Assembly (NCBI RefSeq): GCF_003788585.1 | Contig: NZ_AYKG01000001.1 | Span: 186,001-250,000, forward strand | DNA: 64,000 nt | Direction: 5' to 3' | Source: Salinisphaera japonica YTM-1 | GTDB taxonomy: Bacteria > Pseudomonadota > Gammaproteobacteria > Nevskiales > Salinisphaeraceae | In this document: positions 1 to 64,000 of the stretch, piece after piece | How the letters are laid out: each line of letters opens with the position of its first letter | How positions within the stretch are numbered: position 1 is the first letter of the stretch | The notes under the pieces: model-generated | Told to the model about the DNA's origin: nothing | What the model saw: only the letters and a program-made list of their open reading frames with translations | Database searches by the model: none | Program-made: the position numbers and the translations under genes

Positions 1-9
1 GACAGCTGG

Positions 10-387
10 ATGTGGGCCGAAGCAGTGGCGCGCCAGGAGCGCGCCGATCGCTTGCAGAAACAGTTCTTCAAGCGGGCAACCCCGCGGCCGCGGCGTCAGT
101 GGGAGCCGCCGGTGGATCTGTTCGAAACCCAGGACGCGCTCTACGTGATCGTAGCCCTGCCGGGCGTCTCGAACGCCACGTTGACCGAGCTGGAAGTCCG
201 CGGCGATACGCTGTTCGTCGCCGGCGATCGGCGGGTGCCCACCCCCGGCCAGGAAGCGGTTCTGCACCGGCTGGAGATCCCGCACGGTCATTTCGAACGC
301 GCCGTGACCCTGCCCTGGCCGCGGCTGGCCATCGCCGGCCATGAACTCAAGGACGGCTGTCTATATCTGACCCTGTCCAAGCGCTAA
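10..387 (+). CDS. Hsp20/alpha-crystallin small heat-shock protein (possibly 5'-partial)
   Basis: Small heat-shock chaperone that holds unfolding proteins in the cytoplasm. The alpha-crystallin domain fills most of the 125 residues: it opens with PPVDLFETQDALYVIVALPG, and the end carries the family's strand pattern (LEIPHGHFERAVTLP, then GCLYLTL). The reading frame is open back to base 1 (codons for D-S-W precede the ATG), so the true start may lie outside the window. It stops 14 bp before lon on the same strand, so holdase and protease are probably co-transcribed. Family is clear; the N-terminus is uncertain. Confidence 0.85.
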   Translation: MWAEAVARQERADRLQKQFFKRATPRPRRQWEPPVDLFETQDALYVIVALPGVSNATLTELEVRGDTLFVAGDRRVPTPGQEAVLHRLEIPHGHFERAVTLPWPRLAIAGHELKDGCLYLTLSKR

Positions 388-401
388 ATCTCGAGTATTC
401 C

Positions 402-2825
402 ATGAGCGAACAAGACACGAACGCACGCGTCGACGAGCCCGCGCGCCCCGAGCCGGGTGAGACCATCGAAGGCCCGAGCACGACGCTGGTCTATAACCGC
501 CAGCAGGCCTCGCGCCCGGAAACCATCCGGGTGCTGCCCATGACCGAAACCGTGATGTTTCCCGAGCTGGTCATGCCCGTGGTGCTCAACCGCCAGGCCA
601 ATATCAACGCCGCCCAGAAAGCCATGCACGCGGATGAACCGGTCGGCCTGCTGCTCGGAGACGCTCAAAGCCCGGAGATGAACAGCCCAAACGGCCTGCA
701 TCGTTTTGGCACGGTGGTGAACATCCTGCGCTATGTGACCGGCAACGACGGCGCGCATCATCTGGTGTGCCAGGGCGTGTCGCGCTTCAAGGTGCGCGAG
801 TTCATCGAGGATGAAACCGGCGCGCTGAGCGCGAAGATCATCTGGATCGACGAGCCGGCCGCTGAGGGCGACAAACAGATCGATGCCCGCATGTCGAACC
901 TGCGCACGCGAGCGCTGGAGGCCATCGAATTGATGGATCAGCCCTCGCGGGAACTGGCCAACGCCATCCGCGCGATCGACTCGGCGGCGCTGCTGGCAGA
1001 CGCCACCGCGGGTTATCTCGGCCTCAAGGCCAAGGAAAAACAACAGATTCTGGAGACCGTGGCGCTGGATGCCCGCCTGGAGCTGGTCCAGTCGTTCATG
1101 GACTATCGGCTTGAGGTGATGCGTCTGTCGCAGGACATCAACAAGCAGACGCAGGACCGGATGTCCGAGCATCAGCGCAAGGCGATGCTGCGCGAGCAGA
1201 TGCGCTCGATCCAGCGCGAGCTCGGCGAGGACGACAGCGTGGCCGAGGAGGCCGAGCGTCTGCGCGAAGCCCTGGACAAGGCCAATCTGCCCGAGGACGC
1301 GGCCGAGCAGACCACGCGCGAGCTCAAACGCCTGGAGCGCATGTCCGAGTCCTCGGCCGAGTACTCGATGGTGCGCACCTACCTCGAACTGATGGCCGAG
1401 TTGCCCTGGGCCGAGCTCTCCACCGACGCCATCGATATCAAAGAGTCGCGCGCGATTCTGGACGCGGATCACTACGGCCTGGACAAGATCAAGCGCCGTA
1501 TCCTTGAGCATCTGGCCGTGCACAAGCTCAACCCCGAGGGCAAGGCACCCATCCTGTGTTTCGTCGGCCCGCCGGGCGTGGGCAAGACCTCGCTGGGCCG
1601 CTCGATCGCGCGGGCCATGAACCGTGAGTTCGTGCGCGCGGCCCTTGGCGGCGTGCACGATGAATCCGAGATTCGCGGGCATCGACGAACCTATGTAGGC
1701 GCCATGCCGGGCTCGATCATCAGCCAGATCAAGAAAGCCGGCACGCGCAACCCGGTGTTCATGCTGGATGAGATGGACAAGCTCGGCGCCTCCGCCCACG
1801 GCGATCCGGCCTCGGCCCTGCTCGAGGTGCTGGACCCGTCGCAGAACGATACCTTCAACGATCACTATCTGGGCACGCCGTTCGATCTGTCGAAGGTGAT
1901 GTTCATCGCCACGGCCAACGTGCTGGACACCATTCCCGGCCCGCTGCGCGATCGCATGGAAGTCATCGAAGTGCCGGGCTACACGCGCGAGGAAAAGAAA
2001 CAGATCGCCAAGCGGTATCTCGTGGATCGCCAGCTGGAACAGTCGGGCGTGACCCGCGAACAGGTCGATATTTCCGATGCCGCGCTGGATACGATCATCG
2101 CCGGCTACACCCGCGAGGCGGGCCTGCGTAACTTCGAGCGCCAGATCGGTGCCATCGCCCGGCATGCCGCCGTCAAGATCGCCGAGGGCGAGCCCGGCCC
2201 GGGCCTGATCGAGCCCGATGACCTCAAGGCCATCATCGGCGCCAAGCGCGTGGATGATGAAGTCGCCCTGCGCACGAGCGTGGCCGGCGTGGTCACGGGC
2301 CTGGCCTGGACCCCGGCCGGCGGCGATATCCTGTTCGTCGAGGTCTCGCGCTCACCCGGCAACGGCAAGCTGACGATCACCGGCCAGCTGGGTGATGTCA
2401 TGCGTGAATCCGCCCAGGCGGCCCTGTCACTGGTCAAGGCACGGGCCGAGACGCTGGGCATCGAGCAGGAACGCCTGGACAAGTCGGATATCCATATCCA
2501 CGTGCCCGCCGGGGCCATCAAGAAAGACGGCCCCAGCGCCGGCGTGGCGCTCTACACCGCGCTGGTCTCACTGCTGACCGATCGCAAGGTGAAAAACGAT
2601 GTCGCCATGACCGGCGAAATCAGCCTGCGCGGGCAAGTGCTGCCCATCGGCGGCGTGAAGGAAAAGACGCTGGCCGCGCATCAAGCCGGCATCAAGACCG
2701 TGCTGCTGCCCGAGCGCAACGCCCGCGACGAAGACGATATTCCCGACAATATCCGCGAAGCCTTGGATATCCGGTATATCGGCGAGGTCAGTCAGGCGAT
2801 CGAGCTGGCGCTGGAGACGAACTGA
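402..2825 (+). CDS. lon: ATP-dependent Lon protease
   Basis: Cytoplasmic AAA+ serine protease that degrades misfolded and regulatory proteins. At 807 residues it has the full bacterial layout: N-terminal substrate domain (from about residue 45, IRVLPMTETVMFPE), a long helical linker, an AAA+ module with Walker A GPPGVGKT at 389-396 and Walker B FMLDEMDK, and a C-terminal protease domain with the Ser712-Lys755 dyad (motifs KDGPSAG and GGVKEK). The 43-residue dyad spacing equals that of E. coli Lon (Ser679-Lys722). It follows the Hsp20 gene by 14 bp. I see no heat-shock promoter with confidence because the region upstream is outside the window. Confidence 0.97.
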   Translation: MSEQDTNARVDEPARPEPGETIEGPSTTLVYNRQQASRPETIRVLPMTETVMFPELVMPVVLNRQANINAAQKAMHADEPVGLLLGDAQSPEMNSPNGLHRFGTVVNILRYVTGNDGAHHLVCQGVSRFKVREFIEDETGALSAKIIWIDEPAAEGDKQIDARMSNLRTRALEAIELMDQPSRELANAIRAIDSAALLADATAGYLGLKAKEKQQILETVALDARLELVQSFMDYRLEVMRLSQDINKQTQDRMSEHQRKAMLREQMRSIQRELGEDDSVAEEAERLREALDKANLPEDAAEQTTRELKRLERMSESSAEYSMVRTYLELMAELPWAELSTDAIDIKESRAILDADHYGLDKIKRRILEHLAVHKLNPEGKAPILCFVGPPGVGKTSLGRSIARAMNREFVRAALGGVHDESEIRGHRRTYVGAMPGSIISQIKKAGTRNPVFMLDEMDKLGASAHGDPASALLEVLDPSQNDTFNDHYLGTPFDLSKVMFIATANVLDTIPGPLRDRMEVIEVPGYTREEKKQIAKRYLVDRQLEQSGVTREQVDISDAALDTIIAGYTREAGLRNFERQIGAIARHAAVKIAEGEPGPGLIEPDDLKAIIGAKRVDDEVALRTSVAGVVTGLAWTPAGGDILFVEVSRSPGNGKLTITGQLGDVMRESAQAALSLVKARAETLGIEQERLDKSDIHIHVPAGAIKKDGPSAGVALYTALVSLLTDRKVKNDVAMTGEISLRGQVLPIGGVKEKTLAAHQAGIKTVLLPERNARDEDDIPDNIREALDIRYIGEVSQAIELALETN

Positions 2826-2841
2826 GTACGCGGCTTTGCTA

Positions 2842-2883
2842 TTGAACCCTATATGAGGTCAAATAGACTCAAATAGGGTTCAA
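2842..2883. promoter_or_regulatory. Inverted repeat upstream of the winged-helix/nucleotidyltransferase pair (likely operator)
   Basis: Left arm ttgaaccctatatgag (2842-2857) and right arm ctcaaatagggttcaa (2868-2883) are reverse complements at 15 of 16 positions, separated by 10 bp. The octamer tcaaatag also occurs twice as a direct repeat inside it. It ends 11 bp before the start codon of a winged-helix gene, the usual place for an autoregulatory operator. No T-run follows, so it is not a Rho-independent terminator for lon. Confidence 0.65.
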
Positions 2884-2894
2884 ACGGATGCTTA

Positions 2895-3239
2895 ATGCTC
2901 GAGCTATTATTGGGCGGACAAACCGCTGAAAAAGTGCTGCTCTACCTGAACGAACAAGATCGCGGCTATGGGCGTGAGATCGCTCGCGCCTGTGGTCTGC
3001 CGGTGACCCCCGTCAACCGCCAACTTGCTAAGTTCGCCGAGGCAGGATACCTCGTGAGCCAAGTCTTCGGCCGCGCACGGGTGTATACATGGAATCCGCG
3101 TAATCCGCTGGTAGCCTCGCTTCGTGTGTTTCTTTCCGATGCGTTTTCGATGTTGCCGAGCAGCCAGCAGGCTGCACTTTCCATGCAACGCCGTCGGCCG
3201 CGAAACGCGGCTAAACGCCTCGAACCAATCGATGAATGA
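2895..3239 (+). CDS. Winged-helix DNA-binding protein (putative antitoxin/repressor)
   Basis: A 114-residue protein whose first 70 residues read as a winged helix: helix TAEKVLLYLNEQ, then the helix-turn-helix GREIARACGLPVTPVNRQLAKFAEAGYLV, then a wing FGRARVYTWNP. The C-terminus is basic (RRRPRNAAKR) and could contact DNA or the partner. It overlaps the downstream nucleotidyltransferase gene by 4 bp (ATGA), so the two are translationally coupled, and it follows a strong inverted repeat. By analogy with AbiEi/AbiEii it is probably an autorepressing antitoxin, but it is much smaller than AbiEi, so the role is inferred. Confidence 0.7.
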   Translation: MLELLLGGQTAEKVLLYLNEQDRGYGREIARACGLPVTPVNRQLAKFAEAGYLVSQVFGRARVYTWNPRNPLVASLRVFLSDAFSMLPSSQQAALSMQRRRPRNAAKRLEPIDE

Positions 3240-3766
3240 ACGCGGCAGACGACATTACCGCTCTCGCTGCAACCGTGTCCCAGGCATTGGCAGCAGCGGG
3301 TATTGAAGCCGTTCTATCCGGCGGCGCGGCCGTCCAGATCTACTCGGACGCTGCCTATGTCTCAAAAGATTTGGACTTCGTTACCGCAGCAGGCCACCGC
3401 GAGCTCAGGTCCGTTCTCGCTACGTTAGGGTTCAAGCCCGGGCGCTCTCGGCGGCTGTTCGAGTCAGCAGACAGCGCCTATCTAGTGGAATTCCCTGCGT
3501 GGCCGCTGGCTGTGGGCGATGAATTAGTGCGCTCGTGGGCATGTCTACGTACGCAATACGGCGACCTGCAAATTTTGACGCCGACGCAATCAGTCAAAGA
3601 CCGGCTTGCTGCGTTTTACCACTGGAAAGATCGCCAAGCGCTCTTACAGGCGGTTTGTATTACGCGTCAGCAAGATAACGTCGATCTAGCAGAAATCGAA
3701 CGTTGGTCAAAAGCAGAACAGAGCGCCACCGGCTTCGAGACGTTCAAAAAACATCTGGAACAGTGA
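3236..3766 (+). CDS. Nucleotidyltransferase-fold protein (putative toxin)
   Basis: A 176-residue protein with the minimal nucleotidyltransferase signature: a glycine/serine loop LSGGAAVQIYS around residues 27-37, then KDLDFVT, in which the two Asp-type positions of the DxD-like metal site would lie. The later segment TPTQSVKDRLAAFYHWKDRQALLQA matches the C-terminal helices of AbiEii/DUF6036-type nucleotidyltransferases. It is coupled to the winged-helix gene by an ATGA overlap. The stretch is visibly poorer in G+C than lon and rdgC, which suggests acquisition. Toxic activity is an inference from the arrangement. Confidence 0.65.
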   Translation: MNAADDITALAATVSQALAAAGIEAVLSGGAAVQIYSDAAYVSKDLDFVTAAGHRELRSVLATLGFKPGRSRRLFESADSAYLVEFPAWPLAVGDELVRSWACLRTQYGDLQILTPTQSVKDRLAAFYHWKDRQALLQAVCITRQQDNVDLAEIERWSKAEQSATGFETFKKHLEQ

Positions 3767-3780
3767 TAGCGCAATCCGCG

Positions 3781-4359
3781 TCACGGCGATTGATTGTCGA
3801 TCAATGCCCTGGTTCGATCGGCCACTAGATAGCAATGCGCGTCTTTTGCGTCCAGCGCGGCGAGCGCGTCGGCCAAATTGAGCACATAGTCCCGATTGGG
3901 CCCGCTCGGCCCGGTTGAAGCCGCGACCTGCGCGGCGATGGCCTCGATTCGTGCCTCGCCCAGCCAGGCCGCGTTGTCGGGCGTGGCGATATAAACCAGG
4001 CCTTTTTCGGTATGCCCGTCGGCAAACGTCATGGCTTGCGCGAAGCGCAGATAGCCGTTCTTTTCACGATGATCGAGATAATCGAACACGGCCGGGGTCA
4101 CGCGATACGCCATGCCCAGACAGGTTTCACCCGGGGCTTCGACGAGCGTGACCACGCGCCCCGGCGCCTCCGGCGTCCCGCGATGATCGTGTGAGCCCTG
4201 CCAGTAGCGCCGCACCCAGCCTTCGATGGTGGCCGGGGCGCGCTCGATATAGTCAAAACCGGCCTTGTAGATCAGCGAGCCGTAGCCAAACAGCCACAGC
4301 TCGTCGTGATCGTCGAAGATGGCGGTCTGGCGATTGGCCTCGGTCGTATCAAAAGACAC
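3781..4359 (-). CDS. ChaC-type gamma-glutamylcyclotransferase
   Basis: Probably cleaves glutathione to 5-oxoproline and Cys-Gly in the cytoplasm. The substrate-binding loop LWLFGYGSLIYK is near the N-terminus, followed by WQGSHDHRGTPEAPGRVVTL and the acidic segment YLDHREKNGYLR, both typical of ChaC. I place the start at the GTG at 4359 (VSFDTTEA). It begins 13 bp after the rdgC stop on the same strand, whereas the longer frame to 4431 would overlap rdgC by 59 bp. Length from the GTG is 192 residues, close to the family's usual length. Probably cotranscribed with rdgC. Confidence 0.85.
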   Translation of the reverse strand: MSFDTTEANRQTAIFDDHDELWLFGYGSLIYKAGFDYIERAPATIEGWVRRYWQGSHDHRGTPEAPGRVVTLVEAPGETCLGMAYRVTPAVFDYLDHREKNGYLRFAQAMTFADGHTEKGLVYIATPDNAAWLGEARIEAIAAQVAASTGPSGPNRDYVLNLADALAALDAKDAHCYLVADRTRALIDNQSP

Positions 4360-4372
4360 GCGACACCCGCGA

Positions 4373-5296
4373 TCAGGCGGCTTGTGTGGAGCACTCGCCG
4401 GCCACACCGAAGTGTGTATACAGCCGGTCAAGCACGCCGCGAATCGCCTCGCCCTGCAGCGCGATACGTGCGGTCAGCTCGGCCACCGCGTCGTCGGCAT
4501 CGACCGAGTCCAGATCCTCCTGGATCAGGTCGAGCGGGCGAATCCGTTTGAGATCGAGGTTTTCGTCGACGTCGAACTCCAGCGCGTCGTCGACCGCCAC
4601 GTTGAGCTTGGTCGCCTGCATGCCCGAGGCCAGATGCGCACAGATCTCATCCTGCTGCAGATCCATCGCCGTGATGCGCAGGCTGGCCTTGGTTTCGTCG
4701 GTGGTTTCCAGCAGGCAGCGATCGCCGAGCTCGAAGCCGTTGGGCAAAGCACCGGGCTCGGTCACCCAGCGCGAGAGTTCGCCGGCCACACCGATCGTGG
4801 GCTCGGCGCGCTTGACCGGCAGGCTGCCGAGTGCCTCGCGCAGGGCCGCCACGACTTCTTCGGCCGTGTTTTCCGACGACGCGTCCACCCAGACGCGGCT
4901 GGCGCGCATGTCCACGATGATCGTGGTGCGCTTGGCGCGTGTGAAGGCGCGCGGCAACAGCTCGAAGTGAACCTCGTCCTTGAGGTCGGCTTTTTCGCGC
5001 CGGCTGACCTTGCGGTCCTCCTTGGCCTCGATGGCTTCCACGCGCTCGGCGACTTCCTCGGCCACGACCGGGCCGGGCAACACGCGCGAGATCGTCTGGT
5101 AACAGCAAACGGCCAGGCCATCCACGACGTGCGTCATGGCGTGTTCGCCCTTCAACGGCGGCACGAAACCGCCCACCGAGACCGTCTGATCACCACAGGG
5201 CGGGCACAGCGCCTCGCCGAGCGCGTCATCGAGCCCGGCGGCCGTCAGACCCAGGTCGCTCGTCCCCAGAAAGACACAGAGATTACGTAACCACAT
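4373..5296 (-). CDS. rdgC: Recombination-associated protein RdgC
   Basis: Nucleoid-associated DNA-binding protein that forms a ring round duplex DNA and restrains RecA; restricted mainly to beta- and gammaproteobacteria. The 307-residue product starts MWLRNLCVF and contains the typical blocks GFVPPL, KREKADLKDEV-like (SRREKADLKDEV) and a C-terminal DRLYTHFG-type end. Length matches the E. coli protein (303). The 325 bp upstream separate it from the divergent ABC-importer operon. Confidence 0.93.
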   Translation of the reverse strand: MWLRNLCVFLGTSDLGLTAAGLDDALGEALCPPCGDQTVSVGGFVPPLKGEHAMTHVVDGLAVCCYQTISRVLPGPVVAEEVAERVEAIEAKEDRKVSRREKADLKDEVHFELLPRAFTRAKRTTIIVDMRASRVWVDASSENTAEEVVAALREALGSLPVKRAEPTIGVAGELSRWVTEPGALPNGFELGDRCLLETTDETKASLRITAMDLQQDEICAHLASGMQATKLNVAVDDALEFDVDENLDLKRIRPLDLIQEDLDSVDADDAVAELTARIALQGEAIRGVLDRLYTHFGVAGECSTQAA

Positions 5297-5621
5297 ACGA
5301 CAGGCCCCCGGACCATCGTCCGGTTTTCATATTGATTTGGATGAGTCGAACCGCAATTCGATAGGTTAGCTTGATCGATCCGCATGCACGGGCATCACAA
5401 CCACCGCGCCGCACCATACGCCGCGCGCCAAGGCTTCTCAAGCGCAAACCGTGGCTGTCGTTATCCCCTATTAAACATGCACTTAAGATTCGCAGAGCCT
5501 ATCGTGGCCGGGCCGGTTCCTGTATTCGGCCCCGCCGACCCATGAACTCAGGCACCGCCTGTGGCAATATCCCGCCACGCTACGGGCCGGGCGGGGACGG
5601 TCCTTGACCATCGAGTCGTTC
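5297..5621. other. Intergenic region between rdgC and the ABC-importer operon
   Basis: About 325 bp between divergent genes. It must hold promoters for rdgC (minus) and the importer (plus). The only things I can point to are AT-richer patches (around 5325-5345 and 5460-5480) and a short imperfect inverted repeat tcgaaccgcaattcga near 5347. I see no convincing gene, RNA or terminator. Confidence 0.4.
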
Positions 5622-6761
5622 ATGGCTTTTTCAAAACGGTCGTTTTCGCATCCATGCTCGCCGGGCCGCCGGCTGTCGAACTGGCTGACGGCCGGCCTGC
5701 TGTTGGCCACGCTGGCGAGCCTGGCGAGCCTGGCTGGCTGCGGCGAGACCGACGACAACGCGTCTGCCAACCGCAACGACGCGCCGCGCGTGGCCACTCA
5801 GATCGGTTATATGCCGATCCTGCCGGATGCCCAACTGTTCGTGAACCTGGAAAACGGCCGTCTCGACAAGGCCGGCATCGAGCCGGATCTCGTGTCGTTC
5901 CAGAACGGCCCGGCCATGGTTCAGGCCCTGGCCTCCGGGCAGCTGGATATTGCCTACTTCGGCATCGGGCCGACGATGGTCGCGCGGGGTAAAGGTGCCG
6001 ATATCCGCGTGGTCGCGGCCAATATCGTCGAGCAGATCAGCTTTGTCGCCCTGGCCCCGCTGGCCGGGTATTTTGAAAACGGCCCGGCGGATACCGCCTT
6101 CGCGCGTTTTGCCAAAGCCGAAGGCCGCAAGGCCAAGATATCGACTTTTCCCATCGGCTCGGTGCCGCAAACGGTGTTCGATTACTGGCGGGTCAACACC
6201 CTGGGTATCGATGCTTCTGCCCTGCAGATGGTCTATCAGGGCGCCTCGCAAGTGCAGCAATCGCTGCTGACCGGCGCCGTGGACGGCGCGGCCATCCTGG
6301 AACCCGTGGTCTCGATCGTGCAGTCGCGCAGTGATGCCGCCCGCGTGATCGCAAGCGGGGGCGAGTTGTTTGAAAACCAGCCGGGCGCGGTCATGGCCGT
6401 ACGTGCGGATTACCTGTCGGCCCACCCGGACGTGGTCAAACGCCTGGTGGCCGCACAGATCGATGCCACGAAAGCACTGAACGCGGGTGACGAGGCCGCG
6501 GTGTCGGCTGTCGCCAAGCATGTCGGCGGCGGGCGGCTGCCACGCGAGATCATTCAAACCGCAGTGGCCCACTCGAAGGATCATTTCGTGGCGGATCCGC
6601 ATCGCATCATCGATGCCACCAATCGGATGTACGACTTCCAGCGCGAACAAGGCACGCTAACCGGCGATCTGGATATCGACGCGCTGTTCGATACCTCGTT
6701 CTTCGACGCCGTCGCGGGCTCTGATGGGCCCGGCCACGGCGAACCGGCGCTGGCCAACTAG
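5622..6761 (+). CDS. ABC-importer substrate-binding lipoprotein (NitT/TauT family)
   Basis: Periplasmic binding protein of the nitrate/sulfonate/taurine/thiamine-precursor class. The N-terminus has a basic segment, a hydrophobic helix and a lipobox LAGC, so it should be lipid-anchored. The mature part begins VATQIGYMPILPDAQLFVN and continues with GPAMVQALASGQLDIAYFGIGP, a characteristic ligand-site motif of this family. I chose the ATG at 5622; an in-frame TTG at 5604 is possible. The permease starts 6 bp after its stop. The sequence does not tell the substrate; an oxidised sulfur or nitrogen compound is the family expectation. Confidence 0.9.
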   Translation: MAFSKRSFSHPCSPGRRLSNWLTAGLLLATLASLASLAGCGETDDNASANRNDAPRVATQIGYMPILPDAQLFVNLENGRLDKAGIEPDLVSFQNGPAMVQALASGQLDIAYFGIGPTMVARGKGADIRVVAANIVEQISFVALAPLAGYFENGPADTAFARFAKAEGRKAKISTFPIGSVPQTVFDYWRVNTLGIDASALQMVYQGASQVQQSLLTGAVDGAAILEPVVSIVQSRSDAARVIASGGELFENQPGAVMAVRADYLSAHPDVVKRLVAAQIDATKALNAGDEAAVSAVAKHVGGGRLPREIIQTAVAHSKDHFVADPHRIIDATNRMYDFQREQGTLTGDLDIDALFDTSFFDAVAGSDGPGHGEPALAN

Positions 6762-6767
6762 CCCCGT

Positions 6768-7571
6768 ATGGCGCGACGTGGATCTCGAACCGCCGGCGCT
6801 GCGGCCAGCAAAACACCCGTCAGCCGTCTGCGCCGCATCGCACTCGGCGTGGCCGGGCTGGCGGCCTTCATAGCGCTGTGGAAATGTGCGTTCGTCTTCG
6901 CCTGGGCGCCGCCGGGCACCCTGCCGGATCCGTTTTCGATTCCGGCCGCGCTGGTGGCCGAGTACACCAGCGGCCATCTGCTGCCGGCTCTGGGCTCGAG
7001 CCTGATCCATTATGTCTGGGGCCTGGCCGTGGGCACGGTCGCCGGTTTCACGGTGGGGCTTCTGGCGGCCACGTCGCCGGCTTTCGATGATGTTCATCAC
7101 GTGCTGGCGCGTATTCTGCGCCCGATTCCGCCGCTGGCCTGGGTGGTGTTCGCGATTGCCTGGTTTCAGGTCAGCCATGCCGGCGCGGCGTTCGTCATTT
7201 CCATCGGCGTGTTCTGGGTCAATTACTTCGCCACGGCCGCCGGCGTGGCCGGGGTGGATCCGCGCTTCTACGAGCTGGCCCGTGCCTTCGGCCACGGCGG
7301 TTTCGTGGCCCGTGTGACCACGGTCACGCTGCCCGGCGCGGCCCCGGGGATTCTCTCGGGCATGCGCACGGGCGTGGGCCAGGCCTGGATGACGCTGATC
7401 GCCGCCGAGCTGCTCGGCGTGCCGGGCATGGGCCAACAGATGAACTCGGCGGCCGGTGTTGGCGCCTATGACGCGGTCGTGGTTTATATGCTGGCGATAT
7501 CGTTGATCTATTCGCTGTCCGACGGTGCCTTCGCACTGATACAGAATCGGGTACTGCGGTGGCGGCCATGA
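6768..7571 (+). CDS. ABC-importer permease (NitT/TauT family)
   Basis: Inner-membrane permease of 267 residues with about six hydrophobic segments. The cytoplasmic EAA loop, which docks the ATPase, is YELARAFGHGGFVARVTTVTLPGAAPGILSGMRTGVG, close to the family EAAxxxGAxxxxxxxxxxLP pattern. The N-terminus is basic (MARRGSRTAGAAASK), as expected for the cytoplasmic side. It lies 6 bp after the binding-protein gene and overlaps the ATPase gene by 4 bp (ATGA), so the three form one transporter. Confidence 0.92.
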   Translation: MARRGSRTAGAAASKTPVSRLRRIALGVAGLAAFIALWKCAFVFAWAPPGTLPDPFSIPAALVAEYTSGHLLPALGSSLIHYVWGLAVGTVAGFTVGLLAATSPAFDDVHHVLARILRPIPPLAWVVFAIAWFQVSHAGAAFVISIGVFWVNYFATAAGVAGVDPRFYELARAFGHGGFVARVTTVTLPGAAPGILSGMRTGVGQAWMTLIAAELLGVPGMGQQMNSAAGVGAYDAVVVYMLAISLIYSLSDGAFALIQNRVLRWRP

Positions 7572-8305
7572 GCGGCAACGATCTGCTCACGATCCAGGGG
7601 CTGCACTTTGCCTACCCCGACATCGAAACCCCGGTGTTTTCCGATATCGATCTGTCGATTGCCGACGGCGAATTCGTGGCCCTGGTCGGCGGCTCGGGAG
7701 TGGGCAAATCCACGCTGCTTAGAAACGTCGCCGGGGTGATCGCGCCCAGCGGCGGTCAGCTGTCTATCGCACCGGCTGCTTCGCGTGGCAGCCGTGATCG
7801 CGCTTTTGTGTTTCAGGACACACGCCTGCTGCCCTGGCGCCGGATCGATGCCAATATCGATTACGGCCTGACCGGGCTGGGGCTGTCGAAAAAACAGCGG
7901 CGCGAGCGGATCGATGAAGTGCTCGAGCTGACCGATATGAGTGCTTATCGCCGACGCTGGCCGCACGCCATTTCCGGCGGCCAGGCCCAGCGTATCGGCC
8001 TGGCGCGCGCACTGGCCGTGCACCCGCGGCTGTTGCTGATGGACGAGCCGTTTTCGGCCGTGGATGCGCTGACGCGCTCGCGTCTGCAGGACGAGCTGCT
8101 GACGATCTGGCGCCGGATCGGCATGGCTGTCTTGTTCGTGACCCACGATATTGAGGAAGCCACCTACCTGGCTGATCGCGTCATCGTCATGCGCGGCGCC
8201 CCGGCGGCCATCGTGCGCCGCGAAACCATTGCCTGTACCCGCCCCCGTGATCGCACGGCCGCGGATTTCCGCGCGCTGGCACGCGACATCGCCGACTCGC
8301 TATGA
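7568..8305 (+). CDS. ABC-importer ATPase (NitT/TauT family)
   Basis: Cytoplasmic ATPase of the importer. Visible motifs in order: Walker A GGSGVGKS, Q-loop VFQDTRLLPWR, signature SGGQAQRIGLARAL, Walker B LLLMDEPFSAVD and the switch His in LFVTHDIEEA. The start is taken at the ATG that overlaps the permease stop (ATGA, 7568); a GTG three codons upstream is possible. The downstream DsrE-like gene overlaps its end by 4 bp, so it belongs to the same operon. Confidence 0.95.
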   Translation: MSGNDLLTIQGLHFAYPDIETPVFSDIDLSIADGEFVALVGGSGVGKSTLLRNVAGVIAPSGGQLSIAPAASRGSRDRAFVFQDTRLLPWRRIDANIDYGLTGLGLSKKQRRERIDEVLELTDMSAYRRRWPHAISGGQAQRIGLARALAVHPRLLLMDEPFSAVDALTRSRLQDELLTIWRRIGMAVLFVTHDIEEATYLADRVIVMRGAPAAIVRRETIACTRPRDRTAADFRALARDIADSL

Positions 8306-8616
8306 TTGAAACCGCCGACGACACCCTGCGCCTGCTGATCCACGCCCCCACCGAAGGCGCGCTGGCCCGCGCCCGTAGTAATGCCAGCAACCTGCTGCGC
8401 GCCGAGCCCGCGGCCGCGGTGGAGATCGTGATTAACGGCCCGGCTGTCGCCGCGGCCCTGGCCAGCCCGCACGATACGGATCGCCTGCTGCGTGTGTGTG
8501 CCAACACCCTGGCCAACAACGATCTCGAGGCCGATCCCGAACTGGCCCGGGTCAAGGCCGCCGTGCTCTATATCGCCCAGCGCCAGCGCGACGGCTGGGC
8601 GTATATGCGGGCCTAG
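8302..8616 (+). CDS. DsrE-family-like small protein linked to the importer
   Basis: A 104-residue protein coupled by an ATGA overlap to the ABC ATPase. It resembles DsrE/YchN-type proteins: an N-terminal strand (LRLLIHAPT), a helix of small residues (ARARSNASNLL), a second strand with a glycine turn (VEIVINGPAV) and a Cys-x-Asn-Thr-Leu segment (RVCANTLANN), the place where DsrE relatives carry a sulfur-handling cysteine. This suggests, but does not show, that the imported compound contains sulfur. Its stop overlaps the stop of the GST gene on the other strand by 3-4 bp. Confidence 0.65.
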   Translation: MIETADDTLRLLIHAPTEGALARARSNASNLLRAEPAAAVEIVINGPAVAAALASPHDTDRLLRVCANTLANNDLEADPELARVKAAVLYIAQRQRDGWAYMRA

Positions 8617-9566
8617 TAAACCGAGGCCGGAGCGTCTGCGCCATCCCCCGGCGTCACGGAAAATCCGGCGCGCGGGAAATGATTGCGCAAGACACCCAGA
8701 TCGGGGGCGTCGCGCTCGATGACGACACGCCCCTGACTGAGGTGAACCAGCCGGCCGGCCACGCTATCGCCGCCGTAGTCGGTGGCCGCCACATGGACCG
8801 ACTGGTTCATGGTCAGCCCGCTGTCCGGGTCGATGGTCGCTGTCAGCGGCTCGAAACCGTTTGCGGCAGCGGCCTGGGCCAACGCATCGCCGCTGCTGAT
8901 CTCTTCGGCCGTGGCGTGGCCAAGCGCCTGCATGCGATTGGCCCAGGCCGCCACGCGCGGATAACGCGTCACGGCCTCGGCAACGCCGGGGTTGCCGCGC
9001 ACATACCACACCGGGTGATAGATCGCGCAGTCGGCGGCCGTGGGCGCATCGCCCAAAAGATACGCCCGGTCCTGAAGCTGGGCCTCGAGTGCCGCCATCG
9101 ACGGGTGCCAGTGCGCGGCCGAGAAATCCGCGGTGGGCGCACCGATACGGCCCTGCTCGAACAGCGCGGCGCGATCAGCACGAAACGCAGCCAGCCCCAC
9201 CGCCCCCAGCGCGCGCTCCAGCGCCACCTGGCCGGGTTCGGATAGCAGCAGCGGAATCGCGGCCAGGAACAGCACCTGATCGCCCAGCTGCTCGAGGGCC
9301 GCGATGCTCGCCGCCTGCGCCGGCGGGTAGAGCGCCGGCGTGGTGTGGCGAGCCTCCAGTTCGGCCAGAATCAAGCGCGTATCAGCATAGATATCGCGCC
9401 CGATCTGGGCCACCGGCGTGCGTCGATAGCCCCCGGTCAGCGGCATCAGGTCCGGTTTAGGCAGAATGCGTGGCACCTTGACCGATTGCCAGGACACGCC
9501 CTTGATACCCAGCGCGATCCGCACTTTTTCTGAAAAGGGCGAGGCATCGAAGTGATGAAGAATCAT
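8613..9566 (-). CDS. Glutathione S-transferase family protein
   Basis: Cytoplasmic GST-like protein of 317 residues. The N-terminal thioredoxin-like domain reads MILHHFDASPFSEKVRIALG, with the Ser in the usual active-site helix cap, and continues to the cis-Pro segment GGYRRTPVAQIG. The all-helical C-terminal domain includes the capping motif FLLGDAPTAADCAIYH-like (YLLGDAPTAADC). About 80 extra residues follow (from LTATIDPDSGL), beyond the standard GST length of roughly 210-230. The substrate cannot be read from sequence. Its end overlaps the convergent DsrE-like gene. Confidence 0.85.
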   Translation of the reverse strand: MILHHFDASPFSEKVRIALGIKGVSWQSVKVPRILPKPDLMPLTGGYRRTPVAQIGRDIYADTRLILAELEARHTTPALYPPAQAASIAALEQLGDQVLFLAAIPLLLSEPGQVALERALGAVGLAAFRADRAALFEQGRIGAPTADFSAAHWHPSMAALEAQLQDRAYLLGDAPTAADCAIYHPVWYVRGNPGVAEAVTRYPRVAAWANRMQALGHATAEEISSGDALAQAAAANGFEPLTATIDPDSGLTMNQSVHVAATDYGGDSVAGRLVHLSQGRVVIERDAPDLGVLRNHFPRAGFSVTPGDGADAPASVY

Positions 9567-9675
9567 CGCAGAATCCGGGCAGAAATGACGGGCGCAGTAT
9601 AGAGGCTATCGTCATACGATCTCGCGACACCCCGCGCGCCGGATTGGCAGACTCTGCCGCCCCGGCCCGGCTGAC

Positions 9676-10311
9676 TCAGAACGCGAACAGCACGCCCATG
9701 CCCACGGCCATCTGATCGCTCAGGCTTTCGTTTTCGTTACGGGTTCGCTCGCTGGGAATAGCCAGCCCGCCCTGGATACCGACGCTTTCGTTGATCCAGC
9801 TCTGGGTCATGAAGCCCCGCATGCCGGTGCTGTTGTTGAACAGATCCTCGTCGTCGGTACGCGGGCGCCAGTCGTCGATATTCGGGTTGAGCTGCTGGCT
9901 GATCGCCTGTTCCTGATCCTGATCGGCGCCCTCGGCCGAGGGCGTCGCACTATCCGCAGCGCCCGGATAGACGAGATCCATATCCGCGAAATCGACATCG
10001 ACCGGCGCGGGCACGCGAATGCGGGTGATCCGCACGGCCGGCATCGTCGGCGGCGTAGGCCTCGGTGCGAGCCCTGCCTTGTCGAGCCCGCCGGCGGCGG
10101 CCCAGGCCAGCTCGTGATCCACCGGCAAGTGATAGAACCGCCCGGCCGGCGTGGGCGACGGTGCTGCGATCGGCGCGGCCGCAGGCATCGGTGTCGTCTC
10201 ACTCGCCAGACGATCCATCACGAACCAGGCGGCCAGGCTCATGGCGACAACCAGAATCAGGCTGGTAAGCACAGTCGTGACGATCACTCGTGTCATTGGC
10301 TTGTGGGTCAC
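9676..10311 (-). CDS. Membrane-anchored protein of unknown function
   Basis: I do not recognise this 211-residue protein. It has a short cytoplasmic N-terminus, one hydrophobic helix (VIVTTVLTSLILVVAMSLAAW) and then a Pro/Ala-rich linker, so it is probably an inner-membrane anchor with a periplasmic tail. The tail holds an acidic, Gln-rich section (GADQDQEQAISQQLNPN) and ends in a short hydrophobic GMGVLFAF, reminiscent of an outer-membrane strand end. It stands alone between GST and MOSC genes on the same strand. Confidence 0.6.
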   Translation of the reverse strand: MTHKPMTRVIVTTVLTSLILVVAMSLAAWFVMDRLASETTPMPAAAPIAAPSPTPAGRFYHLPVDHELAWAAAGGLDKAGLAPRPTPPTMPAVRITRIRVPAPVDVDFADMDLVYPGAADSATPSAEGADQDQEQAISQQLNPNIDDWRPRTDDEDLFNNSTGMRGFMTQSWINESVGIQGGLAIPSERTRNENESLSDQMAVGMGVLFAF

Positions 10312-10377
10312 CCGAAAGATGAGGCCGGTCGCGCGTTATTGTAAGCCTGTTTACCGGCTGTGCGCCGTCTCGCGCCG

Positions 10378-10926
10378 TCAATCAAGCGCGATCAAGGGTT
10401 GGTCGATGCGGATTTCGCCGCCGCGCTCGATAACCGCGCGCATGCCGCCGCCGCGATAAAGGCCGGTGCGCATATCCCAGCCCGCATAGCGCGACAACAG
10501 CCCGCAGGGCGCACAGCGCCCGGCGATACGGATGATGACCTCGCCCAGGGCAAAACGCCGATCGCGCCATGCCAGCAGGTCGATCCCCTCGACCACGATA
10601 TTTCGGCGTAGATCAGCGCCGCTGAGCGTGCTGCCCAGCCGATCGTTGCAACGCGCGATATCAGCCGTGTCGATGAGGCTCAGCGCCCGCGCGCCGGGCA
10701 CGAGTGCGGCCCTGGATGAAAACGTCCCCACCGCGTCGTGATAACGATCCCCGGCCAGCCCGTGGCCGGCCACGGCCGTCGCTCGTGCCACGGCCTGCAT
10801 CGGCCGGCCGCGCGCCGCGGCGATATACAGGCCGTGAATATAGGCATTGAGGCTGTTTTGTGCGCTGGACTGCGACATGGATGCTTGAGCCGAAGGGCTT
10901 GTCTTGGTCTGATACACCCATGACAT
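10378..10926 (-). CDS. MOSC-domain protein
   Basis: The MOSC (molybdenum cofactor sulfurase C-terminal) domain begins at IHGLYIAAARGRPM and includes HGLAGDRYHDAVGTF, the N-terminal substrate-binding motif, then LRRNIVVEGIDL, and the conserved cysteine in IAGRCAPCG. Stand-alone MOSC proteins of this size are thought to deliver sulfur to, or act with, the molybdenum cofactor. The first 28 residues are low-complexity; an ATG at 10878 (MSQSSAQ) is an equally good start. It is divergent from the Pat-like gene. Confidence 0.85.
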   Translation of the reverse strand: MSWVYQTKTSPSAQASMSQSSAQNSLNAYIHGLYIAAARGRPMQAVARATAVAGHGLAGDRYHDAVGTFSSRAALVPGARALSLIDTADIARCNDRLGSTLSGADLRRNIVVEGIDLLAWRDRRFALGEVIIRIAGRCAPCGLLSRYAGWDMRTGLYRGGGMRAVIERGGEIRIDQPLIALD

Positions 10927-10969
10927 GGGAGATTTTCAATATCACTGACCCAACGGACCAGGCGAGCGC

Positions 10970-13315
10970 ATGACGCTTCGTAATATCGATGCGTTGTTTT
11001 CGAGCCGCTCGGTCAGTGTGTTCGGTCGGGCGCGAAGTGCGGCCCAGCATCAGCTTGTCGACAACGTTCGCGCAAGTGCCGGGGAGGCGTTTCAGCACCT
11101 GACCGGGCGGCCGTCTCGCTGGCAGTTTCCGGGCAAGCCGGGCACGGTCGGCGTCATTCTCGATGCGCGCTGGGCGCGCCCCCGGGCGATTACGGCGCTG
11201 GCAGATGCCGGTTGTCGCGCGCTGATCTGGGCCGCGGCCTCGCCGATCACCGAGGATGTGCTGCGTGCCGCCCGCCCGACCAATCTGCGCCTGCTGGGCG
11301 GGCGCTCGGCCGGTGTGGTGGATACCCGTAACGGGCTGAACATGACTTCGCTGGCGCTGACGCCGCGAGCCGGCAAGGTCGCACTCATCACCCAGTCACA
11401 GTCGTTAACGGCGGGCGCGCTGGACTGGGCGCTCGGGCGCAACATCGGCTTCTCATGGCTGGCCTGCACCGGCGCCGAGGCCGATATCGATGCCGCCGAT
11501 CTACTCGACCACGCCGCACTCGATCCGCGCACGCGCGCTGTGGTGCTCCAGATCGGCGATATCCATCAGCCGCGCAAGTTCATGTCGGCCGCACGCGCCG
11601 CCGCCCGCGTGAAACCGGTTCTGGTGTTGCAGACCCAGTCGCGCAATGCCCGGGTCATGGGCCCGGATCCGGTGCGCTCGGCGGCTTTCGCCCGGGCCGG
11701 CCTGATCGAATGCGAAAACCTGGGCGGGCTGTTCGACGGCCTGGCCGCACTGGATCTTTTGCCCGCGGTACAGGCCGATCGGGTGATGGTGCTCGGCAAC
11801 GGCGCCGGCGTCTGTGCGCTGGCCAACGACGCGCTTCGCCGCAAGTCACTCGCCGCGGCCCGGCCGGGCTCGGAAATGGCCGCGGCGTTGGCCGATATCG
11901 CCCCGCGGGCGCATGACACGCCGGCGGGTATCGACCTGGCGGGCTCGAACACCCAGGAAACGGTCGAGGTGCTTCGCGCCGCACTGGCCAACAGCAAGCG
12001 CGATGGCGTACTGCTGGTACACAGCCCCGTGGCCGGCCATCCGCACGAGCCGATGGTTCAGGCGATTGCCGATGCCGGCCTGGACGGGCGTCTGATGACG
12101 GTATGGCTGGGGCTGCAGACCGCATTGCCGGCGCGCTCTCAGGCCGCGGCTGCCCGCCTGGCGACGTTTGCTTCGGTCGATGAAGCCGCCCGAGCGATCC
12201 AGTATCGCAAGCGGTACCAGGCGACGCGTGAGCTGTTGACGGCCACGCCACCGCCCGACCCCTCGGTCGCCGCCGATGTGGAGAACCTGCGTCACCGACT
12301 GTCGGTGCTGGCCGCCGACGGCGTGGAGTGGCTGTCCGGCGACGATACGGCCGAACTGTTGGCCGACTACGGCATCCTGGGTGCGGCCAGCGGGCGGCCC
12401 GGGGCCGATCCGTCGATGCGGGTGCGTATCGAGGTCGTGGCCCACGGCGAACTCGGCATGGTCATGCGTGTGACCGACGAAACGCTCGGTGTGCCGCCTG
12501 CCTACGGTTTTGCCCCGCTGGACACGCTGCTGGCCCGGCGCATGCTCGAAGGCGCCAGTGCCGGGCGCCTGGCGGCCACCACCGAAGCCGTTGAAGCACT
12601 GGCCCAGGCGTTGGTGCGCCTGTCGAAACTGGTGGTCGATCTGGCCCGAATCGCGCGGCTGGATCTCCATCTGGCGATCGGCCCGCACGGGCGCCTGCAC
12701 ACACCGACCGATACGCTGATCGAGATCACTCAGAACCCCATGGCCGAGCGCCGGCGCCTGGCCATGTCGCCCTATCCGGCCCGGATGCGTCATCGCGTAA
12801 CGCTGGCCGACACGCACACGTATGTCGTACGCGCGATTCGACCCTCGGACGAGCCGTTGGTACTTGATCTGCTGGACAGCCTCTCGCCGGAAGAGATCCG
12901 GCTGCGGTTTTTCACGTATATCCGGCACTTCTCGCACGACATGGCCGCGCGTATCACCCAGGTCGACTACGACCGCGAGGTATCGCTTGTGATCAGCGCC
13001 GCCGACGACGATGCCGGCCTGGCCGCGATGGGCACGATCATCGCCGACCCCGACGGGCGTGAGGCCGAATTCGCCGTGCTGGTGCATCACAGCCATACCG
13101 GCGTGGGGCTGGGCCGGCATCTGCTGGATTGTCTGCTGCGCCAGGCTTGGGCGCGTGATATCGGCACGGTCTACGGCGATATCCTGGCGCATAATCGCCC
13201 GATGCTCGAACTGGCCAAGCGGCTCGGTTTCTCGATCAAACGCTCGCTGGATGACCCGTCGAGCATCCGGGCCGAGATCGATGTCGGCGCGTATCGCGCG
13301 GCCAACGAGGCCTAA
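10970..13315 (+). CDS. Pat/YfiQ-like CoA-ligase-fold plus GNAT acetyltransferase fusion, ATP-grasp part reduced
   Basis: A 781-residue relative of the protein lysine acetyltransferases Pat/YfiQ. It begins with a CoA-binding (NDP-forming acyl-CoA synthetase) domain (ALFSSRSVSVFGRARS), then the ligase-CoA domain (KVALITQSQSLTAGALDWAL; MVLGNGAGVCALANDALRR), a shrunken third part and a C-terminal GNAT domain (YVVRAIRPSDEP to GVGLGRHLLDCLLRQA). YfiQ is about 886 residues. The missing length falls in the ATP-grasp segment: after LLADYGI the usual GYPVVLK and HKSDVGG-type blocks are absent. It is probably a regulatory acetyltransferase without ligase activity. Confidence 0.8.
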   Translation: MTLRNIDALFSSRSVSVFGRARSAAQHQLVDNVRASAGEAFQHLTGRPSRWQFPGKPGTVGVILDARWARPRAITALADAGCRALIWAAASPITEDVLRAARPTNLRLLGGRSAGVVDTRNGLNMTSLALTPRAGKVALITQSQSLTAGALDWALGRNIGFSWLACTGAEADIDAADLLDHAALDPRTRAVVLQIGDIHQPRKFMSAARAAARVKPVLVLQTQSRNARVMGPDPVRSAAFARAGLIECENLGGLFDGLAALDLLPAVQADRVMVLGNGAGVCALANDALRRKSLAAARPGSEMAAALADIAPRAHDTPAGIDLAGSNTQETVEVLRAALANSKRDGVLLVHSPVAGHPHEPMVQAIADAGLDGRLMTVWLGLQTALPARSQAAAARLATFASVDEAARAIQYRKRYQATRELLTATPPPDPSVAADVENLRHRLSVLAADGVEWLSGDDTAELLADYGILGAASGRPGADPSMRVRIEVVAHGELGMVMRVTDETLGVPPAYGFAPLDTLLARRMLEGASAGRLAATTEAVEALAQALVRLSKLVVDLARIARLDLHLAIGPHGRLHTPTDTLIEITQNPMAERRRLAMSPYPARMRHRVTLADTHTYVVRAIRPSDEPLVLDLLDSLSPEEIRLRFFTYIRHFSHDMAARITQVDYDREVSLVISAADDDAGLAAMGTIIADPDGREAEFAVLVHHSHTGVGLGRHLLDCLLRQAWARDIGTVYGDILAHNRPMLELAKRLGFSIKRSLDDPSSIRAEIDVGAYRAANEA

Positions 13316-13374
13316 CGCTCATCGGGGCCTATGCAGGGTTACTCTCATCCCGTTCTTCATCAAAGGCAGGATCA

Positions 13375-14268
13375 ATGATCGACGCCCGCCCACGGTATCG
13401 CGTACCGCGCGCTGTCTGCGCCCTCGTCGTCAGCCTGACGGTTGTCTTCGCCCCGCCCGCGCTCGCCTGGGGCCCGGTGGGCCACGCCATCGTCGCCGAT
13501 ATCGCCGAGGCACACCTGAATCCGACCGCGCGCGCCAATGTCGCCAAACTCTTGAAACAGGACAGCGCGCTGCATCTGGATGACATCGCCTCCTGGGCCG
13601 ATGCCATTCGCGGCGATCACCCCAACACCCGGTCGTGGCACTACGTGGATATCCCGCTGGCCGCCGACGGTTTCAAGACTTGGCGCGACTGCGGTGCACA
13701 CGATTGCCTGGTGGTCCAGCTGATGCGCCATATCCGCGTGCTCGACGACGCCGAGGCCACGCCGCGCTCGCGCGAGGCCGCGCTGAAGTTCGCGGTGCAC
13801 CTCATGGGCGATCTGCATCAGCCGCTGCACGCCGCCGATCGCGACGACCGCGGCGGCAACGACACCCCGCTGACCTATTTCGGCCACGCCACCAATCTGC
13901 ATCGTATCTGGGACAGCACGATCATCGAACGCGCGCTGGATCTGCACACCCAGGCCGATTATCAGATCGATCACGTCGCCGTGCGGGCAGCTGCCCGTCG
14001 CCTCGATGCCGAGATCCGCCCAGCGGCGGCCAAACAATGGACTCGCGGCACGTTACCGTTACAACGCCGCGACACCGTCGTCGCCTGGACCAATGAATCC
14101 CATCGCCTGGCGCGCGCCGTGGCCTACGGTCTGCTGCCGGAGACGCCCCGTGCGCCGGACTGGTCGAACACCTACCAGAAAGAAAGCTGGCCGTATGCCA
14201 GGGTACAGCTCCAGCGCGGCGGGCGCCGTCTGGCGGCCATGCTCAACGCCGTGCTTGGGCCGGAATAA
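13375..14268 (+). CDS. Secreted S1/P1-family nuclease
   Basis: Zinc-dependent single-strand nuclease or 3'-nucleotidase, exported. A signal peptide of about 31 residues ends ALA before WGPVGHAIVADIAE; the mature N-terminal Trp supplies a zinc ligand in this family. Further metal-site blocks follow: DDIASWAD, SWHYVDIP, VHLMGDLHQPLHAADRDDRGGND and TNLHRIWDSTI. All ligands I know for S1/P1 are present. It is a single gene, convergent with the tRNA-Arg(CCU) repeat array that starts 5 bp after its stop. Confidence 0.93.
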   Translation: MIDARPRYRVPRAVCALVVSLTVVFAPPALAWGPVGHAIVADIAEAHLNPTARANVAKLLKQDSALHLDDIASWADAIRGDHPNTRSWHYVDIPLAADGFKTWRDCGAHDCLVVQLMRHIRVLDDAEATPRSREAALKFAVHLMGDLHQPLHAADRDDRGGNDTPLTYFGHATNLHRIWDSTIIERALDLHTQADYQIDHVAVRAAARRLDAEIRPAAAKQWTRGTLPLQRRDTVVAWTNESHRLARAVAYGLLPETPRAPDWSNTYQKESWPYARVQLQRGGRRLAAMLNAVLGPE

Positions 14269-14272
14269 GTCA

Positions 14273-14353
14273 TCGAACCTGTATTTTCTATGCCGCAGGT
14301 TCGACATCTATCGAAAACCATTTCATAGCACGGCCTGCGACCGCGCTATGGAA
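14273..14353 (-). repeat. Partial distal repeat of the tRNA-Arg(CCU) array
   Basis: Read on the minus strand, this 81-bp segment repeats the first part of the neighbouring full unit: the 5' hairpin, the conserved ggttttcgatag linker and the complete first stem tcgaacctg...caggttcga. It then breaks off at the S1/P1 gene end. One stem pair has changed from G-T to G-C relative to the full unit. It is the last, truncated member of the array. Confidence 0.8.
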
Positions 14354-14525
14354 TGGTGTCCCCGGCAGGAGTATTCGGCGCTTCGCGCCTCACCCTTCGG
14401 GCCAGTCGCTTTCGCGACTGTTCGTCGTGGCTGGCGCCACGCCGTCGAACCTGTATTTTCTATGTCGCAGGTTCGACGTCTATCGAAAACCATTCCATAA
14501 CACGGCATGCGACCGCGCTATGGAA
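14354..14525 (-). repeat. Full 172-bp repeat unit behind tRNA-Arg(CCU), ends in a tRNA 3' copy
   Basis: On the minus strand the unit abuts the tRNA CCA end and closes with an exact copy of the last 19 nt of the tRNA (actcctgccggggacacca, 14354-14372). In between are six hairpins: 14493-14505/14513-14525 (13 bp with G-U pairs), 14445-14453/14468-14476 (9 bp), 14426-14431/14436-14441, 14403-14409/14414-14420, 14393-14395/14399-14401 and 14377-14381/14385-14389. The order and linkers match the array behind the other tRNA-Arg. Probably part of the tRNA transcript and released by processing. Confidence 0.8.
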
Positions 14526-14602
14526 TGGTGTCCCCGGCAGGAGTCGAACCTGCGACCTGCCGCTTAGGAGGCGGCTGCTCTATCCTGCTGAGCTACGAGG
14601 AC
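14526..14602 (-). tRNA. tRNA-Arg(CCU)
   Basis: The minus strand folds as a complete cloverleaf: acceptor GTCCTCG/CGGGGAC (one T-G pair), D-stem GCTC/GAGC, anticodon stem GCCGC/GCGGC with loop CTCCTAA, so anticodon CCT reading AGG, and T-arm GCAGG-TTCGACT-CCTGC. The discriminator is A and CCA is encoded. Length 77 nt. A -10-like TATACG sits about 6 bp upstream (around 14609-14614 on the minus strand). Confidence 0.96.
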
Positions 14603-14677
14603 ACGGGCGTATAGGCTAACGTAAGGTCTCGCCGAAAACGACCACCTGTTTCACTGCCACAGAGCTTTTTCGCTGCC

Positions 14678-15487
14678 ATGCCCGACGATGCGTCTCATCT
14701 CGACAGCCATCTGCATATCGGTCCGCGCAGCGGGGGCATCGGTGAGCGCCGTATTGCGTTGCTCGAGGCCATTGGTGCGACCGGCTCGTTGACCCGGGCG
14801 GCGCAACAGGTCGGGCTGAGTTACAAGGGCGCGTGGGATGCCATCAATGCGATCAATAACCTGGCCGACACGCCGCTGGTACGTCGCAATACGGGCGGTG
14901 CGCGGGGCGGCGGCACGACGTTGACCGAGCGCGCGGTGGCGCTGGTACGAACCTATCGCGCGGCCGAGGCCGAGCAGCAGCGCTTTCTCGAACAACTCAA
15001 TCGGCGGGTGGCCTCGTTGTCCGGCGATGATCTCAACCTCATGGAACGCCTGGCCATGCAAAGCAGTGCCCGTAATCAACTGATCGGCCGGGTGACGGCT
15101 ATCCAACGATCGAACGTGAACGCCGAGATCACGATCGAGGTGGCCGGTGGCGATACCCTCGTGGCCATGATCACCGAGGCCAGCGCGGATAATCTGGGCC
15201 TGGCTGTCGGTGTGACCGTCACCGCGCTGATCAAGGCCAGCTGGCTGATCGTGGCCGCGGGCGATCTATCACACGCCCGGCTATCCAGCCGCAACCGGTT
15301 GGTGGGCACGGTCGCGCGTATCACCCGCGATACGGTGGCCAGCGAGCTCACGCTGCGCCTGCCCGGCGGTGCGCATCTGGCGGCGACCATCACGCGTGAA
15401 TCCGCTGATGCGCTGGGTCTGGCCGAGGGCGATACGGCGACCGCCCTGTTCAAGGCCTCCAGCGTGATTGTCTCACCGGCCGACTAG
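14678..15487 (+). CDS. modE: ModE-family molybdate-responsive regulator
   Basis: Transcription factor of 269 residues with the two ModE parts: an N-terminal winged helix of the LysR-like type (RRIALLEAIGATGSLTRAAQQVGLSYKGAWDAINAINNL) and two consecutive Mop/TOBE domains, starting RNQLIGRVTAIQRSNVNAEITIEV and RNRLVGTVARITRDTVASELTLRL, which bind molybdate. Molybdate-bound ModE normally represses modABC. No modABC is present here; it stands alone before recC with 29 bp between them. A MOSC gene lies 4 kb upstream. Confidence 0.93.
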   Translation: MPDDASHLDSHLHIGPRSGGIGERRIALLEAIGATGSLTRAAQQVGLSYKGAWDAINAINNLADTPLVRRNTGGARGGGTTLTERAVALVRTYRAAEAEQQRFLEQLNRRVASLSGDDLNLMERLAMQSSARNQLIGRVTAIQRSNVNAEITIEVAGGDTLVAMITEASADNLGLAVGVTVTALIKASWLIVAAGDLSHARLSSRNRLVGTVARITRDTVASELTLRLPGGAHLAATITRESADALGLAEGDTATALFKASSVIVSPAD

Positions 15488-15516
15488 CCTCCGGGCTGTC
15501 CTAGCCGAGCTGCTGC

Positions 15517-18500
15517 ATGTTCTATCTCTATCATCACAACGATCTGTCGCGCCTGGCCGATCTGTTCGCCGTGCTTCGTTCACGCCGGCGGGTATCCCCG
15601 CTGGCGTGCGATACCGTGCTGGCCCCCAACGCCGGTATCGGGCGCTGGCTGCGGATCCAGCTGGCCGAGAGTGAGGGCATCGCGGCCAATATCGACGGCG
15701 AGCTACCGGGCGAGTTCATCTGGCGTCTGTTGGGCCGCGTTCTGCCCGAAGCCGATACCGATGGTCATCACTTCCAGGGCGACTGCCTGCCCTGGCATCT
15801 CTACGCCGCGCTGCCCGAGATTGCCCGCGACGTGCCCGAAGTCGCTGATTATCTCGGCCATCCCGTCGCCGAGGTACGGCGCTATCAGCTGGCACGCCAG
15901 CTGGCCGATGTCTTTGATGAATATCTGTACTACCGCGCCGATATGCTGGCCCGCTGGGAAGCCGGCGAGGTGCCGACGACCACGCCCGGGCGCTGGCAGG
16001 CACGGGTCTGGCACTGGCTGACGCGCTCTCACCGGCTGGGTAGCGATCATCGCGCGGCTGCGCTGCGGCGCTTCATCGCCGGGCTGAGCGATGATGGTGA
16101 CCGCGCGTTTCACCAAAAGGTCATCGCCCGCTGCCCGGCCGATCTCTATTGTTTTGGCCTGGTGGCGCTGCCGCCGGATCACCTGCGGTTTCTCTATGCC
16201 CTGGCCGCGCATATCGACGTGCATTTTCTCTTGCCCAACCCCAGCGAGGCCTATTGGGGTGATATCACTTCCCACCGGGTCGCCCTGGACCTGCCGGCCG
16301 TTGATGATGCCGACGAAAACGCCTTGTTGCCGGGCGAGGCAGCCATCGAGGCCGGCCATCCGCTGCTCTCCGGGCTCGGGCGCATGGCACGCGATACCCT
16401 GCGCCTGCTCTACTCGGACGAATTCACCGGCATGATCGAGCCGGAGCTGGGCGAGGCCATGGCCTATACCCACCCGCCCGACGATTCGCTGTTGCATCGT
16501 ATCCAGGGCGATATCGTCACGCTGGAATGTCGCGACAGCCCTCAGGGCATGGACAGCGCTGATGTCTCGTTCGAGGTGCACACCTGTCATAGCCGCCTGC
16601 GCGAGATTCAGGTGCTTCAGGATCAGCTGCTCGATCGCCTGGCCCGCGACGATGCCCGCGTGGCCGCCGGCGAGATCGCGTCCGCCGCACGGCTGGCCCC
16701 GCGCGATATTATCGTCATGCTGCCGGACGTGGCGGCCTATACCCCGGCGATCCAGGCGGTGTTCGGCGGCGCCTCGGCCGATCGCTATCTGCCGTTCGGC
16801 CTGGCCGATCGGGCCCGGTCGGCAGCCCATCCGATCGTGGGCTGCGTGGCCGATCTGCTGGATCTGCCGTTATCGCGCTGGCAGGCCAGCCAGCTGCTGG
16901 ATCTGTTGGCCGTACCGGCCGTCGCCCGCCGGTTTCGGCTGGATGAGAGCGAGCTCGCGGCACTGGCCCGGTGGATTGAAGCCGCCGGCATCCGCTGGGG
17001 CCGCGACGGCGATCATCGCGCCGAGATGGGCGCTGGCGACTATGACCAGAACAGCTGGCGCTTCGGGCTGGACCGGCTGCTGCTCGGTGTGGCCCAGGCC
17101 GATGATGAAACCCTGATCGACGGCGTCGCCCCCTGGTCGGATCTGGAGGGCGGCATCACGGCCGCGCTGGGTAAGCTCTGGCGCTTTGAAGACACCCTGG
17201 CTACTTTTGCCGACGTGCTGACCGTGCCCGCCACGCCCGGCGAATGGCAGACACGGCTGAACAATCTCGTCGATCAGATGATCGCCCCCGGCCCGGATGC
17301 GCCCGGCGAACAACGCGCCCTGGACGCACTGCGCGGCGTGTTCGCCTGTCTGGACCGGGCCGAAGCCTGCACGGCCGAGAAATCGCTGGCCGCCGACCGG
17401 CGTCTGTCATGGCAGGCAGTACGCGATGATCTGCGTGCCCGGTTGGACAGCGTGGCCGATCGCCAGCCGTTTCTGGCCGGCGGCATCACTTTTTGCGGCA
17501 TGGTGCCGCTGCGCGCGGTGCCGTTTCGTCTGGTCTGCGTGCTGGGCATGAACGACACGGCCTTCCCGCGCCAGGATACGGCGCGGGCGTTCAACGTCAT
17601 GTTCGCGGCCCCGCGTCTGGGCGATCGCAATATCCGCGATGATGACCGGCTGCTCTTTCTGCAGGCGCTGACTGCCGCCCGCGATCAGTTCTATATCAGT
17701 TATATCGGTCAGGACATCCGCACCGGGGAGACATTGCCGCCCTCGCCCCTGGTCGGCGAAACACTGGATTTCATTCACCAGGCCTATTTTCGCGATGCGC
17801 CGCGGCGCGACTTCGACGCCCGGCTGATCCATCGCCAGCCCATGCAGCCGTTTTCGGCGCGTTATTTCATGCCGGCGGATACCACGCGAGACAGCCGAAT
17901 CTTCACGTATGCCGAAGCATGGCGGACAGCCAGTCGCGCCGCACAGGCCGCTCGGCGCGAGGCCGATACGTTCATGGGCCCGGCCGAGGCCGCCATCGAA
18001 GCCCCGGCCGAGCCGATCGAAGCGCTCGATCTGGCCACGCTGAAACGATTCTTCGACCACCCCGCGCGGGCGTTCTTTCGTGATCGGCTACAGCTGGATC
18101 TGGACGCCGACCCGGCCGCACTTGTCGATGAAGAACCGCTGGAGCTGTCGCCGCTGGCGGCCGCCGGCCTGCGCAACCGCCTGCTGGCCACGGCCGAGAC
18201 CCATGCCCAGGACACCCTGGACACGGCGCCAAGCGCGCTTGAAATCGCGCGCGGCAGCCTGCCGCCACCGCCGCTGGCCGCAGCCCGCTACACCGAACAG
18301 GCCGAGGCAGTGAATCGGCTCTTGCCGCTCGCCCGCGACTGGCAAGCCCAGGCCACACCCGACAACGTGGACATCCGGCTCGACGATATCGCCGGCCTGC
18401 GCCTGACCGGGCGGATCGAGGGCCTGGCTGCAGGCACGCTGCGCCGGCTCATTCCCAACAAGCTCAAGACCCGTCATCGTCTGCGGGCCTGGATCGATTA

Positions 18501-18918
18501 TCTGGCGCTGGTGGCCGACAGTCACACCGCCGAGCTTGCCATCGCCGGTTTCGACCCGGACGAGAAAACTCTGGACAGCGTGTGTTTCAAGGCCCAGGTG
18601 ACGCCGGCCCAGGCTCGCGAGACGCTGACCGGCCTGATCGAGATCTATCGCCGCGGCCAGCGCCAGGCCCAGTATTTCCACCCCGATCTGGCCGATGCCT
18701 ATAACCCGGCACAGACCAAGGCGTTCGAGAATCTATCCTTTCGTTTTCGCGCCGGGGACTATCGCGCCCATCATCTGCTACGTGATCCGTATTTCGCCCT
18801 GTTGCTGGGCCCGGCCGAGGCACCGCTCGGCGAAAGCGCGGCCACCAGTGTCTTCATTGCCCAGGTCGAGCAGATCACCGGGCCCATGAACGCGGCCCTG
18901 CAGGCACATGCCGTGTAA
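15517..18918 (+). CDS. recC: Exodeoxyribonuclease V gamma subunit RecC
   Basis: Large scaffold subunit of the RecBCD helicase-nuclease, which reads Chi and splits the duplex. 1133 residues, near E. coli RecC (1122). It opens MFYLYHHNDLSRLADLFA and keeps the family blocks VLAPNAGIGRWLRIQLAE, ADLYCFGLVALPPDHLRFLYALA, GGITFCGMVPLRAVPFRLVCVLGMND and LPPSPLVGETLDF. The helicase-like folds lack working Walker motifs, as usual for RecC. Unlike in many relatives, recB does not follow directly: an EEP gene and a MITE-like element intervene. Confidence 0.95.
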   Translation: MFYLYHHNDLSRLADLFAVLRSRRRVSPLACDTVLAPNAGIGRWLRIQLAESEGIAANIDGELPGEFIWRLLGRVLPEADTDGHHFQGDCLPWHLYAALPEIARDVPEVADYLGHPVAEVRRYQLARQLADVFDEYLYYRADMLARWEAGEVPTTTPGRWQARVWHWLTRSHRLGSDHRAAALRRFIAGLSDDGDRAFHQKVIARCPADLYCFGLVALPPDHLRFLYALAAHIDVHFLLPNPSEAYWGDITSHRVALDLPAVDDADENALLPGEAAIEAGHPLLSGLGRMARDTLRLLYSDEFTGMIEPELGEAMAYTHPPDDSLLHRIQGDIVTLECRDSPQGMDSADVSFEVHTCHSRLREIQVLQDQLLDRLARDDARVAAGEIASAARLAPRDIIVMLPDVAAYTPAIQAVFGGASADRYLPFGLADRARSAAHPIVGCVADLLDLPLSRWQASQLLDLLAVPAVARRFRLDESELAALARWIEAAGIRWGRDGDHRAEMGAGDYDQNSWRFGLDRLLLGVAQADDETLIDGVAPWSDLEGGITAALGKLWRFEDTLATFADVLTVPATPGEWQTRLNNLVDQMIAPGPDAPGEQRALDALRGVFACLDRAEACTAEKSLAADRRLSWQAVRDDLRARLDSVADRQPFLAGGITFCGMVPLRAVPFRLVCVLGMNDTAFPRQDTARAFNVMFAAPRLGDRNIRDDDRLLFLQALTAARDQFYISYIGQDIRTGETLPPSPLVGETLDFIHQAYFRDAPRRDFDARLIHRQPMQPFSARYFMPADTTRDSRIFTYAEAWRTASRAAQAARREADTFMGPAEAAIEAPAEPIEALDLATLKRFFDHPARAFFRDRLQLDLDADPAALVDEEPLELSPLAAAGLRNRLLATAETHAQDTLDTAPSALEIARGSLPPPPLAAARYTEQAEAVNRLLPLARDWQAQATPDNVDIRLDDIAGLRLTGRIEGLAAGTLRRLIPNKLKTRHRLRAWIDYLALVADSHTAELAIAGFDPDEKTLDSVCFKAQVTPAQARETLTGLIEIYRRGQRQAQYFHPDLADAYNPAQTKAFENLSFRFRAGDYRAHHLLRDPYFALLLGPAEAPLGESAATSVFIAQVEQITGPMNAALQAHAV

Positions 18919-19001
18919 TTCCACGCCTATGCGCCGGCCCGCCGAAGCTATACGGTAACGCCGTTCACTGCGGCCCTCGACCGCCGCCCAACTGGATCTC
19001 C

Positions 19002-20075
19002 ATGAAAATCGCGTTGTTCTATCTGCTGCTCATCGCAGCCGTGGCGCTCTGGTTGGGCAGCCTGCTGCCGATCATCCCCACCGATCTCTGGTGGATTCGG
19101 GTGGCCGATTTTCCGCGCCTGCAGACCAGCATCGGTCTGGTGGCGGTGTTGATCGGTTTTTTCTTTTTCACTCGGCGGTATCGAACACCGGCGACCACGG
19201 CGGCCACGATCACGGCGGGCGTGCTGGGCTATCAAGCCTTCCTACTGCTGCCCTATCTGCCAACCGGCACGGATCTGGCCAACGATAGCTGCCCGGTCGA
19301 TCACCGCTTCAAAGTCATGGTGGCCAATGTTCGGCTGACCAATGACCCGGATAATCGGCTGATCGACCAGGTGCGCGCGGCCGATCCGGATGTGTTTCTG
19401 GCCCTGGAGGTGGATCAGAAATGGACCCGGGCCCTGGCCCCGTTGAAGACCCGGATGCCGCATACCGTCATCCACCCGACGGGCTCGTATTTCGGTATCG
19501 CACTGTATTCACGCCTGCCGCTGGATAACCCGCATATCGAGCACCTGGCCAATCAGGACACGCCACAGATCGTGACCGGCGTGCAGCTGCCCACCGGCGA
19601 GGTCTTCGATTTTCTGGGCATCCATCCACGCCCGCCGCATCCCTCGCAGTCGGCACTCGGGCGGGATGCCGTACTCATGCGCGCGGCGTTTCTGCTCCGC
19701 GACAACGACCGGCCCGGCGTGGTCGCCGGGGATTTCAATGCCGTGCCCTGGGAAGACGCCGTGGCGATGATGCGAGACGTCGCCCAGCTGGTCGATCCGC
19801 GTCATGGCTATGGCTATCTGCCCACCTATGACGCCCAATCCTGGTGGATGGCCTGGCCGCTGGATCATGTCTTCTATGAGGCGGGTTTTGCCGCCCTGGA
19901 ACTCGAACGCGGCCAGGCCTTCGGCTCGGATCACTATCCGTATATCGCCACGCTGTGCCGCGTGGATCGCCAGCGCAGCGAGCGCCCCGACGCCGCCGAG
20001 CGCGACACCCTGAACAGCGCGCGCGACATCATCTCGCGCGCCCGCCGCCAGGCAGAAACGCGTGCCTCGGATTGA
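19002..20075 (+). CDS. Membrane endonuclease/exonuclease/phosphatase (EEP) family protein
   Basis: 357 residues with three N-terminal hydrophobic segments (residues about 3-25, 43-58 and 65-85), then a periplasmic EEP domain starting FKVMVANVRLTNDP. Active-site blocks are LALEVD (metal Glu), FLGIHPRPP, GVVAGDFNAVPWED and the final GSDHYPYIA with the catalytic His. Members act on DNA, phosphodiesters or inositol phosphates; the membrane anchor argues against a role inside RecBCD although the gene sits between recC and recB. Confidence 0.88.
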   Translation: MKIALFYLLLIAAVALWLGSLLPIIPTDLWWIRVADFPRLQTSIGLVAVLIGFFFFTRRYRTPATTAATITAGVLGYQAFLLLPYLPTGTDLANDSCPVDHRFKVMVANVRLTNDPDNRLIDQVRAADPDVFLALEVDQKWTRALAPLKTRMPHTVIHPTGSYFGIALYSRLPLDNPHIEHLANQDTPQIVTGVQLPTGEVFDFLGIHPRPPHPSQSALGRDAVLMRAAFLLRDNDRPGVVAGDFNAVPWEDAVAMMRDVAQLVDPRHGYGYLPTYDAQSWWMAWPLDHVFYEAGFAALELERGQAFGSDHYPYIATLCRVDRQRSERPDAAERDTLNSARDIISRARRQAETRASD

Positions 20076-20111
20076 TCGACGGCCAACCCGATCACTCATC
20101 ACGCCAAGCCG

Positions 20112-20383
20112 CTAGGGGCTGTTGCCGTTTCGTACGAGCGCCGCGTTGGAGCCCAAAATTTGGCCAGGCAAGGCGCGAGCCGCCGGTCGTGGCGTGCCAC
20201 GATCAAGGTGAGCAACGCCGCATGGCCAGATTTTGGGCCCAACCCTTCGGGACAAGCGCTGTTTTGCGGCAATCCAGCGTTCTAGCGCGCTAGCGCAGAA
20301 CAACTGCGCGGCGCGTGCTACGCCTCGTCTTGCCGCAAAACAGCGCTTGGCGCGGACTCGTACGAAACGGCAACAGCCCCTAG
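20112..20383. mobile_element. MITE-like element with perfect 27-bp terminal inverted repeats
   Basis: The ends at 20112-20138 and 20357-20383 are perfect reverse complements over 27 bp (outer part ctaggggctgttgccg). The outermost CTAG is self-complementary and may be a 4-bp target duplication, as IS5-family elements produce. Inside are two further hairpins: gcccaaaatttggcca (20151-20166) against 20223-20238 (15 of 16), and an about 19-bp one (aagcgctgttttgcggcaa and its complement) with a nested gttctagcgc/gctagcgcagaac arm. It is 272 bp with no ORF, so it is non-autonomous. It sits in the recC-recB interval. Confidence 0.8.
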
Positions 20384-20456
20384 ACTAGGCCCGTGTACTT
20401 GATCGCGCGATGGCAGTCATGGGGCAACAAGTCAGCGTTAAACCGGCAGCGGTGCG

Positions 20457-23400
20457 ATGAGCGCCCAGGTATTCGATGCGGCCACCCTGGCCCTGTCTGA
20501 CCTGCGCCTGATCGAGGCCAGTGCCGGTACCGGCAAGACCTTCAGCCTGGCCGGCCTGTATCTGCGCCTGATCGTCGAACGCCAAGTGTCGGTGCGCGAT
20601 ATTCTGGTCATGACCTTCACCCGCGCGGCCACCCAAGAGCTGCGCGAGCGTATTCGAGCCCGCCTGGCTTACGCAGCCCGTATCGCGCATGATCCGAGCC
20701 TGGCTGATCCGGCCAATGTCGAACACGGTTTCACCCAAACCGTGCTGGCTGCGGCCGACGAATCCCCGACGACCGTGGCACGCCGCCTGGCCGATGCCGC
20801 CGGGCGTATCGACGAAGCCACGATCGTCACCATCCACGGCTTTGCCCAGCGCGCCGCCACGGAAAACGCGTTCGAATCCGCGCTGGCTTTTGATCGCGGT
20901 GAGGCCGTGGACGACCCCACGATCTATCGCGAGGCCACCCACGACTACTGGCGCGAACAGGTTTTCGGCAACGGGGACGACGGCGAGACCGTGCTGAATA
21001 TCTGGGCCAGCCCGGAGGCGCTTTATGCCACGCTTGCCCCGGTCTTTTTCCGGTCGCATGCGACGATCGCCGGTATCGATCACGAGCGGATCGCCGAACG
21101 GCTGGAATCGCTGGCCCGGCACTGGCCGGACACGCCGCCCACGCTGGCCGCCACGCTGACAACGGCTGTCGAGGCCGATGCCCTGCTCAAGGGCCATGCG
21201 CTTCATGCCGCGCTGGCCGGCGAGACGGATATCCAGGCCTGCGTGGCCGCGCTCGATGCACAGATCACCGCCGCGCTGGCCGCCGGCCGCCTCCCCGCAT
21301 TGCCGAGCTGGGTGGCGGCACTGGCCTCGCCGCGTGCGGCCTTCAAAAAGGCGGCCAAGCATCAGGCATTGGCCGACCCGCTCGACGGCCTCGAGGCACT
21401 GCCGATTCTGGCCGAGCTACAGCCGCTGGCGCGGCTGGTGATGAGCGAAAAGGCCGCCACGCGCATCAGCGCCCGCGCGGCCGCTCGCAAGATCGAGCGC
21501 CGTCAGTACAGCTACGATGATCTGATCGTCGCCCTGCACGACAGCCTGATGGATCCGCGCACCGGGCCGAACCTGGCCGATGCCCTGCACGCGCGCTGGC
21601 CCTATGCGCTGGTCGATGAGTTCCAGGACACGGACCCGCTGCAGTACGCCAGCCTCTATGAGATCTATCTGGCCCGCCCGCGCGAAACCGGCGCGCTGCT
21701 GCTCATCGGCGACCCGAAACAGGCGATCTATGGCTTTCGCGGCGGCGATATCTATGCCTATCTGGCCGCCGCCCGTACCGCCGGGGCGGCGCGCTATACG
21801 CTGACCACCAATTTCCGCTCGACCCAGGGTGTGCTGGATAGCATCGCCGCGTTGTACAGCCTGCCCGGCGCGGCACCGTTCGTGGTCGAGGCCATCGATT
21901 TTCCGAACGTGGCGGCCGGCCGTACGGCCGGTGATCGTCAACTGATCACCGGCGACGATACCCCGCTGCCCGCGATGACTGTCTGGGAACTCACCGGCGG
22001 TGTGCATACCCAGAAAAACGGCAAGACACGCAACCCGAACAAACAGATCGACCGCGATCGCCTGATCGGCGAAACCGTGGGCCGAATCGCCAACCTGTTG
22101 GCCGGAAACGACACAACCTGGCAGCACGCTGATGGCACCACGCGCGCCGTGGCCGCGCGCGATATCGCGGTACTGGTCAACAGCCACAGCCAGGCCGAGG
22201 CTATGCAGGCCGCACTGGGCGCCGCCGGCGTGCGTGCGGTCTGCCAGCAGCGCCAATCGGTGTATGCGAGCGCTGAAGCCGACGACTTGAAGCGCGTGCT
22301 GGCCGCCATGGCCCACCCGGACGACCCGCTGGCCGTGCGCGCGGCCCAGCCCACCGGCCTGATCGGCAAGCGCCTGGCCGATCTGATCGAGATGGCCGAC
22401 AACGACACCGCCCTACAGGCCGCTATCGAGCGGTTCCATGACCTGTTCCTGGCCTGGCAGCGGCGCGGCGTATTGAGTGCGCTGGAGACGTTGTTTATCG
22501 CAGCCGCCCCCGAGATTCTGGCGCTCACCGACGGCGAGCGCCGTATGAGCAATTACTTGCAGCTTGCCGAGCTGTTGGCCGAGGCAGAGACCACCTGCTA
22601 TGGCATGGACAGCCTCGTCCACTGGCTGGCCGCCCAGATCACGGCCGCCGAAGCCGGCACGCTCGGCACCGACGACGAAAGCCAGCTGCGTCTGGAAACC
22701 GATGCCGATCTCGTGCGTATCAGCACGATTCATGCCGCCAAGGGCCTGCAATATCCGATCGTCTTTCTGCCGTTTGCGCTTTGGCTCGGCCAGAGCCATG
22801 GCGACCGGCGCCCGGACGTGCCGCCATTCGTCTTCCACCCGGCGGTTGAGGGCGCGCGCCCGGCTCTGATCGATATGATCGGCAATCCTGACAACGCAGC
22901 CCAGGCCCGGCTCGAGGCCCGCTCGGAGACCCTGCGCCTGCTCTACGTTGCCCTGACCCGGGCCGAACAGGCTGTATTCATCGGCTGGCGCGAGCCCGAT
23001 GATTCCAAAGGCGTGGACGGGGCGCTGGCCGATCTGCTCTATCGCAGCGCCACCGTAGACGGCCAGGCCCTCGCGCGCCTGACCCGGGCGGCAGATGGGG
23101 CCGTTGTTCATGAAACGCTGGATATCGACACGCCGCCGACAATCGCCCCGCTGGACAGCCCCGCCCAGGCCATGCCGCAGGGCCATGCACGCCATGATCT
23201 ACCGGCGCGCCGCCTGCGCTGGTCGACCTATAGTTTCTCCCGCCTGGCCCATGCGCGGACAGACACCACACCGGACAACCTGCCGGAACCCGGCGCGGCG
23301 GATGAAACGCCGACAGCGCCTGACACCCTGCAAATTGCCGACGCTGACAGCCAGGCCGTGCTGCCCGAACTTGATACGCGCCTGGGCGGCGTACGCTTTG

Positions 23401-24149
23401 GCAGCGCCGTACACGATCTGCTGGAAGACGCGCTCAACCGCGAAAAACGCGACGGCGCCGAGCCCGGATCAACATGGCATCTACCGGGCGCCTCCCCGCG
23501 CGAAAACGAAATCGAGGCGGTGTATCAAAAGCTGCGCACCGGCGGCCTGATCCCCGAGGATCGCGGCGATATCCGAATCATCCAGACCGCGGATCTCGTG
23601 GCGCGCACCCTGCATACACCGCTACCGTCGATCGGCGCCCTGGCTGGCCTTGCGCGCGCGAACATGCGCACCGAAATGGAGTTCATGCTGCGCCTGCGCG
23701 GTCAGCGCCTGGGCACGCTCATCGATACCCTGCGTGCCCACGATTATCTGGGGGCCGCGCTCGGCGGGCATCCGGCACAGACGCTTTATGGCCTCATGCA
23801 AGGCTTCATCGATCTCGTGGTCGAGCACGACGGGCGTTTTTATATCCTCGACTACAAGACCAATCGGCTGGGCGATACGCCCACCGACTACGATGGTCCG
23901 GCCCTGCAACGCGCGATCACCCGCTCTCACTACGATCTGCAATATCTGATCTATACCGTGGCCCTGCACCGGCATCTCGGCCATTGCCTGCCCGAGTATG
24001 ACCCGGCCACCCATCTGGGCGGCGTACAGTATCTGTTCCTGCGGGCCATGGACGGCCAGAGCACGGCCGGCGTGTATGTCGACACACCCGACATCGCCCT
24101 GATCAACGCACTCGATGGCCTGTTCGACGAAACCGCAGAGATGGCATGA
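20457..24149 (+). CDS. recB: Exodeoxyribonuclease V beta subunit RecB
   Basis: The 3'-5' helicase and nuclease subunit of RecBCD, 1230 residues. Walker A EASAGTGKT is at about 20-28, the Walker B block VDEFQDTD at about 386, helicase motifs GDPKQAIYGFRGGDIYAY, TTNFRST, STIHAAKGLQYPIVFLPFA and LRLLYVALTRAEQ follow, and the C-terminal nuclease has a His-bearing segment (LYGLMQGFIDLVVEHDG) and FYILDYKTN with catalytic Asp about 1132. All activities should be intact. The MITE-like element lies 73 bp upstream, so recB probably has its own promoter or relies on readthrough. Confidence 0.96.
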   Translation: MSAQVFDAATLALSDLRLIEASAGTGKTFSLAGLYLRLIVERQVSVRDILVMTFTRAATQELRERIRARLAYAARIAHDPSLADPANVEHGFTQTVLAAADESPTTVARRLADAAGRIDEATIVTIHGFAQRAATENAFESALAFDRGEAVDDPTIYREATHDYWREQVFGNGDDGETVLNIWASPEALYATLAPVFFRSHATIAGIDHERIAERLESLARHWPDTPPTLAATLTTAVEADALLKGHALHAALAGETDIQACVAALDAQITAALAAGRLPALPSWVAALASPRAAFKKAAKHQALADPLDGLEALPILAELQPLARLVMSEKAATRISARAAARKIERRQYSYDDLIVALHDSLMDPRTGPNLADALHARWPYALVDEFQDTDPLQYASLYEIYLARPRETGALLLIGDPKQAIYGFRGGDIYAYLAAARTAGAARYTLTTNFRSTQGVLDSIAALYSLPGAAPFVVEAIDFPNVAAGRTAGDRQLITGDDTPLPAMTVWELTGGVHTQKNGKTRNPNKQIDRDRLIGETVGRIANLLAGNDTTWQHADGTTRAVAARDIAVLVNSHSQAEAMQAALGAAGVRAVCQQRQSVYASAEADDLKRVLAAMAHPDDPLAVRAAQPTGLIGKRLADLIEMADNDTALQAAIERFHDLFLAWQRRGVLSALETLFIAAAPEILALTDGERRMSNYLQLAELLAEAETTCYGMDSLVHWLAAQITAAEAGTLGTDDESQLRLETDADLVRISTIHAAKGLQYPIVFLPFALWLGQSHGDRRPDVPPFVFHPAVEGARPALIDMIGNPDNAAQARLEARSETLRLLYVALTRAEQAVFIGWREPDDSKGVDGALADLLYRSATVDGQALARLTRAADGAVVHETLDIDTPPTIAPLDSPAQAMPQGHARHDLPARRLRWSTYSFSRLAHARTDTTPDNLPEPGAADETPTAPDTLQIADADSQAVLPELDTRLGGVRFGSAVHDLLEDALNREKRDGAEPGSTWHLPGASPRENEIEAVYQKLRTGGLIPEDRGDIRIIQTADLVARTLHTPLPSIGALAGLARANMRTEMEFMLRLRGQRLGTLIDTLRAHDYLGAALGGHPAQTLYGLMQGFIDLVVEHDGRFYILDYKTNRLGDTPTDYDGPALQRAITRSHYDLQYLIYTVALHRHLGHCLPEYDPATHLGGVQYLFLRAMDGQSTAGVYVDTPDIALINALDGLFDETAEMA

Positions 24150-24165
24150 GCGCCCGGCTAGAACC

Positions 24166-24450
24166 TCATGTGGCCTCAATGCGTGCGATATGCCGCCTCG
24201 GTCGATGCACGGACAAATCGTGCGCGGTCTGTAGGTTGATCCAGAATTCTGGCGACGTCCCAAACGCCTCGGCCAGCAACCACGCGGTTTCGGCCGACAC
24301 CCCGCGTTTGCCGCGAACCAGTTCGTTAACGCGCTGTACCGAAACCCCTAGATGCAACGCCAGGGCTTTCTGGCTCAGATCCATGGGCCCTAGAAATTCG
24401 TGTTGGAGAACACGCCCGGGGTGCGTGGCTGTTCGATGGGTTGGAAGCAT
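24166..24450 (-). CDS. higA: HigA-family antitoxin
   Basis: 94-residue XRE-type antitoxin. It begins with the HigA hallmark THPGRVLQHEFLGPMDLSQKALALHLGVS, has the helix-turn-helix QKALALHLGVSVQRVNELVRGKRGVS and ends AETAWLLAEAFGTSPEFWINLQTAHDL, exactly the HigA/VapI pattern. It should neutralise the upstream HigB toxin and bind their shared promoter. Toxin-first gene order is typical for higBA. It is convergent with recB, ending 16 bp from its stop. Confidence 0.93.
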   Translation of the reverse strand: MLPTHRTATHPGRVLQHEFLGPMDLSQKALALHLGVSVQRVNELVRGKRGVSAETAWLLAEAFGTSPEFWINLQTAHDLSVHRPRRHIARIEAT

Positions 24451-24477
24451 TGAGAACTCCTGACTGTTAGACGTGAA

Positions 24478-24771
24478 TCAGCCGTGGTAATCCACGATCG
24501 CGACCTCATAGGCTGCGCCTGCGTGCCAACGAAATACGAGTCGCCACTGGCGATTGATCCGGATGCTATGAAAGCCGGCGTACTCTCCTCGTAATATTTC
24601 CAACCGGTTGCCCGGCGGCACCCGAAGATCTTCGATCACGGCCGCGGCATTCAATAAGTCGAGCTTGTAAAGCGCCGGCTCCACAATCTGCGATGGCAAT
24701 CGCCTAACCTTATTACTCGCACGCCCATGAAACAGGTCTGACGTGGCACGATTCCCGAACGACACGATCAT
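24478..24771 (-). CDS. higB: HigB-family mRNA-cleaving toxin
   Basis: 97-residue RelE-superfamily toxin that would cleave mRNA on the ribosome. It shows the HigB pattern: MIVSFGNRATSDLFHGR at the start, then RLPSQIVEPALYKLDLLNAAAVIEDLRVPPGNRLEIL and the C-terminal YAGFHSIRINRQWRLVFRW with the conserved Arg and Trp residues. It precedes higA by 27 bp on the same strand and has a perfect palindrome just upstream. It is inserted between recB and recD on the opposite strand. Confidence 0.93.
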   Translation of the reverse strand: MIVSFGNRATSDLFHGRASNKVRRLPSQIVEPALYKLDLLNAAAVIEDLRVPPGNRLEILRGEYAGFHSIRINRQWRLVFRWHAGAAYEVAIVDYHG

Positions 24772-24779
24772 GCTTGAAA

Positions 24780-24798
24780 ATTAACGGATGCCGTTAAT
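24780..24798. promoter_or_regulatory. higBA operator (perfect 8-3-8 palindrome)
   Basis: attaacgg-atg-ccgttaat is a perfect inverted repeat with 8-bp arms and a 3-bp spacer. It lies 9 bp upstream of the higB start codon and about 60 bp upstream of the recD ATG, in the divergent promoter region. HigA proteins bind such palindromes, so it is the likely autoregulatory site and could also influence recD. Confidence 0.7.
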
Positions 24799-24860
24799 GC
24801 GTGCAATCAAAAGCCCGTCTCGCGAGCCGTGTTTTTCGTTGGTCAATAGGCAAGCGAACT

Positions 24861-26762
24861 ATGAGCCCATCCCGTACCAGTCATCTACGCGAAACCCCGC
24901 ACGATGAGGACACGCGCGCGACCAACCGGGCCGTCGAGCGTGAGACAAGTCACGCGGGCCAGACGCCGGCCGGCGAAGAGGCCAGCCTGTCCGATCTGGA
25001 TATCGCGCTGGCCAATTGGGCGCGGCGCCACGGTGCGGACCGGCTGGTGGCGCGTGCGTTTGCCCTGGCGAGCTGGGCGGTGGCCCAGGGGCATACCTGT
25101 CTCGATCTGCGCCACATCCCCACGGCCTTGATGAGTGCGGCCAACCAGGCCGAGCTGCTGCCGGCGCTGGCGGCCAGCACGCTGGTTGGCCAAGCGGGCA
25201 ACTCTGGCCAGACCCGCCCGCTTATTCTCGACCAGGATCGGCTGTATCTACAGCGCTACCATGCCTACGAAACACGACTGGCCGCGCGCCTGCGCGAGCT
25301 GATGGCCGCCGCGCCCGAGCCGGTCGATGTCGATGCGCTGGCGCCCGGCAACGGCCTGTTCACCGCCGATCCGGCCAATCCGCAGGCCACCCACTGGCAG
25401 GCGGTGGCGGCCTTTGTGGCCCTGCGGCATCGTTTCACGGTCATCTCCGGCGGGCCGGGCACCGGCAAGACATATACCATCGTGCGCCTGCTGCGCGTGC
25501 TCATCGAGGCCGCCTTGAGCCGGGGCGACGAGACCCCGCCGCTTATCGCGCTGGCCGCGCCCACGGGCAAGGCAGCGGCCCGGATGCTGGAATCCGTTCG
25601 CCGTGGCCTGGCCGACATGGCCGCCGATGGCACGTTTGACGACACGGTGATTGCCCGGCATATCCCGCAGACCGCGCGAACTCTGCACCGCCTGCTTGGC
25701 CTGACCGGGGCGAGTACGCACGCACGGTTCAACGCCGATAACCCTTTGTCTTACGATGTCGTCATCGTCGATGAAGCATCGATGGTGGACTTGCCGATGA
25801 TGGCCAAACTGGCCGAGGCCATCCGCCGCGATGCGCGCCTTGTCCTCCTGGGGGATCGCTACCAGCTTGCCTCGGTCGAATCCGGCGCTGTTCTGGCCGA
25901 GCTGTGCGGTGCGGCCGGCGTCAATCGCTTCAGTGCCGTGCAACAGGCCGCGGCCCACGAGCTGCTCACCGAGACGCCGGCCCCGGCCAGCCACCCGCTG
26001 GCCGATCATGTCATCACGCTACAGACCAGCCGACGCTTCAACGCCGACAGCACGATCGGCCAGCTCGCGGCCGCGGTCAACGCCGGCGATATTGACGCGA
26101 CGGATGCGCTGCTGAATGCCGGCCATGCCGATCTGGTCTATCACGAACATGCCGATGAGCGCGGTCTGGCACCGCTCCTGGATACGGTCGCCGAGGACTA
26201 TGCCCGCTTTCAGACGATCACGGATCCGGCGATTGCCATTGCCGAACTCGGTCGACAGATCATCCTCACGGCCGTGCGTGAGGGGCCCGCGGGTAGCCAG
26301 ACCCTCAACGCCGGCATCACCGACCGTCTGGCCCGGCACTTCGACTTCGCGCCCACGCAGACGTGGTATCACGGCCGCCCGGTCATGGTGCGTCGCAACG
26401 ACTATCGAACCGGGCTCTACAACGGCGATATCGGCATCGCACTTGCTGACGACGACGGCGTGATCCGTGTCTGGTTCGAGGGCAACGACGGGCGCCGTGC
26501 GTTTCTGCCAAGCGCATTGCCCACGCATGACACCGTCTATGCGATGACGATTCACAAAAGCCAGGGCTCCGAGTTCGATGCCGTGACGCTCGTGCTGCCC
26601 GCACCGGAGGTACCCGTGTTGAGCCGCGAGCTGGTTTATACCGGGCTGACACGGGCACGCGGGCATCTGTCGATTCACGCCGCTCGGCAAGCCGTGCAAC
26701 AAGCCGTGGCGCAGGGCGTGACGCGCACGAGCCAGCTGGCGGCGTTGATCGGGCGCGACTGA
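24861..26762 (+). CDS. recD: Exodeoxyribonuclease V alpha subunit RecD
   Basis: 5'-3' superfamily-1B helicase subunit of RecBCD. Walker A ISGGPGTGKTYTIVRLL (Lys about 203 from this start), IALAAPTGKAAARM, Walker B YDVVIVDEASMVDL, LLGDRYQLASVE, and the late motifs YAMTIHKSQGSEFDAV and YTGLTRARGHLSI are all present. I use the ATG at 24861 (633 residues; E. coli RecD is 608); an in-frame GTG at 24801 would overlap the higBA control region more. higBA on the other strand separates it from recB, so it probably needs its own promoter. Confidence 0.95.
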   Translation: MSPSRTSHLRETPHDEDTRATNRAVERETSHAGQTPAGEEASLSDLDIALANWARRHGADRLVARAFALASWAVAQGHTCLDLRHIPTALMSAANQAELLPALAASTLVGQAGNSGQTRPLILDQDRLYLQRYHAYETRLAARLRELMAAAPEPVDVDALAPGNGLFTADPANPQATHWQAVAAFVALRHRFTVISGGPGTGKTYTIVRLLRVLIEAALSRGDETPPLIALAAPTGKAAARMLESVRRGLADMAADGTFDDTVIARHIPQTARTLHRLLGLTGASTHARFNADNPLSYDVVIVDEASMVDLPMMAKLAEAIRRDARLVLLGDRYQLASVESGAVLAELCGAAGVNRFSAVQQAAAHELLTETPAPASHPLADHVITLQTSRRFNADSTIGQLAAAVNAGDIDATDALLNAGHADLVYHEHADERGLAPLLDTVAEDYARFQTITDPAIAIAELGRQIILTAVREGPAGSQTLNAGITDRLARHFDFAPTQTWYHGRPVMVRRNDYRTGLYNGDIGIALADDDGVIRVWFEGNDGRRAFLPSALPTHDTVYAMTIHKSQGSEFDAVTLVLPAPEVPVLSRELVYTGLTRARGHLSIHAARQAVQQAVAQGVTRTSQLAALIGRD

Positions 26763-26830
26763 CAAAAAAGACCCGGCTTGAAAACGAGCAAACGGATGCC
26801 CGAGGCACTCGGGCCGACCTGACCGTCGTC

Positions 26831-27222
26831 TCAAAACGTCGCCCGCCCCCCCGCCGTGAGCGCGCGCGGGGTGCCGGGCTGTACACAGAGCCGGGCGTAG
26901 CTGCTGGCATACCAATCGGTATCGAACAGGTTGTTGATACTGCCGAAGACGGTGAGGTTGTCGGTGAGTTCGACCTCACCGAACACACAAAACAGCGTGT
27001 AATCCGGCAACGTGAAGTCGGTGCCGGAGGGTTAGGCTCTGCGGCAACGGCGGCCGGTGCCGCGTCGACCGGCGCCGGGGCCACCGGCACCGAGACAGGC
27101 GGCGTCGCCCCGGCGCCGCGTGCATTTTCGGTCTCGGCTTGCGGTGCCGCCGCAGCCGGCGATACCAGAAAGCTCATGAAGAGCGAAGTCATTACTGCCG
27201 ACACAGGGGCACGCATCTTCAT
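26831..27222 (-). pseudogene. Remnant of a TonB-dependent receptor (both ends left, middle deleted)
   Basis: The minus strand starts with a good signal peptide (MKMRAPVSAVMTSLFMSFLVSPAAAAPQ is split here: MKMRAPVSAVMTSLFMSF then LVSPAAAA), followed by a Pro/Ala linker. Around 27035 the frame shifts into the end of a siderophore-receptor barrel: GEVELTDNLTVFGSINNLFD, then TDWYASSYARLCVQPGTPRA and a terminal TAGGRATF before the stop at 26831. The plug and nearly the whole barrel, several hundred residues, are gone. Typical receptors end in exactly this NNLFD...F pattern, so identification of the tail is firm; no protein should be made. Confidence 0.85.
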
Positions 27223-27223
27223 T

Positions 27224-27242
27224 CTGATTATTATCTCTTGTT
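27224..27242 (-). promoter_or_regulatory. Possible Fur-box relic upstream of the receptor remnant
   Basis: On the minus strand, caagagataataatcaga lies directly before the receptor start codon. gataataatca resembles the GATAAT-rich Fur consensus, which would suit an iron-receptor gene. The match is partial and was judged by eye. Confidence 0.3.
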
Positions 27243-27815
27243 GCAGAGCCAGGCCCTGGCTCTGCTCGGCTCGTGAGTTTCACTCACAGGTCGCCGTTAG
27301 CCCGGCCGATCCAGAGCAACAGGACAGTCGGGCATGTTCCGATCCCGATGAGGCGGTTTTCAGGACTGGCTGAGTGCCTAAAAACCAACAACCGGCTCTG
27401 GGCTTTAAAAGTTATAATATAACAATTAAAAGACGCATACATGCGGCCAAACGCCACAGGTAGTCACTCGCTGTAACCGGCGTTGAAAAGACTTGTCAGA
27501 GCGCCCGGATAGTCTCGCGGTTTCCGGTGCACGCCCGTCTCACGAAGACGCACTCGCCAACAGCGATGACGCGACCCGTCCGGTCTGCTTTTCTAACCAC
27601 GCAGGAACGGCACGGCGAGTCGCGAGTTCACACGTCTCGCGCTGCAGCTTCATACATCCCATTGATCGCGCTGGCGCAGGTAGTGGCGCAGCGCTTTTCC
27701 GGCGCATCGGTCGACAAGCGATGCCGCTAATCGAGTTCTTTTATTGATCTGTTCCGGTCAGCCTGGCGTTCCAGGCTTTCGCAAATCGCCGAGAATGTCG
27801 TGGGCGTGGCCTAAC
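27243..27815. other. Non-coding stretch after the receptor remnant
   Basis: About 570 bp without a gene I trust. It contains an AT-rich patch (ttataatataacaattaaaa, about 27410-27430) that could be a promoter, and a short inverted repeat gcagagccaggccctggctctgc just upstream of the receptor remnant. Small plus-strand frames at 27493-27747 and 27527-27730 have no recognisable domain and no good ribosome-binding site. Confidence 0.4.
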
Positions 27816-27846
27816 GAAAAAAGCCCCCGGCATGAGCCGAGGGCTT
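27816..27846 (-). terminator. Rho-independent terminator of the DUF2171 gene
   Basis: Minus-strand stem agccctcggc/gccgggggct with a 4-nt loop and one mismatch, followed by ttttttcg. It lies 29 bp after the DUF2171 stop. Confidence 0.85.
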
Positions 27847-27874
27847 TCGACGATCGTCGACGTCCTAGGTTGAC

Positions 27875-28105
27875 CTAGGTATTGGCGCCACTCCCGCCGG
27901 GAATATTGGCACCCTTTTTCAGATAGACACGGTTGTCTTCCAGACGATCAACGTCGTCGAGATCCAGGTAGTGATGCTGTTCGTCTGAGCTGTCCGTCTT
28001 GGTCAGCTTGATCTTCTCATCCTCTACCTTGTCGACCGTGCCCACGTGCTCGCCGTCGGCATCAGTGACTTCCATGTGCTCTTTGATACGAAACTTTTCC
28101 AACAT
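27875..28105 (-). CDS. DUF2171 small stress-type protein
   Basis: 76 residues, acidic and hydrophilic. MEVTDADGEHVGTVDKVEDEKIKLTK is the DUF2171 (PRC-barrel-like) core, followed by HYLDLDDVDRLEDNRVYLKKGA. Members are small cytoplasmic proteins often induced with desiccation or salt; the biochemical role is not known. It is a single gene with its own terminator. Confidence 0.85.
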   Translation of the reverse strand: MLEKFRIKEHMEVTDADGEHVGTVDKVEDEKIKLTKTDSSDEQHHYLDLDDVDRLEDNRVYLKKGANIPGGSGANT

Positions 28106-28449
28106 GGTTATTCCTTCTCTATACCAGTACCACTACGGTAACTGAACTCTGGCCTTCTGTGTGCTATCCAGCATTTTATCGACGACGCCTTGCTACAGAC
28201 ACGAATCGAGCGCTGGTTTGAAGCCCTCGCCAACACAAGTTCGGGCCGGCGTGTCTGTATTTTGCTGACATAACCTGCTTGCCCCGGTCTCGTTTCGACT
28301 TGCGTTCTGACCGTCGACGATCACCGCGTCGATCATCCAGCCCCTTGACGTGTCCTGATGATTCGCCCGGGGGCTCAATCGAAAGCATGACGGCCGCCCT
28401 GCGCCAGAAGGCGTAGATTAGAGACACGTATCCCAAGGCGAGAGCCGTT
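28106..28449. other. Divergent intergenic region before fdhA
   Basis: 344 bp between DUF2171 and the formaldehyde dehydrogenase gene. Promoters for both must lie here. I see no clear operator, RNA or gene; minus-strand frames in this interval lack any known pattern. Confidence 0.4.
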
Positions 28450-29637
28450 ATGTCTTCCAATCGTGGTGTGGTGTTTCGTGGTAAGGGCGAGGTGGCCGTC
28501 GAGGCCATTGATTTCCCCGAGTTGGCGCTGGGCCGGCGCTCTTGTCAGCACGGGGTAATTCTGAGGGTCGTCACCACCAATATCTGTGGCAGTGATCAGC
28601 ATATGGTGCGCGGGCGCACCACCGCGCCGACCGGTATGGTGCTGGGCCACGAGATCACCGGCGAGGTGATCGAGTGCGGGCGCGACGTGGAGTTCATCAA
28701 GGTCGGCGATATCGTCTCCGTACCCTTCAACGTGGCCTGCGGGCGGTGTCGCAACTGCAAGCGCGGCGACACGCATATCTGCCTGCACGTCAACGACGAT
28801 CGACCGGGCGGTGCTTATGGTTATGTCGACATGGGCGGCTGGGTCGGCGGTCAGGCCGAATATGTGATGGTGCCCTACGCCGACTTCCAGCTCCTGGTGT
28901 TCCCCGACAAGGAACAGGCCATGGAGAAAATCCTTGACCTGACCATGCTCTCGGACATCTTCCCGACCGGGTTCCACGGCTGCGTCACCGCCGGCGTGGG
29001 CCCGGGCTCAACGGTGTATATCGCCGGTGCCGGCCCGGTGGGTCTGGCCGCGGCGGCCTCGGCCCAGCTGCTCGGCGCGGCGTGCGTGATTGTCGGTGAC
29101 ATGATCCCGGAGCGCTTGAAACAAGCCAAGAGCTTTGGCTGCGAAACGATCGACCTACGCCAGGACGCCACGATGTCCGAGCTGATCGAATCCGTGCTCG
29201 GCGTGCCGGAAGTCGACTGCGCGGTGGACGCGGTGGGCTTTGAAGCCAACTGCCATGGCCATAACCACGGCCAGGAAGCACCGGCCACGGTACTCAACGC
29301 CGCGATGGAGATCGTCCAGGCTGGTGGGCGCGTGGGCATACCGGGCCTGTACGTTACCGAAGACCCGGGCGCGACCTCCGAAGATGCCAAACAGGGCAAT
29401 CTATCGATGAAGTTCGGCCTGGGCTGGGCCAAGGCGATGTCGTTTCATACCGGCCAGACGCCGGCGATGCGCTATCACCGCCAGCTCATGCAAGCGATCC
29501 TCTACGACAAGGTGGCCATCGGCAAGGCGGTCAACGTACAGACGATCAGTCTGGACGAGGCCCCGGACGGTTATGCCGCCTTCGACGACGGCGCGGCCAA
29601 GAAGTTCGTGATCGATCCGCACGGGCAGATCGCCTGA
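28450..29637 (+). CDS. fdhA: Glutathione-independent formaldehyde dehydrogenase
   Basis: Zinc- and NAD-dependent dismutating/oxidising formaldehyde dehydrogenase close to Pseudomonas putida FdhA (398 residues; here 395). Catalytic zinc ligands lie in TTNICGSDQHMVRGRT and GMVLGHEITGEV, the structural zinc cysteines in VACGRCRNCKRGDTHICL, and the NAD fold at VYIAGAGPVGLAAAASAQLLG. FGLGWAKAMSFHTGQTP is nearly diagnostic for this subfamily. It is a single gene followed by a strong terminator; it should detoxify formaldehyde. Confidence 0.94.
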   Translation: MSSNRGVVFRGKGEVAVEAIDFPELALGRRSCQHGVILRVVTTNICGSDQHMVRGRTTAPTGMVLGHEITGEVIECGRDVEFIKVGDIVSVPFNVACGRCRNCKRGDTHICLHVNDDRPGGAYGYVDMGGWVGGQAEYVMVPYADFQLLVFPDKEQAMEKILDLTMLSDIFPTGFHGCVTAGVGPGSTVYIAGAGPVGLAAAASAQLLGAACVIVGDMIPERLKQAKSFGCETIDLRQDATMSELIESVLGVPEVDCAVDAVGFEANCHGHNHGQEAPATVLNAAMEIVQAGGRVGIPGLYVTEDPGATSEDAKQGNLSMKFGLGWAKAMSFHTGQTPAMRYHRQLMQAILYDKVAIGKAVNVQTISLDEAPDGYAAFDDGAAKKFVIDPHGQIA

Positions 29638-29654
29638 TCAAGACGGGCCCGTGC

Positions 29655-29694
29655 TAAAAAAAGCCGGTGAAGAAACCATTTCACCGGCTTTTTT
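29655..29694. terminator. Terminator after fdhA (bidirectional form)
   Basis: Stem aagccggtga/tcaccggctt with a 10-nt loop, flanked by six A on the left and six T on the right. It starts 18 bp after the fdhA stop and could also end transcripts from the convergent DUF2267 gene. Confidence 0.92.
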
Positions 29695-29768
29695 GGTAAA
29701 TGCTCACGGCATAAAACACTGCTGGCTGACAACAGCGCCGCCGCAACGATCGCCGCGTGCCGGGGCGA

Positions 29769-30158
29769 TCAGTTCTCGATGAGAAGCTGATCCAGCTCGC
29801 TGGGCAGCGCCAGGACGGCCTGGCCTTCCTCGCTGTCGGACAGCGCGGCGTTCAATGTCTGGATCACCGCTTTGACGAATTGACGCGTGTCGTCGTGGCC
29901 AAGCTCGGTACGGAATTCGATCTTGCCGTAGAAATCATCCAGCGAGATCGGCACGCCGGACGTATCGCTGCGTTTGGCACCGTCGGCGGCTGCTTCACCG
30001 ATTTCTTCGGGCAACTGGCTTGCCATGCGGCGTGTCTGCTCGGCCGGCATCTGTTCACACAGCGCATCAATCACGATGAGCGTGCACTCGTGGACCACGT
30101 CCGGGTCGAGCTGTGGGCATTCGTTATAGATATGGGCCAGAAAACGATCAGTCTGCAT
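29769..30158 (-). CDS. DUF2267-like protein
   Basis: 129-residue acidic, helical protein. The segments ALCEQMPAEQTRRMASQLPEEIGE and YGKIEFRTELGHDDTRQFVKAVIQTLNAALSDSE resemble DUF2267, whose members have two alpha-helical repeats with a conserved LP..... and FV..V pattern. Function is unknown; relatives often sit among general stress genes, as here. Confidence 0.7.
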   Translation of the reverse strand: MQTDRFLAHIYNECPQLDPDVVHECTLIVIDALCEQMPAEQTRRMASQLPEEIGEAAADGAKRSDTSGVPISLDDFYGKIEFRTELGHDDTRQFVKAVIQTLNAALSDSEEGQAVLALPSELDQLLIEN

Positions 30159-30731
30159 AAGACGGCATCGGTTAGTTCGTTGAATATTCCGCTACCGTGC
30201 CGGCCGAACGACGCCATGACTATCGGGGAGATCACGGACCCGGTCTTGCGGGGCCACCTTGTCGCGGCCGGTTTTTCAGTGATCCCTGATGGCCGACGGA
30301 CCGTTTCCAAACGGGCCCGGCGCGGCTTGCGATGTAGTCGTTCGCGTGGCGATTTGATACCGGCTGAGTCACCGATCGCGACGCGCGTCGATCTGCGATA
30401 CCCCCGCAGACGTCGAATCATTTATCAAGCGCTACCGAGCGACAACGGTTAGCCGATAAACGGCGAACCCGCGGCGTATGGCCGGCGCGGGCATGCACGA
30501 AGTGATTGTTTTCGTTCAGGCTTTGCAGCCGGGGATTGGCGCGCCATGCCAGCCAAACGGCTCATCGGCGGTCTTGTCACGCATTGGAGCGCGCAGGCGC
30601 GCATCGCAGTTAAGCCCGCCCACCTACGCCCTTAGGCGCATTGTGGCCAACGCCGTTAGCGGCCAGTGTGACAGCAGGCTTTTCAAGACCTCGTTGTCAT
30701 AACCAGCGCGCCCGGCGCTTCGGAGGAATTC
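30159..30731. other. 573-bp stretch with no convincing gene
   Basis: It lies upstream of the GMC oxidoreductase. A plus-strand frame from 30217 to 30452 (78 codons, Arg-rich) has no ribosome-binding site and no domain. The last bases hold a strong Shine-Dalgarno, cggaggaatt, 6 bp before the GMC start. I see no clear terminator or RNA. Confidence 0.4.
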
Positions 30732-32573
30732 ATGTCGCAGACGTTCGATTTCATCGTGGTGGGGGGCGGCTCGGCCGGCGCGATCGTGGCCGCGCGATTG
30801 TCCGAGGACGCGAATTGTCAGGTCGCACTCGTCGAGGCGGGCAAGCAGCCGCCGGCCGAGGAGATGGTGCCGGCCGCCTGTTCGGCGCTACAACTCAACC
30901 CCGACACCGACTGGATGTATACCGCCGATGCCGGGCGGGCCGGCAAAGGCCTGCGGGACGGGCGCATGATGATGCCGCGCGGCAAGATGCTGGGCGGCTC
31001 GTCGGGGATCAATTACATGGCCTATGTCCGGGGCCACCCGGGTGATTTCGATGCCTGGGCCGAGGCCGGCGCCGAGGGCTGGCGCTACGACGATGTCTTG
31101 CCGTATTTCAAGAAAAGCGAAGGCCTGGTGCCCAACGAGGCGATCACCATCGACGACGCCGCCCACAATACCAACGGCCCACTGGGCGTTTCGGTGCGTG
31201 CGCCGATCATTCCCGGAGCCGCCGAATTCGTGGATGCCGCCGAGGCCGCGGGCATTCCGCGTGGCGACTATAACGGCCGCGAGCGCGGCGGCGCAGACGG
31301 CGTGGTATCGCTGTTCCAGACGACCACCCGCGATGGCAAGCGCTCGAGCACATATCGCGCCTTCATTCAGGGGGATGCCGAGGCACGGGCCAACCTGACG
31401 ATCATCACCGACGCCCATGTTCAGCATATCGTGCTCGATGATTCTGCCGAGGCGCCGCGGGCCAGCGGCGTTGTTTATACCGCAGCCGACGGCGAACGCC
31501 ATACGCTGACCGCGGCCCGCGAGGTCATCGTGTCCGCGGGCACGATCGGCTCGCCGCATCTGCTGCTACTGTCCGGCATCGGCCCGAAGGACGAGCTGGC
31601 CGCGGCCGGCGTGGATTGTCGTGTGGATTCGCCGCACGTGGGCAAGCACCTCAAGGATCATGTCCACGTCGCACTTTGCTTCCCGGCCCCCGGTGTCGGC
31701 ATCTCCATGACCGAAATCGGTCTGTCGTTCGGTGCCGATGCCCTGCGCGCACCCGATGGTCCACTCCCGGCCGATCCGGCCGAAGATGCGGATATGTCCG
31801 ACGAACTGGTCGCGGTGAAAGAAGAAGCCGATCGACGGTTTTCGGCCTGGGCGAGCGAGGGCCAGGGCATGATCGCCTCCTCGCTGTATGACGCCGGTGC
31901 CTGGTTTTCGACCGGGCTGGGCGATCATCACAGCCACGATGCCCAGATCGGTTTTTTTGCCTCGGGCTATAACCGGGATCTGTGGGCCGGCTGTATGCGG
32001 GTCGACCCCGAGCAGTATTTCGACGATGTGGGCAAACGTCTGGGCGATGACGCCGAGACCGTGATGCTGTTGGCCAACCCGGTCCAGCCGCACAGCGAAG
32101 GCCAGATCACGCTGGCCGATCGTCAGGCCGACACGCCGCCGAACATCGACATGAATTACTTCGGCGATGATCACGATATGCCGGTGATGATTGCCACCGT
32201 GCGCCGCGTGCTGGATATCGCCGAGAATTGGCCGAGCCATCGCGAGCTGGGCGCGCCCCTGTTCCCGCCGTTTCTGGCTGACAAACATGGCCATGCCCAC
32301 GGCGATACGCCCAGTGATGCCCTGCTCGAAGACTTGGCGCTGCACTATGCCTGGACGGTCTATCACCCCACCACCACCTGTCGTATCGGTGATGTGGTTG
32401 ACCCGCAGCTGCGTGTTTACGGTACCGCCGGCCTGCGCGTGGCCGATGCCAGCGTCATGCCGAACGTCGTCAGCGGCAACACCAACGCCGCAGCGATGAT
32501 GATCGGGGAGAAGGCCGCCGAGATGATCGCCCGCGAACACGGCGTGCGTCTGAACCAGTTCGTCGGCGCTTGA
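30732..32573 (+). CDS. GMC-family FAD oxidoreductase (choline/alcohol dehydrogenase type)
   Basis: 613 residues. The N-terminal FAD fold is FIVVGGGSAGAIVAARLSED, followed by the GMC signatures MLGGSSGINYMAYVRGHPGDFD and ASAGTIGSPHLLLLSGIG-like (SAGTIGSPHLLLLSGIGP). The C-terminus has the catalytic His region YAWTVYHPTTTCRIG and LRVADASVMPNVVSGNTNAA. The middle (about 330-420) is longer than in choline dehydrogenase, so the substrate is open; alcohols or choline-like compounds are family options. It has a strong ribosome-binding site and stands alone. Confidence 0.9.
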   Translation: MSQTFDFIVVGGGSAGAIVAARLSEDANCQVALVEAGKQPPAEEMVPAACSALQLNPDTDWMYTADAGRAGKGLRDGRMMMPRGKMLGGSSGINYMAYVRGHPGDFDAWAEAGAEGWRYDDVLPYFKKSEGLVPNEAITIDDAAHNTNGPLGVSVRAPIIPGAAEFVDAAEAAGIPRGDYNGRERGGADGVVSLFQTTTRDGKRSSTYRAFIQGDAEARANLTIITDAHVQHIVLDDSAEAPRASGVVYTAADGERHTLTAAREVIVSAGTIGSPHLLLLSGIGPKDELAAAGVDCRVDSPHVGKHLKDHVHVALCFPAPGVGISMTEIGLSFGADALRAPDGPLPADPAEDADMSDELVAVKEEADRRFSAWASEGQGMIASSLYDAGAWFSTGLGDHHSHDAQIGFFASGYNRDLWAGCMRVDPEQYFDDVGKRLGDDAETVMLLANPVQPHSEGQITLADRQADTPPNIDMNYFGDDHDMPVMIATVRRVLDIAENWPSHRELGAPLFPPFLADKHGHAHGDTPSDALLEDLALHYAWTVYHPTTTCRIGDVVDPQLRVYGTAGLRVADASVMPNVVSGNTNAAAMMIGEKAAEMIAREHGVRLNQFVGA

Positions 32574-32692
32574 GGCAAGACTTCAGGGCCTGTCGTCATG
32601 ACGTGAGCCGACCCACCGGCTGCCGGCGGGGCGCGGCGCCCGGTCACGACAATGCCGGCGCCGCGCAGGGCCGTTTGTTGTAGAGAGCGCTG

Positions 32693-32914
32693 TCAGACCA
32701 CGGCGCCCACGGCACGGCTGACATCGGCCGGGCCTTCGTATTCTTCGTCGGCGATGATCTCCAGCGTATGGCGTACATCCAGCGGCGCATCGTTGTTGGT
32801 GGCGTAATCCTGCAGCGTTTGCTTGGTCGCCGGATAAGCCACACCGGCCAGGTGTTCCTGAATCTTGGCGGCACTGGCATGTGCCGGATTGGACATGAAT
32901 TCGTTCTCGGCCAT
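32693..32914 (-). CDS. DUF2795 small protein
   Basis: From the ATG at 32914 the product is 73 residues: MAENEFMSNPAHASAAKIQE, then HLAGVAYPATKQTLQDYATN and RHTLEIIADEEYEGPADVSRAV. The pattern 'L.GV.YPA.K..L...A..N.A......L..I.D..Y....DV..A.G' is DUF2795. A longer frame upstream to 32983 lacks family features. Function is unknown; relatives are common in halophiles and soil bacteria. Confidence 0.85.
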   Translation of the reverse strand: MAENEFMSNPAHASAAKIQEHLAGVAYPATKQTLQDYATNNDAPLDVRHTLEIIADEEYEGPADVSRAVGAVV

Positions 32915-33054
32915 TGAAGGCTCCGGTGTTGGGTTAGGTGACAGATCGGTTGGCGGGCGAGGGCTTGACCGACAAGTGCGCAAGCCCGCCCGAGGAGCGA
33001 TGACAAACGACGGGATGTCGAAACGCCGCCGTCGTTGTCGTCAGCGCATCACTT

Positions 33055-34431
33055 CTATTGCGCGATCATCAGTGATTTCGTGTTTACGAACTCCCGCATG
33101 CCGAAACCGCCGTGCTCGCGGCCGTAGCCGCTGTTCTTCACGCCGCCAAACGGCAGGTTGGGCTGGGCGATGTAGTAGCCGTTGATGCTGACCATGCCGG
33201 TATCGAACTCGTCGCGAGCCAGGCGTACCGCGCGCGCTTCGTCCTCGCTGAAGATACCGCCGCCCAGGCCGTAGACCGAGTCGTTGGCGATACGAATGGC
33301 ATCGGCCTCGTCCTTGGCCCGGATGAGCGCGGCCACCGGCCCGAACAGCTCGTCGTCGTAGGCCGGCATGCCGGGTTTGACGTTTTCGAGCACGGTCGCG
33401 GGGTAAAAATAGCCGTCGTGATCCGGCACCTCGCCGCCGACCAGGCACGTCGCGCCTTTTTCGATCGATTGCTTGACCTGCTCGTGCAGGTCATCGCGCA
33501 GATCCTTGCGCGCCAACGGACCAAGCTGGGTGTTTTCGTCGGACGGATCACCAAAAGCGATCTGTTTCATCTGCTCCAGATACGCATCGCGGAACTGGTC
33601 ATAGACCTCGTCGACCACGATGAAGCGCTTGGCCGCCACACAGGTCTGGCCCGCGTTGACGATCCGGCCCATGACACAGGCCTGTACCGCTTTTTTGATA
33701 TCGGCGTCTGCCAATACGAGGAAGGCATCGTTGCTGCCCAGCTCGAGCACGGTCTTTTTCAGGTGCTGTCCGGCATCAGCAGCGATCTTGCGGCCCGTGG
33801 CCGCACTGCCGGTGAAGGTCACACCGCGCACCAGGGGATGAGCTGTGACCTGGCTGGCCTGAGAGTCCTGGATATAGAGCACGCTGAAGACGTCTTTGGG
33901 CACGCCGGCTTCGATCATGATCTCTTCGAGCGCCTCGGCACAGCCCCAGACGTTGGGCGCGTGCTTGAGCAACACAACGTTACCCGCGGCCAGGTTGGCC
34001 ACGGCATAGCGCACCACCTGATAAAACGGAAAATTCCAGGGCTGGATACCGAAGATGATGCCGATCGGCTGGTGACTGACCAACGCGCGCCCGCCTTCCA
34101 GCTCGCGGTCCTCGTCGGCCAGTTCGGTCGGCGCGTTATCAGCGGTGTAGTGGCAGATCGCCTGACACAAGTCGATCTCGCCCGGGCCCTGGTTGATGGG
34201 CTTGCCCATCTCCTCGGTCATCAGCGCACATAGCCGATCCTTGTGCTCGGCCAGTTTGTCGCCCACGCGGCGCAGAATCTCACCGCGATCCTCGACCGAC
34301 TTGGCGCGCCAACCTGCAAACGCCTGGTGACTGGCCTGGATCCTGTTTTCCAGCGCATCGTCAGAGATTGTCTGAAACTCACGAACGACCTGGCCGTTGG
34401 CCGGATTGATGCTCTTGATGCTTGTCGACAT
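33055..34431 (-). CDS. NAD(P)-dependent aldehyde dehydrogenase, succinate-semialdehyde type
   Basis: 458 residues from MSTSIKSINPANGQ. Oxidises an aldehyde to the acid; close family members use succinate semialdehyde. Motifs: FGIQPWNFPFYQV, the NAD-binding FTGSAATGRKIAADA, the general-base Glu in VLELGSND and catalytic Cys in NAGQTCVAAKRFIV. The end PFGGVKNSGYGREHGGFGMREF is typical. I reject the 23-residue upstream extension, which starts in sequence without family features. No gabT or gabR is near. Confidence 0.92.
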   Translation of the reverse strand: MSTSIKSINPANGQVVREFQTISDDALENRIQASHQAFAGWRAKSVEDRGEILRRVGDKLAEHKDRLCALMTEEMGKPINQGPGEIDLCQAICHYTADNAPTELADEDRELEGGRALVSHQPIGIIFGIQPWNFPFYQVVRYAVANLAAGNVVLLKHAPNVWGCAEALEEIMIEAGVPKDVFSVLYIQDSQASQVTAHPLVRGVTFTGSAATGRKIAADAGQHLKKTVLELGSNDAFLVLADADIKKAVQACVMGRIVNAGQTCVAAKRFIVVDEVYDQFRDAYLEQMKQIAFGDPSDENTQLGPLARKDLRDDLHEQVKQSIEKGATCLVGGEVPDHDGYFYPATVLENVKPGMPAYDDELFGPVAALIRAKDEADAIRIANDSVYGLGGGIFSEDEARAVRLARDEFDTGMVSINGYYIAQPNLPFGGVKNSGYGREHGGFGMREFVNTKSLMIAQ

Positions 34432-34577
34432 ACGAACTACCTGTTGGATTTGAATGCCATCGGCGACGACCGTGGTTGCCGCGTGGCATGACACACCCAC
34501 AATACATAAAATGCGGCACGGTCAAGACGACACGCTGACTTGTTATCGTGTCGCCTGTTTCAAAGCCGTTCTGGATC

Positions 34578-35024
34578 ATGACCCGCCCCTGCCCCTGTCA
34601 ATCCGGCCTGGCGTACACGACTTGTTGTGGCCTCTATCATCGCGGCGCATCCGCGCCGTCGCCCGAGGCGTTGATGCGGGCGCGTTATAGCGCGTACGTG
34701 TTGAATGAAACCGCGTTCCTCAAGGCCAGCTGGCATGCAGACACCTGCCCGACAGAGGTGACGCCCAACGGCGACCTGCGCTGGTGCGGCCTGATCATCA
34801 CGGCGCATGAGCACGCCAGCGAGCGCGGCCGCGTGCATTTTCAGGCCACCTATCAGGATGCCGGCGGCTTCGCCTTGCTCGATGAAGACGCTCGTTTCGT
34901 CTTCGAGGCCGGCCACTGGCTGTATCTTGACGGCACGCCGAGCGTGTCGCGCCTGCGCCCCGGCCGCAATGACGCCTGCCCCTGCGGCTCGAAGCGCAAG
35001 TTCAAGAAATGCTGCGCGCGCTGA
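34578..35024 (+). CDS. YchJ-family protein with SEC-C zinc motifs
   Basis: 148 residues from the ATG at 34578. It carries a Cys-rich motif at each end: MTRPCPCQSGLAYTTCCGLYH and RPGRNDACPCGSKRKFKKCC, the SEC-C zinc-binding pattern, with the YchJ middle domain (PEALMRARYSAYVLNETAFLKASWH; HFQATYQDAGGFALLDEDARF). Function is unknown. An upstream in-frame start at 34548 is rejected because the family begins directly at the Cys motif. Confidence 0.9.
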   Translation: MTRPCPCQSGLAYTTCCGLYHRGASAPSPEALMRARYSAYVLNETAFLKASWHADTCPTEVTPNGDLRWCGLIITAHEHASERGRVHFQATYQDAGGFALLDEDARFVFEAGHWLYLDGTPSVSRLRPGRNDACPCGSKRKFKKCCAR

Positions 35025-35092
35025 TCGAGCGGCCCCGCGTATTGCCGTCTTCGTTATGATCGTCGTGTCGATCGGCTGATCAGGAGCTGCCA

Positions 35093-35911
35093 ATGACCGA
35101 ATCCCAATCCCAGACCCGCCCATTCGCCGTGATCACCGGCGGCAACCAAGGCATAGGCTACGAGCTGGCCGCCCAGTTTGCGGCCAACGGCCACGACATA
35201 CTCATCAGCGCCCACGGCGACGGCCTGCCCGAGGCGGCCGAACGCCTCGGACAGCACGGGACCACCATCACGACCGCCAAGGCCGACCTGACAACCTACG
35301 ACGGCGTCGAGGCCTTATACGCCGCGATTTGCGAAACAGATCGCCCGGTCGACGCACTGGTTCTCAATGCCGGCCTGGGCCTGGGCGGGCATTTCGTCGG
35401 CGGTACCGCGCTGGACGACGAGCTACGCCTGATCGCACTCAACGTGACCTCGACCGTCCATCTGGCCAAGCGCGTGGCCCCGGACATGGTTGCGCGCCGG
35501 GCCGGACGCATCCTTGTCGTGTCCTCCGTGTCTGCGACCACGCCGACACCATTCGAGGCGGTTTATGGCGGCACCAAGGCTTTCGGTCTGTCCTTTGCCG
35601 AAGCACTGCGCAACGAGCTGGCCGAGCACGGCGTGAGCGTAACCGCCCTGCTGCCGGCCCAGACCGAGACCAACTTCTTTCATCGCGGCGATATGGACGA
35701 CACGGCGATCGGCGCCGGCGACAAGAACGATCCCACCGAAGTCGCCCGTCAAGGCTACGACGCCCTGATGGCCGGCCAGGACAAGGTCGTGGGCGGCGAC
35801 TGGTCGGCCAAGTTCAAGGGCAACGTCACCAACAAGATCCTCACCGAAGAACAGAAAGCCGATGCTCACCACGACCTGGCGCGCCCGGGCTCGGCCGAGG
35901 CCAACGATTAA
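35093..35911 (+). CDS. Short-chain dehydrogenase/reductase
   Basis: Classical SDR of 272 residues: nucleotide motif VITGGNQGIGYELAAQF, LVLNAGLG, catalytic Ser in ILVVSSVSATTPTPFEAVYGGTKAF with the Tyr-x-x-x-Lys pair. Substrate is unknown. Start is well placed behind an aggagctgcc ribosome-binding site. It ends about 40 bp before the convergent globin gene. Confidence 0.92.
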   Translation: MTESQSQTRPFAVITGGNQGIGYELAAQFAANGHDILISAHGDGLPEAAERLGQHGTTITTAKADLTTYDGVEALYAAICETDRPVDALVLNAGLGLGGHFVGGTALDDELRLIALNVTSTVHLAKRVAPDMVARRAGRILVVSSVSATTPTPFEAVYGGTKAFGLSFAEALRNELAEHGVSVTALLPAQTETNFFHRGDMDDTAIGAGDKNDPTEVARQGYDALMAGQDKVVGGDWSAKFKGNVTNKILTEEQKADAHHDLARPGSAEAND

Positions 35912-35954
35912 GCGGGCCTCCGTCTGAATTTTCCGCGTTCTGGTATGCCCCGGC

Positions 35955-36343
35955 TCAGCTTGCCGGAGCGATCACCTTGTCACGGTAGCTTTCGACGATG
36001 CTCATGAATTCGTCGACCTCGGCACCTGGGACGCCCACTTGATAAAGCGAATTGCGTATCTCGTGGGCCGTGACGTCGAACTCGAACTGCGACAGCCCCA
36101 AGTGGCTGTGGGCCTCGAACATATCGCGCCCCGGATAACAGGCCGGCCCGCCGCACACCTCAATACTCCAGGCCGTTACCATGAACTTATAGCCGGCCTT
36201 GTAGGGCGTGTCGTGGAAATCTTTGACCTTGTCGTTGGCGTTATTGAGCGTGGCGTTGGTATGTAGCCGGTCGATGAGATAATCGACGGCACTGGCGATT
36301 GGGTAGGCGCCCCCAACCGGTCGTAGAGCGTTTGTTCGGCCAT
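35955..36343 (-). pseudogene. Truncated hemoglobin (group I type) with a single-base frameshift
   Basis: The ATG at 36343 gives MAEQTLYDRLG, the usual beginning of a truncated globin. The rest of the globin is in the next frame: GAYPIASAVDYLIDRL to YPGRDMFEAHSHLGLSQFEFDVTAHEI, with the proximal His in MFEAH, ending at 35955. The switch falls in a run of five C at 36310-36314; a sixth C would restore one continuous globin of about 130 residues. It is a recent mutation, a sequencing error, or slippage. The usual B10 Tyr position appears to be Ile. Confidence 0.8.
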
Positions 36344-36460
36344 GATCAGCTCCTGTTCTCGCACCACAGTTTGTTTCGATCGACAACGTTCTGGTTGCCG
36401 TCGATCATTCTTGATAGCACGCGTTTTGAGAAGCTTGAAATACGTCTTTCGCTGTAGAAG

Positions 36461-37690
36461 CTAGAGGGTGTCGTTTTTTTCATCAGCCGCGGCATTGCCG
36501 CGATCCATGTCGGTGATGGCGGCTTCACCTTTCTGGGCCATGGATTCGAGCCGGCCGATCTGTTCGGACAGTTTGGGCAGCGCCTCGCGGCGATAGCGCG
36601 ACACCTCGTCGATCGCGCCCAGCACGTCAGCGAAGGCGTTCTCCAGCTGTTCCATATCCAGCATGGCCGAGGCACTGCGGTTCTGGATATCCACGCCCTG
36701 CGAGCGCAGCTGCGAGGCCGTGCCGGCGATCATGTCCGAGGTGGTCTTGTTGAGCGACTCTACCCGGTCGAGCACGAGGCGCTGGTTGGCAAGCGCCAGC
36801 GCCACGGTCACGGCCACGTTCAGGGCCGACACGGTGACGTTGAGCGCGCGGTCCACGCCGCGCATCAGCTCACGGTTGTTGCGAATGACAACTTCCAGGG
36901 CCAGCACGCCCTGCTGGCTGACGGCCAGCTGCTGCTGCAGGTCAACCACGCGCTGGCGCAGCGGGAAGATGAGTTCTTCCTCGATGAAGCGACGTTTGGC
37001 GTTGTCGGTGTCGAGGCCGTCGCCGGCCTTGACCAGCCGTTGATCGATGAGCTGACCGAGCGCGATCTGGCGTTTGAGTTGGGACAGGGTCGCCCGCATG
37101 GCGTCCTGGTCGTCGGCCAGGGTGACGTTGTCGCGGGCCAGCATGTCCTTGCCGGATTCCAAGTCACGAATGATGGCGTCGATGGCTTCCTGCGCGGTTT
37201 CGAACTTCTGGAAATAGCGTTGCAGCCGGTCGCCCACACCCGGAATGAAGGATAGACGCCGCGCCAGGCCCGAGTCGCGCAGCTTGTGGCGATTGGGATC
37301 GAGATCGGTCATGCGCCCGCGCAGGTCGGTCAATGCCTTGGCCACGGGGCCGCCGTCCTCGCCGTGCTGGGCCAGCTGACGGATCGGGGTCTGGAGCATC
37401 GCACTGCGATGGGCGGCCTGGCGCTGGATTTCAGCGCCCATGCCGTCCACGGCCTCGCGCTTGGCGTGTGCGGCCGCGGCCTGCTCGTCGTCCATGGCCA
37501 GCACATCGGCCACGAAGGCATCGGCCGTGGCGGCCAACTCCGGGTCTTCGGGCTCGGCTGCCGGAGGCGCTTCGGGCGCGGTATCCGGCGTCTGGGCATC
37601 AATATCGCGTGCAATCTCGTCGATGGGTAACGACAGGCTGAGCGGGCTGGCCGAGGCTGTGCGATTGTCGGGTTGGGTCGGATCACTCAT
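36461..37690 (-). CDS. TelA-family toxic-anion-resistance protein
   Basis: 409-residue cytoplasmic helical protein. After an acidic, Pro/Ala-rich N-terminus it shows the TelA core: RLSFIPGVGDRLQRYFQKFETAQEAIDAIIRDLESGKDML, then DNVTLADDQ and LRQRVVDLQQQLAVSQQGVLALEVVIRNNRELMRGVDRA, which is highly characteristic. TelA proteins are linked to tellurite and antibiotic tolerance; the mechanism is not known. It follows the XpaC-like gene by 15 bp, the classic xpaC-telA pairing. Confidence 0.93.
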   Translation of the reverse strand: MSDPTQPDNRTASASPLSLSLPIDEIARDIDAQTPDTAPEAPPAAEPEDPELAATADAFVADVLAMDDEQAAAAHAKREAVDGMGAEIQRQAAHRSAMLQTPIRQLAQHGEDGGPVAKALTDLRGRMTDLDPNRHKLRDSGLARRLSFIPGVGDRLQRYFQKFETAQEAIDAIIRDLESGKDMLARDNVTLADDQDAMRATLSQLKRQIALGQLIDQRLVKAGDGLDTDNAKRRFIEEELIFPLRQRVVDLQQQLAVSQQGVLALEVVIRNNRELMRGVDRALNVTVSALNVAVTVALALANQRLVLDRVESLNKTTSDMIAGTASQLRSQGVDIQNRSASAMLDMEQLENAFADVLGAIDEVSRYRREALPKLSEQIGRLESMAQKGEAAITDMDRGNAAADEKNDTL

Positions 37691-37705
37691 AGTCAGCTCT
37701 TTCGG

Positions 37706-38647
37706 TCAGCTCTTGTGGCCGTAACGCTCGGCCTGGGCAAGAAAGCGTTGCAGATCATTCAGCGCTTGATCGGCATCCAGGGCCGCCTGTGGCCGGTCGG
37801 TCTGTACGCGGGCCATGACGACGGCCGCGTTGTCCAGCGTGGTCATGGCCGCCTCGTTGCGGGCGGTGAGATCACCCAGGCGGCGCTCGGTATCGGTGAC
37901 GAGCGCCAGCCGCTGATTCAACGCCTCACGTTCGTCGGCATGGCTCGTGTGTTTGGTTTGCTTGAGCCGGCGCCGGACATACGCCGTGTCGATACCGAGA
38001 ACGCCCGCGGCCAGGCTGTGCATGGCGCCCAGGTTATCGGCGGCGGCCATACAGACTTCCCCCACCATCGCACGCGAGCGCCCATGGGTAAGCTCGCGCG
38101 CATCGAACTTCGCTGCCAGCGTGTCGAGTACGCGGGTGTAGCGGGTATAAAGCCGATCCGCCTGGCCGGCCAGGTCGGCCCGCTGCACCTCGAGCAGGCG
38201 TTTCTTGGCCGCACACAAGGCCCGAACGACGTTATCAGCATCAACCGGCGGACGCTCCGGGTCCAGCTCTGCGGTGCCGGCTTCGCGTTCGGCGCGCTCA
38301 CGCTCGGCCTGTTTGGCCCGGGCCTCGGCTTCGATACGAGCCTGATCCGACTGGTTCTTGCGACGGGCCAGCCAGCCACGCCAGCGCCGCTCCACCGGCA
38401 CCTCGATGGCAATCGCCAACAGGCCCAGCACCCAGCCGTTGAAGCTCGGGCTGAAACCGCCCCAGAGCGAGGTCAACCATAGCGCAAACGCCAGAAACGG
38501 CAGGCCGAAAACATATCGCAGAATCGCGCGCCAGCGCGTGGGCGGTACAGCCGGCACGGCCATGCGCGGGTCGATCATGCCGATCAGGAACCAGGGCAAG
38601 CACGACAGAAACAGGCCGTAAGAAAATCCTTGTAGAAAACCGAACAT
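37706..38647 (-). CDS. XpaC-like membrane protein, partner of TelA
   Basis: 313 residues with three N-terminal hydrophobic segments (about 5-25, 45-62 and 67-88), then a long charged helix region (QARIEAEARAKQAERERAER) and an alpha-helical domain ending LNDLQRFLAQAERYG. This is the 5-bromo-4-chloroindolyl-phosphate hydrolysis (XpaC) family, commonly next to telA. The historical enzyme name is not supported by any active site I can see; a scaffold for TelA is more likely. Confidence 0.8.
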   Translation of the reverse strand: MFGFLQGFSYGLFLSCLPWFLIGMIDPRMAVPAVPPTRWRAILRYVFGLPFLAFALWLTSLWGGFSPSFNGWVLGLLAIAIEVPVERRWRGWLARRKNQSDQARIEAEARAKQAERERAEREAGTAELDPERPPVDADNVVRALCAAKKRLLEVQRADLAGQADRLYTRYTRVLDTLAAKFDARELTHGRSRAMVGEVCMAAADNLGAMHSLAAGVLGIDTAYVRRRLKQTKHTSHADEREALNQRLALVTDTERRLGDLTARNEAAMTTLDNAAVVMARVQTDRPQAALDADQALNDLQRFLAQAERYGHKS

Positions 38648-38745
38648 GAGCGCTTGTTATTGAGCCGTTGCCGAGTATTCCTTGTTATGGGGTGTATGGC
38701 GTCAAACATCAAACCGGGCGCTGTCGGGTTGAACCCGCAGGCACG

Positions 38746-39666
38746 TCAGGGATAGGCGAAACGCACGGAGAGGCTGTTGTGATCGGATACGTCGGTCAGC
38801 GCCTCGGCGCCGATCCGGCCGGGCGTGATGACAGACAGGCCCCGATAATAGATATGATCCAGCGGCTGGTCGCCGTCGATTACGGCGCGGGTACGCGCAT
38901 CGTCGGTGGCGTTAAAAACAGCCTTGAGCCCGGCTTGATGGACGGTCTTTTCAAGCAGACGGGTACGGGCCAGGCTACGGCTGTTCATGTCGCCAGCCAG
39001 AATGATCGGCCCGGCGTGCTGTTCCAGAAGCGCGCCGATCGCGGCGAGCTGATCGCTGTAGTCGTCGAGCGTGAGCCATTCGAAATTCAGCAAATGAGCG
39101 TTGATCACGAGCAGGCGCGGGGCGCGGCCGGCGATCGGATATATCGTGGCCAGGCTGGCTTTCGGGGTAAGCCCGAATTCGCGGTGCTGGCTCACCAGGG
39201 CAATACGCCGGGTCGGCGCAACGCGCGAACCGGTAAGCACGCCGGTGGCCCGGCCGGACCCACAGCCCAGAATCGCGGCCGAAAAACTGGCCGCGAACAC
39301 GCCGGTGAGCTGCGCGGCGGCCAGACGCTGGCTTACCGTCCCGCCGGATACGGGCGCACACACTTCTTGGAGCGTGACGAGATCTGCATCACGCAGCAGC
39401 CTGGCAACGATTGCCCTGCCCCGGGCGCCGCCCCATTCGTCCGCCTGTGCTTTCTTGATATTCCAGTCGACGACACGGATATCGTTGGCCGATAGCGCCG
39501 TATTGCTGAAACCCGGGCCGGCCTGCGCCAGGCGTTGATCCGGCGAGGCCACACAGGCGGCAAGGCCCAGCGTGGCCACCAACAGGCCAACAACCGTCCG
39601 GCAGCGCTGCCCGACGGGCGCGCCTGACAAGCGCCGATCAGTCGTGAGGCGGTGTCGCGCGCTCAC
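38746..39666 (-). CDS. EEP-family lipoprotein (endonuclease/exonuclease/phosphatase fold)
   Basis: From a GTG at 39666 the N-terminus is a lipoprotein signal ending LGLAAC. The EEP domain starts IRVVDWNIKKAQADEW and has VTLQEV, LVINAHLLNFEW, IILAGDMNSRS and the final DHNSLSVRF, giving all catalytic residues. It should face the periplasm or outer membrane. The GTG start overlaps mscS by about 29 bp; the longer frame to 39837 would place a basic tail ahead of the signal. Substrate is unknown. Confidence 0.82.
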   Translation of the reverse strand: MSARHRLTTDRRLSGAPVGQRCRTVVGLLVATLGLAACVASPDQRLAQAGPGFSNTALSANDIRVVDWNIKKAQADEWGGARGRAIVARLLRDADLVTLQEVCAPVSGGTVSQRLAAAQLTGVFAASFSAAILGCGSGRATGVLTGSRVAPTRRIALVSQHREFGLTPKASLATIYPIAGRAPRLLVINAHLLNFEWLTLDDYSDQLAAIGALLEQHAGPIILAGDMNSRSLARTRLLEKTVHQAGLKAVFNATDDARTRAVIDGDQPLDHIYYRGLSVITPGRIGAEALTDVSDHNSLSVRFAYP

Positions 39667-40642
39667 GCGCCTCGGCTTTCCAACGCGGCTGGCTCGGGTT
39701 ATCGGGGTCGGCCGGCCAGCCTTCGCGCTGGCGGCTGCGATCGCCTTCCACGGCCTCGGTCTGGTCGTGCCAGAGGGTGACCTGGGTTGGGTACGGCATA
39801 TCGATATGCGCGTCGTCCAGCGCTTTCTTGATTGCACGAATCACCTGCGACTGTACGCGCACCACATCGGCGCGGCGGCTGTCGGTCCACCAGCGCACGC
39901 GGATGGTGGTCCAGCTGGCGGCCAGATCCCAGGCAAACGCCTCGGCGGCCGGCTCGGCCTGCACTTCATCGATATCGGCCAGGGCCGTGCGAATCGCCTG
40001 GCACGCGACGTCGATATCATCGCCATAGCCGATACCCACGTCGTACTGGCTCCGACGCTTGTTGTGTGCGGTCTTGACCAGCACCGCGTTGGTATAGACG
40101 TTGCTGTTGGGCATGACGACATTCTGGCCGTCATAGGTGCGAATGATCGTGGCGCGGGTCTCGATGCGCTCGACCGTGCCTTCGTAGCCGTCAATCTCGA
40201 TCTGGTCATTGATATTGAACGGCTGGCGCAGAAGGATCAGCAGCCCGGCCAGCCAGTTCTGCAGAATATCCTTGAACGCGAAACCGATCGCGATCGAGCT
40301 GACGCCCAACCCGGCGATGAGATCACCCGGGTTCAGCGTCGGCACGACGATGGTCGCAGCCAGCAGGAAACCCAGAACCATCACCACCCATTTGACGAAA
40401 CCGCCCAGCACCTCACCCAGGTTATGGCGCGAGCGCCGCGCGCCCTGGCCGATGACCAGTCGCTTGGCGAGTGCGGCCAGGCCGATGAAAATCACGAATA
40501 CAACGATCGCGACCACAATGTTCGGCAACAGCCGCACGGCTCCGTCGACCCAACTGTCCAAGCGCTCGATGATCACACCCGGATCGAGATCGAGCGTCTG
40601 TGGTTGGTCCGCGGGAGAGGATTCAGGGCTCGGCATGGGCAA
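39638..40642 (-). CDS. MscS-family mechanosensitive channel
   Basis: 334-residue inner-membrane channel protecting against hypo-osmotic shock. Two or three N-terminal helices (NIVVAIVVFVIFIGLAALAKR; WVVMVLGFLLAATIVV) precede the pore helix AGLGVSSIAIGFAFKDILQNWLAGLLIL and the beta domain NDQIEIDGYEGTVERIETRATIIRTYDGQNVVMPNSNVY, which are textbook MscS. The C-terminal tail is polar and Pro-rich. It is upstream of, and probably cotranscribed with, the EEP lipoprotein gene. Confidence 0.95.
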   Translation of the reverse strand: MPMPSPESSPADQPQTLDLDPGVIIERLDSWVDGAVRLLPNIVVAIVVFVIFIGLAALAKRLVIGQGARRSRHNLGEVLGGFVKWVVMVLGFLLAATIVVPTLNPGDLIAGLGVSSIAIGFAFKDILQNWLAGLLILLRQPFNINDQIEIDGYEGTVERIETRATIIRTYDGQNVVMPNSNVYTNAVLVKTAHNKRRSQYDVGIGYGDDIDVACQAIRTALADIDEVQAEPAAEAFAWDLAASWTTIRVRWWTDSRRADVVRVQSQVIRAIKKALDDAHIDMPYPTQVTLWHDQTEAVEGDRSRQREGWPADPDNPSQPRWKAEARERATPPHD

Positions 40643-40759
40643 AAGTCACGTTAGACACGATTCGTTCAGCCTACCGTATTAATCAACGCCAGCCACCGCG
40701 CCGGGCTGAAAAAGCCGGCGCGCCAGCCGCGTTTGGCCATCTTGGCGATATGCAGATCG

Positions 40760-42349
40760 CTAGAAGTAATAGCCCATGTTGATATTGAACAGGGTCTGGG
40801 TCTTGGGCCGATCACCAACGAGCGTGCCGTTGACGAAGGTTTCGTTCTTGCCCTGAATCAGGTCGAAATAGGTATACAGGTTGCCCGCGGCCAGCGCCGC
40901 CCCGGTGACGTTCTGCCAGGTGTTGGGCAACCCGCCCGATTTGTTGCCGATATAGGTGTAGTCGTTGTACACCTCAAGGCTGTCGAACGGGCCGAAATCG
41001 AGCTGGAACGTATAGCTGAGGTTACCCAGCCAGCTCGTGGCCTCGGTGGGAATGACGTAGTTGGTGTTGAAGTAGCCCGTACCCAGTACGTCTTCGTTGC
41101 CGTCCAGGTCATACTCGTAGCGCGCGGCCTCAAGCATGACTTCCCAGGGGCCGTAGTTGCCGTGCAGGTGAAGCGCACCGGCCAGATTGTCGCCGTAGTA
41201 TTCGGTGGTGGCATCGTTGTAGATGAAGCCATACTGGCCGGAGACACCGATCTCGCTGACGTAATCCTTGGCGTGTTGCCAGTTGTAAGCGGCCCGCAGG
41301 TTCGTGGTGTTGGTTTCCTGTACCGACTGGCCATAACCGTCGACGAAATTGTTCCGGGCCAGCCCGCCATCTGCCTGTGTGGCCGGTACGGCGTTGCCGT
41401 CGTCGTCGTTGATCTGCGGCATGATGCCGATCGGATCCACCGAGTAGCGGTCGTTGCCGTTGTTTTCCGAGTTCTTGAAGAACGCGGCCTGGAAGTCCCA
41501 CTGACCGGGCGTGGCAACGTATTTGACACCGATATCGTAGTCGTCCTCGAAACCGGTGTAATAGTTGCTGGAGAAATAGAAGTTGTTCGAGGCGTACGGC
41601 AGAATGCCAAACGGCACGCGGGTCAGGCCGATCTCGATATGTTGATCGTCGTTGAACTCGTAGCCCACCCAGCCGTGATGTAGCGCGCGCCAGGTGTTGT
41701 AGAACCGGTACTCGGCCGAGAACAACAGGCCGTCGATATCGGCATCCATGTTGATACGAAACGTATCCATGCCGATATCGCCGCCCCGATCCTTCTGGCC
41801 GTCATTGAACTCGGCATAGGTGGCGTTAAAGCGCAGTGCCCCGCCCACTTTCACGGTCTTGGACTGCTTCTTGTCGTAGACATCGCCGGCGATATCGCGC
41901 ACGTCCTGTTCGCTACGCGGCCCGCCGGCGCCGGTCTTGAATTGTATGCCGGCAAGCGTGCCGACCTCGTGCCCTGACCCGGACTCATCGGCCGCGACAC
42001 TCGTGCCGCTTGATGTGTCGTCGGCGTTATTGGCGTCGGTGGCTTGTTGTTCGTCGCCGCTGGCGTCGCCGCCGGTGGCATCACCGGCTTCGGCGCTGCC
42101 CTGGGAATTGCCCTGGCCGACACCCTGGGCGAGCTGGGTCTGCTGGCCGCTGGCCGTTTTGCCCGACGTATCTTCGGCCAGGCGTGATTCGAGTGCATGT
42201 ACCCGCTCACGCAACGGCTCGAGCTTTTCGAGTTGTGCCTTGAGCGCTTCAAGTTCGGCACGCATGTCTTTCTGGCTCTCGGCATCCATTGCCTGTACCG
42301 GCAACGACAGTGCACTCAGAGCCATCCCCCACAGAATGGCGTTTTTCAC
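40760..42349 (-). CDS. Outer-membrane porin, DcaP-like
   Basis: About 529 residues from the GTG at 42349, which follows an aggggg ribosome-binding site and starts a signal peptide VKNAILWGMALSALSLPVQA. The mature N-terminus is a coiled coil (DMRAELEALKAQLEKLEPLRERVHALESRLAE), then a Ser/Thr/Asp linker, then a 16-strand-like barrel rich in Tyr/Phe ending NINMGYYF with terminal Phe. That layout matches DcaP-type trimeric channels for organic acids. The next gene upstream is another barrel. Confidence 0.8.
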   Translation of the reverse strand: MKNAILWGMALSALSLPVQAMDAESQKDMRAELEALKAQLEKLEPLRERVHALESRLAEDTSGKTASGQQTQLAQGVGQGNSQGSAEAGDATGGDASGDEQQATDANNADDTSSGTSVAADESGSGHEVGTLAGIQFKTGAGGPRSEQDVRDIAGDVYDKKQSKTVKVGGALRFNATYAEFNDGQKDRGGDIGMDTFRINMDADIDGLLFSAEYRFYNTWRALHHGWVGYEFNDDQHIEIGLTRVPFGILPYASNNFYFSSNYYTGFEDDYDIGVKYVATPGQWDFQAAFFKNSENNGNDRYSVDPIGIMPQINDDDGNAVPATQADGGLARNNFVDGYGQSVQETNTTNLRAAYNWQHAKDYVSEIGVSGQYGFIYNDATTEYYGDNLAGALHLHGNYGPWEVMLEAARYEYDLDGNEDVLGTGYFNTNYVIPTEATSWLGNLSYTFQLDFGPFDSLEVYNDYTYIGNKSGGLPNTWQNVTGAALAAGNLYTYFDLIQGKNETFVNGTLVGDRPKTQTLFNINMGYYF

Positions 42350-42415
42350 TGGTTTCCCCCTATCGTGGCGCTCCCCGCGCCGTCCCTGGCTGAAGGTTAG
42401 CATTGCCGCTGTTAG

Positions 42416-43846
42416 TCAGAACATGACCGTGGCGAACAAAACGCCGACGTGCGAGACCTGATCGGCATTCTGGTCGTCGGGAAAACTCTGCGTGGCCCCG
42501 TCATCGGGCACGGCGAAGCCGTAGACGGCCTGCAGGATCAGGTGCTTGTTGACGTTGAAGTTCATGTAGAAATCGAGCTCTTTGGCAAAATTGCGGCTCG
42601 TGATGCCCGCCGATTCCTGGGCGTTGTGATAAGAAAACCGATAAGCGATGGCGCCGCCATTCAAGCGATCGGTGAAATGGAGCTTGGTCTTGACCATATC
42701 CACGTCAAGATTGCTGTTGAACAGCTGAAACTCGCCCACGACCTCGCCCATGTACCAGTTGCCCCAGCCCCCGGACCAGTCGTAGTACACCGTGTTGTAG
42801 TTGGCGGAAAACTCGGCGCGGCGATAAATCAGCTGGGGATCCAGCCACGTGTTCTGGAACTTGTAGGAGGCCTCGGCATACCAGCCCGAATCGTCGATAT
42901 CATTCTTGGGGTTGGATTCGTAGACGTACTGCCCGCCGATGGCGAGATTCTTGAGCGCGGGTATCGGCTTGCCCTTGGCGCGCAGATTGTAGATGTCGGT
43001 CCCGTCCAGTGCCGGCACGTTGCTCTTGTAGGTTTTCAAGTACGCCGCCCCCAGCTCGGCCCGGCCGGTGAAGCGATAATGCACGTTGGCTCCGTAGCTG
43101 CGTGTTTCATCGTCACGGCCCGGGCGAAACTGATCCTGCTCCAGATAGAACAGATCGCCGTGCCAGCCATGCGAGTCGATGGTGGCGACGGCGGCTTTCT
43201 CGAAGGCCTCGCTCACGCCGTTGTAGTAGCCGCCCTGCTTGCCCGTATCGAAATAGCCGTCGCCGACGAGAAAGCCCTCACCGAAGGCGAAATCCATACG
43301 CCCGGCGGCGAACTGCAAGGCATCCTCGCCCAGTGAATCGGCAAACAGCTGCCCGCTGTTCCAGCCGAGATAGGCTTGATCCAGGCGTAGTGCCTCGGGG
43401 TGATTGGGTGTAGCCCCGGTGTTATCGCCAAAGCCGCTACCGCGGGTGATGTTGTAGACCGCCGATGCCCCGCCGAAGACGCGCCCGCCTTCGGCCCACG
43501 TGTAGTCAGCGCGCAGAACCGGCAGGCCTGAATGCTCCCACCAGGCGTTGTCCTCGTTGACCGGGTTACCGCCGATGCTCACGTTGCTGCCGTAGTTGGC
43601 ATTCTTGGAGGCAACGCCGGACAGGAACAACGTCAGACCCCACCGCAGCTTCAGGCCGGGCCCGTCATCGTCACCGTAAAAGACGTTCGTGGCATCCGGC
43701 TGTTGCAGGCCCGCGTCGAAGTAATCCAGATCGACCACCGTGGTCGATGCCTTGGACTTGTTCGGGCCTCGCGCCTGTGCGGCCGGCACACACAGGGGCC
43801 CGGTGGCCGCGAGCACGGTGAGGCCGTATCCGATGTTGCGAATCAT
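42416..43846 (-). CDS. Outer-membrane beta-barrel protein
   Basis: 476 residues: signal peptide MIRNIGYGLTVLAATGPLCV...AQA, then alternating Tyr/aromatic strands throughout (LRLDQAYLGWNSGQLF; GWYAEASYKFQNTWLDPQLIYRR; GGAIAYRFSYHNAQE) and a C-terminal HVGVLFATVMF with final Phe, so an outer-membrane barrel. It resembles alginate-export or DUF1302-type barrels, but I cannot name a substrate. It lies 67 bp upstream of the DcaP-like gene on the same strand and may be in its operon. Confidence 0.75.
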   Translation of the reverse strand: MIRNIGYGLTVLAATGPLCVPAAQARGPNKSKASTTVVDLDYFDAGLQQPDATNVFYGDDDGPGLKLRWGLTLFLSGVASKNANYGSNVSIGGNPVNEDNAWWEHSGLPVLRADYTWAEGGRVFGGASAVYNITRGSGFGDNTGATPNHPEALRLDQAYLGWNSGQLFADSLGEDALQFAAGRMDFAFGEGFLVGDGYFDTGKQGGYYNGVSEAFEKAAVATIDSHGWHGDLFYLEQDQFRPGRDDETRSYGANVHYRFTGRAELGAAYLKTYKSNVPALDGTDIYNLRAKGKPIPALKNLAIGGQYVYESNPKNDIDDSGWYAEASYKFQNTWLDPQLIYRRAEFSANYNTVYYDWSGGWGNWYMGEVVGEFQLFNSNLDVDMVKTKLHFTDRLNGGAIAYRFSYHNAQESAGITSRNFAKELDFYMNFNVNKHLILQAVYGFAVPDDGATQSFPDDQNADQVSHVGVLFATVMF

Positions 43847-44080
43847 AGATCAAGTCTGTGGCTTGCAGGCAGGGGAGAGCGTGACCGGCGCACACATGGG
43901 CCGAACCAGGACAGCTATCAGGATCGGGCCCGAGAATACACATTTAACAAGCTTAAAAAATACGGTTTTTTACGGAGCAAAACCTTTTTTTTCAAGCCAG
44001 CATCTACCACCAAAGAAGGCTCGTCAGCCGCCCGCGAATCGCTACACTGCCGCCTCCGGCCACGCCCTGAGTATTAGCCG

Positions 44081-45379
44081 ATGACTGACCGCTCTGTTCG
44101 TCACGCTGCTGCGCCCGCGGCCAACACGCCGGGCCGCGTGATGATTGCCAGCCTCGTTGGCACGACCATCGAGTTTTATGATTTCTATATCTTCGCCACG
44201 GCCGCTGCGCTGGTCATCGGGCCGGTGTTCTTTCCTTCGAACGACCCTACACTGACCACACTGGCTGCTTTCATGAGCTTCGGCCTGGCTTTTCTGGCGC
44301 GCCCGCTCGGTGGTCTGTTGTTCGGTCATTTCGGCGACCGGCTCGGGCGCAAGACCACGCTCGTGGCGAGCTTATTATTGATGGGCGTGGCGACAATCGG
44401 CATCGGGCTCGTGCCGGGCCATGCAACGATCGGCGTCTGGGCGCCGATCATTCTATGTATCTGTCGATTTGCCCAGGGCCTGGGTATTGGCGGGGAATGG
44501 GGCGGCGCTGCCCTGCTGGCCACGGAAAACGCACGCCCCGGCCAACGGGCATGGTTCGGCATGTTTCCCCAGCTGGGCCCGTCGTTGGGTTTTTTGTTGG
44601 CCAACGGCGTATTCCTGTTGATGCTGATCAGCCTGGACGACGATGCCTTCATGCGCTGGGGCTGGCGGGTGCCGTTCTTGCTGAGCGCGATTCTGGTCGT
44701 GGTCGGCCTGTACGTGCGTGTTTCGCTGACCGAATCACATGTCTTCAATCAGGCGCGTGCGAGTGATTCGCGGGCCGGGCTGCCCATCGCGCGCCTGTTG
44801 CGCCATGCGCGCCGGCCACTGATTCAAGGCACGTTGGTGATGGTGGCCTGCTACGCCATCTTCTATATCACGACGGTCTGGACGCTCAATCATGCGGTCG
44901 TGGTGCTGGGGCTGGCGCGCGGGCAGCTCATCGGGCTGCTGTGTATCGCGATCGTGGGCATGGCGATCGCGACGCCGATCTCTGCGCTGGCCGCCGACCG
45001 CTTTGGCCGTCGCCCGGTGCTCTTGGCAGGCCTCGTGTTCACGATCGGCGTGGGAGCAGCACTGGCCCCGCTGCTGGCATTCGGCACGAGCACTGGGGTA
45101 TTCGTGTTCTTTGCCCTGGGCCTGACGGCCATGGGCTGGATTTATGCGCCGATGGGCGCGCTATTGCCCGAACTCTTGCCAACCGACGTGCGCTACACGG
45201 GAGCCGCAATCGCTTACAGCCTGGCCGGTATATTCGGTGCTTCGCTGGCCCCCTATGCCGCCGAAGCGCTGTTGCATGCAGGCGGGCCGGCCTGGGTCGG
45301 CGCGTATGTCATGGCCATGGCCGCGATCAGTCTGGTCACGCTCGTGACTATCGACGAGACGAAAACACGTGAACTCTGA
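44081..45379 (+). CDS. MFS transporter, metabolite:H+ symporter (ProP/ShiA-like) family
   Basis: 432 residues, twelve hydrophobic segments. The start GTTIEFYDFYIFATAAALVIG and the A-motif GLLFGHFGDRLGRKTTL are hallmarks of the MHS subfamily, which imports betaine, citrate, shikimate and similar acids with protons. RFAQGLGIGGEWGGAALLATE is the second family signature. The long ProP C-terminal coiled coil is absent, so an osmosensing role is unlikely. The YihY gene overlaps its stop (TGATG). Confidence 0.92.
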   Translation: MTDRSVRHAAAPAANTPGRVMIASLVGTTIEFYDFYIFATAAALVIGPVFFPSNDPTLTTLAAFMSFGLAFLARPLGGLLFGHFGDRLGRKTTLVASLLLMGVATIGIGLVPGHATIGVWAPIILCICRFAQGLGIGGEWGGAALLATENARPGQRAWFGMFPQLGPSLGFLLANGVFLLMLISLDDDAFMRWGWRVPFLLSAILVVVGLYVRVSLTESHVFNQARASDSRAGLPIARLLRHARRPLIQGTLVMVACYAIFYITTVWTLNHAVVVLGLARGQLIGLLCIAIVGMAIATPISALAADRFGRRPVLLAGLVFTIGVGAALAPLLAFGTSTGVFVFFALGLTAMGWIYAPMGALLPELLPTDVRYTGAAIAYSLAGIFGASLAPYAAEALLHAGGPAWVGAYVMAMAAISLVTLVTIDETKTREL

Positions 45380-46344
45380 TGCCCCCCGGCCTGGCCTCGG
45401 GCATCATGGGCCCGGCTTTCAACACGAACCGGTCATCGATGTCTCACCGCGCCTCGCCCGAGGATAAGCCCCGCCGCATGCCTTGGCCCAGCGAGCTGAG
45501 CTGGGCCGAATGGCGTGACGTGCTGATCGCCGTGTTTCGGTCGATGGGCGATCAGCCGGTCACGGTCAACGCTTCGGCGATCTCGTTCCTGGCGCTGTTC
45601 GCGATTTTCTCGGCGGTATCGGCATTCGTGGCTTTTTACGGCTTGTTCGCCGATCCCGGTGTCGTCGTCTCTGACATGGAGGCCTTGGCGGGCTTTGTGC
45701 CGGCCGACGTGGTCATTTCCATGATCGGCCAGATGCAGGAGATCACTTCGCGCTCGACGTCCACGCTCTGGGCAGCCGGTATCTTCAGCCTGCTCGTTGC
45801 GCTCTGGTGTGCCCAGCAAGGCGTGGCCGCCCTGATGATCGCCCTGGACGGCGCTTACAAGACCGGGCGCCCGAAGCGACGCAGCGGCACGCTGGTTCGG
45901 TCGCTCGGCCTGGCGCTGGCGGTCATCAGCGGGCTGATCATCGTCTCCTTGCTGGCGATCGGCCTGCCCGTATGGGCCCAGGTGGCCGGCGCATCGCTGG
46001 CGCTCAGCGAATTCGCCCGGGCCGTGGGCATGACGCTGGGCGGGCTGGTGCTGTTCGGTGGCCTGGCCGCGCTGTATCGCTGGGTGCCGGATCGCGCGCC
46101 GGCGCCGCGCTGGCGCTGGGTCCGCATCGGCGCGGGCGTGGTGGTCTCGTTCTGGACCGTGGCCTCGATCCTGTTCTCGGTGTTTCTGGCCTACTCGGAT
46201 TCCTATACCGCCATGTATGGCTCGCTGTCCGGGGTGGTGCTGCTGTTGACGCTGACTTACGTCACCGTCGTCACGGTGATCGTGGGCGCGGAGTTCAATG
46301 CCCGCATCGAGCGTGAAGCCCGCACCCACTGCGCACGCTCATAG
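45379..46344 (+). CDS. YihY/BrkB-family membrane protein
   Basis: 321-residue inner-membrane protein with six hydrophobic segments. It starts (after a polar leader) ELSWAEWRDVLIAVFRSMGDQPVTVNASAISFLALFAIFSAVSAFVAFYG, and GVVLLLTLTYVTVVTVIVGAEFNARIER is the YihY end. Function is unknown despite the old ribonuclease BN label. The first ATG overlaps the MFS stop (TGATG); a second at 45439 (MSHRASP) is equally plausible. It is convergent with the AtoE-like gene, overlapping by 6 bp. Confidence 0.9.
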   Translation: MPPGLASGIMGPAFNTNRSSMSHRASPEDKPRRMPWPSELSWAEWRDVLIAVFRSMGDQPVTVNASAISFLALFAIFSAVSAFVAFYGLFADPGVVVSDMEALAGFVPADVVISMIGQMQEITSRSTSTLWAAGIFSLLVALWCAQQGVAALMIALDGAYKTGRPKRRSGTLVRSLGLALAVISGLIIVSLLAIGLPVWAQVAGASLALSEFARAVGMTLGGLVLFGGLAALYRWVPDRAPAPRWRWVRIGAGVVVSFWTVASILFSVFLAYSDSYTAMYGSLSGVVLLLTLTYVTVVTVIVGAEFNARIEREARTHCARS

Positions 46345-47664
46345 AAACGTCAGCCCTGCGGCAATGATGATGCCGGTCACGAACAGCTGAATCAGGCAGA
46401 AGCCCATGATGTCGGCGGCCTTCAATCCGGCGATGGCCAATACCGGCAGTGCCCAGAACGGTTGCAGCAGGTTCGTCCAGGCATCCCCCCAGGCAATCGC
46501 CATGGCGATACGTGGCATGTCGGCACCCAGCGCCTCGGCCGCCGGGATCATCACCGGCGCCTGTACCGCCCACTGGCCGCCGCCGGAAGGCACGAACAGA
46601 TTCACGATGCCGGCGCTGATGAACGACCAGAAAGCCAGCGTATCGGCCGTGGCGATCGAAGCGAACCAGCCGGACAGGGCCTCGGCCAGGCCCGACTGCG
46701 TCATGATCGCCATGATGCCGGCATAGAACGGAAACTGGATCACGATGCCGGCCCCGCCACGAATACCCGCCTGCAGGCTGGCCAGCAGGCGCGTGGGCGT
46801 GCCGTGCAGCACGATCGCCACCATCAAAAACAAGAAATTGACGACGTTTAGATTCAGCCCCTGGCCACGCAGAAAGAAATAATCCGCCAGATAGGCCAGC
46901 CCGGCCAGCCCCACGCACCCGGCCAGCAGCCGACTGTGCTCCAGATGCTCGGCCGGGCGCGACGGCCGCACCGGATTCGATGCGGGTTCCTCGAGCGCCT
47001 CGCGCGAGGCAATGACGGATTCATCATCGCCCGGCAGCATCAGCCGGTTGATCAGTGGCACCACCACGAACAGCGCGGCCACGATCGCCAGATTGAAGCC
47101 GGCAAACAGTGTTTGGCTCGTATCGATCACGCCGATGGTCTCGGCGGTGAAGTGGCCCGGCGTTGCAATGGTCAGGGGGATCGAGCCCGCCAGCCCCCCG
47201 TGCCAGACAACGAACCCCGAGTACGCGCTGGCCACGAGCAGCCGATAATCCACCCGCACGTGTCGCGCCAGCGCCTTGGCGAACAAGGCACCAACAACCA
47301 GGCCGAACCCCCAGTTCAGCCAGCTTGCCGCCAGCGAGACCAGCGTGACGTAGATGATCGCACTCGCCGCACTGTGAACACGTCGCGCCAGCGTATCGAG
47401 CAGACGGGCCACCGGCGGCGAGTGCGCCAGCATGAAGCCACTGACGAGCACCAGCAGCATCTGCATGGAGAACGTAAGCAGGTTCCAGAAGCCGTCGCCC
47501 CAGATCCGCAACACCTCGTGGGCCCGGGTGGGCGTGGCCGCGATCGCTGCCCCGGCCGCCACCAGCGTCAGGACAAGCACGAATACATACGGATCGGGCA
47601 GGTAACGCTCGACCAGGCGTACCGCCGGGCGAGACAGCCAGCGCAACATGGGACAGCCTTTCAT
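46339..47664 (-). CDS. AtoE-family short-chain fatty acid transporter
   Basis: Inner-membrane carrier of 441 residues (436 from the internal ATG at 47649, MLRWLSRPAVRLVERYLPDPYVFV, which fits the family better). The blocks TFSMQMLLVLVSGFMLAHSPPV, ASWLNWGFGLVVGALFAK, YSGFVVWHGGLAGSIPL and INLFVPSGGGQWAVQAPVM are diagnostic for the AtoE/TIGR00366 family. It should import short-chain acids such as acetoacetate or butyrate. No ato genes are adjacent. Confidence 0.93.
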   Translation of the reverse strand: MKGCPMLRWLSRPAVRLVERYLPDPYVFVLVLTLVAAGAAIAATPTRAHEVLRIWGDGFWNLLTFSMQMLLVLVSGFMLAHSPPVARLLDTLARRVHSAASAIIYVTLVSLAASWLNWGFGLVVGALFAKALARHVRVDYRLLVASAYSGFVVWHGGLAGSIPLTIATPGHFTAETIGVIDTSQTLFAGFNLAIVAALFVVVPLINRLMLPGDDESVIASREALEEPASNPVRPSRPAEHLEHSRLLAGCVGLAGLAYLADYFFLRGQGLNLNVVNFLFLMVAIVLHGTPTRLLASLQAGIRGGAGIVIQFPFYAGIMAIMTQSGLAEALSGWFASIATADTLAFWSFISAGIVNLFVPSGGGQWAVQAPVMIPAAEALGADMPRIAMAIAWGDAWTNLLQPFWALPVLAIAGLKAADIMGFCLIQLFVTGIIIAAGLTFL

Positions 47665-48065
47665 GGGTGTTGGCTCGGGAACGATAGCCTAGCGGCTCAT
47701 CCGAATCGGCCATAGAAGCCGATGGTCGTAATGTGTCGTTCACCACCAGGGACTTACACGCGATCGGCGTATTCGGCAAGCTAAAAATCGCGTATCTTTT
47801 TGGCGTTGTCGTATTGACGCAATCGGCCTTGTCAGGGCGTCGACATTTTGGCCAAGAATTGACCACGCGCGCTTGAACTCCCGTGTGACAAGCGATGAGA
47901 CGATTCACCCACGGCTTTATCCACAGATTTTGTGAGTTGTTCAGATCGCGTTTCGCTACCGCGATGGCGGGTTATTTCGCCATGCCGCGCCAAGAAATAA
48001 GGCGCGACGACGACGACCACGCCCCGAACACGCTTGAACTGCGCAATTGCAAGGTGACCCAATCC

Positions 48066-48458
48066 ATGCCTTATCTACAACTCGACACGACCCAATCGTT
48101 TTCAGGCGAGGAAAAAGCTGCGTTCTCGGCCGCGCTGGCCGACTGTTATGCCAGGCACATGCAGATGGATCGTCGGCGTATCAGCGTGGCGATACGTGAA
48201 TTGGGCCCGGACGGGCTCTGGCGCATCGTGGATGACCAGCCCGTGCCGGCGAACCTGCTCATGTGTGATATTCGCCTTGGCCGCGAGGCTGCGCGGCGAC
48301 AGGCTTTGGCCGAGGCGATGCTGGCAGTCTGCCAGGCCGAGCTCGGGCTGGCTGTCGAGCGGGTGAACATCGAGTTCACCCAGCACGCAGCCGATGAGAT
48401 GTACCACCCGACGCTGGGCGGGTTCAGCCCGGATTGGCATCCTTCAGACGATCAGTGA
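48066..48458 (+). CDS. Tautomerase-superfamily protein
   Basis: 130 residues starting MPYLQLDTTQSFSGEEKAAFSAALADCYARHM. Removal of Met exposes Pro1, the catalytic base of tautomerases, which decides this start; aaggtga 9 bp upstream is a good ribosome-binding site. RRISVAIRELGPDGLW and LAEAMLAVCQAELGLAVERVNIEFTQ support the fold. The longer frame from 47895 would bury Pro1. Substrate is unknown. Confidence 0.88.
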   Translation: MPYLQLDTTQSFSGEEKAAFSAALADCYARHMQMDRRRISVAIRELGPDGLWRIVDDQPVPANLLMCDIRLGREAARRQALAEAMLAVCQAELGLAVERVNIEFTQHAADEMYHPTLGGFSPDWHPSDDQ

Positions 48459-48489
48459 GGAAAGCCCATCGCTCAGAGGCGAACGCCCG

Positions 48490-48744
48490 TTACTCGTGGT
48501 TGACGTCGCCCATGTCAGCCGGCGGCATGCGCGACTGACCATCGCCACCGCCCTGGCCTTCAAGCTCACGTTCCTTGCGGATCGCCTGCTCGGCAAGCTC
48601 TTGAAACTCGGGCCAGTCCGTCACCGCCGCTACGGCTTCGGCCTGCAGACGCACGGCTTCGGCAGCCAGCGGGCTCTCGGCCTGGGCCAGGGCTTTCTGG
48701 CGACTCTGGTGATAGGTCGCACGACGATCATCGGTGTTTCGCAT
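48490..48744 (-). CDS. Small hydrophilic protein of unknown function
   Basis: 84 residues, mostly helical and highly charged (ESPLAAEAVRLQAEAVAAVTDWPEFQELAEQAIRKERELEGQGG). No domain recognised. It starts 113 bp after the acyl-CoA oxidase gene ends on the same strand and is convergent with the tautomerase gene. Base use is like that of its neighbours, so it is probably a real gene. Confidence 0.5.
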   Translation of the reverse strand: MRNTDDRRATYHQSRQKALAQAESPLAAEAVRLQAEAVAAVTDWPEFQELAEQAIRKERELEGQGGGDGQSRMPPADMGDVNHE

Positions 48745-48856
48745 CAGTGGTTTTATACGTCAAAGACTTGATCCACAGCATATACCAGCCGCGGCGCCTT
48801 GGATGCGCAGCCCAGCCGCCCTGCCGTCATATTTCACGCGCCCGGCGGAATAGTGT

Positions 48857-51190
48857 TCAGGCGACACCGTCATCCGCGGCATGCTTGAGCGGCTCGCGGC
48901 CGATATAGTCCTCGAAGGCGATCGGCGCCGACAGGCAGCCATCGGGAATCGCAAAAGCCTCGACGTAGCCCAGCGCATCCGGCCGGATTTCATCGAGCAG
49001 CTTTATCCGTAGACGTCGTAGTGCCTTGCGTTTGGTGGGCTGAAAATAACCCTGGTCGAGATACCACGCCGAATCGGCATAGATCGTGTCAACGGCGGCC
49101 AACTGGCGCATGGTCTCCAGCGCGTCACGGGTGGGCCCGGCCTCGAGCGCGGCCACGCGTTTGGCAAAACAGACCGCGATATGATGCTCCATATCGGCCT
49201 TGGCGTAGGCCATCAGATGATCCTGAATATCCGTGAACGCGATGAACGGCTCCATGCCGTCGGTGATGCGCTTGCGGATACGGCGTGCGGCCGAGACCAG
49301 CATGTTGTGCGCCCGCAGTTTGAGCACCTCGAGATGAAAATCGGCATCCCGCAGGTGGTCTTCGTCGGTCTTGCGCTGAATGACCGGGTTGCCCTCGAGC
49401 AGTTCGGTGCGGGCCTTGCCGGCCAGCTCCTTGGCGATGGTGGCCACCAGATTCTGTTCAAAGCCCTTGGCATAGCTGGCCAGCTTGTTCTTGGCCAGCA
49501 GCTGCATGAGCACCGTGTTGTCGCCCTCGAATGTCGCGAACACATCGATATCGCGGCGCACGGTGGCGATCTGGTTCTCCGAGAGAAAACCCAGGCCACC
49601 ACAACACTCGCGTGCCTGCTGGCAGGCATCGATCGCCTCCCACGAGGCCATTGATTTGAGCCCCGCGGCCAGCGTTTCGATATGCCGCGAGTCGGCCTCG
49701 GTCCGATTGCGGAACTGCTCGATCAGATCCTCGATCGCGAAATGCAGGGCATAGGTGTGGGCGATCTTTGGAAACAAACGCATCTGATGCGTTCGATAAT
49801 CGAGAACCCGCAGCTCCTTGCCATCGTCGCCGCCGAACTGACGCCGCAACGCGCCGTAGCGGGTGGCGATGGTCAAAGCCTTCTTGGCTGCGGTGACGCA
49901 GGCCGAGGCCACGCTGATGCGCCCGCCCACGAGCGTGCCCAGCATCGTGAAGAACCGTTTGTTATCCGAGGCGATCGGGCTTTCGTAAGTGCCGTCCGGT
50001 TGTACCACCGCGTAGCGATCAAGCAGGTTCTTGCGTGGAATACGAACCTGGTCGAAGTAAAGCCGGCCGTTATCGACGCCGACCAGGCCCATCTTGGGCC
50101 CGCAGTCCTCGATGCGCACGCCGGGCGCGGCCTGGCCGTCATCGGTACGAATCGGCACTACAAAGGCATGGACGCCATAGCTTTCGCCCCCGGTGTTGAG
50201 CTGGGCGAACACGGTGGCCGCGTGGCCGTCGCGGGCCGCGTTGCCGATCCACTCCTTGCGTGCCGACATGGTGGGCGTATTGAGCACGAACTCTTGCGTG
50301 GCCGGATCGTAAGTCGCCGTGGTTTCCAGCTCCTGCACGTTCGAGCCGTGGCCGGATTCGGTCATGGCAAACCCGCCGAGCAGATCCAGCGAAGCGATAT
50401 CGGGCAGATAGGTCTTGTGGTGCTCGTCGTTGCCCAGAAAGATGATGCTGCCGCCGAACAGACCGAACTGCACGCCGAATTTCACCACCAGCGACAGATC
50501 GAACATGGCAAGCGCCATGAAGACATGGATGAAGCCGGCCATATTGCCCTGCCCGCCCACGCTTTCCGGCAGCGCCGAGGCCGCCATATCGCGATGCTCG
50601 GCCAAGTGTTGCAGCCAGCGCAGCACCCGCGCACGCGCGGCCTCGCTGGTTTCATCGTAGGCGTAGGCAAAGACATCGTGTTCCAGGATGTCACGAACCT
50701 GTTGCCATTCATGGGCATAGTCGCCTTCAAGCACGGCCTGAACACGGGCCGGATTGAACCGCGACGGCTGCTCGTTGAACGACTGGCCGACCGGCTGGCC
50801 GGCATCCTGAAAGATCTCGGACGACACGCCCATGCCGCTGATGTTGCGCTCCTTGGCATAGCGCCCGACGGCATCCGTGACCTGTGTGCTGTCGGCGCCG
50901 TTCATGGCCGCTGACATGGCGGCCAACGAGGGCTGGCGATGACGCACCTGTTCGCGAATACGCCGGCGCAGCACCGAACATTCGGTGGCCGAAGGCGCAG
51001 CCTGTGGCGATAACCACTCGTCAAGCACGCGCGCGTCATCGCTGCCCAACGGGCCGATCGTCCCGGCCAGTTCGCGGATGCGCTGGCCTTCCTCGTTGGC
51101 GAGCGTGCCATCGGCCCAGGCAATATAGATCACCGGCAGCAGTGGCCGTAGGTGCTGGCTGTCGATCAGTGCATCAAGACGCTGGCTCAT
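48857..51190 (-). CDS. Acyl-CoA oxidase/dehydrogenase with N-terminal TerB-like domain
   Basis: 777 residues from MSQRLDAL. The first about 80 residues (LRPLLPVIYIAWADGTLANEEGQRIREL) resemble a TerB-like helical domain with its acidic D-G...E motif. The rest is a peroxisomal-type acyl-CoA oxidase/dehydrogenase: GGQGNMAGFIHVFMALAMFD, LLGGFAMTESGHGSNVQELETTATYD, FVVPIRTDDGQ, GRISVASACVTAAKKAL and the FAD/acyl end RECCGGLGFLSENQIATVRRDIDVFATFEGDN. It catalyses alpha,beta-desaturation of an acyl-CoA. The TerB-like part is the odd feature. Confidence 0.88.
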   Translation of the reverse strand: MSQRLDALIDSQHLRPLLPVIYIAWADGTLANEEGQRIRELAGTIGPLGSDDARVLDEWLSPQAAPSATECSVLRRRIREQVRHRQPSLAAMSAAMNGADSTQVTDAVGRYAKERNISGMGVSSEIFQDAGQPVGQSFNEQPSRFNPARVQAVLEGDYAHEWQQVRDILEHDVFAYAYDETSEAARARVLRWLQHLAEHRDMAASALPESVGGQGNMAGFIHVFMALAMFDLSLVVKFGVQFGLFGGSIIFLGNDEHHKTYLPDIASLDLLGGFAMTESGHGSNVQELETTATYDPATQEFVLNTPTMSARKEWIGNAARDGHAATVFAQLNTGGESYGVHAFVVPIRTDDGQAAPGVRIEDCGPKMGLVGVDNGRLYFDQVRIPRKNLLDRYAVVQPDGTYESPIASDNKRFFTMLGTLVGGRISVASACVTAAKKALTIATRYGALRRQFGGDDGKELRVLDYRTHQMRLFPKIAHTYALHFAIEDLIEQFRNRTEADSRHIETLAAGLKSMASWEAIDACQQARECCGGLGFLSENQIATVRRDIDVFATFEGDNTVLMQLLAKNKLASYAKGFEQNLVATIAKELAGKARTELLEGNPVIQRKTDEDHLRDADFHLEVLKLRAHNMLVSAARRIRKRITDGMEPFIAFTDIQDHLMAYAKADMEHHIAVCFAKRVAALEAGPTRDALETMRQLAAVDTIYADSAWYLDQGYFQPTKRKALRRLRIKLLDEIRPDALGYVEAFAIPDGCLSAPIAFEDYIGREPLKHAADDGVA

Positions 51191-51322
51191 GGCGGTTTTC
51201 CGATCCGAAAAGACATCTTGTCTTTTGTACCAGAAATCCGCCGTGATCAATCCTTATCACGGCGCTTTTCATTGATCGGCCGTCGACGATTGAAAACATC
51301 GATCGACGGCCGGCACTCGCGG

Positions 51323-51799
51323 CTACTCGGTGCCGCTCAGAAAAAGCGCGCGCGCCTTGGCACCGATGCGCGCGCATAGACGGCGCGCGGTGTCGGCATC
51401 AGCATCTTCAAGCGTGAAGTGTCGATCCTGTGCGCTGGTCAGAATCCCGGTCTGGCCGTGGGTGAACTCGGCCTCGTGGGACAGCACCTCGCGTCCGCCC
51501 TGTGCCTCGATCAGCTCGTCGGCGGTTTTCTGCGCGGCGTTATCGGCCAACCCCTTGTCGTTGCAGTAGTCGAGCACGCCGGCGATGTTGGCCGGCGCGC
51601 CAAGATCGAAAGAGCCGGTCGCCAGCTGGCTCAGCAAGGCACTTCCGGCCGGGGCCGGGGCCACGGTTTCATCGGCCGAGGCCTGGGTGTCATTCGGATA
51701 ATCAGTTTCGATCTTGTCCTGGGCAATACTTGTCGTGGTGCCGATAGCCAGTAGAGAAAGCGATGCCAGCACCGCCGCGACCGAGGAATTCAAAGACAT
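51323..51799 (-). CDS. DUF2501 (YjjA-like) periplasmic protein
   Basis: 158 residues from MSLNSSVAAVLASLSLLAIG, a signal peptide ending SIA before QDKIETD. The core LLSQLATGSFDLGAPANIAGVLDYCNDKGLADNAAQKTADELIE is DUF2501, whose E. coli member is YjjA. Function is unknown. A longer frame to 51916 is rejected because it destroys the signal. Confidence 0.8.
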   Translation of the reverse strand: MSLNSSVAAVLASLSLLAIGTTTSIAQDKIETDYPNDTQASADETVAPAPAGSALLSQLATGSFDLGAPANIAGVLDYCNDKGLADNAAQKTADELIEAQGGREVLSHEAEFTHGQTGILTSAQDRHFTLEDADADTARRLCARIGAKARALFLSGTE

Positions 51800-51994
51800 T
51801 GATGAGGTCCTAAAGAAGTTGCCGGGCAAATGTTGTCTGACTGGATCTCGCCAGTGACAACGGTTGGCCTGCCTGAACGATCTGCGTGTCGTAACCGTCA
51901 GACGCGACCGAATCATAACCCGGTATGATTTTGCTGATATACGATTTGTCTGCGCGTGTCGCAGCTGTGATTACCACCGTTTCGAAGGATTGCC

Positions 51995-52909
51995 ATGATC
52001 ATCCCTACCGTCCCTCGATTTAGACAGATCTTCGCCGACCTGTGGCGGCCGCTGACCGTCATGTTTCTCTGGGACGTGCTGGTAACCGTCATCTACTTTG
52101 CACAGCCCGAGCGTTATACCGATTTCCAGTCCTCTGCGCTATCGAAAACCACGCTTACCCTGTTCGGTACGGTCGTTGCGCTCTTTCTGGGCTTTCGATC
52201 CAATTCGGCCTACGCGCGCTGGTGGGAAGGCCGTATTCTTTGGGGGCTGATGATCAACGCCTCGCGCAACATCAACCGCTGCGCGCTGTCGTTTGTCGGT
52301 GCCGCGGACGAGCGCGCGCGGGCGCTGCGGGATCGCATCATCATCAACCAGTGTGCCTATGTCCACGTGCTGCGCTGCCAGCTGCGTGGTACTGACCGGG
52401 AGGAGCCGGCACGGCGTCTGCTCGATAAAACCGATGCCGACCATGCGTTGAAGTTTACAAACGCAGCCAACGCCTTGATGAACGACTCGGCCATGGCCGT
52501 CGAAAACGCCCGTCGGGAGGGTTATATCGACACCATGCAGCAGAACCGTATCGAGGCCATATTCATCGATATCCTGGATTCTCAGGGCGGCATGGAGCGT
52601 ATCAAGAAGACCCCGCTACCCATGCAATACCGCCTGTTTCCACAGCTTTTCGTGCGTGTGTTCTGTGTGTTTCTGCCGATTGGTATGGCTCCGTATCTGG
52701 GGATCTGGACACCGATCGGCTCCTCACTGGTCGCGCTGATGTTCCTGGCGGCGCTGCGTATCGGCGACGATCTGGTCGATCCCTTCGCCAACACCCCGCA
52801 CGATCTGCCGCTGCACGCGATGTGCACCACCATCGAGGTCGATCTCATGGAAGGCATCGGACGCAAACCACCGAAGATGCCCGAGCCCGTCCACGGCATT
52901 CTCTGGTAG
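51995..52909 (+). CDS. Bestrophin-family channel
   Basis: 304-residue inner-membrane protein. FRQIFADLWRPLTVMFLWDVLVTVIYF, then SKTTLTLFGTVVALFLGFRSNSAYARWWEGRILWGLMINASRNI is the bestrophin/UPF0187 signature with its Arg-rich FRSNSAYARWWE, and PLPMQYRLFPQLFVRVFC and RIGDDLVDPFANTPHDLPLHAM complete it. It should form a chloride- or cation-conducting pentamer. It stands alone before tRNA-Arg(UCG). Confidence 0.93.
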   Translation: MIIPTVPRFRQIFADLWRPLTVMFLWDVLVTVIYFAQPERYTDFQSSALSKTTLTLFGTVVALFLGFRSNSAYARWWEGRILWGLMINASRNINRCALSFVGAADERARALRDRIIINQCAYVHVLRCQLRGTDREEPARRLLDKTDADHALKFTNAANALMNDSAMAVENARREGYIDTMQQNRIEAIFIDILDSQGGMERIKKTPLPMQYRLFPQLFVRVFCVFLPIGMAPYLGIWTPIGSSLVALMFLAALRIGDDLVDPFANTPHDLPLHAMCTTIEVDLMEGIGRKPPKMPEPVHGILW

Positions 52910-52981
52910 TGGCTGCCCAAGGCCGGCGTGTCGACATCCAAGGGTGACGCACGCCCGCCGCTGGCATACACTACGCACCAC

Positions 52982-53058
52982 GCGCCCGTAGCTCAGCTGG
53001 ATAGAGCACCGGCCTTCGAAGCCGGGTGTCGCAGGTTCGAATCCTGCCGGGCGCACCA
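52982..53058 (+). tRNA. tRNA-Arg(UCG)
   Basis: Full cloverleaf: acceptor GCGCCCG/CGGGCGC, D-stem GCTC/GAGC, anticodon stem CCGGC/GCCGG with loop CTTCGAA, so anticodon TCG reading CGA, T-arm GCAGG-TTCGAAT-CCTGC, discriminator A and encoded CCA. Length 77 nt. Three tandem repeats carrying its 3' end follow directly. Confidence 0.97.
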
Positions 53059-53243
53059 ATACCTAGGCGCTCCTCTTGGCTTTCAGAGTTCTGGCGGCGT
53101 AATCGGAGCCCATTCGAACCTGCGACACAATCAGTAAGTCAGGTTCGACGGCTGCGCAACGCGCAGACGAACAGTACGGCAGTGCCGTACTGGCCCCGTA
53201 GGGGTGAGCGGCAAAGCCGCGAATAATCCTGCCGGGCGCACCA
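53059..53243 (+). repeat. Repeat unit 1 behind tRNA-Arg(UCG) (185 bp, ends in tRNA 3' copy)
   Basis: It abuts the tRNA CCA and ends with an exact copy of the last 19 nt of the tRNA (aatcctgccgggcgcacca, 53225-53243; original 53040-53058). Five hairpins precede it: 53114-53122/53140-53148 (9 bp), 53152-53157/53161-53166, 53172-53180/53184-53192, 53194-53197/53201-53204 and 53208-53212/53216-53220. The first 50 bp differ from units 2 and 3 and resemble the truncated fourth unit. Confidence 0.88.
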
Positions 53244-53429
53244 TACACAGGATGCTTGTTCAGAGTTTTCGGAAGCTTGAAAGCTCGAACGAAGCCCCTT
53301 CGAACCTGCGACACAATCAACAAGTCAGGTTCGACAGCTGCGCAACGCGCAGATGAACAGTACGGCAACGCCGTACTGGCCCCGAAGGGGTGAGCGGCAA
53401 AGCCGCGAATAATCCTGCCGGGCGCACCA
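53244..53429 (+). repeat. Repeat unit 2 behind tRNA-Arg(UCG) (186 bp)
   Basis: Second tandem unit, nearly identical to unit 3 over its whole length and to unit 1 from the first conserved hairpin onward. It ends with the same exact 19-nt tRNA 3' copy (53411-53429). Its loops differ from unit 1 (AAC for AGT in stem 3, GAA for GTA in stem 4) while the stems are kept. Confidence 0.88.
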
Positions 53430-53615
53430 TCAGCAGGATGCTTGTTCAAAGTTTTCGGAAGCTTGAAAGCTCGAACGAAGCCCATTCGAACCTGCGACAC
53501 GATCAACAAGTCAGGTTCGACGGCTGCGCAACGCGCAGACGAACAGTACGGCAACGCCGTACTGGCCCCGAAGGGGTGAGCGGCAAAGCCGCGAATAATC
53601 CTGCCGGGCACACCA
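53430..53615 (+). repeat. Repeat unit 3 behind tRNA-Arg(UCG) (186 bp)
   Basis: Third unit. Its tRNA 3' copy (53597-53615) has one change, gggcacacca for gggcgcacca, so it could no longer form a perfect acceptor stem. The hairpins are preserved. Confidence 0.88.
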
Positions 53616-53699
53616 ATACTGAGATGGTCTTCTAAGCCTTCAGAATCCTGATGCCATGATCGGAGCCCATTCGAACCTGCGACACGATCACTTATTCAG
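53616..53699 (+). repeat. Truncated fourth unit of the tRNA-Arg(UCG) array
   Basis: It resembles the start of unit 1 (gatcggagcccattcgaacctgcg is recognisable in two pieces: gatcggagccc and attcgaacctgcgacac) and ends just after the first hairpin, here reduced to acctg/caggt. The array therefore closes in the same hairpin at which the tRNA-Arg(CCU) array closes. Confidence 0.75.
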
Positions 53700-53798
53700 G
53701 TGCCGTCGCCACCACGCCCGCGACACCTATTCCGTGCATGCACCGGCCGCCGATGTCATTAGTCAGCGCGCGATGCCCGGTGAGTATCACGTCACTGT

Positions 53799-54029
53799 TC
53801 AACGTGGACGCTTCTGATCACGCCAGATTTTTGCCACGAGCGTTATGACCAGCGTCGCGCCCAACACTTCGATGATGGTCGTCACGATATAGCCAGCCGT
53901 GAGGTTACCGCCCCGGGCAAGCCAGAAGATCGGGCTGAGCACGACGGCGAGCCCGATCGGCGTCCAGATCGTGAGCAGCCAGCGATCGGCCCAGGCGATA
54001 AGACCTGAGCGCGCTTTGGAATCAGACAT
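53799..54029 (-). CDS. Small two-helix membrane protein
   Basis: 76 residues with two hydrophobic helices (WTPIGLAVVLSPIFWLA and AGYIVTTIIEVLGATLVITLVA) and a basic C-terminus IWRDQKRPR. No known domain. The composition and stop placement look like a real inner-membrane protein, but nothing indicates its function. Confidence 0.55.
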   Translation of the reverse strand: MSDSKARSGLIAWADRWLLTIWTPIGLAVVLSPIFWLARGGNLTAGYIVTTIIEVLGATLVITLVAKIWRDQKRPR

Positions 54030-54181
54030 GATGCCTCACGGCACGTGTGGGTCGCTGGTTGAGTATACGTGCGCGGCCGAATCGGCTCCAGGCCGGCCGG
54101 CCAGCCTCAAGAATCGCCAATCCCTTGTTGGCAAATGGTTTTTCGCGCTCTAAACTGCACGTTTATACAAGATTCGCCGTC

Positions 54182-54916
54182 GTGGCTAATTTCCGTACGC
54201 ATATCTCTGTCGCCGCCGGAATCGGCGCGGCCGCGACCAGTTATGGCTTGTATATCGGGCTGTGGCCGCTGGCGCATGCGCCCAGCCTTGTGTTGTTGAC
54301 CGCGCTTGGCGGGGTCATGCCGGATATCGATGCCGATAAGTCGCGCTCGGTACGCTTGATCTTCACCGTGCTGGCGATCGTGGCCGCGTTCATCGCGCTG
54401 TCGATCGGCCGTGCCTATTTCTCGATGGCCGTCGTGCTATGCGTGGCACTTGGCCTGTATGTGGGCATTCGCGATGCCGTGAGTGTCATATTCCGGCTCA
54501 CGACCCGTCATCGGGCAAGCTGGCATTCCCTGTTGGCCAGTGGCGGCATATCCGCAGCCACGGCGGCCTTGAGCTATCACTTCTTTGCCCAGGGCCCGCG
54601 GCTTGCATGGATCGATGGCGGGGCGATGTGTCTGGGCATGTTGATCCATCTGGCACTGGACGAGTGTTTTTCGATCGATCTTGAGGGCGCGCGCCTGAAA
54701 CGCTCGTTCGGCACCGCGCTCAAGTTTTTCGATTACCGGCGCCCGGTCGCCACCACGTTGATGGCCGGCGCGGTGGTCGCTCTGTGGCCGTGGTTGCCGC
54801 CCTGGCCCTATGCTTCGGACATGCCCGCAGCGCGCTGCATCAAGCCCGTGGCCGCGCAATCGACACCATCGCTTTCGGCTGACATCTTGTCGGTCTTTGC
54901 CCGCCAGAATCCATGA
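54182..54916 (+). CDS. YdjM-like membrane metal-dependent hydrolase (DUF457)
   Basis: 244 residues from a GTG at 54182 (VANFRTHISVAAG). Family motifs: FRTHISVAAGIGAA, ALGGVMPDIDADKSRSVR with the metal-binding Asp residues, TRHRASWHSLLA and GMLIHLALDECFSIDLEG. Several hydrophobic helices place it in the inner membrane. YdjM-type proteins are often under LexA control; I see no clear LexA box. A longer frame from 54047 lacks family features. The GNAT gene overlaps its stop by 4 bp. Confidence 0.85.
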   Translation: MANFRTHISVAAGIGAAATSYGLYIGLWPLAHAPSLVLLTALGGVMPDIDADKSRSVRLIFTVLAIVAAFIALSIGRAYFSMAVVLCVALGLYVGIRDAVSVIFRLTTRHRASWHSLLASGGISAATAALSYHFFAQGPRLAWIDGGAMCLGMLIHLALDECFSIDLEGARLKRSFGTALKFFDYRRPVATTLMAGAVVALWPWLPPWPYASDMPAARCIKPVAAQSTPSLSADILSVFARQNP

Positions 54917-55338
54917 CCACGCCAACGCTCATCGAAGCCGTGCCGGATATCGACACTTATCGTCGCCTACGCCGCGAGGCCGGCATGACCGATCGTGCCC
55001 CGCCCGCCGCCGCGGCCGGTCTGGCCGGCAGCCTGTACTGTGTGCTGGCATTCGTGGATAGCCGCGCGGTAGGCATGGCGCGGGTGATCGGTGACGGCGG
55101 CTGTTTCTTTCAGATCTGCGATGTTGCCGTTGTCGCGGCGCAACAACACTGCGGTATTGGCCATTTATTAATGGCGCGGCTGACACACTGGCTGGATGAC
55201 AACGTCTGCGAAAGCGCGTTTGTCAGCCTCATGGCCGACGGCGAGTCGCATCATCTGTATACGCGCCACGGCTTCGAGTTCAGTGCGCCGGGGTCGCAGG
55301 GCATGGTCTATCCACGGCGTTACAGACGCCGCCAGTAG
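54913..55338 (+). CDS. GNAT-family N-acetyltransferase
   Basis: 141 residues, coupled by ATGA to the YdjM-like gene. It has the GNAT order VGMARVIGDGGCFFQICDVAVVAAQQHCGIGHLLMARLTHWL, in which QHCGIGHLLM is the acetyl-CoA loop (Q-x-x-G-x-G/A), followed by LYTRHGFEF. Substrate is unknown. Confidence 0.88.
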   Translation: MTTPTLIEAVPDIDTYRRLRREAGMTDRAPPAAAAGLAGSLYCVLAFVDSRAVGMARVIGDGGCFFQICDVAVVAAQQHCGIGHLLMARLTHWLDDNVCESAFVSLMADGESHHLYTRHGFEFSAPGSQGMVYPRRYRRRQ

Positions 55339-55458
55339 CGCTTTTTTTGTATCATGCAGGGTTTGACGACGATCGCGGCTCGCCGGCTTTCGTTATCATG
55401 CGCCGCGCACCGTATTCATGCCTAACCGGGCCCGCCCGGCCGACCGGAGACGCTCACA

Positions 55459-56553
55459 GTGGACACGCCTTCTTTCGATATCCGCCCGACGATCACGCCG
55501 ACGGCGACGAACGTGCGCGACGAGATTCTCTCGGCCCCGGGTTTCGGGCAGTACTTCACCGATCACATGGCGCACGTACGCTGGACGGCCGATGGCGGCT
55601 GGCACGGCGCCGAACTGCGCCCTTACGGGCCGTTGACGTTCGACCCGGCCTCGCCGGTCCTGCATTACGCCCAGGAGATATTCGAAGGCCTGAAAGCCTA
55701 TCGACACGGCGACGGTTCGGTCTGGTGTTTTCGCCCCGAGCGTAACGCCGCACGCTTTCGCCAATCGGCCGACCGGCTGGCCCTGCCGCGCCTGGATGAC
55801 GCAACGTTTATCGAATCGCTGCGAGTGCTGGTCGAAAAAGACGCCGCCTGGGTTCCCACGCCGCAGGATGCCAGCGAGGAGTGCAGCCTGTATCTGCGCC
55901 CGTTCATGATCGCCAACGGTAAATTCCTGGGCGTGAAGCCAGCCACCGAGGTCGACTATTACCTGATCGCCTCGCCGGCGGCGTCTTACTTCAAGGGCGC
56001 AGGCAAGCCGGTCTCTATCTGGCTATCCGCGCACTACAACCGCGCAGCGCCAGGCGGCACAGGGTTCGCCAAGACCGGCGGCAACTATGCCTCATCGCTC
56101 GTGGCCCAGCAGGAAGCTATTGATCACGGCTGTGATCAGGTCGCCTTCCTGGACGCTGCCGAAAATAAATGGGTTGAAGAGCTGGGCGGCATGAACCTGT
56201 TCTTCGTCTATCGCGACGGGCGGCTGGTCACCCCGGCCCTGACCGGCACCATCCTGGAAGGTGTGACACGTGACTCGGTGCTCACGCTGGCCCCGGAGCT
56301 GGGGCTGACCCCGGAAGAACGCGCGATCAGTATCGATGAATGGCGCGACGGCGTCGCCTCGGGCGAAATCGTGGAGGTATTTGCCTGTGGTACGGCAGCC
56401 GTGATCACGAGTATCGGCCAGCTCGTCACAGAGAACGAAACCATTGAAAGCCCGGCCGGTAACGAGATCAGCCAGCGCCTGCGTACCCACCTGCTGGATA
56501 TTCAGTACGGCCGCGCGGCCGACACCCACGACTGGCTCACTCAGCTGGCGTGA
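55459..56553 (+). CDS. ilvE: Branched-chain amino-acid aminotransferase
   Basis: Fold-type IV PLP enzyme of 364 residues performing the last step of valine, leucine and isoleucine synthesis. It is of the longer, eukaryote-like BCAT class: LHYAQEIFEGLKAYRHGDGSV, CSLYLRPFMIAN, the PLP lysine in FAKTGGNYASSL and VEELGGMNLFFV. GTG start at 55459 with ggaga 9 bp upstream. No ilv genes are adjacent. Confidence 0.94.
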   Translation: MDTPSFDIRPTITPTATNVRDEILSAPGFGQYFTDHMAHVRWTADGGWHGAELRPYGPLTFDPASPVLHYAQEIFEGLKAYRHGDGSVWCFRPERNAARFRQSADRLALPRLDDATFIESLRVLVEKDAAWVPTPQDASEECSLYLRPFMIANGKFLGVKPATEVDYYLIASPAASYFKGAGKPVSIWLSAHYNRAAPGGTGFAKTGGNYASSLVAQQEAIDHGCDQVAFLDAAENKWVEELGGMNLFFVYRDGRLVTPALTGTILEGVTRDSVLTLAPELGLTPEERAISIDEWRDGVASGEIVEVFACGTAAVITSIGQLVTENETIESPAGNEISQRLRTHLLDIQYGRAADTHDWLTQLA

Positions 56554-56578
56554 TCGCCACCGAGCCGGCCGGCCCGAG

Positions 56579-57358
56579 CTATGGCCTGGCCGGCTCGGTC
56601 TCGATCCAGCGGGCAGCCAGTGCGTCGTAAGCCGGGCTGCTGCGGAACTCGGTGAGTGCCGCGCCGAGCTTCTCGGCGAGCTGGATCTCATCTTTTCGCA
56701 GCGCAATTCCCATGCCCTGATCAATCGGTTGGGCCGGCGCAATCGTGCGATAACGTGCTGTCGATGTATTGAACATGTGCTGGCCGACGACGCGGGTAAC
56801 GAACGCGCCGTCCAGGCGATGCGCGTCGAGATCGAACTGTATATCCATGACCGAGCGATAGCGTTTGATATCGGCGACCTCGCCATAGGTCTGGGTAACA
56901 TATCGATCATGGACGGTGCCGCGCTGTACGCCGATTGCGCGACCGGACAGGGTTTCCGGCGCGATACGGTCGATGCCACCGGCGACCGGCACGAACCAGG
57001 CCGAGGCCAGCTGAAGATACGGCCCCACGATACGAAACCGGCGCAGGCGCTCCGGCGTGATAGCCATCGCCGACAGGATCACGTCGTACTTACGCGCCAT
57101 CAAGCCCGCCACGATACCGTCCCAGGCCTGCACGACCCATTGGCACTCGAGCTCGGCGATTCGGCATAGGGCATCGCCGAGCGCGATGTCGAATCCTTCC
57201 AGACGGCCGTCAGGGCGTTCGAATTCCATCGGGGCATACGGCAGATCCAACGCAATGCGCACCGTTCGTGTTTCGTCGTCAGCCGACGCCGTGCCGAGGT
57301 TGAGTAGGCCCAAAACGGGAATGAGCCAACGCAGTCTAAAACGATATCGTTTCTTCAT
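56579..57358 (-). CDS. Periplasmic family-3 solute-binding protein
   Basis: 259 residues from MKKRYRFRLRWLIPVLGLLN, a signal peptide cleaved near ASA. VRIALDLPYAPMEFERPDGRLEGFDIALGDALC is the family's ligand start and MARKYDVILSAMAITPERL its second hallmark, as in HisJ/ArtJ-type amino-acid binders. No permease or ATPase genes are adjacent, so it is an orphan component. A longer frame to 57526 would overlap ogt and is rejected. Confidence 0.88.
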   Translation of the reverse strand: MKKRYRFRLRWLIPVLGLLNLGTASADDETRTVRIALDLPYAPMEFERPDGRLEGFDIALGDALCRIAELECQWVVQAWDGIVAGLMARKYDVILSAMAITPERLRRFRIVGPYLQLASAWFVPVAGGIDRIAPETLSGRAIGVQRGTVHDRYVTQTYGEVADIKRYRSVMDIQFDLDAHRLDGAFVTRVVGQHMFNTSTARYRTIAPAQPIDQGMGIALRKDEIQLAEKLGAALTEFRSSPAYDALAARWIETEPARP

Positions 57359-57495
57359 TCTTGCAGCGTGACTTATCCCGCCAAAGGAAATCAATATTAC
57401 CGTTTCAGGGCTCGGGTTGGTATCACGTGATGCAACATCACGCTGCCTTGGCAGCTGTATATTTGGCGTACTGCCCGCCACCGGACCACGCTTAA

Positions 57496-58029
57496 ATGTC
57501 GACGCAATATCTATTGCTGACAACACCGATCGGTACGCTACAAGTGATCGGTAGCGATGCGGGTATCACGGCGATCACTTTTGAAAACCCCGGGCCGCCG
57601 GCCGATGCGGTTGATGCAGCACCCGGCTCAAAAGTGCATCAGGCCGGCGAACAGCTTCAGGCTTATTTCACGGGGCAGCACGACGTATTTGATCTGACGC
57701 TCGCGCCGGCCGGCACTGTGTTTCAAAAACGGGTATGGGCTTGTTTAGAGAAGATTCCGGCCGGCCAGACCCGCAGCTACGGTGAAATCGCGGCCGCACT
57801 GGGCCAGCCGGGCGCCTCGCGTGCTGTGGGTTTGGCCAACGCGCGTAACCCCATCGCCATCGTGGTCCCCTGTCACCGCATCATCGGCGGCCAGGGCCAA
57901 CTGACCGGCTACGCCGGCGGCATGGCCCGAAAGATCTGGCTGCTGCGCCATGAAGGCCATACGATCGACCAACACCGGCAACGGATCGCCCGCGTACCAA
58001 CGGGTTCAGCCTCGGCGCAAGACGAATGA
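57496..58029 (+). CDS. ogt: Methylated-DNA-protein cysteine methyltransferase
   Basis: 177 residues. Repairs O6-alkylguanine by suicidal transfer to Cys. The C-terminal domain is complete: FQKRVWACLEKIPAGQTRSYGEIAAALGQPGASRAVG and the active-site VVPCHRIIGGQGQLTGYAGG. It is the Ogt class, without the Ada regulatory domain. Divergent from the binding-protein gene. Confidence 0.95.
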   Translation: MSTQYLLLTTPIGTLQVIGSDAGITAITFENPGPPADAVDAAPGSKVHQAGEQLQAYFTGQHDVFDLTLAPAGTVFQKRVWACLEKIPAGQTRSYGEIAAALGQPGASRAVGLANARNPIAIVVPCHRIIGGQGQLTGYAGGMARKIWLLRHEGHTIDQHRQRIARVPTGSASAQDE

Positions 58030-58065
58030 GAACCGCCTGTTAAAGCCGATCCATCGCCCCCGGCA

Positions 58066-58087
58066 CCGTCAAAAGTCCGTTTGACGG
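58066..58087. terminator. Hairpin between convergent ogt and dehydrogenase genes
   Basis: ccgtcaaa-agtccg-tttgacgg forms a perfect 8-bp stem with a 6-nt loop, 37 bp after the ogt stop and before the end of the dehydrogenase gene. There is no immediate T-run, so it may be only a weak or Rho-assisted terminator. Confidence 0.4.
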
Positions 58088-58123
58088 CCTGACGGGTGCG
58101 CGAGCGGGTTTTTCCAGCGAGTT

Positions 58124-59074
58124 TCAGCTCATCGGCGGCGGACCGAGCTCCGCGAGAAGCTCGGACAGCCGAACATAGGCCCGGTTTCGATAAGCGATAA
58201 GTTCGGGGATCTTCTCGGCTGGCACATCAGTGAAACCGCCCCCGCTCTTGGTTCCAAGCTTGCCCTGTTCGATCAAATCGGAGAGCACGCGCGGCGTGGC
58301 AAAACGCTGTGGGAAGTCGGTCTGTAGCGATTGGTAACAAAAGTTATAAACGTCCAGGCCGGCCATATCGGCTATCGCAAACGGGCCAAAGAACGGCAGC
58401 CGGAAACCGAACGTGGTCCGCACGAGGGTATCGATGTCGTCGGCCGATGCCACGCCCTCTTCCAAGAGCTTGGTGGCTTCATGGAATAGGGCGTACTGAA
58501 GCCGGTTAAGCACGAAGCCGGTGACATCCGAGACGACCGCTGTTTCTTTTCCGGTCTCATGAACGATGGCACAGGCTAAATCAATCACTTCCTGGTGCGT
58601 GCCGGCGTGCGGGATAATCTCTACGCCCGGCACGAACGGCGACGGGTTGGAGAAGTGCACGCCCAGGAAACGGGTCGGCGCAGCAACGGCCTCGGCCAGT
58701 GTTGCGATCGAGATGGTCGAAGTATTTGAAGCGATGATCGCGTCTTTCGACGCTGCCGCACTGATGCGCTGCAACGTCTCGTGCTTGATCTCGATCTTTT
58801 CCGGCACGGCCTCTTCGATAAAATCCGCCCCGGAGACCGCCGTCTCGATATCCTTCGCCGCGGTCACTCGCGCGTCGATGCGCTCGACGGCGTCTTTTGG
58901 AAACAGCCCGTCGGCAGCGAAATCCGCGGCCTCCTTGAGCAAGCGCTCGCGATTGTTCTGCGTGACCTCGTAAGACACATCTGCGATATGTACCTCGGCC
59001 CCGGCCAGCGCCATGACCTGGGCGATACCGCCGCCCATGTATCCCGAGCCGATGATGGCGATCTTGCGTGTCAT
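58124..59074 (-). CDS. 3-Hydroxyacyl-CoA dehydrogenase-family enzyme
   Basis: 316 residues. N-terminal NAD fold IAIIGSGYMGGGIAQVMALAGAEVHIADVS and family helices FIEEAVPEKIEIK, SNTSTISIATLAEAV and RFLGVHFSNPSPFVPGVEIIPHAGT, followed by SDVTGFVLNRLQYALFHEA. It may be a true 3-hydroxyacyl-CoA dehydrogenase. Its operon with a TIM-barrel isomerase and GntP permease favours a sugar-acid substrate, as L-gulonate 3-dehydrogenase belongs to the same family. The usual HFFNP is HFSNP here. Confidence 0.85.
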   Translation of the reverse strand: MTRKIAIIGSGYMGGGIAQVMALAGAEVHIADVSYEVTQNNRERLLKEAADFAADGLFPKDAVERIDARVTAAKDIETAVSGADFIEEAVPEKIEIKHETLQRISAAASKDAIIASNTSTISIATLAEAVAAPTRFLGVHFSNPSPFVPGVEIIPHAGTHQEVIDLACAIVHETGKETAVVSDVTGFVLNRLQYALFHEATKLLEEGVASADDIDTLVRTTFGFRLPFFGPFAIADMAGLDVYNFCYQSLQTDFPQRFATPRVLSDLIEQGKLGTKSGGGFTDVPAEKIPELIAYRNRAYVRLSELLAELGPPPMS

Positions 59075-59094
59075 AAGATGCTCCTTGACGAATA

Positions 59095-60060
59095 TCAGTT
59101 CTGGCGAACCCGGCTCTTGCCCGGGGTGTAATCGGCGGTGCGCGGCAGGATCTGCTCACGTAGATAGCGCTGGTTGGATGCCGAGACCGACAGCCCGTCG
59201 CCGCCGTAGTGCTCGCAACAGATCACGCCCTGAAAACCGTTGGCGATCGCGATCTCGAAGGCTTTGCGGTAGCTGATGAGCCCCGACTCTAACGGTGCCG
59301 GCATGGCGACATACATGTCGCGCGCCACATCTTCGTCGCGTTGATAATTCTTGACGTGCCAATAGTTGGCATAGGGTGCGGTCTTCTCGATCATTGCCTG
59401 CCAGCTCTCGATCGGCCGATGCAAGCGCACGAGGTTGCCGATGTCCGGGTTCAGGCCGACGGCCGGATGGTCGATCGCCGTAACGAGCGCCACAGCAGAA
59501 TCGGCAGTGCCTAGATACGTGTCTTCGTACATCTCCAGCGACAGAATCAGCCCGTTGTCCTCGGCGTGCTGGCCCAGCTCGCGCAGGCGCGCAACGGCCC
59601 GATTCCAGGTCTCGCGATCGTACGGGTCCTGGTAGCCATCCACCGTCCAGAACCAGAGTTGGCGCTTCTGGGCCTCGGTCAGCGCCTGGTGCAAGCCGAC
59701 CGAGACCACCTTGGCGCCCAGCGCCGCTGCGGCATCCAGGGTGCGATGGCTGTAGGCCAGATTGTCCTCGCCGTGCTCGACATCGATCACGCTTCTACGC
59801 ACCACCGAAATCGCCGGCAAGCCCACGCCAATATCGTCCGCCGTCTTGCGGAAATCCTCGATCTGGCGTGCGGTCAGATCGCCCGGCCGAACCCAGCCAT
59901 CGAACAGGTCAACGTTATCGAAACCGGCATCGCGCACTTCGGCAAAAACGCTGGCCCAGTGTTCAACGCCGGCCTCGTTGACGTGACGACCGTCCTCCAG
60001 AGAATTAGAAAACTGCAGTAGCGCGGCTGAAATCGGCCAGTCCGAGGCGGTATAAGGCAT
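59095..60060 (-). CDS. TIM-barrel sugar-phosphate isomerase/epimerase family protein
   Basis: 321 residues of the xylose-isomerase-like AP-endonuclease-2 fold. Metal-site segments are visible: LSLEMYEDTYLGTAD (Glu), VGLNPDIGNLVR (Asp), YWHVKNYQRDED (His) and VICCEHYGGDG (Glu). It begins with FDNVDLFDGWV. It should isomerise or epimerise a keto-sugar acid. It is 20 bp from the dehydrogenase gene and follows the GntP permease. Confidence 0.85.
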   Translation of the reverse strand: MPYTASDWPISAALLQFSNSLEDGRHVNEAGVEHWASVFAEVRDAGFDNVDLFDGWVRPGDLTARQIEDFRKTADDIGVGLPAISVVRRSVIDVEHGEDNLAYSHRTLDAAAALGAKVVSVGLHQALTEAQKRQLWFWTVDGYQDPYDRETWNRAVARLRELGQHAEDNGLILSLEMYEDTYLGTADSAVALVTAIDHPAVGLNPDIGNLVRLHRPIESWQAMIEKTAPYANYWHVKNYQRDEDVARDMYVAMPAPLESGLISYRKAFEIAIANGFQGVICCEHYGGDGLSVSASNQRYLREQILPRTADYTPGKSRVRQN

Positions 60061-60107
60061 GGTGTACTCCTTTGTGGATACGCAATGAAAAAGCGCGGCA
60101 TCCGGTG

Positions 60108-61457
60108 TCAGATAACGAATAGGCTGAGCAGCATCGCCATCGCGATACCGATGAGCCCGATAAGTGTCTCGACGACGGTCCAGCTCATGAGCGTTTGTTT
60201 TTCGGTCATGCCGAAATACTGCTTCACCAGCCAGAAACCGGAGTCGTTAACGTGCGAGAGCACGGTGGCCCCCGAGGCGATGGCGACGTTCATCAAACCC
60301 AGCATTGGCCCCTGCAGATCCAGCGATGCAATCACAGGCGCCATCAGCCCAGCGGCCGTGATCATGGCCACCGTGGCCGAGCCCTGAATGACTCGGACGC
60401 CGGCCGCGATCAAGAACGCCAGCAGTAACGGCGAGAGCGAGCTCGCGGCCATGGCATGGCCCACCACATCACCCACACCCGAGGCGATCAGCATCTGCTT
60501 GAAGGCACCGCCCGCCCCCGTCACGAGAATGATCACGCCCGCCGGCTCCAGCGATTTAGTGGCGGTCCCCAGAACCTCTTCACGCGTGAGACCCCGGCAG
60601 GTGCCAAGCAAATAGAACGCCACCAGCGTGGTGATCAGTAGTGCCACGATCGGGTCGCCCAGAAAATCCAGGATCGAACGCACCGGATTGTCCTGGGCCA
60701 GCAGCACACCGCTCACCGTGTTGAACAGGATGAGGACCAGCGGCAACAGAATGATCGAGGCGATCATCCTGAAGCTCGGCAGCCCCGTGACGTCCTCGCG
60801 CGGCGGCGCGACGTCCATGGACTCAGGCACACGAACATCGATGCGCTTAGCGATGAATCGCCCGAACAGCGGTCCGGCGATGATCGCCGCCGGAATCCCG
60901 CACAGCACGCCAAAGATGATCACCCAGCCGAGATCAGCATGGATCAGGCTGGCCACGGCGATCGGGCCAGGCGTCGGCGGAATGAAGGTATGCGTTACCC
61001 CCAGACCGGCCAGCAGCGGGATGCCGTAGTACAACAGGGACCGATTGGCACGCTGCGAGAGCGCATACACCAGCGGCACAAGGATGATGAAACCCACGTC
61101 CAGAAATACCGGGATAGCGACCAGAAAGCCCGTAACCGACATGGCCCAGGGGACACGATCCTGGCCGAAACGCGCGATCAGAGTATGGGCCAAACGATCG
61201 ACGCCGCCCGAGATCTCGAGCATGCGCCCGAACATGGCCCCGAGTCCCACGACTGTTGCCACGAAGCCGAGCGTACTACCTACGCCCTTCTCGAGATTAT
61301 CTACAACCTCCGACAACGGCATACCCGCCACGACGGCGACCACGAGGCTCACGAGCAGTAACGAGACAAACGCGTGCAGGCGCAGCCACATTACAAGCAC
61401 CAGAAGCAGCACTATGCCGGACGCAGCCGCGGCTAGAAGCCAATAATCGTGGGTCAT
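60108..61457 (-). CDS. GntP-family gluconate/sugar-acid permease
   Basis: 449-residue inner-membrane H+ symporter. Motifs typical of GntP: GVGSTLGFVATVVGLGAMFGRMLEISGGVDRLA, LVPLVYALSQRANRSLLYYGIPLLAGLGVTHTFIPPTPGP, VTGAGGAFKQMLIASGVGDVV and LSHVNDSGFWLVKQYFGMTEKQTLMSWTVVETLIG. It is the first gene of the minus-strand operon. A 9-bp palindromic motif lies in its promoter region. Confidence 0.95.
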   Translation of the reverse strand: MTHDYWLLAAAASGIVLLLVLVMWLRLHAFVSLLLVSLVVAVVAGMPLSEVVDNLEKGVGSTLGFVATVVGLGAMFGRMLEISGGVDRLAHTLIARFGQDRVPWAMSVTGFLVAIPVFLDVGFIILVPLVYALSQRANRSLLYYGIPLLAGLGVTHTFIPPTPGPIAVASLIHADLGWVIIFGVLCGIPAAIIAGPLFGRFIAKRIDVRVPESMDVAPPREDVTGLPSFRMIASIILLPLVLILFNTVSGVLLAQDNPVRSILDFLGDPIVALLITTLVAFYLLGTCRGLTREEVLGTATKSLEPAGVIILVTGAGGAFKQMLIASGVGDVVGHAMAASSLSPLLLAFLIAAGVRVIQGSATVAMITAAGLMAPVIASLDLQGPMLGLMNVAIASGATVLSHVNDSGFWLVKQYFGMTEKQTLMSWTVVETLIGLIGIAMAMLLSLFVI

Positions 61458-61499
61458 GAACGGACATCAAGATAAGTTCGATAAACATACGCTACGTTT

Positions 61500-61511
61500 T
61501 GTTCAACATAT
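61500..61511. promoter_or_regulatory. Shared 12-bp motif upstream of gntP-type operon (putative FadR-family site)
   Basis: tgttcaacatat lies 43 bp upstream of the GntP start in the divergent promoter region; its core TGTT-C-AACA is palindromic. The exact reverse complement recurs at 62564-62575, before the sugar porter. A variant tgtcgaaca is at 61623-61631, before the regulator gene. Confidence 0.55.
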
Positions 61512-61622
61512 CGGTCACGACGACTTTTGTCTTAGATGGTTCATCGCATTCGTGAAATGAAACATGCCGACGCCCGGTTTACAAAGCACGAAAACACAAA
61601 GGTGCTAACATGCGCTTGGATT

Positions 61623-61631
61623 TGTCGAACA
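61623..61631. promoter_or_regulatory. Variant of the shared motif upstream of the regulator gene
   Basis: tgtcgaaca, embedded in tttgtcgaacacata, lies 20 bp upstream of the regulator ATG at 61652 and matches the TGTT-N-AACA core except for one base. It may serve autoregulation. Confidence 0.35.
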
Positions 61632-61651
61632 CATACTGAAGCCCCAACCGG

Positions 61652-62401
61652 ATGTCGCTTAGAGCATCACGTAGACCCGAGTACAGCCTGAGTGAAGAAT
61701 TGGCCTCCGCCATCCTTTCAGGGCGCTACCAACCCGGCGACTTCATTGCCAAGGAAATGGACATCTGCCAAACCAGTGGGTTGAGCCGTACCGTTGTACG
61801 GCGCCATCTGGCACAGCTCGTGGACGTCGGAATGATCGAGCGTATTTCCGGTTATGGCTCACGCGTTTGCGAGGTCTCCGAATGGCATATTCTGGATCCC
61901 GTCGTTACCCGCTGGTTATCGCTCTACGCGGCGCCCAACGAAGAGATCCAGCGAGAGATATTGTCGTTTCGGCTAAGCGTTGAACCTCAGGTCGCGATGA
62001 TCGCGGCTCGTCATGCAACGGCACGCGATCTGTTGGCTATCGAAGAAGCCGTGGACGGCATGGCTCGTCACATGCAGGGCAGCGCGGCATCCACCGGCCG
62101 GCTGCACAGCGAATCAGACGTCGCTTTTCATGTCGCCATTTACCGCGCGACCCACAACATCGTTTGGTCGCAGCTGTCGCACATCCTGCGTCCATCGATT
62201 CATCTTCTCGTCGACGAATCCAACAGCAGCGCGCCCGATCCCGCGGAAAGCCTGGAACGGCACCGCCTGCTCATGGAAGCAATCCGGCTGCGCCGTCCCG
62301 ACGATGCCTTCCACGCAGCCGAAGCTGTTCTACAAGGCACGCGACGCGCCCTGGGGTTAACCGATACACGCGCCGTGCACGCGACGCATCGCACGCCTTA
62401 G
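61652..62401 (+). CDS. FadR/GntR-family regulator (FCD domain)
   Basis: 249 residues: GntR winged helix EYSLSEELASAILSGRYQPGDFIAKEMDICQTSGLSRTVVRRHLAQLVDVGMIERISGYGSRV, then an all-helical FCD ligand domain with the metal-type His/Asp pattern (FRLSVEPQVAMIAARHATARD; SESDVAFHVAIYRATHN; ERHRLLMEAIRLRRPDDA). Ligands of this class are usually sugar acids or other carboxylates, which matches the genes on both sides. It is likely the repressor of the locus. Confidence 0.92.
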   Translation: MSLRASRRPEYSLSEELASAILSGRYQPGDFIAKEMDICQTSGLSRTVVRRHLAQLVDVGMIERISGYGSRVCEVSEWHILDPVVTRWLSLYAAPNEEIQREILSFRLSVEPQVAMIAARHATARDLLAIEEAVDGMARHMQGSAASTGRLHSESDVAFHVAIYRATHNIVWSQLSHILRPSIHLLVDESNSSAPDPAESLERHRLLMEAIRLRRPDDAFHAAEAVLQGTRRALGLTDTRAVHATHRTP

Positions 62402-62563
62402 CCGAACGGATTCAGAGCGTGGTGTCGGCCGGCCGCGCGAACCCATAACGAGCACTCGATCGCCGCCTGTGCTCTTCGCTCGTTGTCATGCCAGGGTAAG
62501 ACGCCCGGATTACACGGCATGATATGCCCGGATACGAACCCATAAGAATTGTTCGCCGAAAGT

Positions 62564-62575
62564 ATATGTTGAACA
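62564..62575. promoter_or_regulatory. Shared 12-bp motif upstream of the sugar porter
   Basis: atatgttgaaca, exact reverse complement of 61500-61511, 64 bp before the porter ATG, with core ATGTT-G-AACAT a perfect palindrome. Confidence 0.55.
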
Positions 62576-62638
62576 TTTAAAAATCTAAGTTGATTGTTTG
62601 ATTCGTGGCTGTTCTGAACAACGCGAAGAGATCAAACA

Positions 62639-64000
62639 ATGACGACGATGCAATCAAACGAGACGGCCACGGCGCCAGGTTCTCGATCGACCGTTTGGGT
62701 GATCGGTTTCGTGGCCGCACTCGCCGGTCTCTTGTTCGGCATGGATATCGGCGTCATATCCGGTGCCCTGCCGCTGATCGAGAAAGCGTTTTCTGTCAAC
62801 GACTTCATGCAGGAAATGATTGTCAGCGCCATGATGGCCGGCGCTGCAGTCGGGGCAGCGTTCAGCGGCCAGATCTCACGTCGCTTTGGGCGTCGTCGCA
62901 CACTGTTGATCAGCGGGATCGTGTTCGCAGCAGGCGCGTTGTTTTGTGCCGGTGCCTGGTCGCCGCTGTCTTTGGTGGCCGCGCGCGCGGTCCTCGGGAT
63001 CGCGGTCGGTATGTCGTCGTTCATCGCACCGATCTATCTATCCGAAGTCGCGCCGGAATCGGTTCGTGGACGGCTGATTTCGTTCTATCAGCTGATGATC
63101 ATGACCGGCATCCTCGTGGCCTATCTGGTCAACGCCGTGTTCGTGGATATCGGCGGCTGGCGGCTCATGCTCGGCGTGATCGCCCTGCCCGCCTTGCTCA
63201 TGGTGATCGGCATGGCCACGCTACCTCGGAGTCCGCGCTGGCTCATTGATCGCGGGCTGACCGATGAGGCACACCGGGTGCTCTTGCAATTACGCGGTGG
63301 CGATCAGTCTCGCGTGGATGCCGAAATGGCGCTCATCCGCGACAGTGCACAACTTTCCGAGGCCGGTGCCCGGCTCTTTCGCAACAACGCCAATTTTCGT
63401 CGTTCGACGGGGCTGGGCATGGTGCTGCAATTCATGCAGCAGTTCACCGGCGCGAACGTGATTCTCTACTACGCCCCGCATATTCTGGAGCTGGCCGGCT
63501 ACGACAGCGCGCGGCAACAGCTTTGGGGCACGGTTTTAATCGGCGTATTGATGACGCTGGCGACCTTTATTGCGATCGCCTTTGTCGACCGTCTCGGTCG
63601 CAAGCCATTACTTTATAGCGGTTTCAGCGTCATGGGCATTTGTATGTTGTTATTGGGGGGCCTGTACGAGTACGGGCTGGCCAGTATCTGGGCGCAGTAC
63701 ATCGCGATCAGTCTGCTGGGCGTTTTCGTGATCAGCTATGCCATGAGTGCGGCGCCCATGATCTGGGTACTGTGCTCGGAGATTCAGCCGCTGCGGGGTC
63801 GCGACTTCGGTGTGACTTGCTCGACTGTGACGAACTGGGTCTCGAACATGATCATCGGCGCGACTTTCCTGACCCTACTAACCACGTTGGGCAACGCCGG
63901 CACGTTCTGGCTGTATGCCGGGCTGAACTTCGTGTTCATTCTGGCCACGTTCTGCCTCATTCCAGAAACCAAAGGGGTCTCGCTCGAACGGATCGAACAA
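62639..64000 (+). CDS. MFS sugar porter (GalP/XylE-like), 3'-partial
   Basis: 454 codons are open to the window edge. Twelve-helix sugar symporter: VIGFVAALAGLLFGMDIGVISGAL, the A-motif GQISRRFGRRRTLL, LSEVAPESVRGRLISFYQLMI, PRSPRWL, QFTGANVILYYAPHI, the second A-motif VDRLGRKPLLY and the final PETKGVSLERIE. GalP-type proteins end within about 20 residues of this last motif, so little is missing. It probably imports a sugar for the adjacent pathway. Confidence 0.95.
   Translation, partial: MTTMQSNETATAPGSRSTVWVIGFVAALAGLLFGMDIGVISGALPLIEKAFSVNDFMQEMIVSAMMAGAAVGAAFSGQISRRFGRRRTLLISGIVFAAGALFCAGAWSPLSLVAARAVLGIAVGMSSFIAPIYLSEVAPESVRGRLISFYQLMIMTGILVAYLVNAVFVDIGGWRLMLGVIALPALLMVIGMATLPRSPRWLIDRGLTDEAHRVLLQLRGGDQSRVDAEMALIRDSAQLSEAGARLFRNNANFRRSTGLGMVLQFMQQFTGANVILYYAPHILELAGYDSARQQLWGTVLIGVLMTLATFIAIAFVDRLGRKPLLYSGFSVMGICMLLLGGLYEYGLASIWAQYIAISLLGVFVISYAMSAAPMIWVLCSEIQPLRGRDFGVTCSTVTNWVSNMIIGATFLTLLTTLGNAGTFWLYAGLNFVFILATFCLIPETKGVSLERIEQ

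Follow-up and report, generated by a model that had tools for sequence, protein, structure and literature searches.

Here, we report that the tRNA-Arg(CCU) gene of Salinisphaera japonica YTM-1 is followed by what is probably an RtT-type tRNA-tail array, in which a mobile-looking hairpin cassette sits in tandem copies of the tRNA tail that would be maintained by recombination and transcribed as a tRNA trailer. We assign this reading a probability of roughly 0.7. Coordinates are those of the window, i.e., the whole 64,000-nt stretch of DNA that was analysed, and the genome of this strain is referred to as the home genome. The general kind of element is already known, but the anatomy of the T-loop, the variety of tRNAs involved, the locus-specific tracking by both direct and inverted copies, and the presence of a common cassette in these arrays and in ERIC repeats appear to be new in the searchable literature.

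Anatomy of the array behind tRNA-Arg(CCU)

The first-pass annotation had described one full 172-bp unit with its own 19-nt 3' copy and an 81-bp truncated unit after tRNA-Arg(CCU), and this description was confirmed to the base (Table 1). The tRNA gene is intact and encodes its CCA, and a 100-nt direct repeat of 95% identity (14273-14372 and 14445-14544) recurs at a spacing of 172. The 3' terminus of the full unit, ACTCCTGCCGGGGACACCA, is identical to the last 19 nt of tRNA-Arg(CCU), in agreement with the earlier claim that it is the local tRNA whose end is copied. Beyond this tail, the T-arm 5' strand is also represented in the unit by 9 nt (CAGGTTCGA), and the T-arm recurs in inverted orientation over 14 nt. 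Read in the direction of the tRNA, the order is CCA, hairpin, inverted T-arm copy, T-arm 5' strand, cassette, and finally T-arm 3' strand, acceptor and CCA. The 19-nt copy thus corresponds to the distal half of a T-arm copy that the cassette has opened at its T-loop.

Table 1. Features of the arrays behind tRNA-Arg(CCU) and tRNA-Arg(UCG) in the window
Feature	Position	Strand	Evidence
tRNA-Arg(CCU)	14526..14602	-	ARAGORN; Rfam RF00005, 67.7 bits
Full 172-nt unit	14354..14525	-	Direct repeat at spacing 172; RtT model over 14499-14354, 40.2 bits, E 1.7e-6
Hairpin immediately 3' of the tRNA CCA, TTCCATAGCGCGG...TTATGGAATGG	14490..14525	-	Inverted repeat; fold
Inverted (antisense) T-arm copy GTCGAACCTGCGAC, perfect complement of tRNA nt 14543-14556	14464..14477	-	Inverted repeat of 14 nt, 100%; class I antisense
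T-arm 5' strand copy	14445..14453	-	Sequence; alignments
Four-hairpin cassette, 72 nt, in the T-loop of the copied T-arm	14373..14444	-	Models R1 (80.2 bits, the sequence being part of the R1 training set) and R2 (76.8 bits); covariation
tRNA 3' end copied exactly over 19 nt, CCA included	14354..14372	-	Sequence comparison
Truncated second unit, 81 nt (hairpin, inverted T-arm copy, T-arm 5' strand)	14273..14353	-	Breaks off at the cassette start position
tRNA-Arg(UCG) of the sister array	52982..53058	+	ARAGORN; Rfam RF00005
UCG unit 1, 185 nt, 19-nt copy exact	53059..53243	+	Repeat analysis
UCG unit 2, 186 nt, copy exact	53244..53429	+	Repeat analysis
UCG unit 3, 186 nt, copy with 1 mismatch	53430..53615	+	Repeat analysis
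UCG truncated last unit	53616..53702	+	Repeat analysis

Copies of tRNA 3' ends downstream of tRNA genes are the usual trace of integrase-mediated insertion, and by this precedent the copies might be attachment sites, either left over or acting as decoys, of integrative elements that insert at the 3' ends of tRNAs. We consider this origin very improbable, because the units are only ~140-215 nt long, stand in tandem and are homologous across many tRNA identities, because the copied T-arm is split by one common cassette, and because an inverted T-arm copy and concerted evolution are foreign to att remnants. No integrase lies in the ~170 nt between the direct repeats, and testing of the neighbours of the array (S1/P1 nuclease, ModE-like regulator and RecC) revealed neither an integrase nor an island. 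An att-site remnant was rejected as a candidate on its size, tandem order and split T-arm.

About 4 nt separate the end of the array from the stop codon of the S1/P1 nuclease gene, which is convergent with it; cis control of a downstream gene is therefore unlikely. The neighbouring genes (13375-18918 of the window) encode this S1/P1 nuclease, a ModE-like regulator with TOBE domains and RecC.

Arrays behind other tRNAs of the home genome

The sister array behind tRNA-Arg(UCG) spans 53059-53702 and has the same anatomical plan. Open reading frames overlap the arrays (e.g., 53063-53611); their coding potential was set aside because the covarying RNA fold accounts for the constraint.

Among the 46 CCA-encoding tRNA genes of the home genome, six candidate arrays were found, five of which share the same cassette. 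Cassette-bearing 19-nt tail copies follow the tRNAs for Tyr, Arg(UCU), Arg(UCG), Arg(CCU) and Gln(CUG), and a truncated remnant lies behind both Arg(CCG) and Arg(ACG), so that all five arginine tRNAs carry, or once carried, an array. The idea that the unit might be limited to tRNA-Arg did not survive this survey, since Tyr and Gln carry it in the home genome, and it also fails elsewhere, where Ser, Gln, Pro, Lys, Glu, Val and Phe tRNAs and tmRNA carry the unit. The downstream copy behind tRNA-Asp is simply a second tRNA-Asp gene. Behind tRNA-Val(GAC) (L011, G000:C1:149505-152578), a 22-nt copy of the 3' end is located 174 nt downstream together with an inverted T-arm copy; its insert differs from the cassette and is matched by neither model R1 nor model R2, and this array is perhaps an independent or decayed analogue.

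Relationship to RtT RNA

RtT RNA is usually described from the tyrT operon of E. coli, with few reports from other bacteria. The Rfam RtT model (RF00391) matched the CCU unit by cmscan with 40.2 bits (E 1.7e-6) and the UCG units with 17.7-28.1 bits, all under the gathering score of 45, and two tRNA-Tyr units of the same genome reached 58.7 and 55.8 bits, above it. In the opposite direction, model R1, which was built from home-genome units only and contains no E. coli sequence, detected all three E. coli rttR units (38.3-41.1 bits, E 2e-7 to 9e-7). By these reciprocal model scores, the CCU array is homologous to RtT in its structured core. The CCU unit also stands behind a tRNA and terminates with a copy of that tRNA's 3' end, as RtT is defined to do. 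We judge from the model scores that the array is of RtT type, while under Rfam's threshold rule it is not a member of RF00391.

The likeness to E. coli rttR (RF00391, tyrT-tyrV) extends over the whole layout: tandem units of ~180 nt stand behind a tRNA and each ends in the tRNA's 3' end, the cassette core is the same (GGCCCGAAGGGYGAG..CGARTA), and the plan is AAGGTTCGA, cassette, ATCCTTCCCCCACCACCA. There are also differences. The Salinisphaera units follow tRNAs for Arg, Gln and others, and the inverted copy of E. coli rttR belongs to class II (complement of T3 plus acceptor) whereas that of the CCU array belongs to class I (complement of the T-arm 5' side). Covariation in RtT has been discussed previously (PMC7657543, PMC8250186), and rtT-like sequences have been noted in interspersed elements that precede several enterobacterial genes (PMC2965389).

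Distribution in other genomes

Units were present in all 14 genomes of the genus Salinisphaera that were examined and in 63 of the 274 genomes of a survey of the class Gammaproteobacteria. A same-strand tRNA was found upstream of 78/117 fetched clusters, nearly always one for Ser, Gln, Arg or Pro, and most of these 78 have the T-arm copy 40-100 nt past the CCA. Overall, units mostly follow tRNAs for Ser, Arg, Gln, Pro or Tyr. Named carriers include Marinobacter, Alcanivorax, Leclercia, Enterovibrio and Mariprofundus. In a survey of the phylum, one family outside the class (f191) was rich in units; named matches suggest that it is zetaproteobacterial. Thus, the cassette occurs in Gammaproteobacteria and apparently also in Zetaproteobacteria.

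The first-pass annotation had reasoned that the same unit, if scattered over the genome unconnected to tRNAs, would be a generic interspersed repeat. In the home genome there is no strong match of R1 or R2 away from tRNAs, all strong matches being tRNA arrays, which contradicts a generic repeat there. In some other genomes the cassette is indeed interspersed in places that lack a tRNA copy, e.g., in ERIC. Against a generic repeat that came to lie beside tRNAs by chance, 83 of 107 pattern matches in named genomes follow a tRNA (39 of them Ser, 26 Arg and 13 Gln) within a narrow range of distances, and the T-loop GTTCGAA is found in 71/77 array tRNAs vs 18/46 tRNAs of the home genome (p 3e-10). 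A generic repeat that adjoins tRNAs by chance is hence scarcely credible to us.

One cluster was located 73 nt behind tmRNA (L169, G250:C57). At two further loci (L128 of G048 and L156 of G086), units lie behind sequences that resemble the tmRNA 3' end, the former with an exact tail copy.

Local maintenance of the tail copies

The 3' end of tRNA-Arg(CCU) itself varies, with 4 different 19-nt ends among seven Salinisphaera species. The first full copy has 0 mismatches to the tRNA of its own species in six of the seven, and 2 in the seventh. Since the 19-nt copies follow their own tRNA between species, they are maintained locally, as the first-pass annotation had proposed as one of two possibilities. 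Cassette identity is highest within an array (0.857), lower for the same isoacceptor across species (0.688) and lowest between different isoacceptors of one genome (0.630), a ranking which implies that arrays descend with their locus and are homogenised there. The simplest cause of the identity between copy and tRNA would be recombination with the tRNA. These loci offer a clean bacterial case of non-coding copies that are kept in step with a tRNA gene.

Structural constraint and a possible small RNA

In an alignment of 117 distinct Salinisphaera and E. coli sequences, which was fitted to the very structure under test, 93.1% of cells were paired, changes occurred on both sides in 27 of 34 pairs, and the covariation score was 0.435 vs 0.130 for shuffled data. 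G-U cells outnumbered A-C cells (168 vs 35 and 232 vs 42), which indicates that one strand folds, namely the strand that continues the tRNA. The cassette is under strong strand-specific structural constraint. Such strand-specific folding fits RNA, and it fits single-stranded DNA as well.

One further reading is that the unit yields a trans-acting small RNA (rtT RNA) from the tRNA transcript, which would modulate starvation responses, the tRNA copy serving its processing. The constraint on one strand is in line with this reading, as are the Northern signals reported for RtT RNAs in Actinobacillus (PMC4986893); a passage of the same paper, citing Bosl and Kersten (1991), describes release of rtT RNA from tyrT and effects on amino-acid limitation and the stringent response. 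On the other side, the poor conservation of stem sequences, the absence of the unit in 211/274 genomes, the reversed cassettes and the interspersed copies all suggest that there is no single conserved trans target. On balance, we regard a trans-acting role as unlikely.

Inverted copies and a possible refolding of the tRNA

A near-perfect complement of the 3' half of the local tRNA was present in 42 of 75 spacers (27 of class I and 15 of class II), and shuffled spacers gave 0 and 1, respectively. The complements track their own tRNA, with 0.52 mismatches in 14 against it vs 3.35 against swapped tRNAs (11 distinct T-arm windows). Such tracking could reflect a cis-acting switch of tRNA maturation in read-through transcripts: the inverted copy would invade the T-arm, and the T-arm/acceptor copy of the unit might then pair with the 5' acceptor strand of the tRNA, forming a long alternative tRNA with a hairpin cluster in its T-loop.

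Several results point in this direction. At some loci (L105, L158) the complement is kept though the 3' copy has been lost, folding predicts pairing between complement and tRNA (0.85-1.0) in the 28 loci shown, and the energy of the alternative minus that of the canonical fold was 10.6 kcal/mol vs 5.1 with shuffled spacers, 35 of 57 lying above all 8 shuffles. Other results argue against such a switch. Shuffled spacers likewise let the acceptor pair with the unit copy in the predictions (0.83 vs 0.87), which makes this part non-specific; with controls giving nearly equal acceptor pairing, we rejected the long alternative tRNA as thermodynamic proof. In addition, the acceptor copy is lost in 18/75 units, a terminator-like hairpin precedes the complement in many spacers (43/77), and the folding models omit tertiary contacts, modification and processing kinetics of the tRNA. 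Taken together, a maturation switch seems unlikely, and its conditional form, in which the inverted copy would open the T-arm and the T-arm, cassette and acceptor copy of the unit would complete a long tRNA-like molecule, seems more doubtful still. If true, a refolding switch would account for both the inverted and the 19-nt copies tracking the local tRNA, and the arrays make it testable whether a tRNA trailer can refold its own tRNA.

The cassette as a separable insert

The frame of each unit is the local T-arm/acceptor copy, the T-loop of which is interrupted after GTTCGA by the four-hairpin cassette. At ten loci, the cassette interrupts a tRNA copy that is otherwise recognisable and that immediately precedes an intact tRNA with the same anticodon. 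In these whole copies it occupies the T-loop (Gln, Val and Ser) or the D-loop (Ser), and both loops in two copies; excising the insert and joining its flanks restores, with no target duplication, an intact tRNA, whose anticodon is that of the intact neighbour. The tRNA-Phe units of two enterobacterial genomes are framed in the same way, with a tail copy that is exact over 17 nt, but their cassette is reversed. The same two genomes carry the cassette, matched by RtT model R2, inside a repeat at CAGGA then A, with many repeats that lack it alongside; from its core sequence, we take this host repeat to be ERIC. The sequence of the first hairpin (hp1) was repeated in 12/12 genomes tested, and a reversed control pattern gave no match. 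The cassette is a repeat that is separable from the tRNA frame, with the tRNA copy as its host, and the sequence contexts support a mobile-looking cassette. By-locus inheritance argues against recent movement in Salinisphaera.

The titles of two 1997 papers, by Sharp (PMID 9218779) and by Cromie, Collins and Leach (PMID 9218778), refer to insertions in ERIC/IRU repeats. The likeness to these inserts is that of a hairpin-rich insert in a palindromic host whose fold is kept. The ERIC palindrome with its terminal inverted repeats is absent from the CCU array, and it is only the cassette that the array has in common with the ERIC inserts elsewhere. ERIC, YPAL, RUP and RPE are MITE-like palindromic repeats that are small, non-coding, stem-loop forming and interspersed, with no known transposase (PMC2229807). 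The cassette resembles them in all these features but, in the cases read, lacks TA-bounded terminal inverted repeats and any target duplication. With REP/REPIN elements and their RAYT, it shares the nature of short strand-specific intergenic hairpins, whereas its association with a Y1 transposase is weak and non-obligatory: PF01797 was found in 51/63 carriers vs 135/211 non-carriers (Fisher p 0.013, with no correction for kinship or genome size), and PF01797 was not found in 12 carriers. With so weak an association, a Y1 transposase is at most a candidate mover of the cassette.

For the RtT-type tail array as a whole, which we favour, the following picture emerges. Each unit has a spacer with a hairpin, often terminator-like, and at many loci the T-arm of the local tRNA is also present there in inverted form. 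The same T-arm is in addition copied directly, together with the acceptor 3' strand and its CCA, and the T-loop of this copy is split by a cassette that would once have been mobile, or may still be so, and that would invade palindromes at their loops, with GA as the entry site. The copies would be kept identical through recombination or gene conversion, both with the neighbouring tRNA gene and between units. Read-through would transcribe the units as a 3' trailer of the tRNA, from which a small RNA might be released by analogy with E. coli tyrT.

These findings suggest that a widespread hairpin cassette enters loops of tRNAs (T-loop and D-loop) and tmRNA as well as ERIC, RtT being one of its locations. 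Such a common cassette would join several separate repeat puzzles, and offers many natural replicates for comparing cassette, host loop and tRNA.

Some inserts and contexts of other types were also seen. A tRNA-Ser copy (L195, G035:C167) carries, besides a D-loop cassette, a second palindromic insert of 58 nt after the acceptor stem, which is another kind of insert with an apparent TGGCC repeat on its flanks. In two genomes, the cassette lies within longer dispersed repeats of ~250 and 234 bp (L224, L235 and L244 in G122; L228 and L239 in G266), with eight copies in G122 and no adjoining tRNA in the stretches read. Finally, a shortened cassette, consisting of hp1 with hp3 and hp4, is present in four tandem copies ~68 nt apart at one locus (L246, G125:C1 near 1407203-1407424).

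Follow-up and report, generated by a model that had tools for sequence, protein, structure and literature searches.

The tandem repeats behind tRNA-Arg(UCG) of Salinisphaera japonica and the rtT repeats of E. coli are, judged by a shared core sequence, one homologous family rather than analogues. The evidence given below suggests that this family is a hairpin-rich DNA module of about 77 letters that is seated exactly in the T-loop of spare tRNA gene copies. The simplest account, to which we give somewhat better than even credence, is a discrete, mobile or formerly mobile module that enters the T-loops of duplicated tRNA genes and is amplified by recombination. We arrive at this account because of three observations, i.e., the breadth of the family over tRNAs, its exact boundaries, and flanks that follow the local tRNA.

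The array behind tRNA-Arg(UCG)

In the following, the window denotes the whole 64-kb stretch of DNA that was analysed. The array comprises the following features, where R1 is the core model introduced below and RtT the respective Rfam model.

52982..53058, plus strand: intact tRNA-Arg(TCG), the array's upstream member (ARAGORN; Rfam tRNA 73.6 bits)
53059..53243, plus strand: repeat unit 1, 185 bp
53112..53128, minus strand: inverted T-arm segment of unit 1, 17 nt, complement of tRNA positions 53026-53042 (inverted repeat I5)
53149..53225, plus strand: core module of unit 1, 77 bp between GGTTCGA and ATCC (R1 match 53142-53229, 84.4 bits)
53225..53243, plus strand: last 19 nt of the tRNA with CCA, copy 1
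53244..53429, plus strand: repeat unit 2, 186 bp
53299..53314, minus strand: inverted T-arm segment of unit 2, 16 nt (inverted repeat I8)
53335..53411, plus strand: core module of unit 2 (R1 match 53328-53415, 84.0 bits)
53411..53429, plus strand: last 19 nt of the tRNA with CCA, copy 2
53430..53615, plus strand: repeat unit 3, 186 bp, tRNA end with one change
53484..53500, minus strand: inverted T-arm segment of unit 3, 17 nt (inverted repeat I6)
53521..53597, plus strand: core module of unit 3 (R1 match 53514-53601, 86.4 bits; RtT 28.1 bits, model positions 1-130)
53597..53615, plus strand: last 19 nt of the tRNA, copy 3, one change
53616..53702, plus strand: truncated unit 4, to about 53702
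53669..53685, minus strand: inverted T-arm segment of truncated unit 4, 17 nt (inverted repeat I7)

The array is the window's top tandem repeat (period 186, 95% matches, score 925; Tandem Repeats Finder), and all other tandem repeats of the window score just 54-67. The measured unit lengths of 185, 186 and 186 bp agree with the first-pass annotation, which had described units of 185-186 bp and a truncated fourth. It had also stated that each unit closes with the last 19 nt of the tRNA, as is indeed the case: this end, AATCCTGCCGGGCGCACCA, is unaltered in the first two units and carries a single change in unit 3. The 3' end of the intact tRNA itself serves as the period's first copy.

Within unit 1, we find the order flank, inverted T-arm copy, T-stem 5' strand, core, and tRNA 3' end. 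A feature absent from the first-pass annotation is an inverted segment of 16-17 nt in every unit, which reverse-complements its own tRNA over the variable loop, the T stem 5' strand and the T loop. Beyond this inverted segment, each full unit reads GGTTCGA, then the core, a series of hairpins spanning about 77 bp, and finally ATCC with the remaining tRNA 3' end. The truncated unit 4 has no core; it retains the flank and the inverted T-arm copy and stops after the next hairpin has begun. No terminator-like site was found between tRNA and core in this array. An extra ARAGORN call of tRNA-Arg(TCG) on the minus strand (53002-53073) overlaps the real tRNA and looks like an artefact of palindromic tRNA sequence.

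Further copies in the same genome

Copies within the genome were sought in two ways, i.e., by a DNA search with one unit and by a search with a core-only model. A second tRNA of the window carries the element.

14526..14602, minus strand: tRNA-Arg(CCT), the window's second tRNA with the element (ARAGORN)
14354..14525, minus strand: one complete 172-bp unit behind tRNA-Arg(CCT), ending in its own tRNA 3' end (core match 14368-14451; RtT 40.2 bits)
14269..14353, minus strand: truncated second unit behind tRNA-Arg(CCT)

Furthermore, four full units and one truncated unit trail tRNA-Arg(TCT) (L009), two units each are found behind tRNA-Tyr (L012) and tRNA-Gln(CTG) (L142), and a truncated remnant lies behind tRNA-Arg(CCG) (L011). 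Each full unit of this genome closes with the 3' end of its own tRNA and of no other. There is also a degenerate orphan core without a tRNA (L010; G000 contig C6, about 430-530, minus strand). Upstream of it, we observed inverted copies of GTCAGGTCTTGCATT, which is also present beside several RAYT-like genes of the genus, e.g., at L292. Another observation concerns abiF RNA, for which L011:118-157 (G000 contig C5, minus strand), located about 200 bp upstream of tRNA-Arg(CCG), scores 35.3 bits and just misses the gathering score of 37.

Relation to E. coli rtT

The rtT repeats of E. coli are a decades-old oddity of tRNA-Tyr; the original paper is reportedly that of Bosl and Kersten from 1991. 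The first-pass annotation had noted that the array is laid out like the E. coli tyrT locus, yet in a different isoacceptor and with unrelated sequence. The likeness holds and is closer than claimed. That is, the two Tyr units of the S. japonica genome reach 58.7 and 55.8 bits against Rfam RtT (RF00391; gathering score 45), while the units of the tRNA-Arg(TCG) array stay below this score (28.1, 26.1 and 17.7 bits at full length, 1-130). Since the RtT covariance model includes Tyr-specific ends, we built model R1 from 22 cores with tRNA ends left out and without any E. coli sequence. R1 matches all four E. coli K-12 tyrT copies with E-values from 3.7e-12 to 2.9e-13; one of these matches sits between tyrT and tyrV.

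Because a model built without E. coli matches the K-12 copies, the core is homologous to rtT, and the notion of unrelated sequence does not hold. The statement about a different isoacceptor is right for the tRNA-Arg(UCG) locus and misleading in general, as rtT-type units trail many isoacceptors. RtT is defined as lying downstream of tRNA-Tyr, a position that the Tyr locus of S. japonica shares and the tRNA-Arg(TCG) array does not. The family is so far known by one member type only, namely the RtT of tRNA-Tyr.

Breadth across genomes and tRNAs

Within a sample of the class, R1 matches occur in 97/274 gammaproteobacterial genomes, and all 14 genomes of the genus Salinisphaera hold 1 to 17 copies each. 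In a different class, one family has R1 matches in many of its members; the loci read there carry Ser and Gln copies. An R1-independent pattern scan of named genomes, from which 91 cores were parsed, identified cores in Salinisphaera hydrothermalis, S. shabanensis and S. orenii. Most of the parsed cores (72/91) are located downstream of the tRNA whose 3' end they copy, 4 upstream of a tRNA and 3 near one, and contig ends or chimeric tRNAs account for most of the 12 left; as cores share descent, such counts are not independent. The isoacceptors with cores comprise Gln, Tyr, all Ser, all Arg, Pro, Glu, Val, Thr, Asp, Lys and Asn. Copies are found both in close relatives and behind other tRNAs, contrary to the absence that the first-pass annotation had named as grounds for refutation.

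The exact pattern of the Arg inverted segment had no match in the named genomes. Among the matches listed for the plasmid collection, only the tRNA part of the query was covered. In one genome of the phylum sample (G319), at least 6 of 14 R1 matches share a single score of 37.4 bits and are scattered over several contigs; judged by these scores and positions, they are a dispersed hairpin repeat.

Core boundaries and mirror forms

The core measures about 70-95 bp and has fixed boundaries, i.e., in the copies read it is preceded by GGTTCGA and followed by AT(A)ATCC, which together are a tRNA T-loop. The junction TTCGA^AT lies in the T-loop of a tRNA fragment or pseudogene. The core occupies this context in many unrelated tRNAs, and both sides of the junction are those of the local tRNA. 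The core is consistently seated 3' of TTCGA or a close variant, in T-loop context.

Two mirror forms are observed. The downstream form, as found at tRNA-Arg(TCG), is composed of the intact tRNA, flank, inverted T-arm segment, GGTTCGA, core, and tRNA 3' end. The upstream form begins with a promoter and the 5' part of the tRNA as far as GGTTCGA; then follow the core, a brief remainder of the T-stem 3' strand, and finally promoter and intact tRNA. It is present at L028, L042, L098, L162, L166, L174 and in Kosakonia (L363). That is, upstream copies duplicate the 5' half of the tRNA together with its promoter, and the CCA end is absent.

These forms bear on a reading as scars of phage or integrative-element attachment sites at the tRNA 3' end. 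The usual integration target of phages and integrative elements is this very end, and every unit restores it. The junction, however, is always in the T-loop with a conserved core, and the upstream copies duplicate the 5' half and the promoter instead. No integrase or element was seen beside the loci read, and nothing similar was found among the 50,697 records of a phage collection. We grant this reading a slim chance.

Some loci are informative about how arrays arise. At L439, an intact tRNA-Arg is followed by a near-complete second tRNA-Arg copy that is split in its T-loop by two identical 71-bp cores, arranged head to tail and free of intervening tRNA sequence. This looks like an early stage of array formation. 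At L179, one 71-bp core is present at both tRNA-Pro and tRNA-Arg, about 350 bp apart and identical at 71/71 positions, and the identity ends at GTTCGA before and ATC after the core. The respective Arg unit is a direct partial tRNA copy from the anticodon arm on, the sole such case among 129 first units. The family of genomes to which L179 belongs contains many compact Pro-Arg-His operons that are empty of any core. In G055, cores with 95% identity are found at tRNA-Gln and tRNA-Val on different contigs. Presence also varies at tRNA-Arg(TCG) within Salinisphaera, where G001 and G002 are without the element, G011 has a remnant only, and G006, G008 and G010 carry full units.

Tandem duplication alone would mean that slippage or unequal crossover generated the units from the tRNA 3' end plus flank, that the hairpins arose locally, and that the likeness to rtT is convergent. 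It accounts for units that are identical in tandem and for the flanking terminator being repeated per unit. It does not account for one core with shared motifs and covarying stems at many tRNAs in many families, nor for the cores of L439 that are tandem without tRNA sequence, and the complete identity at two tRNAs of L179 is beyond convergence. We consider this reading already contradicted and leave it next to no probability.

As a side observation, L367:223-377 holds the 5' part of a tRNA-Gln fused via a core to a Ser-like 3' end (ATCCCTCCCTCTCCGACA). This chimera suggests that cores of different tRNA genes have recombined with each other.

Flanks follow the local tRNA

In most arrays, the last 18 nt of a unit equal those of its own tRNA with zero mismatches. 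The ends are probably kept identical because the tandem period starts inside the tRNA, such that unequal recombination would homogenise them. For the inverted segment, we compared each of the 129 first units with the reverse complement of its own tRNA. Here, the longest match averages 10.8 nt, compared to an average of 7.5 nt and a maximum of 7.8 nt when the tRNAs are permuted (200 permutations).

An instructive case is tRNA-Arg(TCG) of G010. Its T arm is altered, and the inverted segment and 3' end of the first unit are altered alike, while the unit's own T-stem 5' strand is unaltered despite the changed T arm. Such a co-change of inverted segment and tRNA could stem from template switching at the quasi-palindrome or from selection on pairing with the tRNA.

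Two subtypes can be distinguished. In the Arg-like subtype, the inverted segment complements the T stem 5' strand and the variable loop. In the Gln/Tyr/Ser-like subtype, it complements the T stem 3' strand and the acceptor, usually with the GATGAGAACC motif.

DNA or RNA signature of the core

The core stems show strong compensatory changes. In addition, the last hairpin is flanked by a covarying T-A/C-G pair (50 T-A, 65 C-G, 6 T-G, 0 C-A), where the respective Fisher test ignores shared descent. Both observations can be explained by folding of either RNA or single-stranded DNA.

The core loops, in turn, favour DNA over RNA folding, as far as loop types can tell. Most of them are of GNA or GNNA type. 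C(GNA)G loops are found in 125/342 core hairpins (stems of 5 or more) vs. 2/522 background hairpins from the rest of the window and 3/199 terminator-like hairpins from the same loci as the cores. All four middle bases are found in the GNA core loops. Core tetraloops are of GNNA type without the purine rule (26 GNRA vs. 21 GNYA), and there is no UNCG. GNA and GNNA loops on G-C stems are known as extraordinarily stable DNA mini-hairpins (PMC4686876). ViennaRNA parameter sets have no triloop-specific terms and hence are uninformative for GNA loops. For G.T vs. A.C mismatches in stems, an unbiased count yields 11 to 10, while the model-fitted alignment yields 114 to 27, or 52 to 15 once the outer pair of hairpin 3 is left out. 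Separately, we noted that many core loops in several marine lineages read AGGA, AGGGA or CGGGA and resemble CsrA-binding hairpins.

In 53/129 arrays, tRNA and core are separated by a terminator-like hairpin, and membership in the tRNA transcript is therefore not general. The distribution depends on the tRNA: such terminators precede the core in all Gln-CTG (11/11) and Arg-ACG (10/10) arrays and in none at Gln-TTG (0/22) or Tyr (0/16).

These data have to be weighed against a reading as conserved small RNA. Here, RtT would be cut from the tRNA primary transcript by tRNA-processing enzymes that read the copied CCA end and would act in trans, e.g., on the stringent response, while selection keeps stems and tRNA ends. 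RtT RNAs do give Northern signals in Actinobacillus pleuropneumoniae (PMC4986893), and cold upregulates RtT in Thioalkalivibrio (PMC8092127). The RtT scores of the Tyr units, the strongly compensated stems with their covarying pair, and the lack of terminators before the core at Tyr, Gln-TTG and in the tRNA-Arg(TCG) array are in line with this reading as well. It is at odds with the terminators of the other arrays, including Gln-CTG and Arg-ACG, with DNA-type loops that show neither UNCG nor the GNRA purine rule, with upstream copies that have no CCA end, and with units missing from related genomes. We regard it as rather unlikely, though worth keeping in view. Module and RtT RNA are compatible, since a module in a tRNA trailer is transcribed wherever no terminator intervenes.

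A related reading takes the units as decoys for RNase P/E or tRNA 3'-end enzymes. The units hold the full T-stem 3' strand, the acceptor 3' strand and CCA, and a minihelix forms in the Gln, Tyr and Ser types by pairing between their 5' segment and the tRNA end. The Arg type, including the tRNA-Arg(TCG) array, is without this minihelix pairing and complements the other T-stem strand; moreover, many copies are preceded by terminators and the upstream copies are without CCA. We judge a decoy function very improbable. Decoys and stable small RNAs were two of the roles offered by the first-pass annotation. Both lose ground as general explanations through the 53/129 terminators and the DNA-type loops, while an RtT RNA is indeed on record for other bacteria (PMC4986893, PMC8092127).

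A proposed module entering tRNA T-loops

Returning to the module reading, the following sequence of events can be envisaged. A core would enter the T-loop of a duplicated tRNA gene, such that the cell would keep one intact gene. Decay of the interrupted copy would then leave either a 3' part behind the intact tRNA, as at tRNA-Arg(TCG), or a 5' part ahead of it. The array may be amplified by unequal recombination among units, with the 3' end of the intact tRNA serving as first period, and template switching at the quasi-palindrome, or selection, may keep the inverted T-arm copy in step with the tRNA. A trans-acting enzyme that moves or recognises the core as folded single-stranded DNA is predicted, with the loop signature as pointer. 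The rtT RNA at some loci would be a by-product or a later co-option. Of the three ideas of the first-pass annotation, recombination scars come nearest to this scenario, in which recombination has a part.

A further-reaching version, which we hold tentatively and at somewhat less than even confidence, is that of a novel class of mobile DNA. Here, hairpin modules of about 75 bp, themselves free of genes, would travel as folded single-stranded DNA, enter only tRNA T-loops in Gammaproteobacteria and beyond, and survive by having the host tRNA duplicated around them. The rtT of E. coli would then count among their fossils.

Several points speak against the module reading. Many arrays of the genus look vertically inherited. 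The compensated stem changes also fit selection on structure. With a distance of about 350 bp, the identical cores of L179 could have been homogenised by gene conversion. The excess of G.T over A.C in the model-aligned stems, together with 6 T.G and no C.A at the covarying pair, is as expected of sense-strand folding, RNA included. Finally, RtT RNA is detected in other species.

We saw no transposase or recombinase linked to a core. Y1 transposase genes (PF01797) are present in 14/14 genus genomes; a Y1/RAYT transposase was considered as linked mobiliser and rejected, as no core lies within about 1 kb of 20 such genes. The flanks of the RAYT-like genes in Salinisphaera (L284-L301, Y1 transposase flanks) share the recurring strings GGGGTCAGGTCTTGCATTG, GGGGACAGTATACTTAA and GGGGACAGACCACGG, which are possibly RAYT terminal repeats.

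Implications and comparison with known systems

If the further-reaching version is true, this is a categorically new mobile element, gene-free and T-loop-specific. Viewed across genomes, E. coli rtT is one instance of a family whose members interrupt the most conserved loop of tRNA copies and carry tRNA ends matched to the locus, and the origin of rtT repeats gets a testable account. Some RtT annotations would likely be DNA elements and not regulatory RNAs. The loops would point to an enzyme that possibly acts on folded single-stranded DNA at tRNA genes. Moreover, the arrays offer a natural example of concerted evolution of a gene with direct and inverted copies of its own end. In the open literature, we found no account of the isoacceptor spread, the T-loop boundaries, the mirror forms or the tandem cores; subscription literature was mostly outside the search, which makes this weak evidence of absence.

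The closest known system is the RtT RNA of the E. coli tyrT operon (RF00391; RttR), a tRNA-Tyr trailer RNA with repeats of about 178 bp. Shared features are tandem units of about 180 bp, a tRNA 3' end that closes each of them, and the homologous core. Unlike RtT, the array studied here follows a tRNA-Arg and has Arg-derived ends as well as an inverted T-arm copy, and the family as a whole covers many isoacceptors and upstream mirror forms.

With IS200/IS605 and REP/RAYT elements, the core shares that it is short, gene-free, rich in hairpins, located 3' of a fixed TTCGA and without obvious target duplication. It differs from them in having no linked transposase, and its movement is predicted from sequence. 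The GTTC/GAAC complementarity at the core presumably parallels the guide-target pairing of IS608. Likewise, we take the tRNA ends to resemble those by which tRNA-targeting integrative elements restore their target, and the alternation of a folded site with variable segments to resemble integron attC arrays. In contrast to both tRNA-targeting integrative elements and integrons, no integrase or cargo genes were seen and the junction is located inside the T-loop, and the segments of rtT-family arrays are pieces of the tRNA locus itself.
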